Shown here piece by piece: positions 1 to 64,000 of a DNA stretch of 64,000 nucleotides. Below the pieces are notes generated by a model that made no database searches, was not told where the DNA came from, and saw only the letters and a program-made list of their open reading frames with translations. Numbering within the stretch: the stretch's first letter is position 1; each line of letters opens with the position of its first letter. Origin of the DNA: Protonemura montana (Eukaryota; Arthropoda; Insecta; Plecoptera; Nemouridae); the NCBI GenBank assembly GCA_947568835.1, contig OX387608.1:14360001-14424000 (forward strand), in the 5' to 3' direction. The translations under genes were made by a program, and so were the position numbers.

Positions 1-848
1 TGACACCTCAATGTTACAATGGCTAGCGCGAAGAAAATGACTCGTGCACAATTTTCGAGACCAAGGTAATTTTTCACGCGGTTCCAAGCGTTTTTACTCT
101 TAATTCATTCTGGCAAGCAAATTTTCAGTGACTTTCACAATTAATTTTGAATACGCAATTTTTCTGCTTCGTCAATTTTGTCTCTTGAACATCAAGCGGG
201 CCTGTCAACCTACCTGAGCTCTATCGGCATGATGGGAAGTGGCTCGGAGGAGAAAATAAATTGTTTTTCAACAATCGTAAAATCGATTCAATTTTTCAAA
301 AAATATCATTTCAAAAAAATATATATGGTGTTTTTCTATTATTCTGCCTTTCACTTTTTCATCAGGTGGCGCTGTACCTACTCTTCACCCAAGACAAGCC
401 GCCCCTGGCAGTTAAACACTTGCCAATGCAGCAAACTAGACGAAAATAAAGTACAACTAGACTAATTAAATCACGGACTTCTTACGGGGTCTTAACCTAG
501 CACGAATCCCAAGATTATTCAATAAAAATAAGAAGCCCAACCTTCCGATTGAAATTGTACCTAAACATAGTATAATTGAGTGTATTGTAAAGTATGATAT
601 GGAAGTAATACATTTGATAAGTATGATAAGTATGATAGTTACATATGTGATTACATATGTGATAGTAAGGTGGTATTATAAGGGTCGGTTATGCTAAATT
701 CTTCAACCTTAACTAAGTTTATACCTCTCAGAAACATTTGAATTTCTTTGGATGTGATTGGAAGTCGCAAAGTCAATTTTTTTAACTAAAATTTTAACCA
801 GGAGTTAACTTTTTTTTTAAAACTAGTCACAAATTTGGGCAATCAAAA
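1..848 (-). other. First intron of the acyl-CoA reductase
   Basis: AT-rich sequence after the GTGAGT donor. I see no second coding exon of the reductase and no copy of the window's repeat families. Short frames at 178-465 and 261-449 look random. Confidence 0.5.
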
Positions 849-854
849 ACTCAC

Positions 855-1169
855 CGCCGAATGACAAAACTCGTCGACCCTCATCGCCACAGTTTTCCCA
901 CTCTTCGGCCGCATCAGCATGTAGATGCTGTTCAGGTTCGAACAGGATCGCAGCAGCTTCTCGACGAGCACCTTGCCCATAAACCCCGAAGCGCCAGTCA
1001 CGAAGATGTTGGTACCCGCATAGAACTCCTGGATCGGAGATCCAAGGCGTCGCGAGCCGTCATCGTTAAACAGCGCCTCGGCGACGTCGTTGTTGTTTTT
1101 CACGAGGTCGTCATGGACGGCGACGTCTTCCAGGTCGACGCTGTCGACCGTCGACTTCTTGAACCACAT
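855..1169 (-). CDS. Fatty acyl-CoA reductase, first coding exon (partial gene)
   Basis: First 105 codons of an NADPH-dependent fatty acyl-CoA reductase, which turns long-chain acyl-CoA into fatty alcohol for cuticular wax or pheromone. Residues 49-65 read FYAGTNIFVTGASGFMG, the Rossmann dinucleotide loop with which these enzymes start, followed by the typical VLVEKLLRSC helix and a YMLMRPKSGK strand. About 48 acidic, unconserved residues precede it, as in many insect members. The ATG is the first in frame. The exon ends in phase 0 at a GCG|GTGAGT donor (positions 854-849). Family members have about 500 residues, so roughly four fifths of the gene lies beyond the left edge. It is divergent from the elongase at 7.4 kb. 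Family call is secure from the motif; the paralog cannot be named. Confidence 0.85.
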
Positions 1170-2530
1170 TCTGGCGATTCAACTAGCGCGGTTCAAACAT
1201 TGAAAACGTCCGTTGACGGTTCAAACTGTTATGGAGCACTTTTTCTGTAACGGTTTTCTTCGCGTTTCTACGTGCGATTTGAAATTTGGCGTATGTTGAC
1301 GACGACCGTTAGCGCGTCGAACTTGTCTTGTCTGAATCGAAGTTACGTCTGTTTGTCGTACAGTCGTCTGGAAGTGTTCCAAAAAATATCGTAACGGCAC
1401 CTTTCACTTTTCGGGGGGGTTGCGTAGCTTACAACTCTCCAGCGAAACATGTTACACATTGTTGCCGTCTCTCTTGCTCATAAAGTCGACACTTCTAGAC
1501 GTTTTTCATGCGATGTGTGTGCGTGTGTTTGTGCGTGTCGTAATCTTTGTTACAATGTGGAGTCAAGCGCTGTTTTTTTGGGTGAAACCTTTACGACGCA
1601 GACAGGTCTGGTCATTCAGCTATCGGCTGGCTTGGATTGGATACCAAAGGTGACCGAAGATTTTGGGAAAGTGGAGCACCGCGGCCTTCACGGGTTCATC
1701 TCTTATATAAGGTTCGAGAGAAAAATAGTGTCATTTTTTTATGATTTTCTTACAACCTAAATTCAAATTGCATTTGCGCAAACCTGTCTGAGTAAATTGC
1801 ATTGCTTTTCTGTTTTTTTTTTGTTTGTTTGTTTGTTTGCAACTAATCGAATGTCACAGTGGGAGGTCAGACGAGGGCTTCTGCAAGAGAGGAAAGATCA
1901 ATCCTCGTTGCCTCCGGAGTTTTTCATATCCACCTTCCAGGTTTCACACTCTGCGACCCTAAATCCTTTACTCTGCTTTTGTAATTATCGTTGACTTAGA
2001 TTGGGTTTTGCTGTGCACGTCTATAAGAACTAAATTACAATCACATAGCCGGAAAATTTAGTAACACACAATGAACTAATCGATGGTTATAGATTTAATG
2101 GTATATCGATTGGTAGAAAGCTCAGAAATCAATTGTACTATGACATATTAAAAGATAAATTCGCTACTAATTACCAACATCATTTTGAAAATAACACCGT
2201 TTTTCTTAGATTTGTAAGTTTCTCAATGACAGGTTAAGTAATCAACAAGCCGCTAGTTTATTCGCTTTATTTGTTTGTTGGCAATCTGATAATCGTCATT
2301 AACAGAGGGTCTGTTAGTGGCACGTGCCACTAAAGAACTAGCACTAAAGTATAAATTAAGATATTTTACGAGTTTTCCCAAACTTCTCGGTGTACTAGAC
2401 TAATTTAAAATGATAAATATCTGCGAAGATTCTTATAACTATGACAGATTCCTGATAGATCACTCGTTGTTCGCCACAACGCCGCACCAGCATGAACCAC
2501 TATGACACTTGCTCTTTGACAATCGTAGCA
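1170..2530. other. Upstream region of the acyl-CoA reductase
   Basis: About 1.4 kb that should hold the 5' UTR and promoter of the reductase. It has a short TG-rich patch near 1510-1540. I see no coding exon and no dispersed repeat. Short frames at 861-1994 on the plus strand are uninterpretable or antisense to the reductase exon. Confidence 0.35.
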
Positions 2531-2961
2531 AACCGAACGGTTTGGTGTGTTGGTAACACCGGTTCTCGTGAGATCACCGAAGTTAAGCAACAGTGCGCTG
2601 AGTCAGGTATCGGATGGGTGACCATCATACACATGACCAGTTCTCTTCGGAAGAGAGGTTAGAGGGATGAAAGTTAGTACAACAACTTCATTCGCCTTGC
2701 TTATCAACCTCTCGACAGCATGAATTTGTGGAGGAATCCTGTTGTTCGCGTTGTACCGTCCTCCGGAAGGGACGTTAAGCCGGTGGTCCCCTTGGTGCTC
2801 TTCGACAGGAGTGGGCTACGTACCGGCACCGGGTTTCCCCTCCCTTTTAGGCTAGGTTACGTTCATCATCATCCTCATCATCATCCACTCATTCAACGAC
2901 GCCATTCGACCAGTGCCGCATGGCCATATGTCAAAACAGTGCGTCGTTAAACACCACATAA
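2531..2961 (+). mobile_element. 5S-rRNA-derived SINE, near full length
   Basis: The head contains GATCACCGAAGTTAAGCAAC and, further on, GGATGGGTGACC, the hallmark segments of eukaryotic 5S rRNA including the internal promoter region. It is followed by a family-specific body: a GACCAGTTCT segment, a CCTCTCGACAGCATG segment, a small hairpin around TCCGGAAGGGACGTTAAG, a CATCATCATCC run, and an end reading GTGCGTCGTTAAACACCAC. The same order of blocks recurs in at least 12 other places here. Several short reading frames inside it are chance. Confidence 0.85.
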
Positions 2962-3599
2962 AAAACAATCGTACCAAGACATAGCGTGACAGCTCTGCCA
3001 AGACCCTGCCACGCCTGGGGCACTCGATGCTGATTTGGTAACAATTTCACTCTTGCGGGCCACACGGGTAAACGGCCATGCTACACAGCAAGGAGGTCAA
3101 CGCGTCTCATCTTTGCTCTGGTCCAGTCTAGGATGAGACGGAGCGAAATACATCCGATGCACCTGTAATTACACTTCAATTATCTATAATTATAAAGTAA
3201 TTAAAGTCCCCAATTGTAGCTTCTTTACTTTTGATTCTTATGTCCATGTCTTTATTCCATATGTTGTAATGTTCTTTAGGTTTTTTGTTACGAAATCTTA
3301 TTATCAAATGTATATGTATGGTTGCAAGAAAAGTGTCAGTTATTTCTGGGAAGGTTTGGGACCTCGCTACTCATAGACACGTCCTTCGGAAGGGTCGATA
3401 TGGCGTGCTGCTTACTGCTTCGTCATTGTAAATACTTACCTAAAATGATATACTTCCATCTTCCTACTTTTTTTGATAACATTAAAAGACCAGCAGTATC
3501 ACTGTCCGTGGTAAAATCCTATTTCTAGAATTTTCAACTGTTCAAAAACGGCATAAGAAACTTAAATAAATATATATTTATTTTTAAATCCATCACGAT
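2962..3599. other. Intergenic, nothing recognised
   Basis: AT-rich. A short frame at 3322-3528 has no recognisable features. Confidence 0.3.
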
Positions 3600-3935
3600 T
3601 ATGTCATATGTCAATATCACGTTGATGACCATCACAGCACTAGTGTCCATCTGTCTCCGCAAAAAATGGCCGCCAAATAACAAGTTTACCGACAAAAAAT
3701 GGGACATGCTATTAAATGCAGTCATTAAGAATATTCATTCCGTTATTTCTCGCAGATTACTCGCATTTGCGACTAGTTTACACCCAATTATCTTTATTAA
3801 TGCTTACCTCAATTATATATATAAACATGTATTGATAAATTGAGTTGTAATTATTCAATTGCAGAGGTTTTTTAAAAAACGGCCGCAAGCGCCATCGTGT
3901 GGCACGTACCATTACAAGCAACTCCATGCTAGAAG
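3600..3935 (+). repeat. Dispersed repeat R1, copy 1
   Basis: Contains AAAAAATGGCCGCCAAAT, then a CAGATTACTCGCATTTGCGA block, then AATTATTCAATTGCAGAGG and CAAGCGCCATCGTGTGG. The same blocks in the same order recur at 36.06-36.35 kb and partly at 45.52-45.72 kb and 10.77-10.87 kb. No coding capacity is seen. Probably a non-autonomous mobile element; its ends are not defined. Confidence 0.5.
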
Positions 3936-4235
3936 CAAGGAGCATGAGATCTAACAACTTAACTTTCAGTCCATCCATCTTCGACGCGTCAAAGAACAGG
4001 TTTCGCTTTATCGGTTTCTCACTAAGAATCCTTGACTAACTCACGTTATCACTGCTCTAGTTTCCTTCTTGGAGTTCAAACTGCAAAGAAATTGCCCAAC
4101 AGATTTCGCGGAAAGCCCAGCGTGACAAGAGGTACTCTGTATTTATGTAGTTGTGTTAAACGTTACACTGTGTTGACAACGGGCCGAGCAGCATTTGTAT
4201 AATTACTTCAGTCAATGATTTAGTTGGGACGAGGA

Positions 4236-4345
4236 TAATGATGAGCCTAGCATAGCGTATGAGGGAGGAGTGGAAACCCGGTGCCGGCACGTAGTCTACT
4301 GACGACCAAGGCGACCACCGGCTTAAATTCCCTTCCAGAAAGACG
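4236..4345 (-). mobile_element. 5S-derived SINE, 3' fragment
   Basis: Reverse-strand match to the SINE body: GGTGCCGGCACGTAGTCTAC and the CGACCACCGGCTTAA segment. The 5S head is missing. Confidence 0.6.
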
Positions 4346-4394
4346 GTACTTTCGAGGATCCAAGAACAGGACTTCTCCCAAAAAGGCGTTAATA

Positions 4395-4869
4395 ACGCCT
4401 TAAAGAGGCTCTTTTTTTAACGGGTGTAACTATAAGACAAAACAATATTTTTCATCTTGAAAATAATCAATCTGCTGCCATTTATATGATGAATCGCATA
4501 GTTTTTGTTTCGTCGCGATCGGAAAAGTGGTTTGGCCGATTAGTTGTATCCAGTAAGCCTTGACATATCTCCTACTCCAATAGACCTGAGTGAGCTCCCA
4601 CTCCAATAGACCTGAGTAAGCACCCACTCCAATAGACCTGAGTAAGCATCCACTCCAATAGACCTGAGTAAGCTCCCACTCCAATAGACCTGAGAAAGCA
4701 CCCACTCCAATAGACCTGAGTAGGCTGCCACTCCAATATACCTGAGTAAGCTCCCACTCCAAAAGACCTGAGTAAGCTCCCACTCCAATAGACCTGAGAA
4801 AGCACCTACTCCAAAAGACCTGAGTAAGCTCCCATTCCAATAGATCTGAGTAGGCTCCCACTCCAGCAT
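4395..4869 (-). repeat. 26-bp minisatellite element, copy A
   Basis: About eleven head-to-tail copies of a 26-bp unit containing ACTCCAATAGACCTGAGTAA run from 4570 to 4865. To the left is the family's conserved flank, with TGTATCCAGTAAGCC, GATCGGAAAAGTGG and GTTTTTGTTTCGTCGCGA. Because 26 is not a multiple of three and the unit lacks stops, it stays open in all three minus frames; the translated frames of 77-289 residues are by-products. The array runs directly into the 9-bp satellite. Confidence 0.85.
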
Positions 4870-5420
4870 GCCCAGCATGTCCAGCATGCCCAGCATGTCC
4901 AGCATGTCCAGCATGTCCAGCATGTCTAGCATTTCCACCATGTCCAGCATGTCCAGCATGTCTAGCATGTCCAGCATGTCCAGCATGTCCAGCATGTCCA
5001 GCATGTCCAGCATGTCCAGCATGTCCAGCATGTCCAGCATGTCCAGCATGTCCATCATGTCCAGCATGTCTAGCATGTCTAGCATGTCCAGCATGTCCAG
5101 CATGTCCAGCATGTCCAGCATGTCCAGCATGTCCAGCATGTCCAGCATGTCTAGCATGTCCAGCATGTGTAGCATGTCCAGAATGTCCATCATGTCAAGC
5201 ATGTCCAGCATGTCCAGCACGTCCAGCATGTCTAGCATGCCCAGCATGTCCAGCATGTCCAGCATGTCTAGCATGTCCAGCATGTCCAGCATGTCCAGCA
5301 TGTCCAGCATGTCCAGCATGTCCAGCATGTCCAGCACGTCCAGCATGTCTAGCATGTCCAGCATGTCCAGCATGTCCAGCATGTCCAGCATGTCCAGCAT
5401 GTCCAGCATGTCCAGCAGTC
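4866..5420. repeat. 9-bp satellite array, unit ATGTCCAGC
   Basis: About 61 tandem copies with scattered substitutions (TCTAGC, CACGTC, CATCATG). The unit is open in most frames and gives fake proteins: repeated Met-Ser-Ser on plus, Met-Leu-Asp or His-Ala-Gly on minus. There is no promoter or flanking exon evidence, so I treat it as non-coding. Confidence 0.9.
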
Positions 5421-5528
5421 CCAGGAATTAACACAATGTGTATTTAAGACATCAGCTGAGCGCACGGCACCTACATCGATCAATAGAAAAGGAATTTGCT
5501 CAAAACCTGACACATTGAAAATTAAGAA

Positions 5529-5695
5529 AATCTATTTGAAATGGGTTTTTGAATGCCAAGTTAAGGGCTACTAAATTTCCCTTTAATTTACTAGAAATTT
5601 ACTAGCCCTTTACTTAGCATTCAAAACCCATTTCAAATAGTTTTTCTTAAAACTAGTGCTAAGGATAAATCAAGTAGACATGAGTCTAAAAACCA
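5529..5695. mobile_element. MITE-like inverted-repeat element, copy 1
   Basis: A palindrome: CTATTTGAAATGGGTTTT near 5531 is answered by AAAACCCATTTCAAATAG near 5625. The right arm continues outward through TTAAAACTAGTGCTAAGG to a terminus GTAGACATGAGTCTAAAAA. That whole arm, about 90 bp, matches the arm at 17142 in inverse orientation. The left arm here is truncated. No coding capacity. Confidence 0.7.
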
Positions 5696-6036
5696 ACATA
5701 GCAAATTATTTGCGGTGCTGTGGTTGCTGAACTTAACGAAGGATTTCAACCTTCCTTTTTTCTGCTGTGCTTTACGATAGTCAAATTATTTTCTACTGAG
5801 ATTTATATTTTTTTCAAACAATCCAAAGTAAAGAATCCCAGTTTTTTAAACTCTGGTTATTTTTGTTCGGTGTTGTGGTAACATAGAAATGTTTTTAGTA
5901 ATCTTTAAATTCATACCTCAAGCTGTCTGATAATTCCCGTCTGATAATTCGCCGATTTGAACAGATCACATATATTTCAAGAAATTATATTATAAGAATT
6001 TGTCTACCAATTGTATCAGCAATGAATTGATTGATT
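5696..6036. other. Intergenic, nothing recognised
   Basis: AT-rich, no gene or repeat recognised. Confidence 0.3.
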
Positions 6037-6200
6037 GTGCAAAATCTTATTTTAATTGCAAGCGCTTGCAATGTGCGGGGTATTTTATTATTAGGAACAC
6101 TCTAAAATCCTCTCAAAAATGATTTGTCCAAGTAGCTAAATTGGTTAGAGCAACACCCGCGACAGGTGGAGATCGGGGTTCGGGATCGGGTGTTACCTAC
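6037..6200 (+). mobile_element. tRNA-derived repeat, rearranged copy
   Basis: The right half (from about 6122) is a tRNA-like head with A-box-like TAGCTAAATTGGTTAGAGC and B-box-like GGGGTTCGGGATC. The left half (6037-6115) is the tail of the same family in reverse orientation, GCAAGCGCTTGCAATG and GGGGTATTTTATTATTA. Tail inverted in front of head suggests a fold-back structure or a nested insertion. Confidence 0.6.
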
Positions 6201-6310
6201 TAATTAATAAAATGATTGATTAAGTTATGCGACGCAGTGATTTGACATCGGGCCCTGCGGCACAGGTTGAACGGCATTTATAATTGAGTGGGTGATGTGA
6301 GAGTTTTGAT

Positions 6311-7035
6311 GAAACCTAACCAAGACTACAACGATTTGTAGGTAACCCGTTGCTGACACGTAGCCTACTCCTGTCGAATAGCACCAAAGGACCCATCGGC
6401 TTTACGTTCCTTTCAGGATTACTCCACAAATCCATGCTGTCGAGAGGTTGATAAGCAAGGCGAGTGAAGTTGCTGCACCAACTTTCATCCCTCCAACCTA
6501 TCTCCCGAACAGAACTGGTCATGTGTATGATGGTCACCCTTCCATTACCTGACCCAGCGCAGTGTTTATTAACTTTCATCCCTCCAACCTCTCTCCCAAA
6601 CAGAACTGGTCATGTGTATGATGGTCACCCATCCAATACCTGACCCAGCGCAGTGTTGCTTAACTTTCATCCCTCCAACCTATCTCCCGAACAGAACTGG
6701 TCATGTGTATGATGGTCACCCATCCGATACCTGACCCAGCGCAGTGTTTATTAACTTTCATCCCTCCAACCTCTCTCCCAAACAGAACTGGTCATGTGTA
6801 TGATGGTCACCCATCCAATACCTGACTCAGCGCAGTGTTGCTTAACTTTCATCCCTCCAACCTATCTCCCGAACAGAACTGGTCATGTGTATGATGGTCA
6901 CCCATCCAATACCTGACCCAGCGCAGTGTTGCTTAACTTTCATCCCTCCAACCTCTCTCCCGAACAGAACTGGTCATGTGTATGATGGCCACCATCAAAT
7001 ACCTGACCCGGCTTAGTGTTGCTTAACTCCGATGA
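6311..7035 (-). mobile_element. 5S-derived SINE with 91-bp tandem expansion (minus)
   Basis: The 3' body of the SINE at 6311-6480 is followed by six head-to-tail copies of a 91-bp segment starting near 6481, 6572, 6663, 6754, 6845 and 6936. Each copy holds the 3' part of the 5S-like head plus the first part of the body (GACCAGTTCT read on minus). Copies differ by a few substitutions. The upstream part of the 5S head is absent beyond 7035. Confidence 0.85.
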
Positions 7036-7332
7036 ACTTATTATTAACTAAAAATCACGTATTTTTTTCAGAAAAATCGTTACCCTTGCGATTTTTTGTG
7101 GCTAAAATTTCCTAAATGTCTCGATACTTTAATAAAATGTATGAAAACTATAGTTTCTTTGAAGGGTTTTGGTGGGTGTCGCCCGTTATGGGTTCAGTTG
7201 CAAGGTATCTGCTGACCTTCCGCTCTGATGCTGTCATAAGTTTGATCGAAAATCGCCTACGACAGGTAATGTCACCACTGCGACACGTGCAGCGTAAAGG
7301 CGACACAGCCGGAAGCCAGACATGTAGGTCAG

Positions 7333-7339
7333 TATAAAT
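7333..7339 (+). promoter_or_regulatory. Possible TATA box of the elongase gene
   Basis: TATAAAT lies 47 bp before the elongase ATG, which would leave a 5' UTR of only about 20-25 nt. It is the best-placed TATA-like motif, but an upstream non-coding exon is equally possible. Confidence 0.25.
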
Positions 7340-7385
7340 GAGAGTGACTTTGCATGGCGGAAACAAAGTTTGACCAGAACTAGAG

Positions 7386-10300
7386 ATGGAGTCGACGATG
7401 AATCAGGTGCCGGGATGGGTGAATGGATATTTGAAACTAGTGGAGAAAAATGCAGGTGAGTTTTATATTGAGAAGTGTATTTTGCGTGTATCGGGCATTG
7501 CAACCTTTAAAATTAGTTCAATTTCAATTTTAGGGGTGATAATATGTGATTATTACTTTTAAAGAATTTTTGAGTGGGTCGTTGTTCCCATTATAGCAAA
7601 ATCTTTTTTGGTGATTTTGGCTATGGATTCTTTCCTTACTTTGGTAGTGATTCTTTCCTTACCTACACAAATGTGTTAATTTTATTTGACATTCTACTTC
7701 CGGTGCAAAATCTTCAAAAGCAAAACAACATAGTTCAATTAATTTATCACTTTATAACCTAATGTGCTGTATATTTGAACTAAAATCTTCACCCTTTGCT
7801 TTTCGGATGAGCGTAACATGCTAAGCGACAGCTCAATTGCACTTTCCGGAAAAAAAAATACGGATTATTATTATTATCATTTTTTCATGTGTGTTTGTTC
7901 GCTATATACCGTCCGAACGTTGGACCGATTTTGATTTAATTTGCAGGTCATCTTCAAAATCTCTAGATTATAGATTGTATACGTTTTTTTTTCAATAGGC
8001 ATAATGATTTTTCTGAAAATAATGATTTACAAAAATGTCCCATTTAAAAATTCCAATACTGGCCAAACGGCTCTACCTATTTAAATTAAAATTTGCAGGA
8101 CACCCTAAAAATCTTTGAACTTAGATCTGCTATAAATGTTTAACTCATCATCGGCTTGATGTTTGTTTTAAATCAAGACCCAGGAGCCCCTGCGACCTTC
8201 GGGCGCCAACCCGACCAACCTCCAAGTTACACAAATCGAAAACCATTTTCATTTTGGGCTCTCCATAACCCCAAAAGACAGGATATTTTCAGCATTCTAA
8301 TATTCTGACAAATTGTGTGTAATTTTGTTTCCCCTCAGATCCTCGCACTGCCGACTGGTTCCTGCTCCAAGGATTTGGTCCCATGGCGATGATCCTGGTG
8401 TCCTACCTGTACTTCTGCACCCAGCTTGGACCTCGATACATGAAAAACAGGAAACCGTTCGACCTCAAGTCAACGCTGCTCTACTACAACCTATTCCACA
8501 TCGTGGCCTGCTCATGGATGATCGTTGAGGTAGGGATCATCGACCAGGATATCAAATATAGTGGATTTGAGGTGATTAAGTGGACGGCCGCCCATATATT
8601 CAGGACTTACACCATTACTTTTTTGGAAGTCATCGTCCAACTCTATTTTCGAAGACAGTTCCAAAACGAATTGATTATTTCTGGCTGTTACTGGGTGCTA
8701 CGTTCGCGTGGTCACAGAATGTTGAAATTCAAATAAAATCTGGCACGTCATTTCTTTGACAGCAAAAGAACGAGTTTCCATCCTCCTTGGTGTAAACCTA
8801 CAGTAACTTAAGTTGAAAGGAAGCTAGAATGGGGACTTTGAGGAGATCCCTCATCCCACCCAGCGAAAGCTAGAATATGAGTGCCCGGATAGCTCAGTTA
8901 GTAGAGCATCTGATCCGCAAATTGGGAGGTCCCGGGTTTGTATCCCGGTTCGGTTGCACATATTTATAGTCTAGCTTCCTCTTCATTCATCGCTTGCTGG
9001 TTTAAGCTCCCTAGTGAAAACAAGATAAAAACTAAAAACCCTTGCAGTAAATTAAGTGATATTCTAATCTTTACTAGGATTAAGCTTGGATTACCTGCCT
9101 GATCCCCGATATATCAACGTTTTGTTGATAAAACCAATTCAGACTAAATCGCATTATCTAATCGAGGTGTGCCAATCAGAATTTCAAAGTAACTCTTAAT
9201 CGGATAACAAATTGTCTAACCGATATTTTATCCACTTCTCAGTTTTATTCTGTAATTGACACACTGAACTGAATTCGATCCGGATGACAAACTTTCAATT
9301 TTAATTTGTAGATTGGTATGTTTCGGAAAGCTCGAAATGGAACTAGTTTTACCCGAGCTATACTTATGTCATAGTCGAATCTTTAATGACATTTAATGGA
9401 AAGTCATCTTTGTGGGTGGAAGTTGATCAAAAAGTCACGTAACTCAACAAGAAATCGGTTTTAGAAAAGAGATATTAACTAAACATAGGACCGGAGGAGT
9501 AATTAAGAAAAGTTAACGATTTAAGAAATTGCCACCCGTTTCTAATGAAACGTGTTGATCATAAGTTACTAAACCGTCTTGGGAACGGAATGGAACGGAA
9601 CGGAAAGTGGAAAACATTTCTATTGTAAATGCTACTGAGCATAGCGTACAATAGCTGCTTACAATACTCATCTTTCTTTTTATTTCGCGGATATTTTAAG
9701 ATTGTTTAAACTTTCTTCAATATTTTCACTGTCTTGGTGAAATATACGAATTACCTTATCGTCCAAGACCCAAACAAACTAATAATTAGTATGATTGTTT
9801 TTAGACTCATGTCTACTTTATCTAACCTTCACACTAGTTTTTGAAAAATTTCTGAAATGTCACCACTAAAATCATTACTGAAATATAATTTCATGATTAT
9901 GTATCAATCCTTGTGGCAGTGCTTGATCTGGTATCTTCTCTCACATGCTTACCATAGTCCTAATACCCAGTATAAAATCAGTTTCTTTGAAAATGTGATC
10001 TCGCTCCTGTTTCAGGTTTTTCGCTCATCCTGGTGGAGGGACTTTAACTTCCGGTGTCAACCAGTTGACTACTCTGGAAGTGCCCATGCTCTGAAGGTAT
10101 TGTATAGTTTGAGAAATCAACACTTTTCCTTCTCATGATTATAATATCACTGAAGTTTAGCAGCCCTCCGCTGGGTCAGGTACCTATTGGCATGCGAAAG
10201 AGATTGGAGGAATGAGAGTTAGTCTAACTGATATCAAACTTTCGACAGCATGGATTGGTAGAGGTTTTCTGTGATTGACATACCGTTCTTCGAATTCCTC

Positions 10301-13300
10301 TTGATTCTCTTTGACATCAGTGGGTAAAACGTGTCCGCATCTGGTTTACCATCCTCCCATCAAAGCTAGATAAAGATCATTATTATATTAATTATCTCCC
10401 ACTAATTTATCGACCCCATTTTGACCATACCACATGGTCCTTCGTCAAAAAGTGCGTCGTTGAAAAACAAAAATCAATCAATGAAACAGATCTATGACCG
10501 TGGTACCATCTACCATCCCTGAAATGACGTGCTTTATTTTGTTTTACAGATGGTTCAACTCAACTGGGTGTACATGATGTGCAAAATAATCGATCTCCTC
10601 GACACAGTCAGTATACTTTTTTTTAAAGTACACCGAAATACACCAACATGAATGATACGAATCCAAACATTGAAGTTATTTTATTTATTTATTTTGAATT
10701 ACAATTTGTACAGCTAATTCCTAGTTACAAATCAAGTTATTGTTAGTTAGAGTATCAACGGTGAATGTCTAAGTATTTTTTACTAATGCTAACCTCAACT
10801 ATTGATAAACATGTATCAATATTTTGAGTCGTTATTATTTGTTTGTAGAGGTTGTAACGTTCCCGCCATTTTGTGCGGTTAGTAACCTGTCCCTTCACCG
10901 AGGCAGGCAGGTAGATAGACGACCCTGAAGGGCTGCGACACCGAGAAGAGTCAGTTGACTTCGGTCCTTCAAGTTTATCACCGGTCGGCCGTAATAACAT
11001 CTCTTTTAATAAATCATTGTTTTCGTCCTAACTTTTGGCTTCGTTTCTCTATTCTGATAACCAAAACCTTACAAGGTTTGCTAAAAAGAACAGTCACAGA
11101 TTCAGATTGTGGCCACAAGCATCCCCTTCGTGTTGAAAGCTCTAGATCGTATAGCATTAGCACTGTGACTCTGACTACCTAATAGGCCAACGATCGATTA
11201 GAAAGAAATGGAGACTGTTTTTCTTCGTATTTTTTTTTGCAGGTACAATATTTAATCAACATACCTCTGTGCAGGTCTTCTTCGTGCTTCGCAAGAAAGA
11301 CAAACAGCTGTCCACTTTGCATCTGTATCACCACACCATCATGCCAATCTTTGCTTGGGTAGCCGCCAAATACCTGCCAGGTGAGACCACTGTTACAATC
11401 ACATATAAAAGGGCCAGCACGGCGACGGCTTTCACCAATTTCTTTGAATTTGTATGACATTTTTATTCATATTTCAACTTTGTGACCCCTCAAGTTTTCC
11501 GTTATTGTTAGTTTACTTGACTTCTGCACGATTGGTTGAGCTCTGTTTTCTTTTTCAATGAACATTTGCAAGTTTGTCCTCAAGTTTTGTTTTATTTTAT
11601 CGCCTTAACAAAATTGAAAACACGAGGAATTTTGTTAAGTAGCGACATTGGGTTTACAGGTTTACTCAAAGTCTCAGCGCTACTGTAACACGTTTTACTG
11701 AGCAAACGAGCTGATAACTGACGGTTATGGTAGCTGCCATCCGATGGCGCTCGCGGAAAAGCACAGTGAAATTAAATAATTACGAATTAAAATATAAAGC
11801 AATACGTATCAATCGTTGAGGGTAGAATCGTTAAAAATTATTGCAGCTTAAGCCAGTCTTAAATGCTATTAATCTGAGAGAAATAACAAAATACAAATCT
11901 AAAATCTCAACATACAGCGACTTTTACTTTTCGCGACTTCGATTTTCGTCGAAATTAGTATCTTAAAATTAGCACTAGGACTCTGACTGAACCTGCAAGT
12001 CAATGGGAGCGAGTCGAAGCCATGCCCCTATGTTCCCCTTCCTGAAGGTTACAGCGAACGGTTTGGCGTGTTGGAAACACCGGTTCTCATGAGATCACCG
12101 AAGTTAAGCAACACTGCGCTGGGTCAGGTATTGGATGGGTGACCATCATACACATGACCAGTTCTGTTCGGCAGAGAGGTTGGAGGGATGAAAGTTAGCA
12201 CAGTAACTTCATTTGCCTTGCTTATCAACCTCTCGACAGCATGAATTTGTAGAGGAATCCTGTTGTTCGAGTTGTACCGTCCTTCGGAAGGGACGTTAAA
12301 CCGGTGGTCCCCTTGGTGCTCTACGACAGGAGTAGGCTACGTGCCGGCGCCAGGTTTCCCCTCCTCCATTCTAGGCTAGGTTAGGTTCATCATCATTCTC
12401 ATCATCATCCACTCATTCACCGACGCCATTAGACCAGTGCCGCATGGTCAGATGTCAAAACAGTGCGTCGTTAAACACCACAAATAAAGAAATAACTGAG
12501 TTCCCTGCGGTGCTTCCCGTCCAACTACCTCATGACTTGCACTCTGTATTTCTCTTCCAGGAGGTTACAGCGTTTTCCCGGGGCTGGTGAACGCGTTCAT
12601 TCACGTAGTGATGTACGTGTACTACTTCTTGGCTGCTCTAGGACCCGAGTACCAGAAGTACATCTGGTGGAAGAAGTATTTGACGTCAATGCAGATGGTG
12701 AGCCCGCAAAATTCCATTCACCTTGGCCAAGATGCTCTGACTGCATTGACATTGAGACAAGATTCAGTAATGGAAGAAAGCTAACTAATGAATGTCCCGC
12801 TTGTCGTATGATTTTCTTACGTCTGCTACATACCAATTTAGTGGTAGGAGACAAGTGCATTTCACGTTTCGCAGCCGTGGAAGCGCCGGATTTAAGGCTC
12901 AACCACAATCACCTCCTTAAACAAAAGCTTTGCCACTTGGATTTTCGTAAGCCTCGCTTCAGCAAACAGAAGAACATATGAAACGTAGACATAACATAAG
13001 CGAACAGTTTGACAGCTCAACATTTTTGTTTACGGCAACTGTCTATAGAATGTCAGAAGGTACCAAATGGAAACACGCTAAAGCCATTTTTGCCATAATA
13101 ACATTATTACTTCTCTCACCGGCTGGACTACACATTTTTTTTTCTCTTAAAGTCAGAGCCAATTGGATTCACCTATTTGAAAAAAAAACGATCTAAAATC
13201 GGTTAGAAAACAAATCAGCTAGTTTCCGGCCTCCTTGAAGGCACCAACTTATCACCATGTTCTGAACGAACCACATTTAAGCATTATGCTATTTTAAATT

Positions 13301-13636
13301 TAAATTACTTTATTTTCACTGCTATGTTGATTTTAGATTAGCATTTAAGATTGTAGCGTATTTTTTTTAAATCATAGGTTCTATCTGTTGTGTGGTACTA
13401 TTGGGTAGTTCTACAATTGCTCACCTTAGCTACATAAGTCCTGTTTTTTTTTTGCCTTCCAGATCCAGTTCCTGTTGATAATCGCCCATCAGGTGCCCCA
13501 GCTGATCTACGAGTGTAACTACCCCCGGTCGTTCGTTTTGTTACAAACTTTTAACACACTGTTGCTGCTATACATGTTCGGAAGTCTCTACGCACGAACC
13601 TACATGCGTGACAACAAAGCGAACAAGGCTGGCTGA
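7386..13636 (+). CDS. ELOVL-family very-long-chain fatty acid elongase
   Basis: Seven coding exons: 7386-7455, 8339-8529, 10016-10096, 10550-10606, 11275-11380, 12561-12697, 13463-13636. Together 816 nt, 271 residues, all junctions in frame with GT donors and AG acceptors. The enzyme is the membrane condensing enzyme of the ER that adds malonyl-CoA to long acyl-CoA. Family signatures are all present: KIIDLLDT (126-133), the histidine box HLYHH (149-153), NAFIHVVMYVYY (179-190) and TxxQxxQ (210-216), with several hydrophobic segments as expected. Length is normal. The C-terminus, NKANKAG, lacks the usual dilysine ER-retention signal. Intron 1 holds a tRNA-like relic only after exon 2; introns 3 and 5 carry 5S-derived SINEs. 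Divergent from the acyl-CoA reductase. Paralog not assignable. Confidence 0.95.
8883..8958 (+). pseudogene. tRNA-like sequence, decayed
   Basis: GCCCGGATAGCTCAGTTAG with a good D arm (GCTC...GAGC), a T arm CCGGG/CCCGG with a 7-nt loop, and an acceptor stem that pairs at five or six of seven positions. The anticodon stem does not pair. It resembles a broken tRNA or the head of a tRNA-derived SINE; flanks contain AGCTAGAAT and its approximate inverse. It lies in intron 2 of the elongase. Confidence 0.4.
9794..9845. mobile_element. MITE-like element end, fragment
   Basis: TTTTTAGACTCATGTCTAC followed by an ACACTAGTTTTTGAAAA stretch: the outer part of the inverted-repeat arm seen at 17142. No opposite end is visible. 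In intron 2 of the elongase. Confidence 0.5.
10160..10475 (+). mobile_element. 5S-derived SINE, old degraded copy
   Basis: Retains GCTGGGTCAGGTA, TTCGACAGCATGGATT and GTGCGTCGTTGAA in family order but with many substitutions, so older than its neighbours. In intron 3 of the elongase. Confidence 0.6.
12053..12491 (+). mobile_element. 5S-derived SINE, near full length
   Basis: Well-preserved copy running from GCGAACGGTTTGGCG through ATCACCGAAGTTAAGCAACA to TCGTTAAACACCACAAAT. In intron 5 of the elongase, same strand as the gene, about 70 bp upstream of exon 6. Confidence 0.9.
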
Positions 13637-14355
13637 TCGAACTCTAGCTAAATAAGCACAGACTAGAGTGCGTTTTATCAGAGAGGTCACCGGCAACGAC
13701 TCTAGATAGTGATCAGGGGAGGCGGTTGTGACCACAAAACAATGACTTCTTCAATGAAGTTAAATTTAATTCCTATAAAGCTAGTGATGGCTACACCTTT
13801 CACATGTTCTCATATGGATAAGGGATATAAATTATTGGTTTCCTGTTAACACATACTTACTCTTTGGTCTGTTTAAGTGTTCTTTTAATCCCGTAGACGG
13901 TCCAAGCGGTCATAAATTAAACCATTGAAATAATTCCAGTATGCAAATGTGTCTTTGGTTGCGACTATTAAAAAGTTTGATGATTTAAAAAATGCAAACC
14001 GAGTATATATCTTAAACGTGGTTTAAAACAAATATATTTAAATAAAAAAAAGGTAACCATGAAAATTGAATTTCCCTTTGCACTGTTTGTTTTTAAATGT
14101 GTTTGCTATTAGATCTTGATCTTTAGGAATAGCTTTTATCATTCTGTGGTAGGCTACAAGCCATATTAATATCCCTGCATGTGATTGGTAACTGTTTGTA
14201 CATCCACATCAACTTCCTCAGAGACTGGCAATTCGATGGATTATGAAATCTTAGGAGGCCAGAAAGATAACCGCTCGTATTTTCTTGAGCTAGGGCCGGA
14301 GCCATAAAGTTATATAGTTATCACGATGGTAACAACCAGTGTTTTCTCTAAGCTG
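13637..14355 (+). other. 3' UTR and downstream flank of the elongase
   Basis: An AATAAA at 14041-14046, followed by an A run, is a good polyadenylation signal candidate and would give a 3' UTR of about 420 nt. No other feature is seen to 14355. Confidence 0.4.
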
Positions 14356-14990
14356 TAGCCGAACGGTTTTGCTTGTTGAAACACTAGTTCTCATGAGACC
14401 ACCACTGCGCTGGGTCTGGTATTGAATGGTTGACCATCATACACATGACCAGTTCTGTTCGGGAGAGAGGTTGGAGAGATGAAAGTTAAGCAACACTGCG
14501 CTGGGTCTGGTATTGAATGGTTCACCATCATACACATGACCAGTTCTGTTCGGGAGAGAGGTTGGAGAGATGAAAGTTAAGCAACACTGCGCTGGGTCAG
14601 GTATTGGATGGGTGACCATCATACACATGACCAGTTCTGTTCGGGAGAGAGGTTGGAGAGATGAAAGTTAAGCAACACTGCGCTGGGTCAGGTATTGGAT
14701 GGTTGACCATCATACACATGACCAGTTCTGTTCGGGAGAGAGGTTGGAGAGATGAAATTTAAGCAACACTGTGCTGGGTCCGATATTGAATGGTTGACCA
14801 TCATACACATGACCAGTTCTGTTCGGGAGAGAGGTTGGAGAGATGAAAGTTAAGCAACACTGCGCTGGGTCAGGTATTGGATGGGTGACCATCATATACA
14901 TGAACAGTTCTGCTTGGGATAGAGGTTGGAGGGATACAAGTTAGTACTGAAGCTTCATTCGCCTTGCTTATCCACCTCTCGACACAGTGG
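14356..14990 (+). mobile_element. 5S-derived SINE with 91-bp tandem expansion (plus)
   Basis: A degraded 5S head at 14356 is followed by about six repeats of a 91-bp unit, with GTTAAGCAACACTG starting at 14485, 14576, 14667, 14758 and 14849. The unit is the same SINE segment as in the array at 6481-7027, in the opposite orientation. The body stops at CCTCTCGACA, where the hAT-like element begins. Confidence 0.85.
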
Positions 14991-15756
14991 CGTAACTAGG
15001 TATCTCTGGGCCCGGGGGCAAGATTTTTCGTTTGGCCCCCATTTCCCCCCCCCCCCCCCATCCCCCTCCCCAACACTAAAGAAGGAGTCTGAAAAAAATT
15101 ACCAGTCTAATGTTTCTGTAATGCACACATTTGTATACGTTCACTTGCGAGTGCCGAAAAAGATACAAACAATAAGTATGGTTGCTAGAAATAAACAATA
15201 CTTTGCGATTAAGTAATTATTCGAGATCGCAGAAGGCGATCCAAGGTGAAAAATGACGTGTAGATGTTTCCAGACACGAATTAAATTTGCCCCGGGGGTA
15301 GATGCCCTTGATATTAACGGCTAATTGTAGTTTTTCTGTCAGCAAATAGCCAACACGGTTGGCAATGTGCGTCATCATGTGTAGGTGAATAGCCAAGCCC
15401 CGTTTTATATTTGGTTTCATAGTAGCTAGCAGAAAATCTTCGTTTTGACTCAGTTCAAGTAGGAGAAGACAACGAAGTACGACACAAGCCCTTGTCAACA
15501 AGGAAATATTTCGTACGGGCAACAACGATGTCCGGGTCATGCTAGCGAGGAGTTGGATTATTCATTATTTCTTCGTGTCGGGAAATTTGGGCAGTTCTGA
15601 CATGACGACAACCCAAATATTTCAGTCTCATTCGCGTTCTGAGACAACTGAAAGATAGCGTTATCAAACTTAATATGCAGTGATATTCACATCAAAGTGA
15701 CAACTGATTGAGAAAGTATGATAGATTTAAGATCCAAGGGACCGCATACTAAACAA
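14990..15756 (-). mobile_element. hAT-like non-autonomous element, copy 1
   Basis: The outer end reads CAGTGGCGTAACTAGG, a terminus style common in hAT elements, followed by a GGGCCCGGGGGCAAG block and a C run at about 15043-15059. The region to 15756 matches 33688-34433 in reverse orientation. A 107-codon frame at 15217-15540 (minus) aligns with a frame in copy 2, sharing GLAIHLH and NRVGYLLTE. I do not recognise that peptide. Target-site duplication not verified. Confidence 0.6.
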
Positions 15757-16245
15757 TCAATCTAAGCTGTGCACCTGTGCGTGATCACACAGCTCCTTCA
15801 AATGGAGCATTGCTAGTGTTTGCAATGCTGTAGCCATTCTTTGCGCTACAGACTCTTGGGCTTGGGCTTGGACTTCAATTTTTGAGACGGTATTAGTGTT
15901 CTTAATAATAAAATACCCCGCGCATTGCTAGCGTTTGCAATTTAAATAAGATTTGAAGTCAAAAAAATCATGAAACACATTTTATTGATGAATTCAATGG
16001 CGGGATTTGAAAAAAAACGAGTTTGCACAAGAAATGTATCCCCAAGATTGTTATTTCCTTATGCGAGATCATATATTTGATGATTTATAAGTAATACAGA
16101 CATTTTAATAACTTCATTTGGGCAAAAACAATAGGCGTCGGTCTAAATACCGTTAGGTGGGACAAAACTATTTTAATTTCCCTTCAAAGTTGCACAGCCA
16201 TTGCGTTCATAACCATCTGAAAATTAGGGGTACGTAATTATAACA
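15757..16245 (+). repeat. Intergenic with a tRNA-repeat tail
   Basis: At about 15868-15957 lies the tail of the tRNA-derived family: CAATTTTTGAGACGG, AATAATAAAATACCCCGCGC, GCGTTTGCAATTTAAAT. Its tRNA head is missing. The rest has no recognised feature. Confidence 0.5.
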
Positions 16246-16346
16246 AAAACTATTTGAAATGGGTTTTGAATGCTAAGTAAAGTACAACCAAATTTCCCGA
16301 CGTTTCGTAACATATACTAATTCAACTAGACATGAGTCTAAAAACT
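16246..16346. mobile_element. MITE-like inverted-repeat element, copy 2
   Basis: AACTATTTGAAATGGGTTTT at 16249 on the left and the terminus AGACATGAGTCTAAAAAC at the right. The middle is short and both arms are incomplete. Confidence 0.55.
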
Positions 16347-17141
16347 ATGAGTCTAAAGAACATAATATTGGTGAAATCCCCTGAAAATCTGGAAATACAG
16401 TCTGCACTAGACTTTGAAATCGACTTGGATCGCTTTGCAGATCCTGCCCCTGGGTGTTTCTATAGCTGGAAGAGGGAAATGTCTGTGATGTACATTATGC
16501 TCATGTATGGATCGGATGTGGAGCATGAAATGATGTAAATGTTAAACGAAAGTACCAGTCAATAATAACAATGTAATAACATTATAATATATTTATATAT
16601 ATCTATATAATTTTTTTTATTATTATTTTGATTGACAAGGAATACATTTTTAATAGTTTGTCCATTTTTTCCACAAAGCCATAAGTCAAAGCCATCTATG
16701 AGTTTGATTATATAATTTAATAACAACAATAGTAATATTAATAATAATAACAATAATAATAACAGTAATAATAATAATAATAATAATAATAATGCCGGTC
16801 AATTTACAAATGTTCAACCATTATGTTCCATAAAAATATATTGTATGCATAAATAAAATAAAATAATATAATTATTTATTTGTATATAGGTATATATATA
16901 TATTTTTTTTATGTACCTGTTTAGCAAACTGGTAGAAAATAATTAAATTTAGGCATGAAACTTGATTATGCCAAATAATTGATTACTACTTCAAGCTCCG
17001 TTTCACTCACTAACTTCTTCAGCCTGGTAAGATGAAGTGACAACAAGAATAACAATAAAATAACAAATTAAATATAATACGGTATATGACTTGAATATAA
17101 ATAGTTCGTAAATTTCAAAAACAAGATGTCTAGCTGATTGT
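16347..17141. other. AT-rich spacer with microsatellite
   Basis: Strongly AT-rich. AAT/ATA trinucleotide runs at about 16735-16792 and TA-rich stretches near 16590-16620 and 16860-16910. A 68-codon frame at 16332-16538 begins inside the MITE end and is not convincing. Confidence 0.5.
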
Positions 17142-17309
17142 TTTTAGACTCATGTCTACTTGATTCATTCTTAGCACTAGTTTTAACAAAAACTATTTGA
17201 AATGGGTTTTGAATGCTAAGTAAAGTACATGAATTTGGTTCTTAATTTAGAATTTAGTTATTATAAATTTATTTGTCCTTTACTCATTCAAAACCCATTT
17301 CAAATAGTC
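17142..17309. mobile_element. MITE-like inverted-repeat element, copy 3
   Basis: Full left arm of about 88 bp: TTTTTAGACTCATGTCTAC, then TTAGCACTAGTTTTAA, then AACTATTTGAAATGGGTTTT. The right arm (17277-17309) is truncated after CCATTTCAAATAG. It ends three bases before the stop codon of the DUF6119-like gene. Confidence 0.7.
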
Positions 17310-17312
17310 TAA

Positions 17313-19391
17313 CTAATTTTGCGCTACAGGAATGAAAGTAACTTTGAACTGAAACGAACACTTGAGAACAACGCTCATTGTTTGGTAGATTGCTACCACT
17401 TTGTTATCTATAAGATAATTATCAGGCTGTGCGTTTGTGATTATCGCCAGCACGAAGGTGATTTTTTTCCTTTCATTTCGTTTAAGTAACCCTTTCGTGT
17501 GGTTTGTGAAAACCTTGTTCTCTTCTAGTTGGTACAATAAACTTTCTAATGTGGTTCTCATCGTGTTTAATTTCGTATCGTCATTGGAACGTGCATCCCT
17601 TGGAGTGGACAAATAGTCGAACACGAAGTCAAGCCACTGGTACAATGCGTCATCATACGCGCTCATTTCTTTATAGGCATCATTCGACTCTCCCAATCTA
17701 ACAACTTTATCTCGGATCTTTCGAATTTTTTGATGTCTTAACGAATTCAGTGTTTCCGTGATATTGTTTTGAAACTTAATAATTCCTCCATTAAATTTCT
17801 TCTGAAAGAATGAGCATTTTTCGGTTTGTAGGTTTACATATTCTGTGTACTGTAGCTTGATAAAGGATTTTGTCAAGCAGCTGATAGACGCGCTCCTATC
17901 TAAGTTGTCCGACATAAAATTTGCGGACCTGATTATTTGCTGACAATGGTGGTCTAGGTCTGTTGCTTGCCCTCTCTTTACATGGATGAGATAAGAACGG
18001 CCTTCATTTATTTTAAGTAGTATATCTGCTAGCTCGAACTTGTTGCGCGAGCTCACTTCTACATTTATCTTGTCCAAAAGGATAGCTTTCAATATGAACT
18101 TAGCATTTTGTGCTGACTTCATATTCTCTACTGCGGATATATTGTATGCGTCTTCTGGCTGCCTCAACCCCGCTGCTGGCGATAAGAATAGATCTTTACT
18201 GTTGATTTTCTGGGCCATTATTTCTTTCTTTTTCCTTGAAATCATACTTCGGGGCATCTCATACCACTTTCCGGCGTCCTTTCGATAAAATGTCTCACCG
18301 TAATTAATGCAGGATACACTGATCAGGTTTGTAAGCTCATACTTTTCACCTCCTATTCGCACCTTAGCCGTAGATTTTCCTTTCGTCATTTTGATTAGAA
18401 AATTTTCTTTCTCTTTTATTTGATCTTTACGAGGGACTCTGTAAAGGATGGGCCAAAAATTTTCGCCCGTTACGATAATACCGTCATTTACATATTGTTG
18501 CCAAGATTGGTCCAAATTTAAATCAAGCGCGGTTGCAATTTGGCTACTTGAGTCTAAAGAAGGTTCAAAAAATGACTCAAAATCTTGTAAAACTGTGTCT
18601 TCTTTATAAATTTTATAAAATTTATATGCTTGATCTCGAAGGTCCTTGATGTAATCCTTTTTCAATTGCGATCGATTTGCTGGTAACTTGAAATTGAATT
18701 TGATTTTATTACCTCCGTGGACAAGCTGTGTGTTTATGTCCTTTTTCGGCAAGATACGCAGCCCTTCCAGACTCCCTGTAGCCTCCTTGAGCGCCTCATA
18801 GAAAGTACCTAATTTTTTTAGTGCGCTGGTAGAGTGTGTGACGTTATCATTGCGGTACATGGTCATATCAATCGATTTAATCGTCTCTAATGGTATTCCC
18901 TCTTTCTTATCAGACATTCCTGCCGACACCATCGTCTTAACCCCAAAATCTTTAACAATGGCAGCATCATTAATCATACCGAACCAATTTCCGAAAAGAT
19001 AAGCAAGCGCTAAATCCGGATTACCTTCTAAAGTAAATAAAAGGGCTGATGCAGAATACTGTGGGGCGTCACTTGCACGAATTTCCTGCTGCCATTTCTT
19101 GTGTGAGTCGGCCAGAAAAAACTTCAAGAGTCTTTCAGGCTCCCATGATTCTGGCTGCTTCTTGAAATATGCTATAACTTCATATTGGTCTTCAGAGAAT
19201 TTCTTATATTGTAAATTTTCGCTGTTACGCAGCGAGTATTTAACAAACAGCTTATAGTTGGAGTATTTTTGATTACAGGCTTGTTGTTTAAGCTGTCCTT
19301 TGTCCAAGAGAGCTAGGACGAATTGTCTTGTCAATACGTCATCTTTTTTCATCCTTTTGGATGACTGCTGACCGGGCTCTTCTGTCTCCAT
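17313..19391 (-). CDS. TIGR04141/DUF6119-like protein, putative nuclease-fold, intronless
   Basis: A single uninterrupted frame of 692 codons, unlike every other gene here. I start it at METEEPG (19391), because just upstream on minus lies CCTTGTTCCAG|GA, a good 3' splice site, so the extra 34 in-frame residues up to 19493 are probably intron. The order of blocks recalls the bacterial 'sporadically distributed protein' family (TIGR04141, DUF6119): an N-terminal part with LALAYLFGNWFG, then DFGVKTMV and IKSIDMTMYRN, later FELADIL (Asp456) and LIHVKRG (His470, Lys472) followed by a DLDHHCQQIIRSA helix. The Asp...His-x-Lys spacing is reminiscent of a PD-(D/E)XK core, which is inference. The C-terminus is Lys/Arg-rich. 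It lies between inverted copies of one transposon end (17142 and 21494), suggesting mobile cargo or a transferred gene. Family call is from memory of the pattern. Confidence 0.65.
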   Translation of the reverse strand: METEEPGQQSSKRMKKDDVLTRQFVLALLDKGQLKQQACNQKYSNYKLFVKYSLRNSENLQYKKFSEDQYEVIAYFKKQPESWEPERLLKFFLADSHKKWQQEIRASDAPQYSASALLFTLEGNPDLALAYLFGNWFGMINDAAIVKDFGVKTMVSAGMSDKKEGIPLETIKSIDMTMYRNDNVTHSTSALKKLGTFYEALKEATGSLEGLRILPKKDINTQLVHGGNKIKFNFKLPANRSQLKKDYIKDLRDQAYKFYKIYKEDTVLQDFESFFEPSLDSSSQIATALDLNLDQSWQQYVNDGIIVTGENFWPILYRVPRKDQIKEKENFLIKMTKGKSTAKVRIGGEKYELTNLISVSCINYGETFYRKDAGKWYEMPRSMISRKKKEIMAQKINSKDLFLSPAAGLRQPEDAYNISAVENMKSAQNAKFILKAILLDKINVEVSSRNKFELADILLKINEGRSYLIHVKRGQATDLDHHCQQIIRSANFMSDNLDRSASISCLTKSFIKLQYTEYVNLQTEKCSFFQKKFNGGIIKFQNNITETLNSLRHQKIRKIRDKVVRLGESNDAYKEMSAYDDALYQWLDFVFDYLSTPRDARSNDDTKLNTMRTTLESLLYQLEENKVFTNHTKGLLKRNERKKITFVLAIITNAQPDNYLIDNKVVAIYQTMSVVLKCSFQFKVTFIPVAQN

Positions 19392-19395
19392 TCCT

Positions 19396-20319
19396 GGAAC
19401 AAGGCAAACAGGCATGTGACCGAAAAAAATTGTTAGGCTGTAGGATATCAGCTCAAAATTCCAAGAATTACGCAAGTAAGGGGAAAGAACCATAACCTCT
19501 TGAAAATCCGTCTCAGATTCGAAAAACTCGTCAAATTAGTATTTGCCCTTCTCACGTGATTGCAGTAAGCGCAGGTAAAGTTTATTGATATTTTTCTTTT
19601 TCCTGATTAAATAATAAAATTATTGTGGTCAAAATCAAGAAACAGACAATTTACTTTATCTCGTACCTTGTTCCGATCTTGGTTAAATATGAGATTTTTT
19701 TTGCAATCATTTTGACAAGTGGCAAAAAACAACATTTTCGAACTGTGTAATTTTTTATCGGCAACTAACTTGATACTAATTTGCTATAAAACTTTAATCA
19801 CACTGCCAGGAAACATCTAAAAAAATAACAAGTCTGAAATCCCTGGGGGATCCTTCTAGTTATCGACAGAAACAGCTATAGGGTAGTTTTGTACAGGGGT
19901 GATTTTCATATCAAATGGGAAATGTCACACCCTCCCTGTCATGCCCACACTCTTGGATGGTATATCCCGGATGTGTGCCTTCATCCTAGAGTACTAGAGT
20001 CCTAGAGTACTTACTACCTAAAGTAGGTTTAGGTCCTCAATGATTGATTTCGACTTTCAGAATATGTCGATGAAAAATTCAAATTGAGTGCACGCGATGT
20101 AATTAGGTGTCCTCGTGAGTGGATTATATTCAGGCGTATCATCATCTAATTAATATATAAAACTGAAACGGAGTCAAATTCAAATTGAGTCAACGTCAAA
20201 TTGGAGTTATTCGAGTTTGACAGGTTGTGACGTGATATAGCGTCACTAGAATCAGAGTGACTGTGAGTATTCACAGCCTCTTGGTTCTACTCCTTGGAGA
20301 ACTGTCATTCTCATCATTT
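19396..20319. other. Upstream of the DUF6119-like gene
   Basis: AT-rich. It may hold a 5' UTR intron of the gene on minus. No other coding sequence or repeat seen. Confidence 0.3.
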
Positions 20320-20515
20320 ACACTAAAATCATCCCAAAAAGCCAGTGTCCAAGTAGCTCAATGGTTTAGAGCAACAACCGCGATAGGTGGAGATCGGGGT
20401 TTAGAGTCCGCGTTTGGGCATCAATTTTTGAGACGGTTATATTGTTCATAATAATAAAATACCCCGCACATTGCACTAGCGTTTGCAATTTAATTAAGAT
20501 TTCATCTTAGTATTT
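20320..20515 (+). mobile_element. tRNA-derived repeat, near full length
   Basis: Begins ACACTAAAATCATCCCAAAA, then GTCCAAGTAGCTCAATGG (A box) and a damaged B box GGGGTTTAGAGTCCGCG, then the tail with CAATTTTTGAGACGG, AATAATAAAATACCCCGC and GCGTTTGCAATTTAAT. The tRNA-like head folds with paired acceptor and D arms. Confidence 0.7.
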
Positions 20516-21468
20516 GTAATTGCACTTCCAGATTGTTGCGATTGATCAGTTGATTTGATTGTTGGATTGATTTTCAGATTGTATTGTAAGAAACAAATTT
20601 GAGGGAAATATGCAAATCGAATCGTCATGCAAACGAACGTGGAAAGCAGTGGTTTAAAACTTTTCTCAGAAATGGATCGAAAACTTCAAAACTGGCAACA
20701 GTTGATAATCTGTCTTACATCGGATTTGAAACAAAATATTGATCGCCTAAATAGTTTCCTCCTTTTAAAAGAAACTGACGAGGAGAGAGGCAACAACGGA
20801 CCCATCCAATTTGTGCATCGCGGCTGATAGCAAAGGCGCAACAAACAATATTGTGTACCGCCAGGTCACCAAGTAAAACTATATTGTCAATAACTACATT
20901 TTGTGTATCAGATAGTTTATATATGTATGCTAAATATTTTAACTTAACATTAGTTCTAATACAAATTTCTAAGTCTGAGCGAAGCCGGGTAGGAATAATA
21001 GTCAAGATATAAGCATTCCGGTCCTAACCCATCTTAACTCGACATGTGGTTGTAAAAAGTTCAGTTATATCATGAAAAAAAATGTAGCCACAAAATTCCC
21101 TTTGGGATGAGAATATGAATGATGGTTTGGTGAAGTGGTTCAGAGCCGTGGGTGAATGTTGTGGTGAGTATCGGATTTGCTCTGTTGTGATTGACTTGTG
21201 GTCCTAAAAAGGACCTAAAAAGTTGACGTTTCGTCGGCGTTGGCGCCGACATCTTCAGGACTGTGATGACCTGGACCTGGATTTATTGTATATTTTCTCA
21301 AATATTCATATTTTTAACACAACTGAGTCGGAATGTACAGTTTAACACCCTTCGGGCGTCAAAACAGGCTGGACCAAATTGCAAAGAAAGACCAACGAAA
21401 TGTCAGAAAAACAACAGATCAAGGATCAAGGATAAATACGGATAAATAAATACGGATAAGGATAAATT
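20516..21468. other. Spacer inside the putative element
   Basis: A 66-codon frame at 20627-20827 (plus; begins MQTNVESSGLKLF) has a natural composition but no recognisable domain. A hammerhead-like hairpin lies at 21221-21262 on minus. Nothing else seen. Confidence 0.3.
21221..21262 (-). ncRNA. Hammerhead-ribozyme-like motif 1
   Basis: On minus: TCCTGAAGATGTCGGCG, a CCAA loop, CGCCGACGAAACGTCAACT. This gives a CTGANGA core, a 7-bp perfect stem GTCGGCG/CGCCGAC and a GAAAC core in hammerhead order. One extra T sits between core and stem, and stems I and III were not confirmed, so activity is doubtful. Confidence 0.35.
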
Positions 21469-21494
21469 AAATAGACATGAGTCTAAAAACCATC
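21469..21494. mobile_element. MITE-like element right end
   Basis: AATAGACATGAGTCTAAAAA preceded by GGATAAATTA, nearly identical over about 33 bp to the right end of copy 1 at 5663-5695. It is the inverse of the end at 17142, with the DUF6119-like gene in between. Confidence 0.55.
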
Positions 21495-21867
21495 ATAAGG
21501 ATCAAGGATACTTACCAAAGACGGTTTTTTTCTTCTCACTGGTTTAGTAAAACGACCTGTGAGGTGTGAAGGTGCTTGTATCAATCCAACTGATTACTTA
21601 GTTCGCAATCCGAGTCGTCACCTCATCTAAACCCTTGTTATCAGATGGTCTTAAAATAACGCGGCTATTGACGATAACTTTGACAGAGTAATTAGACTTT
21701 AGAGAGAGGGAAAGAGAGATTAACAAGGCTGATAACCAATTGGTATCTTTATCACAAAAGTTGCACAATCACCCACCTGGACTGGTTGTTTTTCCTCGTA
21801 GCCAAATGGATCCCCCCGCCCCTTGCCCGAGGCTGGAGTTTGATGCATCATAGTTGCTTGTATCGGA
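21495..21867. other. Intergenic, nothing recognised
   Basis: No gene or repeat recognised before the minisatellite begins. Confidence 0.3.
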
Positions 21868-23245
21868 ACTTACTCAGGTCTATTGGAGTGGGAGCTTACT
21901 CAGATCTATTGGACTGGGAGCTTACTCAGGCCTATTGGAGTGGGAGCTTACTCAGATCTATTGGAGTGGGAGCTTACTCAGGTCTATTGGAGTGGGTGCT
22001 TACTCAGGTCTATTGGAGTGGGAGCTTACTCAGGCCTATTGGAGTGGGTGCTTACTCATGTCTATTGGAGTGGGAGCTTACTCAGGTATATTGGAGTGGG
22101 AGCTTACTCAGATCTATTGGAGTGGGAGCTTACTCAGGTCTATTGGAGTGGGTGCTTACTCAGGTCTATTGGAGTGGGAGCTTACTCAGGCCTATTGGAG
22201 TGGGTGCTTACTCATGTCTATTGGAGTGGGAGCTTACTCAGGTATATTGGAGTGGGTGCTTACTCAGGTCTATTGGAGTGGGTGCTTACTCAGGTCTATT
22301 GGAGTGGGAGCTTACTCAGGTATATTGGAGTGGGAGCTTACTCAGGTCTATTTGAGTGGGAGCTTACTCAGGTCTATTGGAGTGGGAGCTTACTCAGGTC
22401 AATTGGAGTGGGAGCCTACTCAGGTCTATTGGAGTGGGAGCTTACTCAGGTCTATTGGAGTGGGAGCTTACTCAGGTATTTTGGAGTGGGTGCTTACTCA
22501 GGTATATTGGAGTGGGAGCTTTCTTAGGTCTTTTGGAGTGGGAGCTTACTCAGGTCTATTGGAGTGGGAGCTTACTCAGGTCTATTGGAGTGGGAGCTTA
22601 CTCAGGTCTATTGGAGTGGGAGCTTACTCAGGTCTTTTGGAGTGGGTGCTTACTCAGGTATATTGGAGTGGGAGCTTTCTTAGGTCTTTTGGAGTGGGAG
22701 TTTACTCAGGTCTATTGGAGTGGGAGCTTACTAAGGTCTCTATATTCAAGTTTACTGGATGCAACTAATCAGCCAAACTACTTGTTCGATCGCGACGAAA
22801 CAAAAACTAGGCGACTCATCACACTAAAGGCAACAGATTGACGCGGTTTTTAAGATAAAAAAATAGTATTTCGTCTAAAAGTTACACGCGTTTTAAAAGT
22901 GCCTGTTCAAGACGTTTTACCTGTGTTTCTCTGAGAAAAAAATGTGAGTTTTCGTAGCAGCTGTGACGCTTAAATTTCTTCAATCAGTTCACACTACCAA
23001 ACTTTACACACAAAAAAATATTCGAGCGAACCATTTTGAAAAGCCGCCCTTATTAGTTGTTTCCAGTTTGTATACATAAATACAATATGTTTTTATATAT
23101 TTTTTTCTTTTTAGAACGGATTTTCAGGAAAATGTGCACTAAAAGAGATCTTTATAGTTGCTAAAAAATGTTTGACCAACCCCAATTAAAGACTACTTAC
23201 AAAAGATTTTGTTCCCTGGATTGCCCAGAAAAATAGGAACGAGGC
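21868..23245 (+). repeat. 26-bp minisatellite element, copy B
   Basis: About 33 tandem copies of the 26-bp unit run from 21868 to 22740. The conserved flank follows: GGATGCAACTAATCAGCC, CGATCGCGACGAAACAAAAA, ACGCGTTTTAAAAG, CATTTTGAAAAGCCGCCC and CAGAAAAATAGGAACG. The array is open in all three plus frames (up to about 300 codons) and encodes the same 26-residue period in each, a by-product of unit length. Confidence 0.85.
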
Positions 23246-23383
23246 GGTACAACACTCTTGAGGTTTAATATCACAAGTTAGATGTTAATCACATTCAAAT
23301 CGTTATATTTTTAAGACACCTTTTCAGATATTTTAAACCAAAACAAGATTTTTTTTTTCAATCCCCGCCAGTCGATTTTAAGA

Positions 23384-26300
23384 TCACATTTCGGTAACAT
23401 ATCTCTTCGTCGACCACCACAACCCCATTCCCAACATGCACCCCACCATCCAAAACCTCCCCTTAACAGACGTCCCCGACGATGGTGACACAATCACGTT
23501 GATGCCAGTGATGTTGGCGATCCAGTCCGCGTGCTGGCTGACCCTCGTGTACATCGACGCCGTCCCTGTGCCGCAGCCTGAGGTGCTAGACGACGTCGCG
23601 ACGCCAACTAGGCGCCAGACGCCGTTTAGGTTGAGGACCAGAGGGCTGCCGTCGTCGCCCTACGGAAAGGGTAGGGTAACGTTAGGGTTTGGTTGGAAGA
23701 GTTTGAAAGTGACCATTATATACATGACCAGTTCTGTTCGAGAGAGAGGTTGTATCGTAGAGAAAGGACCATTTCTTTCTCTAAGGTTATAGGGATGAAA
23801 TTTAGTGCAGCAACTTCATTCTTCTTAAAAAAATATTTAAAATTGTGTTTTTGAATGCTAGGTTAAAACGATTGCGTTGTTGATTTTTTGACGTTTTTCC
23901 TCTTGGTGAGGTACTTCGAAAAAAGATGGCCCATAAGAATAAAGCAGAGAAATGTTTTGTCCCCATGGGCACCTAGAACATTGGACAGTTTGGAAGGATC
24001 GTTAATCTTCATTCGACATTAGTTGATTTCTCAAGGTCAAAGACACAAAGAAAAAACCGTTGAAAACAAATAAGAATGTGTCAGGATTTGAGAAAATTTC
24101 AACGCTGTTTTCTGGCTAAAGGAAGTGACGTGTGCCCTGGATAAAAATTTAATTTACTTCTTATAAAATTAAAAAAAAAAAACTGCTCGTACGTCGATAG
24201 TCATTCTTTTGTTTGCGTGTTTTGTTTTAAGTTGGTTGTATCGCCTTCATCTTCTTTTTCTGGGGAATGCAGGAAACAAAATACTGTTTTTTATTCTTTA
24301 ATTGGGGTTGATAAAAAGTGTTTGAGCAACTAAAAAAATCTCTTTTAATCCACATTTTCCGGAAAAACCCTTTAAAAAATTATATATATATAAGTATGCA
24401 AACTGGGTACCACTAGTAAGGGAGGCTTTTTAAAATAAATAACTCGAGTATTTTTCTTATGTGTAGTTTGGTGGTTTTTTTTTCAGATTGAAGAAACTCG
24501 TGATCCATAGCTGCTTCGAAAACTAATTTTCCTGCAAAACACCGGAAAAACGCCTTGAACAGACTCTTTTAAAACGCGTGCAACTATAGGACGAAATAAT
24601 ATTTTTGATTTTGAAAAGCGTCAATCTGTTGCCAATAGTGTGATGAGTCGCCTAGTTTTTGTTTCGTCGCGATCGGACAATTAGTTTGGCTGATTGGTTG
24701 CATCCAGTAAGCATATATATATATACCTGAGTAACCTCCCACTCCAATAGACCTGAGTAACCTCCCACTCCAATAGACCTGAGTAAGCTCCCACTCCAAT
24801 AGACCTGAGTAAGCACCCACTCCAATAGGCCTGAGTAAGCACCCACTCCAATAGACCTGAGTAAGCACCCACTCCAATAGGCCTGAGTAAGCACCCACTC
24901 CAATAGGCCTGAGTAAGCTCCCACTCCAATAGACCTGAGTAAGCACCCACTCCAATAGACCTGAGTAAGCTCCCACTCCAATAGACCTGAGTAAGCACCC
25001 ACTCCAATAGACCTGAGTAAGCACCCACTCCAATAGACCTGAGTAAGCACCCACTCCAATAGACCTGAGTATGCACCCACTCCAATAGACCTGAGAAAGC
25101 TCCCACTCCAATAGACCTGAGTAAGCTCCCACTCCAATAGACCTGAGAAAGCTCCCACTCCAATAGACCTGAGTAAGCTTCCACTCCAATAGACCTGAGT
25201 AAGCTACCATTTCAATAGACCTGAGTAAGCTCCCACTCCATTAGATCTGAGTAAGCACCCACTCCAATAGACCTGAGTAAGCTCCCACTCCAACAGACCT
25301 GAGTAAGCTCCCACTCCAATAGACCTGAGAAAGCACCGACACAACAGTCAGATGAGTCTATGTGTAACATTGACATTTAAAACAAACAACGGACTTAAAA
25401 GAATTCCAAAATGACCTACCTCGCAAATTCCCGAAGAGTTGGCACCGGAAGTACACATATGACTGTCATCAATAGTCATTCCCAGATCGTCAGAGCATTT
25501 CCGGTTATCGAGAACAGCCAGTTCCGTCCAATGCAGCGTGGGTGATAGGTTATCCATCACTTAAGAAAGAAAAGTGATTATGATTATGCTATCTGTACGT
25601 ACTTGGTAGGTTACAAATTGTTCCTTCCGGGCAAATAAGGGTGAGAACTTTTTAGATAGAATTCTTGGCTTAATCGCAAACCACGAGTAAACGTTTTGCC
25701 GTGTTGGAAACACTGGTGCTAGTGAGATCACCGAAGTTAAGCAACACTGCGCTGGTTCGTGAAGCCAGCTTTTTAAGCTAGTTACCGTAAAATATTTGCA
25801 AAATATCAGTTTTACACGAGTTATGCGTTTACCCTGGACTAAATCACTTTTTGGATTGGTGACCATCATACTAACAGGTTACTAACGACTAGTCCTATTT
25901 GGGAGAGGTGTTGCAGGGATGAACGTAAGTACAGCCTTGCTGGGCCTTGCCAATCAACGTCTCGACAGCATGGATTTGTGGAGGGATCCTATTGCTCGCG
26001 TTGTACCGTCCTTCGGAAGGGACGTTAAGTCGGTGGTCCCCTTGAGGCTCTTCAACAGGAGTAGGTTACGCGCCGGCACCGGACTACCACTAATTCCTTC
26101 GAGGCTAGGTTAGTTTTTTTTAAAAACTCATATATCTTCTACTGAAATAGAAATGACAATTGACTTGTGCTTCAGAGCCCGTTGCCAAAACGGAGAGTGA
26201 AACCCCACTAATCAATCAATTAAAACCTGCAGATGTCCTAGCGATATCGGCGCAAACGGTAACGAAACGCCGATGACCAATCACAACATAGCAAAACTAT

Positions 26301-29300
26301 AAAACCATATAAACATCAGATCGTAGCTCTGGATCACTTCGCCATTCCACGTTTGACAAAATTTGTTTGCTGCTATTGCTACAATTCTGAAGGTTATTTA
26401 CACTTTGACAGCTATCGGAGTTTCTAAAAGAAAACTATCCATTTCCGCTAATGAAAAAAAAGTGTACACGAATTTGTTTCTAGAGTGTGTCCATCTTCGC
26501 GAGGGCTGAAACAAAAGATATATCATAACTCCTTACTTTTGCTTGAGGGCTCTCCCCAACCGGCGATCGTAGCGTTGCATCCCGCGAAGGACTCTGTTGA
26601 ACCCTCGATTCCCACCGCCGAGATCGTTTCTGTAAATACAAAACCCAGGTAATTTCAAGTAATAACAATCTTCATCAATTCATAAGTCGAAACTGACTTT
26701 CAATTGGCTGAATCACCAGCATAAATCAGCGCGTTCAATGACTTAGATTTGTCTTTTCATCATGCACAGGGAGCATTCTCAAAAACGAATGTGTTCATGA
26801 AATCATTTGCAATCTTAGCCAAAAACGAGTGGTTTAGAAAACCCAAAAGTTACCTATACGTGATTTTGACATTTCAAATTATTATAGCTGAAAAATAATT
26901 CCCAAGATTGTTCTAATTATGAGACATTTTTTTATAATAGTTGAGTGGTTGTTTCCAGAACTATGGTTTGATGTTATAATATGTTTTTCGGTTTTGCTCT
27001 GCGTTGAAGAGGTTTGCGGCCCTAGAAAGGGTCTCACGTCTTCGTTTTTCTCCTGACGAGCCGTGCCTCGTCGAAACGTCGAGACGTGAGACCCTTTCTA
27101 GGACCGCAAACCTCTTTAACACAGAGCAATACCGTGAAACATATCATACAATTTTAAAAATAGCTCGTAAAACAACATCTTGGCACATTGAACGCTTTTA
27201 GAGCAGAAGGAAAATGGCCGACATTAGCGGAGAGGATTTGTAATGTTTTTTTTTAATCCAGTTGGCCCGCCTGTCATCTCACAATAACTGGTGGCGCCTC
27301 TTACGGAAAAGTTTTTCTCCTGTCAAACCGAGTGCGCCGTAGTATTCGGTGCAAACATACCAGTGAAGTTGATGTTGCGAGTGAGTTTGATGAGACCGAC
27401 GTCGTTGGCGTCGGCAACGGCGTCGTAGTCAGGGTGTACGAACTTCTCGTGAGAAATCGTCTGCTCGACGAAATGGGAGTCCGGGTAGAGAGAGCCAAGA
27501 CTCACGAGAAATTTTGAGTACCTAGCGCGGACGTGGTTTCATTTGATAGACATTTTTATTTGCTATATGATTTCAGGTATCAGATGGACAAACGTGATAC
27601 TAACGACCAGTGCGCCATCAGACCAGTACTACAGAGATCCTTTTCTCAACACCTAAAATTTGCTGGAATTAAACCATTATCAGTAAACCTGGAAATTACC
27701 TGCTCGTGCAATTAGCAGAAGTTAGCACCCAATTGGGAGCCACCAGAGCCCCACTGCAGAAGCGTTTGCTGTCCATGATGAGAGATACATGCCACGGAAA
27801 TTGACCCGCAGTAGCATTTTGACCCGCAGAGAGACGGACCTCCGGCCATCCCAGGACATGATGGCTTGCGGTGGGGGCAAGGGTCCCGGCCCAAGTACCA
27901 CCCTGTGTCAGAATGGAGCCCGATTGCAAAATTCCAGCTATGAAGTCCAAATATTAGATGACTCGTCCTCATCATAACACAGTTATTCACCAAAGCAATT
28001 AGACCTGTGCCACAGATCCCTCCGTCAAAATACAATACATTACCGTAAACCACTGTTTTATAACGGGCTGGGATCCTATAATAAGTTACCTTTAAAAGAA
28101 AAAGATGCTTAGGATATCAAATTATTCAAAAGAGAAGTGATAGGTTTAGTAAACGTTTGTACTTAAATTCTAATTTGTTGCAGATATCTAAAATGTATTG
28201 TAAAATGTAAAATGTTTTATGTAATGTTATTGTATTGTATTAACTTACTAGCGCATGCGCTAAATACAAGAGTTATTATTTATTATTCAATCCATCAATA
28301 GGTGGCATTTGTTGGATGCACCAATTCTCTTGAGGCTGTCAGGGGCAATCGCTGCGTCTGCAAGATGCTTGTTGGTGCACAATCGGCGCTAACATCAGCT
28401 CGATCGTTACAAGCCGATATGGCGATGGTTTAGAAGTAGAAAGTTCAGGGAATTGGAACACAGGATTTAAATCTGGAACATCGCGAAACAACCACAGGAA
28501 GTCGGGACAAGAGACCTGCAGTGGTGCAGATAGTCTAGAGGAAGATTCGAGACGTAAGAACTAAGAACCAAGAAGCTATCGGGCGTCTCAGGGATTCCTA
28601 GGAGACAGAGGAACCAAGCGAAGGTAGATCTGTGTCGAACTAGGGTTTTCCTACGAGGAATAAAATGTGCGTTTACTAACCACACACTAGCACTTTAGTG
28701 TCTACTAGCGCATAAAATCGGTGCATTCCTGTCCATCTTTAAGATCCCGACAGCTGTCCTAACAATATCACAGAAGTTAAGCGACACAGCGCTGGGTCAT
28801 GTTTTATATGGGTGGCTATTGACCATCGTAGTCATGTTCCGTTCTGCCTTTTGACATCGTTGGACTTGTAAAGGAATCTTGTTGTTCCAGATGTACCGTC
28901 TACTCTAGATTATGTTCATCACCACCCGCTTGTTCACCGACTCCATTTGACCGTTATCACATGGGTCTACAGAATCTGATATCAAAACAGTGCGTCTTCA
29001 AACGGTTCAAAACAAAATACATCTTGGTTTAGTTGTAATCAAACGCCATCATGGTTTAATAAAACACAGTAAGAAGCCTATTAGAAGTTGGGGAGATAAG
29101 TGGTACACAGCTGGAAGGTCCAGAATGAACCCTCAGATCAACTTAAGAACAGGAAACGGTAATTACATGTATCACTTGCACTTACCTGCATATTGAAAAG
29201 TCGCGAGATCTATGTGCTTTGCATATATCTTTAAATCCGTGATCCAAAGTAACTTCCTCTGTACATCGTTGATTTTAATTTCAAGGTGAATTTTTGATCA

Positions 29301-29373
29301 ATTAAAAATGGCTTAGAACCTAACTTACCAGAACAAAGAAGACGACGAACAGCACTGTCTTTGGATTCTGCAT
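23384..29373 (-). CDS. Secreted serine protease homolog with His and Ser replaced
   Basis: Six exons on minus: 29373-29329, 27902-27700, 27521-27361, 26629-26537, 25559-25420, 23659-23384; 918 nt, 305 residues, every junction in frame. A signal peptide (MQNPKTVLFVVFFVL...) leads to a chymotrypsin domain: AGQNATAGQFPW (41-52), WVLTSANC (73-80), NDVGLIKL (122-129), GWG in exon 4, GICE|GDDGSPL across the exon 5/6 junction, and SMYTRVSQHADWI near the end. The triad Asp is kept (123), but His is Asn79 and Ser is Asp217, so it should not cleave peptides. The activation site RLSAG deviates from the usual R-IVGG. Such homologs act in insects as cofactors of immune or clotting cascades or in gut; the role here is unknown. 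Intron 5 holds the 26-bp minisatellite copy C; intron 4 holds a SINE. The exon 1-2 junction is the least certain. Confidence 0.85.
23706..23830 (+). mobile_element. 5S-derived SINE fragment
   Basis: GTGACCATTATATACATGAC, CAGTTCTGTTCGAGAGAG and GTGCAGCAACTTCATTC in family order, interrupted by an insertion around 23750-23785. Just upstream of the last exon of the protease homolog, antisense to it. Confidence 0.55.
24225..25338 (-). repeat. 26-bp minisatellite element, copy C
   Basis: About 23 copies of the 26-bp unit from 24727 to 25336. The same flank as copies A, B and D lies to the left (24225-24725), including GTATCGCCTTCATCTTC, CATTTTCCGGAAAAAC and TTTTTGTTTCGTCGCGATCG. The whole element sits in intron 5 of the protease homolog, in the same orientation as that gene. 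Confidence 0.85.
25692..26118 (+). mobile_element. 5S-derived SINE with internal insertion
   Basis: Good head (GATCACCGAAGTTAAGCAAC) and body, but about 95 bp of foreign AT-rich sequence (about 25756-25852) split the 5S segment between GCGCTGG and GGATTGGTGACC. In intron 4 of the protease homolog, antisense. Confidence 0.8.
26998..27124. repeat. Long inverted repeat with hammerhead-like loop
   Basis: Two arms of about 43 bp, almost perfect: CCCTAGAAAGGGTCTCACGT on the left and ACGTGAGACCCTTTCTAGG on the right, extended outward by GAGGTTTGCGG/CCGCAAACCTC. The loop contains TCCTGACGAGCCGTGCCTCG then TCGAAACG, resembling a hammerhead core. In intron 3 of the protease homolog. A short frame crossing it is not a gene. 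Confidence 0.7.
28762..29012 (+). mobile_element. 5S-derived SINE, degraded
   Basis: CACAGAAGTTAAGCGACAC, GCGCTGGGTCATG and, at the end, AAAACAGTGCGTC. Body shortened. In intron 1 of the protease homolog. Confidence 0.6.
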
Positions 29374-30597
29374 GGCGCTCAGATTTCGAGTTCTTACGAC
29401 AGAAAAATTCAACTCAATATCTGCCACTATCTTCTAGTGGTCAGTGGTTATTGACAGCCCAGATCATGAACAGCTTAAATTTTTTGTTAATTGGACCTAA
29501 TCAAAGTTCTTATGTTCACACCTGATAAAAGAGTCTGATAAGCGTTTGATCTTGGTTTAAATTGAGTATGATTAAAATTGAACCACTTCAATTTATGATA
29601 ATTATGATCACAGTAAAATTGATATAATTGATTTGATGGCATATTACCAGAACTCGACTTAAGCTTGACTTTGGAAATATCTTTTTTCGAAAGAATACAT
29701 GAAGATCTCTTTATTTTTTGTGTACCCAAAAACAATGACAAAGAATCTAGTAAAGCTAACATGCATAGTTTTGTTTTAAACACACGAGACATATAAAAAA
29801 TAGGGTGCCATATTATTTAAAGAAAACAGTAAAAGGATCAGAGTTCTGACTCACGGGCAAACTATTCAATGAAACTTAATGATTATTACAAGGAAACCCG
29901 AGTTTTAATAGGAATTATGAAAACTACAGACTGATCCATGAAACTATTTACACATTTGAACACCGACAGGTAAGAAAAAGTTCCGTTTTCTCAAACAGCT
30001 TCATTTTACAGAAATATGCTCTCAAAATATCAGCATACAAAATGAAATCATCGCTTCGTCACTTAAAACGACGACCAAGCGAAATTTTCACTGAGAGATT
30101 TTTCAAATTACACTTGGAAAGAGTTACAGTATCTTCATTAAAAGAACCACAAGTAAAATGGCCGGCCGACACACAGTTTTCTAGCAACGTTTACCCATAA
30201 GAGCTAACAGATTAGATATTTGTGCATGTCAGCCATTCTTACAGGTGGTAATATGCTACCACAAATACCATGCCAAACAGTATTTCTTGTTTGAACGAAA
30301 TTTTACACAACGTTTTACCACATATTCCATGCAAATCAGGTTAGTTCAGCACCCAACTAGCACCTAACTGCAGGAACCAGCGCTCATGCCGATTGCCGCA
30401 GCCTCCATAAGAACCATCAACTATTAAAATGGCCGATTCTGCAAGTGTGTCCAACATTACATTAGATATCATACTGCGATATCATCATATCATATCAAAG
30501 CCATCTACGAGAATTCGTTTCACTTTGCTCTTAGACAAAGTTGGTGCTAGACGGCCTTAAAATGGTAGTTTCCTAATGATGAAGTCGCCAATTTTAA
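29374..30597. other. Intergenic, promoter side of the protease homolog
   Basis: AT-rich. A 101-codon frame at 29487-29792 (minus) has low-complexity composition. No repeat family or gene recognised. Confidence 0.3.
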
Positions 30598-33500
30598 CTA
30601 GTGGTTCTTAGGTAAACAAATCGGATGATCAAATGAGACAAGCAGTTCCGAGTTTTTCACTTTAAACCACATCCTGAGCTTCGCTCGTTTCAGCTCCCTC
30701 TTGGCTTCACGGCATTGTTTACGAACTTGTTGTCGCTCCTGGATTCTGGCGATCTTCTCCTTCCCTTCGGCGATCAGACGCTGGTCAAAGGGAACACAAG
30801 ATAAGATTAAACACGAATTGAAAGGGTCAGTTTTTTTTTGTGACTTTGCCAACTCAGTATTGCCAGTAATTTTACAATTTTAGCTCTGAGTTTTACTGCA
30901 AGAAGCAGTAACTCTACAGTTGCTGTTGTCTGGTTAGGTCATTAGTCATTAGGAATTAGTCATTGGTTTTATAAAAGGACAAACTCAGGCCTAAGCCTTG
31001 CTTTGCCCCAAAGATTGGTATGTCATATTTAAAACACCGCTAATGTATATATATATAAATATCTTGAAGAATTTTCATGGGGATTTTCACTTTCAGATAA
31101 TATTTAACTCTACAGGCTAGCTCGCCATGGAAGGTAACAACCCAAGGACTGCCCCAGCAATGTTACCAACTCATGACTGAAATTTCAGATATGATTTATG
31201 AGGCGGGATTATAAAATACTTATGATATCTGCTAAATATTTCCCAAAATTCATATAATTGAAAGACCAATTATTATATTATCTCGATAAACAAAACATTT
31301 TGGCGCAACAAAAGCTTGGCCCTCATCGGCATCTCTACCGAAAAAGTATGTTCCTTCGCTGAACAGAGTATGGCCATTTACGCACACACAAAAGCTTTTT
31401 CTAACTCTGATCAGAAGAAATTTCTGACATAGTACTCACAGTCAATTCGGCATCCGTCTTTATAATCTCTTCCTGGAAAGCCTGCATATCCAGAATGAGC
31501 TGCTGTTTGCGAATCTTCCTCGTCTTCCTCCTGAGCTTCCGCTGCTCCTTCTCCTGTAACCTCGTGTATCTCAGATACATCTTACCATCAGACCGACTAC
31601 TATACAGACAAACTTTTACCAAATTATTCTGCGACACGATCCAAAAACTACCACTACTAGCACTTAACTGCCGAACTATACCACAGTTAGACTTCTGCCA
31701 ATCTGTAACGGGCTACTCCACTAACAAATATACTTGCTTAAAAAAAAGAAATGCATTTTTCTAAATATGTTTTTGTATGCTCAGTAGAAAACTAAAATTT
31801 ACTGTCCTTTCGTAACTGCAGCATGTTACTTTATCACATGGCCGAAAGCTAGTCTAAAAACGATTCACGGTCTTTGGTCTAAGAACCAAAATCTACTGCC
31901 TTATTACAAGCTAGCTTCTCTATGTTTTGTTGTGCTGTTTTGATCAAGATACTGCCAAACTACTGGCACACCTACTGACAACTAGCTCTACTTTGTCGCT
32001 AAAACCGCATTGTTACCAGCTGTGTTGAAATCGGTGCCAGCCCCTTAATGTCACTGAGTTGTGCATTCCGTGAAGACTATTATCCGCCTATTAGGATTTG
32101 AAAGCCTGTACTTTGAGATCCACCTCGGTGCAAGTAATAAGATTGTTGAACATTGGTTCAGCATAGCATGACATGGGTGTCGACTTGGTAGTACGCGGGT
32201 ATGTGCAGGCTCGCGGCGTATATCCCTTTTTAATATTTCAATTAAGTGTTAATGCCCCTTTATTTTAAGGAAATACGCTAATAAACGCAAACCGGTTTTA
32301 TTGATGTTTTATTGTTATTGTTTTCGATCACCCATATTTTGTGGCTCTTTTTATGTCAAGTTTGTTGTCCCCTGGTTCCGTGAATGGTATTGGCTTACGA
32401 TTTTTGCTAGTTTAAAGTTCTGTTACAATACATTTAGAATCTCTGGATGGGACGGTTACTGCACAAGAAATTCAACAACATTTTTAAAATTCGCCCCCCC
32501 CCCCCCCCCCCCAACCACTGCACTGCACTGATCAACCACTGCACTGGTTGATGGAAAATCATCGTAAACCCACCCTTTTTTAGCACAACACCACTGCATG
32601 GACCTAACTCGTTCAATTATGAAAGATTCTTCATCACAACATTCAAGAAGTAGCTAAAAAAAATAACGTACAACAGTTCCCAAAAACGGCTTGAGGTTTC
32701 GGAGTAAGATGTCAGGTGCTTACGTTATGTTTAGCTGCTTCTTTGGCCACCCGTTTAGCGGCCGCTGCGTTCCTCGCTGCTCTGAACATTTTGGGGCATT
32801 GCCCACCGATCTTTTGCTTGATGGCTTTTGTCTTCAATTCTGGACGCCAAAGTGGGTACACATGTTGGTTGCGCTGTTTTAGCGTCTAGAAACACAGAGA
32901 CCGCCAGAAAGAGTTATTATTATTGCTAGTGTTATTATTATTATTATTATTACTATTGTTATTATAATTATTAATCACAAAAATAATGTGGTTTTTGTGG
33001 TAAATCACAAAATCAATAATAATATTAGGGTAAGCGGAGGATCTCACATAATACTTGGTGGTCATGAATTTTGGATAACTAGGGCTTCACCAACGCAATT
33101 TGATTTGTATTGTTAGAAGAGCGTAGCGATATTAAAAGCTGCTAGAATGTGGAGTCGATCCATTGCATAGATCAAAGCAAAACAGCCAAAATTCACAAAA
33201 TTAAGTGGGAAATTTGTGAAAAAAAGAGAAAGAAACATATTAAGGCTCAACAAATTCACAGCTACTACATTTGTATGCATTTCACATCTTTTGCTGTACA
33301 TCTCCAGAAAGTTTCTAAACAATCAGAACATTTTTGTGAATTTGGTATTTAGTTTTTAAACTATTTTACCAATTTTGCTGAAAATCCCAGTGGGTCTAAG
33401 TTAAAAACACACATGTATGGTCTAAGAATGGTTTTACAATATGTTCTAACAAACAAACAAACAAACAAACAAACAAAAATGCACACACACAGTTTTCCGG

Positions 33501-36500
33501 TGTGCAGCGTTAGTTTGGCCGTGCCAAAAGAAACCTCTAATAATCCTGGCGTGCACTTCCAGAAAATGCGGTAAGAATAGATTAGATTATACTTATATAA
33601 TGCGGGGGTTAATTAATAATAATCTCAGCTTCAGTTATTCTCAATCAAATTTGGCGCAAGTGTCTTTTTTCCTTTCCTTCCATATAAAGTATAGTGTGTA
33701 GTCCCTTGGATCTTATATCTATCCTACTTTCTCAATCTGTAGTCACTTCAATGTGAATATCACTGTAAAGTATAAACTGAGTTTGATGGAGCTATCTTTT
33801 AGCTGTTTCAGAACGTGAATGAGACTGAAATATTTGCGTTCTCGTCATGTCAGGACTGCCCAAATTTCCCGAAACGAAGAAATAATGAATAATCCAACTG
33901 CTCTCAAACATGATCCAGACATGTTGTTGCCCGTACGAAATATTTCCTTGTTGACAAGGGCCCATGTCGTCTTTCGATGCATTTTCCTACTTGTACTGAG
34001 TCAAAACGAAGCTTTTCTGCAAGCAACTATGAAACAAAATCCAAAACGGGGCTTGGCTATTCACCTGCACTCGATGTCGCGCATTGTCAACCGTGTCGGC
34101 TATTTGCTGACAGAAAATAAGACAAGTAATTGTTTATATAAAGGGAAGCTACCCCTGAACAAATTTTATTTGTGACTGAAAACATCTATTTGTCACTTTT
34201 CACCGTGATTAATTAATAAATCACAAAGAATTGTTTATTTTTAGTAACCATACATTTTTTAAGTATCTTTTTCAGCACTCGCAAATGAACGTTTACAAAT
34301 GTGTGCGATATAGAAACATTAGGACTGATAATTTTTTTTCAGATCCCTTCCAATTTGGTCGGGGGGAGGGTGGCCCTACGAATAATCTTGCCCCCGGGCC
34401 CAGGTACACCTTGTTACGCCACTACTGGTCATGCATATAGCTATAAATATCTCGCGTAGCCCAGTATTTATGTTGAGTTTCATATCAACCAGGTTGACTA
34501 TGTACCCTCCAGTGCTGATCGTTACTTATCTAATATGCAAATGATGCCACCCACCTTATTGTACTGAGATACCGGCATCCTGGATGAACTAGGTGAGAAA
34601 ATCACGTCTTATTTAGCTCGCTCCTGGACGAAGCTCACCCCAGTACTGCTCAAAAGCAACTGGCAAACCGAATTCGTGCTTTAACGTCAAAAACGGCTGA
34701 TTGGGTTGCCTTTAAGTTTACATAATACTTTGTTTGGTTTAAAATATCTCGAAACCCTTTACAGTGGCAATGCCGCTAGATTTCCCCTTACCACAAGACT
34801 GATTCTTGCTAGCAACAATGTAGTGACACCAGTTGGAACTGACCACCTAGGAGGGTTGCTATTCAAGTGAAACCAAAAGGATTGTTTTTAGATCCTGTTT
34901 GTACCGACAAACAGAGTAACGAATTGTTGCTTGGTTCCAGGAGTTCCTTCGAAGGTCACCGCATCGACTATTGAGTTGAATTCATCATAGGACCTAGATG
35001 GGGTTGACATAACAAAATTGTGTGCGATATCCAAGTAACAGATTTAAGATATGTACTTATTGAATGATCGAATAACCAGGAGAATAGGATTAATTAGAGG
35101 AAATCAAAGGAAAAATTAAAATGTATAAGTTTCTACAGGAAAACAATACAATTTTTGAGAGAATTGCTCTCGTTGACTGCTAGCCATCGATTTGTTTAAA
35201 ACTTTCAATTTTCCAAAGAAGGAAAGTGTGGGGGGTAGGATTGCATTTGCTCTACCCTTCGGGCACCCAAGGTATAGGGCACCCAAGGTATAGGGCACCC
35301 AGAGTATAAGTATGCAGGGCCGCAAACGTCAGAGGAGACACATTTCCGTCGAAGACTTGCTGTTTCCCTTAATTTTATGAAGAAAAATCAGAAACAATGT
35401 TTGTCAATTGCACTGTTTTCTTGGAATCGGATAAGAGATGGCGCCGTTGTTGATTGTGTTGCGATGTCAGCCGCCTCGCTTCTGGAAATCATGATACGCT
35501 GAGGTGGTGGGCCCGCTAGTAGCGCGTAAACCATGGCTGCCAATAGGTTTGCCAAAATAGTCGGTCAATTTAACTCATTTTATAATCAATCACAAATTTG
35601 CCTAAAACGTATGCATTATGCAATTATTATCAAAAATGTCTCATGCGACTATAGATTTCAGCATCAAAAGACTTTAGAACTATAACGTGCTATAACTTAC
35701 CTGAGATAACTTCACGACAAAAATTTTAACTCTCAATCTTCATACTTTACCACCTCCCCCTCATTATAAAATGTACAAGTTAAAAAAACTCGCCTAAGAG
35801 GCAAAATGGGCTACAAAATGGGCCGGTTCGGAATGCAGAATTTTGTCTCATTTGATTTTATTGCTACACAGAGAACCACGTGCGTGCGTAGCCACGTGCA
35901 AACGCTGCTTATTTAAAAACCAATTTCTACACAATATTGGGATGTGATTTATGGCTGGGCCACAAAGTTCCAGTTACGTATCTAGCACAGTGATGCCATT
36001 GATAGAGTCATGTGAATTTCATGATTATTGATTTGAATCAAACTTTTCCAATCTCAGAAAAGTAAATCTGCACACTGCGGTCGTACTACCATAGCGCTAA
36101 TTTTATCTGTTTTCGCAAAAAATGGCCGCCAAATGACAAATTTACCAACAAAAATGGAGGATGCTAGGTACTAGGTGGAGTCACCGTCGATTCGAGTTTG
36201 AAGAGATTTAATTTTGACGGGCCGTTATTTCTTTATCCTCATCGATTGATGCAGTATATGTATCGATATTTCGAGTCCTAATTATTTGATTGAAGAGGTT
36301 TGTTAAAAACTACGACAGCACGCGCCATCGGGGCCCTCTGATTATCCCTATAAACTCAATGCAACGGTCTCACATGGATTCTATTGGCAAAGAAAATAAA
36401 TTAGACGAGCAATCACTGAATAGTGGATTGTGACTTGGGAACTAAAGCGGAAGAGATTGGGTATTGAAACAAACAAACAAACAAACATTATTTTCCAACA

Positions 36501-37012
36501 TTTAGAAGCATCGTATTTGTCAACTGTCAAATATTAAAAAATTTCCTTTAAAGCACTTTTCAAGCGAAAACATCAGTACCACATACAAATGTCAGTAACC
36601 TTACCGATATTTTCAGGATCACCTTCAGCGAGGGCTTCGGGTCAGGCATTCGCACTGCCCCTTCAGACGCCGGAGACGACGACGCCGACGACGTTGCATC
36701 CTCTGGCTCAGAGATCGGAGGTGGCCCTGCAGTTGGTAATCGTCCGATTCTGACTTGGAACTCTCCTTTTGAATCCATGTAACGTATCCCTTGCTCGGAA
36801 TTCCCGTGACGCGTTTCTGGTTCTGTGCTCAAAGTCTGATTTGCGAAGGAATTGGGAGAGTAGTTCCTAAGGATGTTTTGGATTGCCGACACCGATGTGG
36901 CGTTTGATAGAATTTCTGACATTTTTCGTACTCTCGGTAAATTATCTGTGGTGGCAGTCACTTCTTCTTCGTAGCCTAAAACGTCCGAATATTGTTGTTC
37001 TTGTCCATTCAT
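30598..37012 (-). CDS. Lys/Arg-rich coiled-coil protein, unknown function
   Basis: Four exons on minus: 37012-36605, 32873-32724, 31553-31440, 30780-30598; 855 nt, 284 residues, all introns phase 0 with GT-AG ends (GTAAGG, GTAAGC, GTGAGT donors). The first 136 residues are Ser/Pro/Glu-rich and probably disordered (MNGQEQQYSDVLGYEEE; ends PSLKVILKIS). The rest is highly charged helix: KMFRAARNAAAAKRVAKEAA, EKEQRKLRRKTRKIRKQQ, then EGKEKIARIQERQQVRKQ, and a short non-helical tail. I do not recognise the family; basic helices of this kind occur in nuclear and ribosome-biogenesis proteins, but nothing decides between these. Intron 1 (3.7 kb) contains a hAT-like element and repeat R1. The acceptor of exon 3 is weak, so its 5' boundary is the least certain. 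Confidence 0.65.
32496..32512. repeat. Poly-C tract
   Basis: A run of about 17-18 C residues in intron 2 of the coiled-coil gene. Likely length-variable and prone to sequencing error. Confidence 0.8.
33688..34433 (+). mobile_element. hAT-like non-autonomous element, copy 2
   Basis: Matches 14990-15756 in reverse. Its right end reads GTTACGCCACTACTG, the inverse of a CAGTxGTGGCGTAAC terminus, after a CTTGCCCCCGGGCCC block. A 118-codon frame at 33819-34175 aligns with the frame in copy 1. In intron 1 of the coiled-coil gene. Confidence 0.6.
36060..36348 (+). repeat. Dispersed repeat R1, copy 2
   Basis: AAAAAATGGCCGCCAAATGA, then TCGATATTTCGAGTCC, AATTATTTGATTGAAGAGG and CACGCGCCATCGGGG, the same blocks as at 3600-3935. 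In intron 1 of the coiled-coil gene. Confidence 0.5.
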
Positions 37013-40000
37013 TTTGATGTCCTGGAAATGAAGAGCTTCTGGTGACTTTTCTGTTTCTTGTTCCCGTGGCTCTTTTTAAAATTAGTTAAATCCTAATTTT
37101 TGGAATGAGATAATGTCAGTGCAAAGATGTGGAAGAAGGTGGATTTTGAAGCAATGGGTAATTGAATAAATTGACTCCTAATTTGAGTGATTTGACATTT
37201 GGAACATTCACATGGGACGTGATCCACTTGCCCTGTCGATTGTTTCTTCCCCATTAATGACTTTGTTAGCTTACTTTTATTTAACTGTGAAAATTGAGCT
37301 TAAGTATGATATTTTTATTATTAGTTTTTAAGGTTTCATTTATCTTTTAAGCCTGAAATAGCTTATGTAATTTCTCTAACAGATCTTTGAGTGTGGTTTT
37401 CGGTTTGAACAAAAACCTTTCTGAACAGTAAAACGCGCCAACCTAATTATATCAAATTACTCCTGGTAGGTTTATTTATATACCGATAATCACCACTGGA
37501 ATGTATAAGGTGTACTTACGCTGGAAATGTTCTCCAAACTGATAACAAAAAACAGCTCGATTTTTACTACAATCTTTAGACAGAAATACATATTTAGAAT
37601 ATTTCTTGCCTAGAGCAAAATGTTTTTTAATTACCAGTGGACAAGATTTACTCTTCATATTCCTTTATGATTCTGATTTACAGTTTCTTACCTGTACTTT
37701 ATATTCTTAAATAAAGTCGTTATTACCTAAAGTCAATTTGAGGTTTTTTACGGCAATATATATTTAATTTTTGTATAACGACGAAAGTAATTACTTCACG
37801 TTTGAACTTCGATCCTCAAAACAAAAGTTCGCGCGTTGAGCACCTTGGGTGCGCTAGCGTCGCTCTGAGCCTTCAAGATTTTACATTTACAATATGGCGT
37901 CCGAGAGTTGACGTACCAGTCTTGTGTCGTAATGTTCCTCAAAAAGTACTCGTTTGTGATTAAACCAACGAGTGAGTAAACTAAATAATAATTCAGTGTT
38001 AATCTTAAATATTGACCAACGTGAACTAGCGAATCGGTTTATTTTGTGAGTGTTTTCGTGCAGAACTAGGTGACATTCGCGGACGTGTGAACTGGGCTAG
38101 GCCTTGCTTGCACATCTTCTAGTTGATCTCGTGTGACAATTGACATTGACATTATAATCTCCTGCATTTAGACATTCTAATCATCACGGATATCAACTCA
38201 AGCTTCTGCGTTAAATACTATTTATAATTGTGCGGTTTCGTGTGAGAAACATACATCTAGAATAAACCATCTATCGTCAGTTGATTTCTGGTATGCAAAT
38301 CAAAATCGGCTAATCTCATCTCTGCAGTCATCACGTTTTTGCATGCCTTTTGCTACACATTCGTATATATATATTTTTCTCAATACCAACAAATCACATA
38401 AATAATCGAGATTCAATGCAAACATGCCAAGATTCTGATGGCCAATAATGACGTCACTTATTAGACTCATTATTTTGAACTCATTACCGATTTCCATCAT
38501 ACACATTAGTGAGAATAGTCATTATCATCTCACATTCAAGCTATTTCGGAGCTTATTTTCGGGTTTATCGAAAGTCGTACGTGATTTTTGACAACCTAGT
38601 CTATAACAAACAGCATAACAATCTGACAGTCGGCTAAATACGTCTACCTCCCCCAGCTATGGCCTCTAATAATCGTGTGACAATATTATTGTCGCCTGTT
38701 ATTATTGTATTTTACTCGAATCTTGCCCAAGCCACCTTGCCGCTCATATATGTGCACAAGTGGGAACAAACGTGTGCTAGTGTTTATGTGTCGCCTGCTC
38801 ACAACACTCTTTACAGCACCGCAATTTTTTTTAATAAACATCACAGGTCACTGGTAAAACGTGTTCAACCTGCTAGCTAATTAAATGGCGATTTAGGAAG
38901 TACAATAGGACCCTGAACACAACATTATTATAGTAATTGTTGATAAGTTGGTTGTACATCCTTTAGTTCCCAGTCGAATAAAGTAGGTAGCTTTATCTAC
39001 TAAGATAGATAGTGTTAGCGGCCTTTTATATACCTTTAATAATACCTACTGATGATATCCACCCAGACTAGACCTAACGAGCTGAGATGGTTACAATATG
39101 ATTTCTTAGCTAATTATCTAGGAGAATAATTATCTTCTGAGCTGATAAAAAGCGATGCTTCAGAGGTCATTTGCCTCAATTCTGTATTTATTAATGCTTG
39201 ATCCAAACGATCTGACTCTTTGTTCGACAATGTTTGTCGAACAAATTAGGACGGCATAATTTTGTTTGTAGAAATCCTGAAATTTTTTCAGATATCACAA
39301 GTTACTGTTTGCCGAAAAAACATTACCATTTAATTTTTTTCCCAACATTTGTCTCTCGCAAACTGCTCGAATGTTTCGTTTTCGACCTATAAGCCAGGTG
39401 GTACGCGATCATAATACAAGCTGTATCAGACCTCTCGGATGAAACCGAAAAAAACGACCGTCAAGAAAAAAAAAAACTTTGGGAGTGTTATTGCAATATT
39501 AATAGAACCGTGTCAAAATCGCGTTATCACGGGTCGACTACTGACTCTATGATGCATTCAGATTTCACCATCGCACGTTATTATAACCGACCGCTGCTGC
39601 CAAACGATTCCTCGAGGTCGTCGTACGACCTTACCTGCAATGGTATAACGACAGGTCTTCGCGTATACAGCTCGTACCTGGCCCTATTGTAACAGCATAA
39701 ACGTGGCCGCGAATTGTAATTGCACTTATTACAATAAACAATTAGCCTCAGCCGCATGGACACGACCAAAACGTAACTTGGTGTACGCGTCCGACGGCCA
39801 CGATGTTGCGTTGGGATTAGCAACAAAATTGGAAATCATTCATTCCTGTGTCAGTGTGTAATGCCGCCTACTTTTTTTTTTTTTTTCTGTCGGCTTTCAA
39901 GGTGATGTGGTTTTAAAGCCAATTAAATGTGATGCACTAGCAATCAAGTTCCACGCTATTTTCGTCATCAGAGTTTTTAGGCGTTTTATGGACCGCTCAT

Positions 40001-41442
40001 TCTGATATGCATTGGTTTAGTAGCAACACCGGTGTCGTCATTTTAGATTGCAAGGACCCGTAGCCGCGGTGATGACAAGCCTGGTAAGGTGCTAAAATGT
40101 GAGTCAGTTGTCCAATCCGGCCGTTAGCTGAAATTTGAAACACAGTGCGGTTGTGAATAAATCTACAAATTCACTTGTAAGTCATAATTTAATAATTTGG
40201 TCGTTGAGTTTTGGACGGTTACCATCGGTACCACGTGTATGAGGTTCGTTTCATCCGCAGAAAGTTTAATATCAGCGCTAATACTGGGTCGAATTGGAAA
40301 CCCAATGATACTTGATACTAGAGTTTCGGACGGTCTATAACCCTTCAAAGTTGTAGGCATGAAAACATTCGAGCAATTTGACATTGACATGAAATCGCAT
40401 CGGAAAAACCTTGGATAATTGCTATTACAAAGTGATTGGTTTAGATTTTAGAACTAGCCTAGGCGATAGTTATAAATTAGAAAATAGAAAATGCCACTGG
40501 CATTTGATTTGCCTAGCCAACACAGTGCCGACTCCATGCTTCGCTTGATTGACTATTTTAGTTGTTTGTTTCCCATTGCACTGGCAGTAGCCCCGAAGCC
40601 TACACCCGCACCCTCCAGCCAACGGACACAGCAAGCCATTCTGCACGTCACTCAACATGGTAAGTCTCTCACACAGTTTTGATTGCTAACACTGCCCACA
40701 ATGCAAACTCTTGTTTGGTCAACTTTACTAATCCTATTCTCTGTTTTGCGATGGGTGATTTATATTCTAGCGTCACTGCTTATGGTTCAGATCCATGCGA
40801 ATGGATCTGATTAATCTGATTAATCGCAAGTCATTTCGTCGTCAGTTCGGCGGTTTTTTATTTTGATTATACAATTAACCTGATTAGTTTCACACACGAT
40901 ATTCTCCAGGGACTTCGGAATCCCACATATTGTGAATCCCCTCTGCTCCAGAGGTATTGCATTATAGAGGAACTGGACGAAATAGCAGGGGATAACATAA
41001 AATTGTATCATTTATAAAGACTGGAGAGTTACCCGAGGGGGTTTACATGTTACAAGAGGACTGCCACTGCGGTTTAACAACACAAAAACAACACATACCC
41101 ATTACATACCCATTGTTTGTGACTGACTACAGTATTTCTGATCAGTTTTTAAGTAGGCCAACACCGAGGGTTTCATACATAAATGATTATATCACGGAAT
41201 ATCTACGCCGTTCAGCGATTATACTTTACCGGCAAAGGCACCACCGGTCGTTTTTTGGGTTATATGCCATTTTTAAAAACGTTGCAAATCTTCTCCGCTG
41301 ATGTCCGCCGTCGTCCTTGTGCTCTAATGCTTCGAGATATGTTAAGAATTCGTTTACCAATTTTAACATTTTTGGGTTTTATGTGTCAGATATAAGTATT
41401 TTTTAATTCCACTAATTAAATCATAACTGCATTAATGAGTTG
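37013..41442. other. Gene-poor region; one possible exon
   Basis: Mostly AT-rich, nothing firm. At 40491-40670 (plus) a frame beginning MPLAFDLPSQHSADSM, with PKPTPAPSSQ near its end, stops at a strong G|GTAAGT donor and could be a first exon, but I find no partner exon. A frame at 38659-38880 has no recognisable features. The segment 41210-41440 resembles the flank of the second 55-bp array at 51.3-51.5 kb. Confidence 0.3.
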
Positions 41443-42148
41443 GTAGCAATGCTGGGGGGCAGTCCTTGAGTTGGTATCTTCTTTCACTGGCTAGACTGTA
41501 GCAATGCAGGGGGCAGTCCTTGTGCTGGTATCTTCTCTCATGAGCGAGACCGTAGCAATGCAGGGGGTCAGTCCTTGTGCTGGTATCTTCTCTCACGGGC
41601 TAGACTGTAGCAATGCTGGGGGACAGTCCTTGTGCTGGTATCTTCTCTCACGGGCTAGACTGCAGCAATGCTGGGGACAGTCCTTGTGCTGGTATCTTCT
41701 CTCACGGGCTAGACTGTAGCAATGCAGGGGCCAGTCCTTGAGCTGGTATCTTATCTCACGGGCTAGACTGCAGCAATGCTGGGGACAGTCCTTGTGCTGG
41801 TATCTTCTCTCACGGGCTAGACTGTAGTAATGCAGGGGGACAGTCCTTGTGCTGGTATCTTCTCTCACGGGCTAGACTGTAGCAATGCAGGGGACAGTCC
41901 TTGTGCTGGTATCTTCTCTTACGGGCTAGACTGTAGCAATGCAGGGGCCAGTCCTTGAGCTGGTATCTTATCTCACGGGCTAGACTGTAGCAATGCTGGG
42001 GGACAGTCCTTGTGCTGGTATCTTCTCTCGCGAGCTAGACTGTAGCAATGCTGGGGGACAGTCCTTGTGCTGGTATCTTCTCTCACGGGCTAGACTGTAA
42101 CAATGCTGGGGGACAGTCCTTGTGCTGGTATCTTCTCTCGCGAGCTAG
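41443..42148 (+). repeat. 55-bp satellite array 1
   Basis: About 13 tandem copies of a 55-bp unit containing GTAGCAATGCTGGGGGACAG and TATCTTCTCTCACGGGC. The left flank (GGCAAAGGCACCACCGGTCG) also precedes array 2. Translated frames across it are chance. Confidence 0.9.
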
Positions 42149-43062
42149 TATCTGAATCTCACAACCTGCAGGTGAAATGGAGGATAGCAACTGCAGACCT
42201 ATTCTATATATATGTTCACAAGGGAACTTTCCAACTTGCCAGCTACGCAGCACCCCTTTGACTTGACTGTCACTGGCGAAACAATTGTATTGACGTCGTA
42301 TTCCCACGTTCGCAATCTACAAAATCGAAGAAACAATTGATCGGGTTTTTATCAAACAAGTACAAAGCTGGGTTTTGTGCGTTCAGGGAGGAGTGCATTC
42401 ATTCTCAACTCGCTAGAGACAGACGATAGAAAAATCGATGCTCTAATGCCGGACTTGGGTCAATTTCGGGGCACTTGTCCAAGAAACCTCCGACGCGATG
42501 GAAGTCGAACGAACGAGGTCTGGGTACTTTTTGAAGTACTATTTGTTCAATGTGGAACAACGACATCGAGGCCAATTATCTGAAAATCGTACCGGCGGTA
42601 TCAAATCTGCCTGTGGCTAGAAAAATATCCGATATAGGCACAGATTGACATGTCATATGGGAACTCATTGTACCAGTTCTTGTTCAACCACAACATCTTC
42701 GTTATGTGGTTCATTTACAGGTATGTTCTCAATTCGGTTCATTGTAGTTAACAATAATTGGGCTCTCATGCCAATAATTGGGAAAAAAGAAAAGTGTTTT
42801 TTTTTTGTCAATTTTCTCGAAAGGAAAAGCGACGGTGTGTTTTGCTCGATGATACGCGATGAAATGAAAATCAGGCCGACTAATTGGGAATTGTGAAACG
42901 ATAATGGTATTGATATTTTGGGCAAGGAAACTCGTAATTGAGCGAATGGCCAGATTTTCGACCCACAGTGTTGTGAACCCTGCAGTAATCAATGCACAGT
43001 TTTTGCAATTTTCATGTAAACCAGCCTACTCGTATAGTAGACAAAACTTATCCGAACTGTGA
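42149..43062. other. Intergenic, possible exon at 42636-42720
   Basis: On plus, GGCACAG|ATTGACATG opens a frame reading MSYGNSLYQFLFNHNIF and ends at a clean AG|GTATGT donor. Composition is protein-like, but with no partner exon I do not call it a gene. Confidence 0.25.
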
Positions 43063-43450
43063 CTGAATGGTTTGGCGCGTTGGTAACACCGGTTCTCGTG
43101 AGATCACCGAAGTTAAGCAACAATGCGATGGGCCAGGTATTGGATGGGTGACCATCATGCACATGACCAGTTCTGTTCGGGATAGAGGTTGGAGAGATGA
43201 AAGTTAGTACAGCAACTTCACTCGCCTTGCTAATCAACCTCTCGATAGCATGGATTTGTGGAGGAATCCTGTTGTTCGCGTTGTTCCGTCCTTTTGAAGG
43301 GACGTTAAACCGGTGGTCCCCTTGGTGCTCTTCGACAGGAGTACGCACCGAGCCGCCGACGGCGATACCGAATTCCTAGACTAGTTAGGTTCATCATCAT
43401 CAACTCATTCATCGATGCCATTAGACCAGTTAGCGTCGTTAAACATAACA
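43063..43450 (+). mobile_element. 5S-derived SINE
   Basis: Well-preserved head (GATCACCGAAGTTAAGCAAC, GGATGGGTGACC) and body. The 3' part is shortened between the TAGACTAGTTAGG segment and GCGTCGTTAAACA. Confidence 0.85.
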
Positions 43451-43613
43451 AATCGATGATTGGTCAATTGCAATTGGCTGTATTTTGATGGTATTCTGGT
43501 TAAAAAAATCTCAGTGGTTTAGTCCTGAACGATAAAACCATCCGGACCTTATATGTGCATCAAGTGGCAAATCAAGGTCAGTACTTCGATTTAAATAATG
43601 GCCGTATCGCAGC

Positions 43614-43847
43614 ATGACGCCTATAACTTTTCACCGTTCACAATGCGACGCATCGTCTACTGCAGCGAATTATCAACGCTACAACGCAGAAAGCGCTCGG
43701 CTTGCCACACAAATTCTTGCCGCAGCAAGGTTAAGCAACAATGTCTTTCACGTGCTTTGGATGGATTTGGATGCGGACCTGCCGGAAAATGTTAACCCTG
43801 TTTACACGGATGCTGGGTTCGTTGTGGGCGTGCTGAATTCCAGTTAG
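43614..43847 (+). CDS. Short frame of unknown status
   Basis: 77 codons, with YNAESARLATQILAAARL and VFHVLWMDLDADLPENVN inside. Composition is protein-like and it lacks repeats, but there is no recognised family, splice partner or promoter. It could be a decayed gene fragment or chance. A second overlapping frame (43598-43795) is equally open, which weakens the case. Confidence 0.2.
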   Translation: MTPITFHRSQCDASSTAANYQRYNAESARLATQILAAARLSNNVFHVLWMDLDADLPENVNPVYTDAGFVVGVLNSS

Positions 43848-43907
43848 GGCCAGAATTACAATTTCTAGATGAAAAGATATCTTCCAGTCAAGGCTGTTGT
43901 TTCGGGT

Positions 43908-44230
43908 GCTCACTCAGGTCTATTGAAGTGGGAGCTTACTCAGATCTATATATAGGCTTACTGGATTCAACTAATCGGCCAAACCACTTGTCCGATCGCG
44001 ACGAAACAAAAACTATGCGACTCATCACACTATTGGCAACAGGTTAAGTTTTTTTTAGATCGAAAAGTAATATCATTTTGTAGTAGCACGCGTTGTTAAA
44101 GAGTCTTTTCAAGGCGTTTTTCCGGCGTTTTTCCGATGTTTTTCCAAAAAAAAAAAAAAAAATTTCGTTGTAGATGTGGATCTCAAATTTCTTCAATCTG
44201 TCAACACTACCAAACTACACTTCAAAAAAA

Positions 44231-44264
<34 letters not shown>

Positions 44265-44495
44265 CTCGAGCCAACCATTTTGAAAAGCCTCCCTAGTTGT
44301 ATCCAGTTTTGACATAGATATTTTTTAGAACGGATTTTCCGGAAAATATTCACTAAAATAGATTTTTTTACTTGCTGAAACAGTTCTAACCGGTTTTAAC
44401 TTTTAACCAACCTCAAGAAAAGAATAGAGGATAGGATTTTTTTGCTGGATCCCCCAGAAAAAGAAGATGAAGGCGATACAACCTGGAGACAATGT
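43908..44495 (+). repeat. 26-bp minisatellite element, copy D (array reduced)
   Basis: Only about two 26-bp units remain (43908-43952), but the full conserved flank follows: GGATTCAACTAATCGGCC, CGATCGCGACGAAACAAAAA, CATTTTGAAAAGCCTCCC, AACGGATTTTCCGGAAAA, GAAGGCGATACAACC. A long A run followed by TA repeats lies at about 44221-44270. Confidence 0.75.
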
Positions 44496-44627
44496 TGGTT
44501 AGGGACATTGGATGGGTGACTGATGCCAGGTTTGGAAATGTAATTTGTGTAGGTTATTTTAAGGTCCCGAATGGGTGACACGTTTTTGGCATGATTTTTT
44601 CTGACAATAAAATGTTGTCAACTGTGA

Positions 44628-44994
44628 ACTGTGCTGGGTCGGGTATTGGATGGGTGACCACCGAACGGTTTGGCGTGTTGGAAACGCAGATCCTCGTCAG
44701 ATCACCGTAGCTAAGCAACACTGCGCTGGATCATATTTCGGATGGGTGACCTTCATACACATGACCAGTTCTGTTTTGGAGAGAGGTCGGAGAGAAGGAA
44801 GTTAGTACGGCAACGTCACGCGTTTCGGATTTGTGGAAGAAGCCTGTTATTCGCGTTGTGCCGTTCTTTTGAAGGGACGAGTTAAGCCGGTGGTCTTCCC
44901 GGTGCCCTTCTACTGAAGTCTACTTTCCGGGTTCCTGCCTTCTAGGCTAGGTTTGGTTCATCAATCCACTCATTCAGCGACACCAAAAGACAAG
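44628..44994 (+). mobile_element. 5S-derived SINE with partial head duplication
   Basis: A partial 5S segment (GGTATTGGATGGGTGACCA, about 44640) is directly followed by a complete head beginning CCGAACGGTTTGGCG, then the body. A further short piece (ATTGGATGGGTGACTGATG) lies at 44507. The junction matches the start of a tandem array like those at 6.5 and 14.5 kb, though with a different breakpoint. Confidence 0.7.
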
Positions 44995-45400
44995 AACTAC
45001 GGGGCCCGTTGTCAGTCAGCACGGTGCAGATATCTCAGCGCAGCTGATGAGAACGGTTCTAAAGATTCCGCCTGCGGTTGTGCTAAAAAACTTTGCACGG
45101 CTGAACGCTTTGTAGTTAACGCCCTAGGCGTGAACGTTGTTTTCTCCTCGGCTGCGCTTTCGAGCGCGTTGCATTCTGCTCTCCGTTGCACCTGATTCCT
45201 ACGAGGGCAATCAAGTAATTGCCAGTTTTATCTGAAAGGCTGTGTCCATGGAGACGAGTCGTTTACTGAGTTATCGTTTAAACTGGAAATTTTAAAACTA
45301 GCCATAAATCGTATCAGTTTGGCTGTAAGTAATCCCTGCTGATAGATACATAGTCAGAAACCCAGCGCTAATGTTCAATTTTCTGCTGGGCTAACAGGCA
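44995..45400. other. Intergenic, nothing recognised
   Basis: An 80-codon frame overlapping the SINE end (44953-45195) is not convincing. No other feature seen. Confidence 0.3.
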
Positions 45401-45720
45401 TTTTACACTTAGGTCCGTTGGTGACCACCCGATAGCGCTTGTGGCTGTTTTTTTTTTTAACAAACCTCTACAGTGAAACAAAAGGGTCGCCCCGAGATAG
45501 AGGCACCGTTTTTTCGAGTGGTACACAATTCCATTTCGATATTTCTCGCAGATGACTCGTATTTATAACTGAATTGCGATCAATTGATCCTAATGCTAAT
45601 CGCAACGATTGGTATAAACGTTTCGATATTTGGAGAAGTAATTATTCAAGTATCGGGGTTTGTTTACAAGGACGGCAGCAAGCGCAATCGGGTGGTCACA
45701 AGCGTTACTATACATGTAGC
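45401..45720. repeat. Dispersed repeat R1, copy 3 with inverted segment
   Basis: Plus-oriented blocks (CGATATTTCTCGCAGATGAC, AGTAATTATTCAAGTATCGG, GCAAGCGCAATCGGGTGG) match R1. To the left, 45420-45475 carries GGTGACCACCCGATAGCGCT and TTAACAAACCTCTAC, the R1 right end in reverse. Arms facing each other suggest R1 has inverted terminal repeats. Confidence 0.45.
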
Positions 45721-46683
45721 CAGTTGCAGAGCGTTTAACGTGAGCTATGTGACACATAATACACTATAAAGATTATACCCAATGGCAATGTTTCAAGATA
45801 TGTCATGTTTCTGCGATATCATTGTTCTGTGAGATGCCGCCGTGACATGAGCCCATGTGGAAGGTTACCTGCCTTATCAGTTTCCTGGATGTCACTCTTG
45901 TCGGAGTGGTTTAATCGGTACTTTTGTAGAATAAAGAAATGTTCCCACAAGCAGTGCGATGGTTGCAGCGGCCTCCACGAGCGGTTCTTAGGCAAGCAGC
46001 GTCGCTGATTTTATGGATTTAAAATTTTTTCTTTAATCAGAATATTCGTGTAGATTTTTCAGTTGTTATTTGCAAGTAGGTGAAAGTAATGTCTTAGAAA
46101 TTAAAATTAAAAGCGCACTGCTTAACGAACGTCATAACATGCATAATTAATCTGGTCATTGTCTACCTGTGCCAAATCTGGGTCATTTCATCTAAATTAT
46201 CGGTTTTTTTACTACAATTTTTATCTTAATCGGTGATTTTTATTACAATTTTTATTGATTGAAATTAGTTAAACGCTGTCTTCGAGTCTCGGTAGCAAGT
46301 TAAAAGTCGCGACGAGACACACCGCCCGTGGACATTTGCAAATGGGACACGAATATTTCTGTAGTACGGAAACCTTGAAGAATAAAGACACACACCATGA
46401 AAGTGGAAAAACCCGAACTGGAGCCAAATCCCACAAGCCCACAGCCCACAGCGGTACCAGGTATGCTGGACCAGTACTCGATAATCATCTTATAGTTTAC
46501 TAATTATGCCAATTGTCTCGTGAACTTATAAAAAAAATGGCGCATCTTCTGAAATCCCATGCCAACTTCCTAGAAATCGCTGTCTTAAAACTCTAAACAC
46601 CGCACAACGCACCCTAGTATACTGACATTTTTCTGAGATAACTCTTTTTCGTTGGCAACTTTGAAAACAAAAGAAATTACTAC
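45721..46683. other. Intergenic, nothing firm
   Basis: Frames at 45805-46008 (plus), 46300-46488 (minus) and a short ATG frame at 46398 ending in CAG|GTATGC were considered. None has a recognised family or partner exon. Confidence 0.3.
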
Positions 46684-48389
46684 CAACCATAGGAGTTTCA
46701 ATTAAAAATTCAACATTTAGCAGCCACACAGATGCTGAGATCGCCTGACAGAGCTTCTCAATTCTGCTATCTTATGTTACCGCGGGTATATCATGGCCTG
46801 GCATAGGAGGTTCAATGGTAGATTCAACGTTTGGTAGCCATGGAGATGCTGAGATCGCCTGACAGAGCTTCTCAATTCTGCTATCTTATGTTACCACGGG
46901 TATATCATGACCTAGCATAGGAGGTTCAATGATAGATTCAACGTTTGGTAGCCATGGAGATGCTGAGATCGCCTGACAGAGCTTCTCAATTCTGCTATCT
47001 TATGTTACCACGGGTATATCATGGCCTAGCATAGGAGGTTCAATGGTAGATTCAACGTTTGGTAGCCGTGGAGATGCTGAGATCGCCTGACAGAGCTTCT
47101 CAATTCTGCTATCTTATGTTACCACGGGTATATCATGGCCTAGAATAGGAGGTTCAATGGTAGATTCAATGTTTGGTAGCCATGGAGATGCTGAGATCGC
47201 CTGACAGAGCTTCTCAATTCTGCTATCTTATGTTACCACGGGTATATCATGACCTAGCATAGAAGGTTCAATGGTAGATTCAACGTTTGGTAGCCATGGA
47301 GATGCTGAGATCGCCTGACAGAGCTTCTCAATTCTGCTATCTTATGTTACCACGGGTATATCATGGCCTAGCATAGGAGGTTCAATGGTAGATTCAACGT
47401 TTGGTAACCATGGAGATGCTGAGATCGCCTGACAGAGCTTCTCAATTCTGCTATCTTATGTTACCACGGGTATATCATGGCCTAGCATAAGAGGTTCAAA
47501 TGTAGATTCAACGTTTGGTAGCCATGGAGATGCTGAGATCGCCTGACAGAGCTTCTCAATTCTGCTATCTTATGTTACCACGGGTATATCATGGCCTAGC
47601 ATAGGAGGTTCAATGGTAGATTCAACGTTTGGTAACCATGGAGATGCTGAGATCGCCTGACAGAGCTTCTCAATTCTGCTATCTTATGTTACCACGGGTA
47701 TATCATGGCCTAGCATAAGAGGTTCAAATGTAGATTCAACGTTTGGTAGCCATGGAGATGCTGAGATCGCCTGACAGAGCTTCTCAATTCTGCTATCTTA
47801 TGTCACCACGGGTATATCATGGCCTAGCATAGGAGGTTCTGGTAGATTCAACGTTTGGTAGCCGTGGAGATGCTGAGATCGCCTGACAGAGCTTCTCAAT
47901 TCTGCTATCTTATGTTACCACGGGTATATCATAACCTAGCATAGAAGGTTCAATGGTAGATTCAACGTTTGGTAGCCATGGAGATGCTGAGATCGCCTGA
48001 CAGAGCTTCTCAATTCTGCTATCTTATGTTACCACGGGTATATCATGGCCTAGCATAAGAGGTTCAAATGTAGATTCAACGTTTGGTAGCCATGGAGATG
48101 CTGAGATCGCCTGACAGAGCTTCTCAATTCTGCTATCTTATGTTACCACGGGTATATCATGGCCTAGCATAAGAGGTTCAAATGTAGATTCAACGTTTGG
48201 TAGCCATGGAGATGCTGAGATCGCCTGACAGAGCTTCTCAATTCTGCTATCTTATGTTACCACGGGTATATCATGGTCTAGCATAGGAGGGTCAATGGTA
48301 GATTCAACGTTTGGTAGCCGTGGAGATGCTGAGATCGCCTGACAGAGCTTCTCAATTCTGCTATCTTATGTTACCACGGGTATATCATG
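46684..48389 (+). repeat. 114-bp satellite array
   Basis: About 15 tandem copies of a 114-bp unit that includes GATGCTGAGATCGCCTGACA and TATCTTATGTTACCACGGGT. Copies are highly similar, with recurring variants (GGTAACCATGG, AAGAGGTTCAAATG, GGTAGCCGTGG) that group neighbouring units. The first unit is clearly more diverged, the usual picture at an array edge. Confidence 0.95.
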
Positions 48390-50052
48390 TTAAAGGGGCG
48401 ACTGGATGACCTTGATGGTCAAGGTCGCATTGGAAAACAGCGCATTTCCCTTGTTTATCGGATTGTTGAAATGCCCAGTGTCAACTTATCGGCCTCCCTG
48501 GAAACGAATCGGCTAGTGGCTTCCGATTGCAACTTAACATCACGCCCTGTCTCCGGTGCGGTATTACAGGCCATTTTCATCACTTCCATTCCCATTGTGA
48601 TCGAATGACACACATTTTAGTAATTATATGAATTTTAAATCGAAGTTACTTGCTGTTTGTCGCTGCTGTTTCGAATTTTAAGGTTTTACGAGTTTTCTAT
48701 TCGTGATTGTGGCAACTATATTCTATTGTTAGGTTAAGAATCACTATTCAAATTTGCCGAGAGCGTGTCTGTTAACATTGCAGTACGGCTGTGTGATCGG
48801 CCATCTCTGATGGGGTAGGTAATTAATTCTTTTAGGAAAGTAAAATCGTTTGCTTGCTCAAACAAGATGCTTTTCAGTCCTCTTGACCGAGCTTTTTAAA
48901 ATATCGGCACTGTTACCTGGTTATACCAACTCAATCCTTTCTCTAAGGTTTCTCTCGGCAACGCAACGGCAGCAAAGTTCTCCCTACCAGTGAACTACTG
49001 CTGAACTGTACCACTCTTCAGTTAACAGATTATTACCAGCATCAAGCTCACGTATACAGGTGTTTTCCTGCGAAGATTCTTATCTTAGCCCCTTTGTTTC
49101 AGTAACCCACTACAATTTTGTTATTAGAAAGAAAATTACTCTCTCAATACGATTTCGTAATCGGGGAGATGAACTTTGGTCTGTCGTGATTTGTTCTTTC
49201 ACCATCTCAGCTTATTTGACGCGATCTTAAAATGAACTGTCAATTATGCGCGACGTAGATCATCATCCCAAATTCGGCAATCACCACCTTTTAGGGCATA
49301 ATAACAATCGACAGTCAATTATCAGCGCGGAAACGCCAGACCGTCGACACCGGAGTGCTCATCTGGTCGCTTTGTGGTCCAGCCTTGGGGCATACCCACT
49401 CGCAGTTGGTTACAGTCGCCGAACAAGGTAAACCATGGGGAGTGTCAGAGGGCAGTGATCTTGGTCGATGTGGAAGGTTGCAATGCACCGCCATGACAGG
49501 TCGTACTAGTATAGAAAGTCATGATCGGAATAAGAGTGGCTGACTGTAGTGGTAGTCTACTTCTGATTGGAAGTTGTGCGGTTAGGATTTGGTTGTGTTT
49601 CAGACCGTTTCTGGAAACGAATTTTGGACTTTCGGAAGACTCTTAATAATTTTTTTTTAGCTATTCAGTCTTTGATTAACAATTTTCAATGTTTTTACGT
49701 TGATTGTGTGTAAGTGGTATTGTTTGCGTTTGGATTTTTTTTTTTTAAGTTTCTGGTTAAATCAAATTCTGGCCGTTTGCCTTGTGTCCTTTCGCAGCGC
49801 TGAAAAAAGACTTACAACTATTCACTATTTATGAATTTTGAAAATCGTTTTCAGAAAATTTCCTTTTTTTTCCTACAGCGAAGTTTGTGCTAAGACTTTG
49901 CGTCGATGTTGCAGTAAAGGACAACACAGCCGAGTCCCACATATCATTATAAAAACAATTTTGCTAAAATCCCATTCTTCAAAGAGATGTAAAAATCGAG
50001 CCAAAGGACACGATAACAACACTTGAAATTTTTTTTCTATTTTTTAATATTA
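48390..50052. other. Intergenic, nothing firm
   Basis: A possible exon at about 49335-49428 (plus), reading DTGVLIWSLCGPALGH and ending at G|GTAAAC, has no partner. The rest is AT-rich and unremarkable. Confidence 0.3.
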
Positions 50053-50312
50053 ACAACACTATAACCGTCTCAAAAATTGATGACTAAACGCGGACTCGAA
50101 CCCCGATAATACAACGAATAATACACTAGAATCGTCTTAAAAAGCCAGTGTCCAAATAGCTCAATGGTACAGAGCAACACCAGCGACAGGTGGAGATCGG
50201 GGTTCGAGTCCGCGTTTGGGCATCAATTTTTGAGACGCTTATAGTGTTGATAATAGTAAAATACCTCGCGCATTGCAAGCGTTTGCAATTTAAATAAGAT
50301 TTCATCCTAATA
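50053..50312 (+). mobile_element. tRNA-derived repeat with inverted fragment
   Basis: A near-complete copy (50123-50312) with A box TAGCTCAATGG, intact B box GGTTCGAGTCC and the standard tail. In front of it, 50053-50107 is the reverse complement of the head-tail junction (GTCTCAAAAATTGATG, CGCGGACTCGAACCCCG). Same head-facing arrangement as at 6037-6200. Confidence 0.75.
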
Positions 50313-50890
50313 CACTTGAAATTATTGCACTCGATCCATCTGACCATGGAGGCAAACTAGTCAGTCTTGAGGGCATGTGCACTTCTCTCCAGTGACCAAG
50401 GCTCTCCGATCACCTACAACACCTCGATGCTAGCGAAGGATAACTGCTTTGTTGTTCGCATTATTTACTGGAAACAATCCTGCGCCGCTCCTGTAAGGAA
50501 CAGGAAGGAACTCTGACCAACCAGGATGTGAAAAACTTTCAGTTTCAATGGTTTTCAACTGGTTTATTCGGAGATGAATCTATTGCTATGACCCTGAGCC
50601 CGTATGTTAAGCTAAATGATCGCATATTATTTGCGGAATTGTGGGTTGATTTTAGTTGTTTAGTGTGCTTTGAGCGAAACAGTTGCCGGTACGTAAATTT
50701 GTCTTTTATTTAGGATTTTTTTTTTTTAACTGGAGGTACACTTTTTTCGTATGAAAATGAATTATTTTATCTGACAAAGATTACTAGGAGTAAGTCAATC
50801 GGTTGCGTGAACAGTGACTCCTTACAAATACACTTTTATTCTTGATGTACACCGTGGCAGTTACTAGAATGTGGTAGAAATATTCTTAAA
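50313..50890. other. Intergenic, nothing recognised
   Basis: A 61-codon frame at 50528-50713 is AT-rich and unsupported. Confidence 0.3.
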
Positions 50891-51289
50891 ACGAACGGTT
50901 GGAAACACTGTTTCTCATGAGATCACCGAAGTTAAGCAACACTGCGATGAGTAAGGTATTGAATGGGTGACCATCATGCACGCGACCAGTTTTGCTCGGG
51001 AGAGAGGTTAGATGTTAAAAGTTAGTACAACAACTTCACTCGCTTTGCTTATCAACCTCTCGACAGGATGGATTTGTGGAGAAATCCTGATGTTTCCATT
51101 GTACCGTCCTTCGGAAGGGACGTTAAGCCGTTAGTCCCCTTGGTGCTCTTCGGCAGGACTAGGCTACGTACTGGCTCTGGGTTACCTCTCTTTCCTTTAG
51201 GCTAGATTAGGTTCTTTGTCCACTCTTTCACCGACGCCATTAGACCAGTGCCGCTGGACCAGTTGTCAAAACAGTGCATCGTTAAACCA
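50891..51289 (+). mobile_element. 5S-derived SINE
   Basis: Head and body present with moderate divergence (GATCACCGAAGTTAAGCAAC, TCCTTCGGAAGGGACGTTAA, GTGCATCGTTAAACC). Confidence 0.85.
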
Positions 51290-51309
51290 TGAATCAATCA
51301 GTCATATTC

Positions 51310-52018
51310 TCCTTTCAGTGAGAGAACATACTTTTCCGGCAGGGGCGCCACCGGTCCTTAAAGGATGACATGTGGACCAACTTAATTTTTAAAATCTCCG
51401 CTTATGTCATCCGTTAAGCAGTTAGGCCAAGATGTTTTCTTTTTTGAGTTATTTTAAGAATTTTCTAGCACTTATAACTATCTTGGAAATTGCTGTGCCA
51501 CTGAAATGTGTATTTAAATTTCATTAATGGTTTCGTAGCAATGCAGGGGGCAGTCCTTGTGCTAGTATCTTCTCTCACGGGCTAGACTGTAGCAATGCAG
51601 GAGGACAGTCATTGTGCTGGTATCTTCTCTCACGGGCTAGACTGTAGCAATGCAGGGGACAGTCCTTGTGTTGGAATCTTCTCTCACGAGCTAGACTGTA
51701 GCAATGCTAGGGGACAGTCCTTGTGCTAGTATCTTCTCTCACGGGCTAGACTGTAGCAATGTAGGGGACAGTCTTTGTGCTGGTATCTTCTCTCACGGGC
51801 TAGACTGTAGCAATGCAGGGGACAGTCCTTGTGTTGGTATCTTCTCTCACGAGTTAGACTGTAGCAATGCTAGGGGACAGTCATTGTGCTGGTATCTTCT
51901 CTCAAGGGCTAGACTGTAGCAATGCAGAGGACAGTCCTTGTGCTAGTATCTTCTCTCACGGGCTAGACTGTAGCAATGCTGGGGGACAGTCCTTGTGCTG
52001 GCATCTTCCACAGGCTAG
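51310..52018 (+). repeat. 55-bp satellite array 2 with shared flank
   Basis: About nine copies of the 55-bp unit (51535-52018), preceded by a flank (GGCAGGGGCGCCACCGGTCC, AAAATCTCCGCTTATGTC) that resembles the one before array 1. Array plus flank therefore look like one dispersed unit. Confidence 0.85.
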
Positions 52019-52193
52019 GCGACATGGAAATTGCTGCATTCCTGTACTTAAAATTGAACCAAATTCACTCGGTTTCTACCAAAAAGAAAATAACACAAAC
52101 AGCCCTAGATTCTCTTTTCCCCAAAATGTGCCTATTAACTCTCAAACTGGAGGCGTAACCCAATAGCAAAGTGCCGTGCCCGTCACTGAATTC

Positions 52194-55100
52194 ATGGTCA
52201 TCGACAGGGGGGCCATGCAGTTGGCCGGGTATAGTGGCCCACCACCACCGCCTCCAGCCGCCGCCGTCGCAGCGGGCGAGTGCACAAGTCGTGAAGACGC
52301 AGCCGCACGCAGGGCTCGTGTCTGTCGCTCTTGGGCAGCGGGCGCAGTCGGCAAACCTGCGCGCAGAGCGCGAGTCTGCAGGTCAGTGTGCAGTTTTTCT
52401 GTATGGTCACACGGTCTGCTTGGTCTTGACAAGCAACGTAATAAGTATAGTCTGTGTGACCGAGACCTAGATGGCTTGAGAAACTGGCGGTGGGGTCTTC
52501 GTGACTTGCTTGTGAGTGGAACCGTCATTACTTTAGGTAGAAGAAGTCACCTGTACGAACTACGAATTAGGGACAATCTTTGATGAAGCCATCGAGACAT
52601 AAGTACAGAGACAAAGCCAAGTCTAAGGCCAAGTCGTGTCATTTTAATTCAGACAAGACATGTAAACTTGGCATTGAGAAAAAACTAGTACAACCTAACC
52701 TATATGTACACTTAACGCTAGAGCTGTTTGAAATGTAAATTAAAAGTGAGAATATCACTTGCAGATCGCTAACTAGTGATGAATGTTTAACTCGAGTAGC
52801 AGCATCGGAGGTTTCTGCGATAGGACACACCATGGCCACCTTTTGCAAGCTGAGAAAACTGTAGACAAAATGACTCGGTACTTTCGTTTTTCAACCTGAC
52901 CCTTCGACGTTTGGTGCTGATGTTGACAGGCCACAAATTGCACACTGGTATCCCTGTTTTGGCATCCCTCCAAATCGAAACTGAATCCATTGTCGTGAGT
53001 TGTCAAACAACCCTATAATCTGAGAGCAAATCGTTGAAAATAACAAGCACTCACCAGCCGAGTAGGGCCCACGTACATCACGCGCGAGACGTAGATTAGG
53101 AAGGAAATTATATTGATACCATTTGATAACAGAGATTACGCCATGCGAAGATATTAGGTATCATTTGAAAGCCAAAATATGGGCTACGAAACCTGAGCGA
53201 ATGCCAGAAATGAATGGCCGATTTGCCAACATATAATTGCATAGTCTAATCCTTTTACTGCACTTTTGGTGATTGGTTTACGTCAGTCACCTAACCGGTG
53301 ACTGCAATTGGTCGTTATTGGGCAATACGGCCATGGAAACCTCAGACCAAGAATGGCTTTCAAAATGGTCTTGTCATTATTGATTACTTACGCCTCAGTT
53401 ATTGCTTGCTATTGGTGGCAACTCTGACGGTTTTCGAGTTTCAATTGTTGCGACTAGAAAGGTTTTCGAATATGTTTAGAAATGCAATTGTAGGTGTGAA
53501 CTGATGAGGAATAGATATGTCCAGATAGCTTCACAGTTGTTGAAATTAATGTCAAGAGTAACTGCTATAGAAAACGTAGCTGTGTATCTAAAAAGGAATG
53601 AATGGGTCTATTATTCTCACCCTTAGTGTCCATGGCAGTCTTGGAATATTGTATAATAATGCTAATTTTCCTGATAATAATTCTCATATTATGCAAGTGT
53701 GCAATTTATACTCTACCAATTCTGGCTCGCACATGTAAAATGCTCGTTTGTGGTTTTCACTTAAGAACACTGTTACGGGTCATTAACCTGTCTGGTGTTT
53801 TGGGTATCGACATTACAATCTGTGCTTATATATATATCACAATGTTACTTTTTAAACCTTATTTTTCTTTTTTATTACGTCTGCTGTCCTCATTTAGAAA
53901 CACTGTTGGTATGACAGGAATCAAAAACCAAGCAATTAACTCATTCTTACAGGTACCTACTGTTCACTAAACCTACTGAAAGAGAAATAAAAAATATTTT
54001 TGGGCAGTCTTTAAACGTTGCTGATACATATTTTTTTAAATTTGTGGTAAATGCGCCAACAGATGAAGTTTCAAAGCGTCAAATGACCAAGCAGGAGGGC
54101 AGCCAACCACTTCAAATGTTATCATATTGACAGTCAAGCTCGTGAGGAAAGAAATGACATCAAAGCTCATTATATGAATTTGTTTTTTGACTTTTTGTCA
54201 TCTTTTAATGGCTAAAATGGCTTAGAGGCTTTAATATTGTTTGTTTGTTTTGAAGTTGTTTATTAAGCAAGAAATAAAAATGCTATTTACAGTAAATTAT
54301 ATACATTTTTGTAATTTCTAAGCTTAAATTTTTACTTATATACTAACATAGCTTTCTAATTTTCTACTTATCTTAAAAAAGTCTTCCTCACCTCTAATAT
54401 TTGCACGAAGTGCATAATACTTTCTTACTCCTCTATAAAGTATACTATTATTATTATTTTTCACCGGTTCTCGTTAGATCACCGAAGTTAAGCAACACTG
54501 CGCTGAGTCAGGTATTGAATGGGTGACCATTATACACATGACCAGTTTTGTTCGGGAGAGAGGTTGGAGGGATGAAAGTTAGTACAGCAACTTCATTCGC
54601 CTTGCTTATCAACCTCTCGACAGCATGGATTTGTGGAGGAATCCTGCTGTTCGAGTTGTACCGTCCTTCGGAAGGGACGTGAAGCCGGTGGTCCCCTTGG
54701 TCTTCAACAGGAGTAGGCTACAAGCCGGCATCAAGTTTCCCGTCCTCCCTTCTAGGCTAGGTTAGGTTCATCATCATCCTCATCATCATCCACTCATTCA
54801 CCGACGCCATTAGACCAGTGCCGCAGGGCCAGTTGTCAAAATAGTGCGTCGTTAAACTCCACAAATAATAATATAATTATTATTATTATTGTACCTTCTT
54901 TCTTAGAATAAACTTTATGCACTCCTAAAGCAACCATCAACGATCACCATGTCCTATCGCTCAGGTCGTGGTATGGCTACGGTACGCTAGTCGAGGAGCC
55001 TGAGGTGGACTTGGGGCCGGCGCCCTCCGCGATGAAGCCGCCGGGTCCCGGTGGCGGCAGCGGGGGCGGCCGGTGGAAGGACGCGATGCCGACGTTGCGT

Positions 55101-58100
55101 TCGCTTGTCGCACGGCGCTCCCCGCCGGTCGACGGGCCTGACACGCCGTCGCGCGTCCCGTTGATGCACGGCGCCGCCGCGCTGAGCACGTCGTCGCCTT
55201 CAGTTACGCTGATCGGGCTGGATGCGGCTGAGCTCGGAGGTTCCCGGCACTCAGATCTGAGCGGCTCGAGGCACTCGGAGGTTGGAGGGGCGAGGTCGCA
55301 GGCCGGTGGTTCGCGGTACTCTGAGCTGGCAGGGTCGCGGCGTGCAACGCAAGCGGCTAGCTACGACCCGCTGCCGAGAACCTCGGGAAATCTTACAGGT
55401 AATATCGTCGGTGTGTTGGAAAACTATGGTTATAGTTACAAGATGGACCCTGATGGACCCTGATAGATACTGCCTTTGGGCTTACAGGCTAAATTTATCT
55501 CTAAAATCATAACTAGCAGACAGTAATAAGAACTCAAATTTAATTTTAAGAAGCAATTTAGAAGTTGAATATAGACAAACTTTTTAGTGCTAGAAATCGA
55601 ATGGTATTTCATTATTGCTTCATAATAGGTAAGGGATGAAAAAAAAGTTTAATTTCCAATTTTTTTTTTTCAAATCTTTTAAAAAAATATGAGCTATGAA
55701 CTTATTGTTAACAATTCCATCTATGTTACGATTATGAAAAACATTAGTGCATGCATTTATTATGTTTTTCTATAAAATAATAAATTTTCTCTTGAGAAAT
55801 CAGTATGCAAACAAAGCCGCCAGCTAGAGCGACCTCTAACCCCGCACCCCATGTCGCGCAGACTCTCCTACGCTGCGCAAGTGCTCGACGCTGGGAGCTT
55901 TGCAGCCGATCCGCGCAGTCAATCGGCTGCGGTCGGGATCTGCGGTATGTAGCCGCTGCAGCTCGCTGCTCTCATTGGCTGGCTCGTCGCGCTACTCTCT
56001 GCACGCCGGCGGCGGAGGCTTTGTGCCAGTCAGCGGTCGTGCAGCTGCCGACCTCGTGCTGTGCAAGCTGTGTCTGGCTGAAGTGCCGCGCCTAGAAACG
56101 GCCGGAATCGCGCAGTGCGCGTGTCTCTTCTGCAAGGACGTGAGTCGGGTTCAATCCACAGTTTTAGACAACAGAAACAGCCAAAATCCACAATCACCTT
56201 CCCGCCCTCGTAAAAGACTCCCCTACCCGCAGCTCATTTCACTCTAAACTGCGTATCTTCCTTCTCAACAACCACTATTACTCCCTTGATGAATATAACC
56301 CTTCTAACGATTTGCAGAACTGTCATCTGTAAATATGTTAATCTCTTGGAACAAAAATAATAATTATTATTAATGTTTTAGGATGAAATCTGATTTAAAT
56401 TGCAAACGCTTGCAATGCGTGGGGTATTTTATTATTATCAACACTATTTCAGCACTATTTTGAGACAGGTATAGTGTTGATAATAATAAAATTATTAATG
56501 TTATTTCTATTCTACTTTACTCTTATTAATATTATATCCCTATATATTAAAGCTAACTTGACGTTGCCCACACTTGTACACTATACTTGCCACGGGCAAA
56601 AATAAATAATACAATACAATACAAATCAGTGGGCAGTGCTTCTGCAAATGGCTAATTTGCATCTGTTGATCTCACTTTCCTGTTTTTCCTGCAAAGGCCT
56701 CATTCGTACTTTATTGTTCCAATTGCTTTTGAAATGTCCGTGGCCGCTTAGTAAAATAAAAATAAAACCGGCGCGAATAAAATGGTGGTTGACTTTAACG
56801 TTCTAGCTGATATGGTTCTTTTATTGTTCTAGCTGATAAAAGTCATTGTGTGGACAATGGGTTTTTTTACACTCATTCGGAAGCGTAAAATCAGTGACGC
56901 AAACCAAACTTCAGTCCTGCATACTTTGCGATCCGTTCTCTGGATATCTAGAAAATGTTTGAAGTTGCTACCGTCCCCTACCACCTACTGCAAACACTCT
57001 TTTTTTATATGTAACCAATGATCGCGTTTTGGGAATAAGTCTACTAAAACGGTGCCGCTCTCTTTCCATTTCCAGTGTGTCCAGTGCTACGTAGAGTTTG
57101 AGATATCTGAGGGCGCGTACGACATCTCATGCCCGGACGCGCAGTGCGCGCGCCAAGGTGTCTTCTCGCTGGTCGAGGTGGAGAGACTGGTCAGCCAACG
57201 CAGCATGGAAAAGTACCGTCGCTACCGACTCAATCGCGGTACGAGTACGACAGCGTTGCACCAACAGGAGGCTTTATCTGAACGTTGGAAACTGTTACTT
57301 AAACACTTCTTTAAATGGTTTATTCATTTGCTATTGTACTGGGTGCCTTTTTCTTGAACTCATTTCATAGTTTAATGTAAACACCAAAACACATGTCCAG
57401 TTCTGTTCAGGAGAAAGATTGGGGGGTGGAAATTGCTATAAAAACTTCATTGGCCATCTTAGATTTGTGGAAGAATCCAGTTGCCCCAGTTGAACTTTCC
57501 TTCGGAAGAGATTTTAAGTCGTTGGTCCTCTTGGCGCTCTTTGATAAGTAGGCTACTTGCTGGCACCAGGTTTCCCCTTCTCCGTTTCAGACTAGGCTAG
57601 GATCATAATCGTTTTCATTATCACCTTTTAATTCATTGGCGCCATTAGACCAGTACCACAAGGCTCGTTAATCGTTAAACACAGCTCAAATAAATTTTTT
57701 TTGGAAATAACTAACGTTCTAAACATTCCAACTGCTCTGTATAAGTTACATAGTACATTTCAACTTATGTCATCTGTATATTGATATAGTTATGTCGCTT
57801 GAGAGGTTTTATCACGTAGGAGAGAAATTCTGGAACTGTATCCACGTTGAGATGAAAAGATCTCCAGTTAAATTAATTCTAGCTAATAATATGGCAAATA
57901 AAAACTTACAACCATTGTGTTCTGAACCATGACGTAGCCTGTGGCGATATTCGATCGATGACGTATAACGAGTTTGTTTTCCTGCAGAGGTGGACATGGA
58001 CGTGAGCCGACTTTGGTGTCCGAAAGCGGGCTGTGAGACGGTTTGCCACATCTGTCCCACTGCCGAGAGATGTCTTCCACAAAGCGTACGTTGTCCAACA

Positions 58101-59981
58101 TGCTCGTGCGACTTCTGTAGCAACTGCAAGCATCCCTGGCACGGTAAGCAGAACCTTCAGAAAGAACCTAAGCATAAATTAGACATTGACAGTCATTTCA
58201 TCTTTATGGGGCAAGAAGCCAATGCTGGAAGTTTTGAAATAAATTTTAAGAGGTTTGTGAACCGAGAAAGAAATAGGGACATGGACAGAGAATTGAAAAA
58301 GTTATCGGATTTGGAGGTTCTAAAAGCTGGGCAACACACTTCTTAATTTTTACAGATGGACTTGTGTATTTAACAAGAGTCTGCCCATACTAACTGGCGT
58401 TGCGTTTGCAAAGAGTGTTAAAACCTGTGGATTAATGAAGGTCTCTTCTAGAAATCTGGTGATCCAATTCATAATAGATTCCTTTTTTTTGGTTCATTAT
58501 ACTTTGAAAATGTTACGTTGTTACCACTGCTTATAGGCACGGAGACTGTGCGAGAAGTGATACGGCTCATTTACAATGCAATAAGCATGTTGTGTAGCCA
58601 GGGTGCTACATTCTAAAGCATAGAAAAGTTCTAAAATCATTTGCTATCTGCGACTAATCTTCAGATTGGTAAATTTCAGCATCTCGAGTGAGGTGAAAGA
58701 CTGAGTAAAAAATGCAAACCTGGCCATTTCTAGCATATCAGATTATCATTGTGTGAAATTTTATCCACTGCGCTTAAGCAATATCGTTTTGATGGCAATG
58801 TTGGCGTTCCCACAAAACGTTCTATATTTATTGTACTTGCCAGTTGCTAGTTACATGAAAATAAAATGTCTAATGCAACGGATATCCGAGCGTTGGCTAC
58901 TGATTAGCGCCGGAGTTCCACCATGCGAACGTTGATCAATATTTTAACGTTGCAGGCGGTATCACATGCGAGGAGAACACGCGGCTCTCAAACCTTCTCA
59001 CCAAGGAGCCGGGCATCCCGTTCGACAATGACCTGATCAAGTGCTGTCCCATGTGCAACGTGCCCATCGAGAAGGACGAGGGTTGTGCGCAAATGATGTG
59101 CAAACGTTGCAAGCACGTCTTCTGCTGGTACTGCCTGGCATCACTCGACGTGAGTACATCACTGTGTAGCACCTGTTAGTTGCCTCGGCTTTTCTGGCAT
59201 TTTTGAGTGGTAGATTTTTTGTTTCTTTAAGAGATTCACTATCTGATCGATTATAAATGGAAAATATCGATTGAGTGGATTCGATTGCTGTATCCATTTC
59301 TATTGGTTTTAAATTTTACACACAGATTTCAAATTAGCATCAATTATACGAGTTAAAGTATCTCTAGACTATTTTATTTTCGTTTACAAAGACATAGACT
59401 ACAATAGATCTAAATATTCAATTTTGCAAGAGACGCAGATTTTTGGAGCCTTTCAAAGTTAGGATCTTTTGGTTCCCCTCTTGGAAAAGGGCTTATTTAC
59501 GATGATAGTAGTAGGTCGTACACAGTGCATGACAAGATAGGACTCTATTTACTAGAGTTTTATCATGACAAATGTTTGTTGTCACATTTACAAAAGAATG
59601 AGTGTAAACTTCACGTGAGCCGTGACCGTTAATTGGTCAACCAATTAACCAAAAAAGTAAATTAAAAATACGATTCCCATCTCAAACTGTGAATAAAACA
59701 TCTAAAATAAAGCCCATCCTTAAAACTCGTGACCCTCATTCACCACGCAGGACGACTTCCTTCTGCGTCACTACGACAAGGGCCCGTGCAAGAACAAGCT
59801 GGGCCACTCGCGTGCGTCCGTCATCTGGCACCGGACGCAGGTGATTGGCATCTTCGCGGGCTTCGGCATCCTGTTGCTGGTGGCGTCGCCGCTGCTGCTG
59901 CTCGCAGCGCCGTGCATTGTCTGTTGCAAGTGCCGGGTCTGCTCCGGCGGTGGCAAGCTCGACTCCGACGACGACGCGTGA
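52194..59981 (+). CDS. RNF144: RBR E3 ubiquitin ligase, RNF144 type
   Basis: Seven exons: 52194-52381, 54965-55398, 55862-56139, 57076-57238, 57988-58143, 58956-59149, 59751-59981; 1644 nt, 547 residues, all junctions in frame. Domains in order: a Pro/Gly/Ser-rich, likely disordered N-terminus (1-270); RING1 from LCKLCLAE (about 275-330); IBR with WCPKAGC to CKHPWHG (about 357-407); RING2 from CCPMC (437) with the catalytic Cys450 in [10 protein letters not shown]; then the diagnostic [15 protein letters not shown] and a transmembrane segment (about 495-520) followed by a Cys-rich tail. RBR ligases pass ubiquitin through that cysteine; the tail anchor places it on membranes. It is longer than the vertebrate proteins (about 290-300 residues) because of the insect-style N-terminus. 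Exon 1 is a composition-based choice (poly-Pro, phase match) and less certain. SINEs lie in introns 1 and 4. Confidence 0.93.
52382..54462. other. Intron 1 of RNF144
   Basis: Includes a hydrophobic 122-codon frame at 53602-53970 rich in Ile/Leu, typical of AT-rich chance frames. No repeat family recognised before the SINE at 54463. Confidence 0.4.
54463..54868 (+). mobile_element. 5S-derived SINE in RNF144 intron 1
   Basis: Starts inside the head at CACCGGTTCTCG and is otherwise well preserved to TCGTTAAACTCCACAAAT. It ends about 100 bp before exon 2 of RNF144, sense orientation. Confidence 0.85.
56378..56500 (-). mobile_element. tRNA-repeat tail, palindromic copy
   Basis: TTGCAAACGCTTGCAATGCG and TTTTATTATTATCAACACTA, then after a short gap TATAGTGTTGATAATAATAA. 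The tail therefore faces an inverse copy of itself across TTTTGAGACAGG. In intron 3 of RNF144. Confidence 0.55.
57391..57692 (+). mobile_element. 5S-derived SINE, body only, degraded
   Basis: From CACATGTCCAGTTCTGTTCA to ACCACAAGGCTCGTTAATCG; the 5S head is missing. In intron 4 of RNF144. Confidence 0.6.
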
Positions 59982-62354
59982 AGCGGTCGGTGAGCGAGAT
60001 ATCGAGAGCTGCGTGAATGTCACGTCGATTCGGAGCGTTCTTTGGAGGGGTTACTAGTTTTTGTACCATGGTTTTGTGGTAGTAAAGTTGGTTCGCAATG
60101 CCGTTGTCGAATCAAAAATGTTGATCGCGTTAGGGAGTTGGTCGAGGCGCTGTTGGGATTTTCGATTCGACATTGGCCATGTGTATTTTGAAGAGTGATT
60201 TGATTTGTGCTATCCAAAGGATAGCCTTCTGGAATGAGCATTCTAAGACATTGTTTAAAGATTCCTATAGTCTGTCCTTTATTAGAATGGTAAGATAAAT
60301 AACTGAACACTTTTCTTCTTTGAATTTCAATCCATAAGAGCTAAATACTATGTGGCAGTTTATCTTCATATTCGGATAAAAGTTGGACTGTAGTGCTATA
60401 AGCTTGCAGTTCGGTCTCTATTTAGCCTACGAAAAGTGTTCCGGATCTTTAGGCCGTTGGTCTAGTGCATTTGATGAAGGCAGCCCCAACAAATTTTGCT
60501 GCACAGCAGGTGCCAATGTCCAGGGCTTAGTCAGAGTCCCAGTGTCTATGAAGGAAGAGTTTTTTTATGCAGCATCGAGATTATGATCTCTTCAATTTAG
60601 CCAGAGGTAAAACCTATTCGTCACTCCTATTATGCCAGCACTCCTATTGAAATTAAAATCACTTGTTATACCAGGAGATTCGGCTCTGTGGCCAAATATA
60701 TATATACAGTACGCCGAGATTGAGTCGATCTTTAAATCGCTTGCAGAATCGATCGGAGTTTCCATGAAGGTTTGCTTACTAATCGATTTGCTCGACTCTA
60801 ACCGCTGGGGTTCTGGCTAAGGCTTTTTACACACGATTACAATGCTCTTTAAAGCAAAATGCTCGCCAAATTCGAGCTCCTGATGGTGACACATGTAAAG
60901 GTTTGCAACCTCTCCATTTTAAAACGGAGCCGACTGCTACAGAACCGTCATAAGTTCTATAAAAATATTGTGAACTCGATGTAAAGTGATTTGCGACGAC
61001 CGCTCGTCTCAAAGGCAAAGGTTAGTTGGCAATCAGTGGTCGCTGGAGCGTTTTAAACGTTGCTGACCACAGTTTTAGGTTTTTGTCTCGTGTCGATGGC
61101 TCTACGCAAATCGAACGAGACGATTGTACTTACTTGGGCGGCTTGCTGAGCCGTGCCGAACGGTCCTAAGACGTCGAGATGATATCCTCTTGGACGTTTC
61201 TTATTTATTAACTGTTATATCTCAGTAGGTGCTCGTCAATTTAGCTGAATACCTAATCTACTCGTAACGCTGTTGTTTATATTTTAAGCGTCTATGACAT
61301 TCTATCCATTATTTAACCTAATCCCCACTGTACTATTTAATGTTTAACAAAGAGGAATATGTCACACGGATCTGAGCAAACTTAATATAACCGACCATTT
61401 TGCTTCCTATTCCCACCCAAACCATTAAAACAACAATTTCCAACAAGTGTATCAATACAATTTATTCTCAAACCGAACAACAACACCGACTTTCAAACAA
61501 TGGCCAGTAGCGGGATTTCAAAAAATAATTACATCTGTTGCTAATATGAATTTTAAAATTAAGCATTATTGACCATTGATGCTTCTTAAGGCTTGAAAGC
61601 CAAATAATTACAGTTTGATCTTATTTAAGTAGTTTCAAGTTCCAGACCACATTTCATGTGCTGGTGTCACATTGCTTTGTAAAAGCTCATACAGGTAGGA
61701 GGTCCTATCATTGGTAGCATTACCACTTCCAAAACTTACAATTAGGTCCAGGAATTCCAGGTACAATTGATTCTTCAGCAATGGTAGGTTTTAGAATGCC
61801 CGGCAAAGGATCTAGTAGGATTTTAATACTGCCGTAGTACATCCGATTGGCATTGCCCATTATTGCCCAAGATTATTGAATATTCGTTACTGACGTGAAA
61901 TGATTCATCAGCCATTTGTTCCAACCCTAGTTTGCCTGACCCTTTGTAGTCCCGCTGTTCTGTCATTTGGCGTTTTTGCCAATTGTTAAAAAACCGCTGG
62001 CAATGATTGGGATTTTGTCAGTTTGGGGTTTTTGTTTTGGCAACTGGCAACGGCCATCACAAAAGTAACATACTTAATATGAGTATCTATGACATCTTTA
62101 AAACCAGCTTTTGAACAGGAATTTTGTACGCGAGTGCCTTGGAAAGACGACGGCATGTATGACGTAAACCTGTCTATTGGGAGCTGAGATTTCAACAACA
62201 GCACATCAATAAGAGCCACCTCTCAGGTCAGTAATCACCGCAATATACAATCCTAGAAGTCTTGCTCTCTATTACGTTCCAGAACAAACCCAATCCTATC
62301 TGTTGACTAGGTGCCTAGGTGCTTGAGCCTTGTGTTTCTCATCACCATCGGCTT
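59982..62354. other. Convergent 3' region between RNF144 and TMEM223
   Basis: Holds both 3' UTRs. No clear AATAAA directly downstream of RNF144. Short frames at 60383-60820 are not convincing. No copies of the major repeat families seen. Confidence 0.35.
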
Positions 62355-63757
62355 CTACTTCCACTTCCTTGAGAGACCTGCCGTGACGTCGAACAGACTT
62401 GGGTTGGTGAACTCTCCACGCATGTCGAGGACGTAATACAGGTATGAGCCGTTCACCTTGATAGGTAGGTGTACCCGAGCTGCTTGCCGCGACTCCTGGC
62501 AGCTCATCTGATGGTTGGAATGTGTTGTTTTAACAAAGTTAACATGGATGTCGGTAGATACAAGAGTGATCGCAAAGGAATCATCGAAAACGATTGCCAT
62601 ACAGTACTAGAATTTTGAAAGAAAATGTTACTATGAAAGGGTTCAAAATTATATTAGAAGCTGATTTGTTGGATTTCCTTGTTAACGATTCTCAGCTTCT
62701 TGAAGGTTGAAAAAAAATCATTATGAGTTCTGTAAATTATACAGTAGAAAGTAGAAAAAATCAGAAATACGTTTGGTCCAGATTGGAATTAAAAGACTTC
62801 AATTAACTAGTAAAGGGAAGAACCATTAAGAATCAACTGTAGATCATAATAAACTGCAATCAGCTAGTTGCACAAGTAAACTTGTGAACACATTTAATAA
62901 TTTTTTTTAGCGCAGCAAAGATTTTTAACTGCTGGAAGGGTTTTGGCATTCGAACCTGCGTGATTGGCACTGTTGTCATTCGGTTCTTCCCGAACGGGCC
63001 ATATGTTACAAGAGTAACACTCTCCCCTCCTTTCCGTAAAACTACAAACCGCACAGACTTGAGCGTGAAGGCCCAAGCTGATGCCAGGATTCCGTAGCCT
63101 GGAACAATAAGAAATTAAGAAGTTCAAGTACACCCAACAGTAAATTTGATAATAAAAAACTGTGGGTATTGAACAGTTGCTTATTTCAAAACTAGTTTAA
63201 ATTGTATTTTCTAAATATTCTATTAAATAATCTTTATCAAAATATTGGCCTTAGGTAGTTAGTACAGTTAACCCATTGAATGTGATTTAACACCTACCAA
63301 TGATAAAACACAGTAGTGCAATGCCATTTCTGTATTTGTTTTCTCCAAGGTTGATATTGCGCCACCACGGGCGTTCGTCATCATTTTGTTGCTCGATTGG
63401 CGTGTCTTTTAAAGAGGTGTATGCGAAATGGGAGAGATATATCCAGAACAAAAACTGACATACAGCAAAGATATTCAGCATTCGGTAGAAACCTGGGTTC
63501 TCATATCGGAACAGCACAACGTCTTTAACAATGTTTGTATTGACATTTAATGGTGAGCTGCTTAAAGCAGTTGAGAAAAGACGCGGCTGGCAGTAGAAAG
63601 TACTTGAAATATACTTGTTGAAGGGAATAAGAGATTGTTTAAGGAAGGGTTCTAGAAGTCCTGTGCTTAATTTGTACCTGCCGATGGCACTATGTGATGA
63701 GCTATGCGCAAATAACCGTTGAACTATACCACGAGTACATAAAGACTTAGAAAACAT
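62355..63757 (-). CDS. TMEM223: TMEM223, mitochondrial inner-membrane protein
   Basis: Three exons on minus: 63757-63298, 63098-62956, 62507-62355; 756 nt, 251 residues, junctions in frame. The N-terminus is Arg/Ser-rich with few acidic residues (MFSKSLCTRGIVQRLFAHSS), a mitochondrial presequence. The family core follows: KDVVLFRYENPGFYRMLNIF, a membrane segment FAVCQFLFWIYLSHFAY, a second one around GYGILASAWAFTL, then VTLVTYGPFG and a C-terminal domain from MSCQESRQ with LPIKVNGSYLYYVLDMRGEF. In animals TMEM223 is linked to assembly of cytochrome c oxidase. Length fits. The second intron's donor, CAG|GTTCGA, is poor beyond GT, but the join restores the expected family sequence. Confidence 0.9.
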
Positions 63758-64000
63758 GTTGATACACTTTATCAGAATAAATTTGAATATTTTTTGTAAG
63801 ACTATTATAAAAGTAAAGACGTGATCAAAATGCCGAGTGACTTAACCTAAAAGATGTCAGAACACGCACCTCCCATCAAACCTTACTCCCACCATAGCTT
63901 CCAGATACCCGAACGCCCTACAGCTGGTTGTGGCGAAACTCAAAACCAAATTTCTCACGAAACTTAAATGCTAATCATTTTTGCACCCCTTGCAGGCTGG
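63758..64000. other. Upstream region of TMEM223
   Basis: Should hold the TMEM223 promoter and 5' UTR on minus. Nothing else recognised. Confidence 0.3.

Follow-up and report, generated by a model that had tools for sequence, protein, structure and literature searches.

DUF6119 (PF19614) is an uncharacterised protein family, some bacterial members of which sit in restriction loci. In the literature that we searched, the name DUF6119 appears in one paper, as a domain match in one wheat MADS-box gene (PMC10919676). The search yielded neither an account of DUF6119 function nor a description of the family in animals, and it returned no occurrence of 'TIGR04141' or of 'sporadically distributed protein', the number and description of an NCBIfam family. 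Two systems offer themselves for comparison. Several bacterial members are encoded together with hsdM, hsdS or hsdR, as accessories of type I restriction-modification systems would be. The other system is the PD-(D/E)XK superfamily, whose core has the order alpha-beta-beta-beta-alpha-beta, with an acid, a second acid and a lysine.

Here we describe a gene of this family in the insect Protonemura montana. It lies in a stretch of 64,000 nucleotides, called the window below, which comprises bases 14,360,001-14,424,000 of an 18.87-Mb contig in a genome of 258 Mb and 34 contigs. All positions without a contig name refer to the window.

Results

Gene structure and transcription signals

A first-pass annotation, made from the letters of the window, had proposed an intronless gene at 17313-19391 with the block order of a bacterial family. 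The frame exists and is located on the minus strand, which that annotation had not given, its coding part has no intron, and the DFG, IKSID, FELADIL and LIHVKRG blocks are all found in the translation. It runs from a methionine codon at 19391 to a TAG stop at 17315-17313 and is enclosed in a stop-to-stop frame of 740 codons. Going by the base composition of the flanks, stops are expected in 7.3% of codons (0.073 per codon), which gives a random frame of 740 open codons a probability of about 3e-25 and means that the frame is not due to chance. The features of the locus are as follows.

17313..19391, minus strand: single-exon frame coding for the 692-aa DUF6119-family protein (frame and profile matches)
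19392..19535, minus strand: 48 more open codons upstream in this frame, with a further in-frame Met at 19493 (frame)
18570..19169, minus strand: stretch matched by PF19614 positions 28-214, including the FG and DFG blocks (29.5 bits, gathering cut-off 27)
17937..18155, minus strand: putative catalytic core from E413 to Q485, with E413, D440, E453-x-x-D456, H470-x-K472, H481 and Q485 (coordinates computed from residue numbers)
17460..17936, minus strand: extended segment of 159 residues between Q485 and T645, predicted helical with low confidence, partly common to the second host copy (model and alignments)
17331..17459, minus strand: C-terminal beta-alpha-beta block (TFVLAIIT...KVTFI), also retained in the second host copy (alignment and models)
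17268..17273, minus strand: poly-A signal AATAAA, within the fold-back repeat (read from the sequence)
17178..17310, no strand: small fold-back repeat just past the stop codon (inverted arm read by eye)
20340..20502, plus strand: tRNA-like SINE, its tail common to 15868-15954 and to the SINE of the second host copy (SINE reading by eye)

A polypyrimidine tract and a CAG at 19396-19394 end two bases 5' of the start codon (GA-ATG). Because this is a good-looking splice acceptor directly before the ATG, an intron in the 5'-UTR is plausible, with an acceptor and no donor identified. The acceptor-like AG at 19395-19394 also means that the 48-codon upstream extension may in part be intron or UTR. 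On the other side, the AATAAA starts at 17273, 40 nt beyond the stop, and one arm of the surrounding fold-back repeat (17178-17229) recurs 0.9 kb away as a direct repeat at 16235-16286. Apparently, this is a single-exon gene in working order.

Host DNA setting

Host repeats, namely tRNA-like SINE copies and 5S-rRNA-like repeats (identities assigned by eye), flank the gene on both sides, the nearest within 1.4 kb. As these flanks belong to the interior of an 18.87-Mb contig, it is very unlikely that the gene reflects contamination or misassembly, with bacterial sequence wrongly incorporated into the contig. Such an error would account for an intronless frame of bacterial type and for its GC content at third codon positions (0.42), which is below the 0.44-0.78 of five open stretches taken by eye as host exons. 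It does not account for the acceptor-like site and the poly-A signal, or for a second copy on another contig that is broken by a host SINE, and the searches made turned up no close bacterial source.

We considered the direct repeats at 15868-15954 and 20414-20502 as possible ends of a transposon in which the gene would lie, and rejected them as tails of tRNA-like SINEs. By eye, no hsdM, hsdS or hsdR gene was seen among the open frames of at least 110 codons in the window.

Some further observations concern the window and the assembly as such. At 14309-15034 there is a tandem array of 91-bp units, similar to 5S rRNA by eye, and sequences related to it occur at 12057, 23709 and 25690. A 26-bp satellite forms two arrays in opposite orientation, 21709-22865 and 24591-25462, which are 91% complementary over 744 nt. 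(TTTGG)n, a repeat in keeping with an insect host, was present at two of the five contig ends read; three contig starts (L078, L080, L082) are without it. Nuclear contig C4 contains COX1 copies at 5760925-5762262 (L084) and 5776811-5777755. The former scores exactly like the mitochondrial contig C34 (455.5 bits and 8 TGA each), so mitochondrial DNA has probably been inserted into the nuclear genome here in recent times.

Membership in DUF6119

The first-pass annotation had assigned the gene to TIGR04141/DUF6119 and named a profile search as the check. The DUF6119 half of this assignment holds, and the TIGR04141 model stays blank. Run over the whole 258-Mb genome, PF19614 gives 29.5 bits at this locus (gathering cut-off 27, E 2.4e-5), covering positions 28-214 of 524, and this is its sole match above the cut-off in the host genome. 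On contig C3, PF19614 has a match below the cut-off (E 1.8), and tblastn with the window protein gave no match there. The TIGR04141 model (curated cut-off 35 bits) matches neither the window protein by hmmscan nor the host genome. An hmmscan of the window protein against Pfam, NCBIfam, PHROGs and PADLOC gave no match, in the case of PF19614 probably because of the speed filters of the program; all 17 of 17 bacterial rows match PF19614 by hmmscan.

Bacterial relatives were collected from plasmid records with a 45-aa motif probe. DUF6119 is the annotation in 14 of the 30 records matched by the probe and TIGR04141 in 10; 12 of the 30 were fetched, and 10 of these are annotated. A profile of the 12 plasmid members scores the window protein with 29.6 bits in two positive segments, which are in order, followed by the C-terminal block as a third, collinear segment without score (-2.3 bits). 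A profile of 50 bacterial members, from which the window protein was excluded, gives 48.1 bits, again with two collinear segments (of 23.7 and 35.3 bits), compared with -1.8 bits for the reversed protein and 8.3 bits for the best of 2000 shuffles. In a comparison by hhalign, the window protein matches the bacterial family with 97.7% probability over 336 columns (E 1.6e-12). Identical ORFs and ORFs shorter than 450 aa had been dropped before the 50 bacterial rows, and the 63 used below, were counted.

The conserved positions speak for the same assignment. All eight columns that are invariant in 63 bacterial members are retained (W100, F149, W376, E413, E453, D456, K472 and Q485), as are 13 of the 14 columns conserved in at least 95% of them, with the proviso that the 63-member alignment includes the window protein and so somewhat favours such matches, a bias of which the profile scores are free. 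The match at W100 depends on the alignment, since mostly E or D stands opposite in the 50-member alignment. Histidine occupies the H470 column in 53 of the 63 bacterial members and the H481 column in 59. Against the smaller set of 17 bacterial rows, the protein keeps 22 of 35 invariant columns and loses 13, including the Cys before D456; over the whole consensus it matches at 103 of 476 positions.

The window protein is thus collinear with DUF6119 over most of its length, but it also differs from the bacterial members. It has 692 aa and is encoded in an animal chromosome, whereas bacterial members mostly have 530-600 aa; it is 17-21% identical to the 17 bacterial rows; and its best phmmer score among 87 bacterial ORFs is 19.3 bits. 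The bacterial ExCD motif reads ExAD in the window protein (C455A), which is also the case in 4 of 50 bacterial members. The 159 residues from Q485 to T645 compare with at most 103 in bacteria (median 80), or 81 in another alignment. We regard membership of the window protein in the DUF6119 family as practically certain.

Distribution and neighbours of the bacterial members

Both the patchy distribution of the bacterial family and its occurrence near defence and mobile loci, which the first-pass annotation had mentioned, are supported. In four phylum samples, each of which contains its own centre genome, already known as a carrier, the family was found in 8 of 299, 11 of 398, 12 of 396 and 5 of 199 genomes, or 36 of 1292 in all. 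This distribution bears on the idea that animals or other eukaryotes commonly carry DUF6119 genes as an old inheritance and that the window gene is an ordinary member. The distance of the window sequence from every bacterial member would agree with this idea; however, the sporadic bacterial distribution fits transfer, and our literature search returned no description of the family in animals, which makes old inheritance unlikely.

Members are found on plasmids, and restriction genes are close by at 7 of 21 bacterial loci (10 plasmid and 11 genome loci). Type I restriction operons contain or adjoin the member at 4 of the 10 annotated plasmid loci (L014, L015, L017, L022), and 3 of 11 genome loci have HsdM, HsdS, HsdR or GmrSD neighbours (L040, L042, L049), the flanks having been scanned at 11 of 28 genome loci with chosen ORFs (20 ORFs). 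At the remaining 14 of the 21 loci, no restriction genes are found in the scanned or annotated part, except for a DNA methyltransferase 3.5 kb from the member at L018. Two neighbourhoods may be singled out: the bacterial DUF6119 gene at L042:9221-11491 adjoins a GmrSD-type endonuclease, and that at L028:6862-7944 adjoins a DUF6414 protein. The PADLOC models do not match any of seven bacterial members that were compared with them.

A second host copy, age and constraint

Only two places with the family were detected in the host genome. The second, C1:15742134-15742445, encodes the C-terminal part and is 39-40% identical to the window protein. Its reading resumes upstream across a SINE bounded by a duplicated 11-mer, GCATGCGATCG, so the SINE interrupts this copy. 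In 103 codons that can be aligned, the window gene and the second copy differ at 54 first, 30 second and 63 third positions (0.52, 0.29 and 0.61), a pattern that points to protein constraint. The lengthening seems to be common to both host copies, since the second covers the last part of the 159-residue stretch.

Six short peptide patterns, which would miss distant relatives, found no relative of the window protein in viral contigs and genome contigs; phages (three records) and plasmids (one record), the Natronococcus and Klebsiella phage hits among them, gave matches at chance level only (E 2-9); and when 1892 bases were compared with E. coli genomes by megablast, there was no match. In a tree, the window protein stands beside a mostly gammaproteobacterial group (support 92/88) on a branch of 5.93 changes per site. 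Because of the length of this branch, we make no use of the position.

It is conceivable that the gene did not arrive straight from bacteria but was carried in by a DNA virus or a eukaryotic mobile element, of which it would now be a relic or a domesticated copy. The lack of introns, the long branch, the repeat-rich surroundings and the interrupted second copy would all suit such a route. That just two places were found in the genome does not, nor does the failure to find terminal repeats enclosing the gene, the flanking direct repeats being SINE tails; the peptide patterns found no relative in viral contigs, within the limit stated for them, and the phage records matched by chance only. We therefore consider this route quite improbable.

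The first-pass annotation had taken a long, undamaged frame in repeat-rich DNA as a sign of recent transfer or active maintenance. Recent transfer gets no support from the searches, which found no close prokaryotic relative, or from the second copy, which is only about 40% identical and interrupted by a SINE. The divergence of this copy and the lengthening that both seem to have in common fit one old acquisition, followed by modification and then duplication. Both copies could also derive from one unsampled source by two independent transfers, and the lower third-position GC content could point to a younger arrival. Given its distance from all the bacterial copies examined, the window gene is probably an old acquisition that has been retained for some function. 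Ancient acquisition with constraint is, in our judgement, likely.

Fold and putative active site

The model of the window protein is poor on the whole (mean pLDDT 53), although residues 361-510 and 641-690 reach fair to good quality. The model of a bacterial member, L038, is confident (mean pLDDT 82, pTM 0.79). Its C-terminal half has a helix at 374-384 (with E374), a strand at 389-391 (then D393), a strand at 411-413 (after E407-x-x-D410), a strand at 417-423 (with H420-x-K422), a helix at 431-446 (with H432 and Q436), a strand at 477-484, and then a helix and a strand. In this model, the order of elements appears to be that of the PD-(D/E)XK core, with a D-x9-HxK spacing, and E, ExxD, HxK and Q come to lie at the expected places. 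Unlike the classical motif, the window protein has H470 in place of the D or E two residues before the lysine.

At E <= 0.001, Foldseek found no match for the window model in the PDB and none for the L038 model in the PDB and a viral library. Among weaker PDB matches of the L038 model are 4g6u_A (probability 0.75, E 0.08) and 2bhn_A (0.23, E 0.36), which we take to be nucleases of the PD-(D/E)XK superfamily; unrelated proteins rank above them. Sequence searches of the PDB were blank for the window protein and gave one chance match for the family profile (E 1.3). The idea of a nuclease domain common with the N-terminal regions of HsdR was dropped, as hhalign gave 0.07% against five such regions.

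A PD-(D/E)XK-like site formed by Asp456, His470 and Lys472 had been proposed, with fold prediction as the check. The residues bear this out in part, D456 and K472 being present in 63 of 63 bacterial members and His in 53 of 63 at the position of H470, and the modelled topology is plausible, but the structural comparison did not add a significant match. Since the core order fits and no solved structure matches significantly, nuclease-like chemistry is plausible but unproven, and we would rate its chances slightly below even. The protein could instead be ancient and constrained without being a nuclease, its core serving as a module that binds or senses nucleic acids or small molecules. This alternative is a serious possibility, if not the one we would bet on: it would explain why no solved nuclease matches significantly, why the motif has H where the classical D or E stands and why the HsdR regions are so dissimilar, but it sits less well with the catalytic look of E453, D456, K472 and Q485, all invariant in 63 of 63 members, with the element order and spacing suggested by the L038 model, and with the weak matches to the two presumed nucleases.

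Discussion

The window protein is homologous to the bacterial family over most of its length, is encoded in host DNA, has a diverged second copy in the same genome and keeps all residues that are invariant in the family. It is a genuine and intact, if divergent, member of DUF6119 in an animal chromosome, and the acquisition is probably old, not recent, with the protein probably under constraint. Our preferred reading, to which we give a probability of roughly 60%, is that of an anciently acquired, constrained animal DUF6119 protein that is probably a domesticated nuclease-like defence factor.

We propose that the host lineage acquired, long ago, a prokaryotic DUF6119 gene of a kind that in bacteria sometimes accompanies restriction loci as an accessory. 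The part ahead of the C-terminal block would then have grown beyond its length in the bacterial members, and the gene would have been duplicated at least once, with purifying selection keeping the copy on the window chromosome intact. Its core may be PD-(D/E)XK-like, with E453/D456 and K472 as a metal and phosphate site and H470 replacing the usual acid. In the animal cell, the protein may cut or bind nucleic acid that is foreign or damaged, and its bacterial relatives may do likewise in restriction loci. The bolder version of this model, in which an insect has domesticated a bacterial, restriction-associated nuclease family as a defence or genome-guard protein that cuts nucleic acids cell-autonomously and has an added animal-specific helical module, seems to us rather unlikely.

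If an intact and constrained animal copy is indeed what the window contains, it would add to the cases in which animals have put bacterial defence genes to new use, and the invariant residues that it has retained mark sites for functional testing in both kingdoms.
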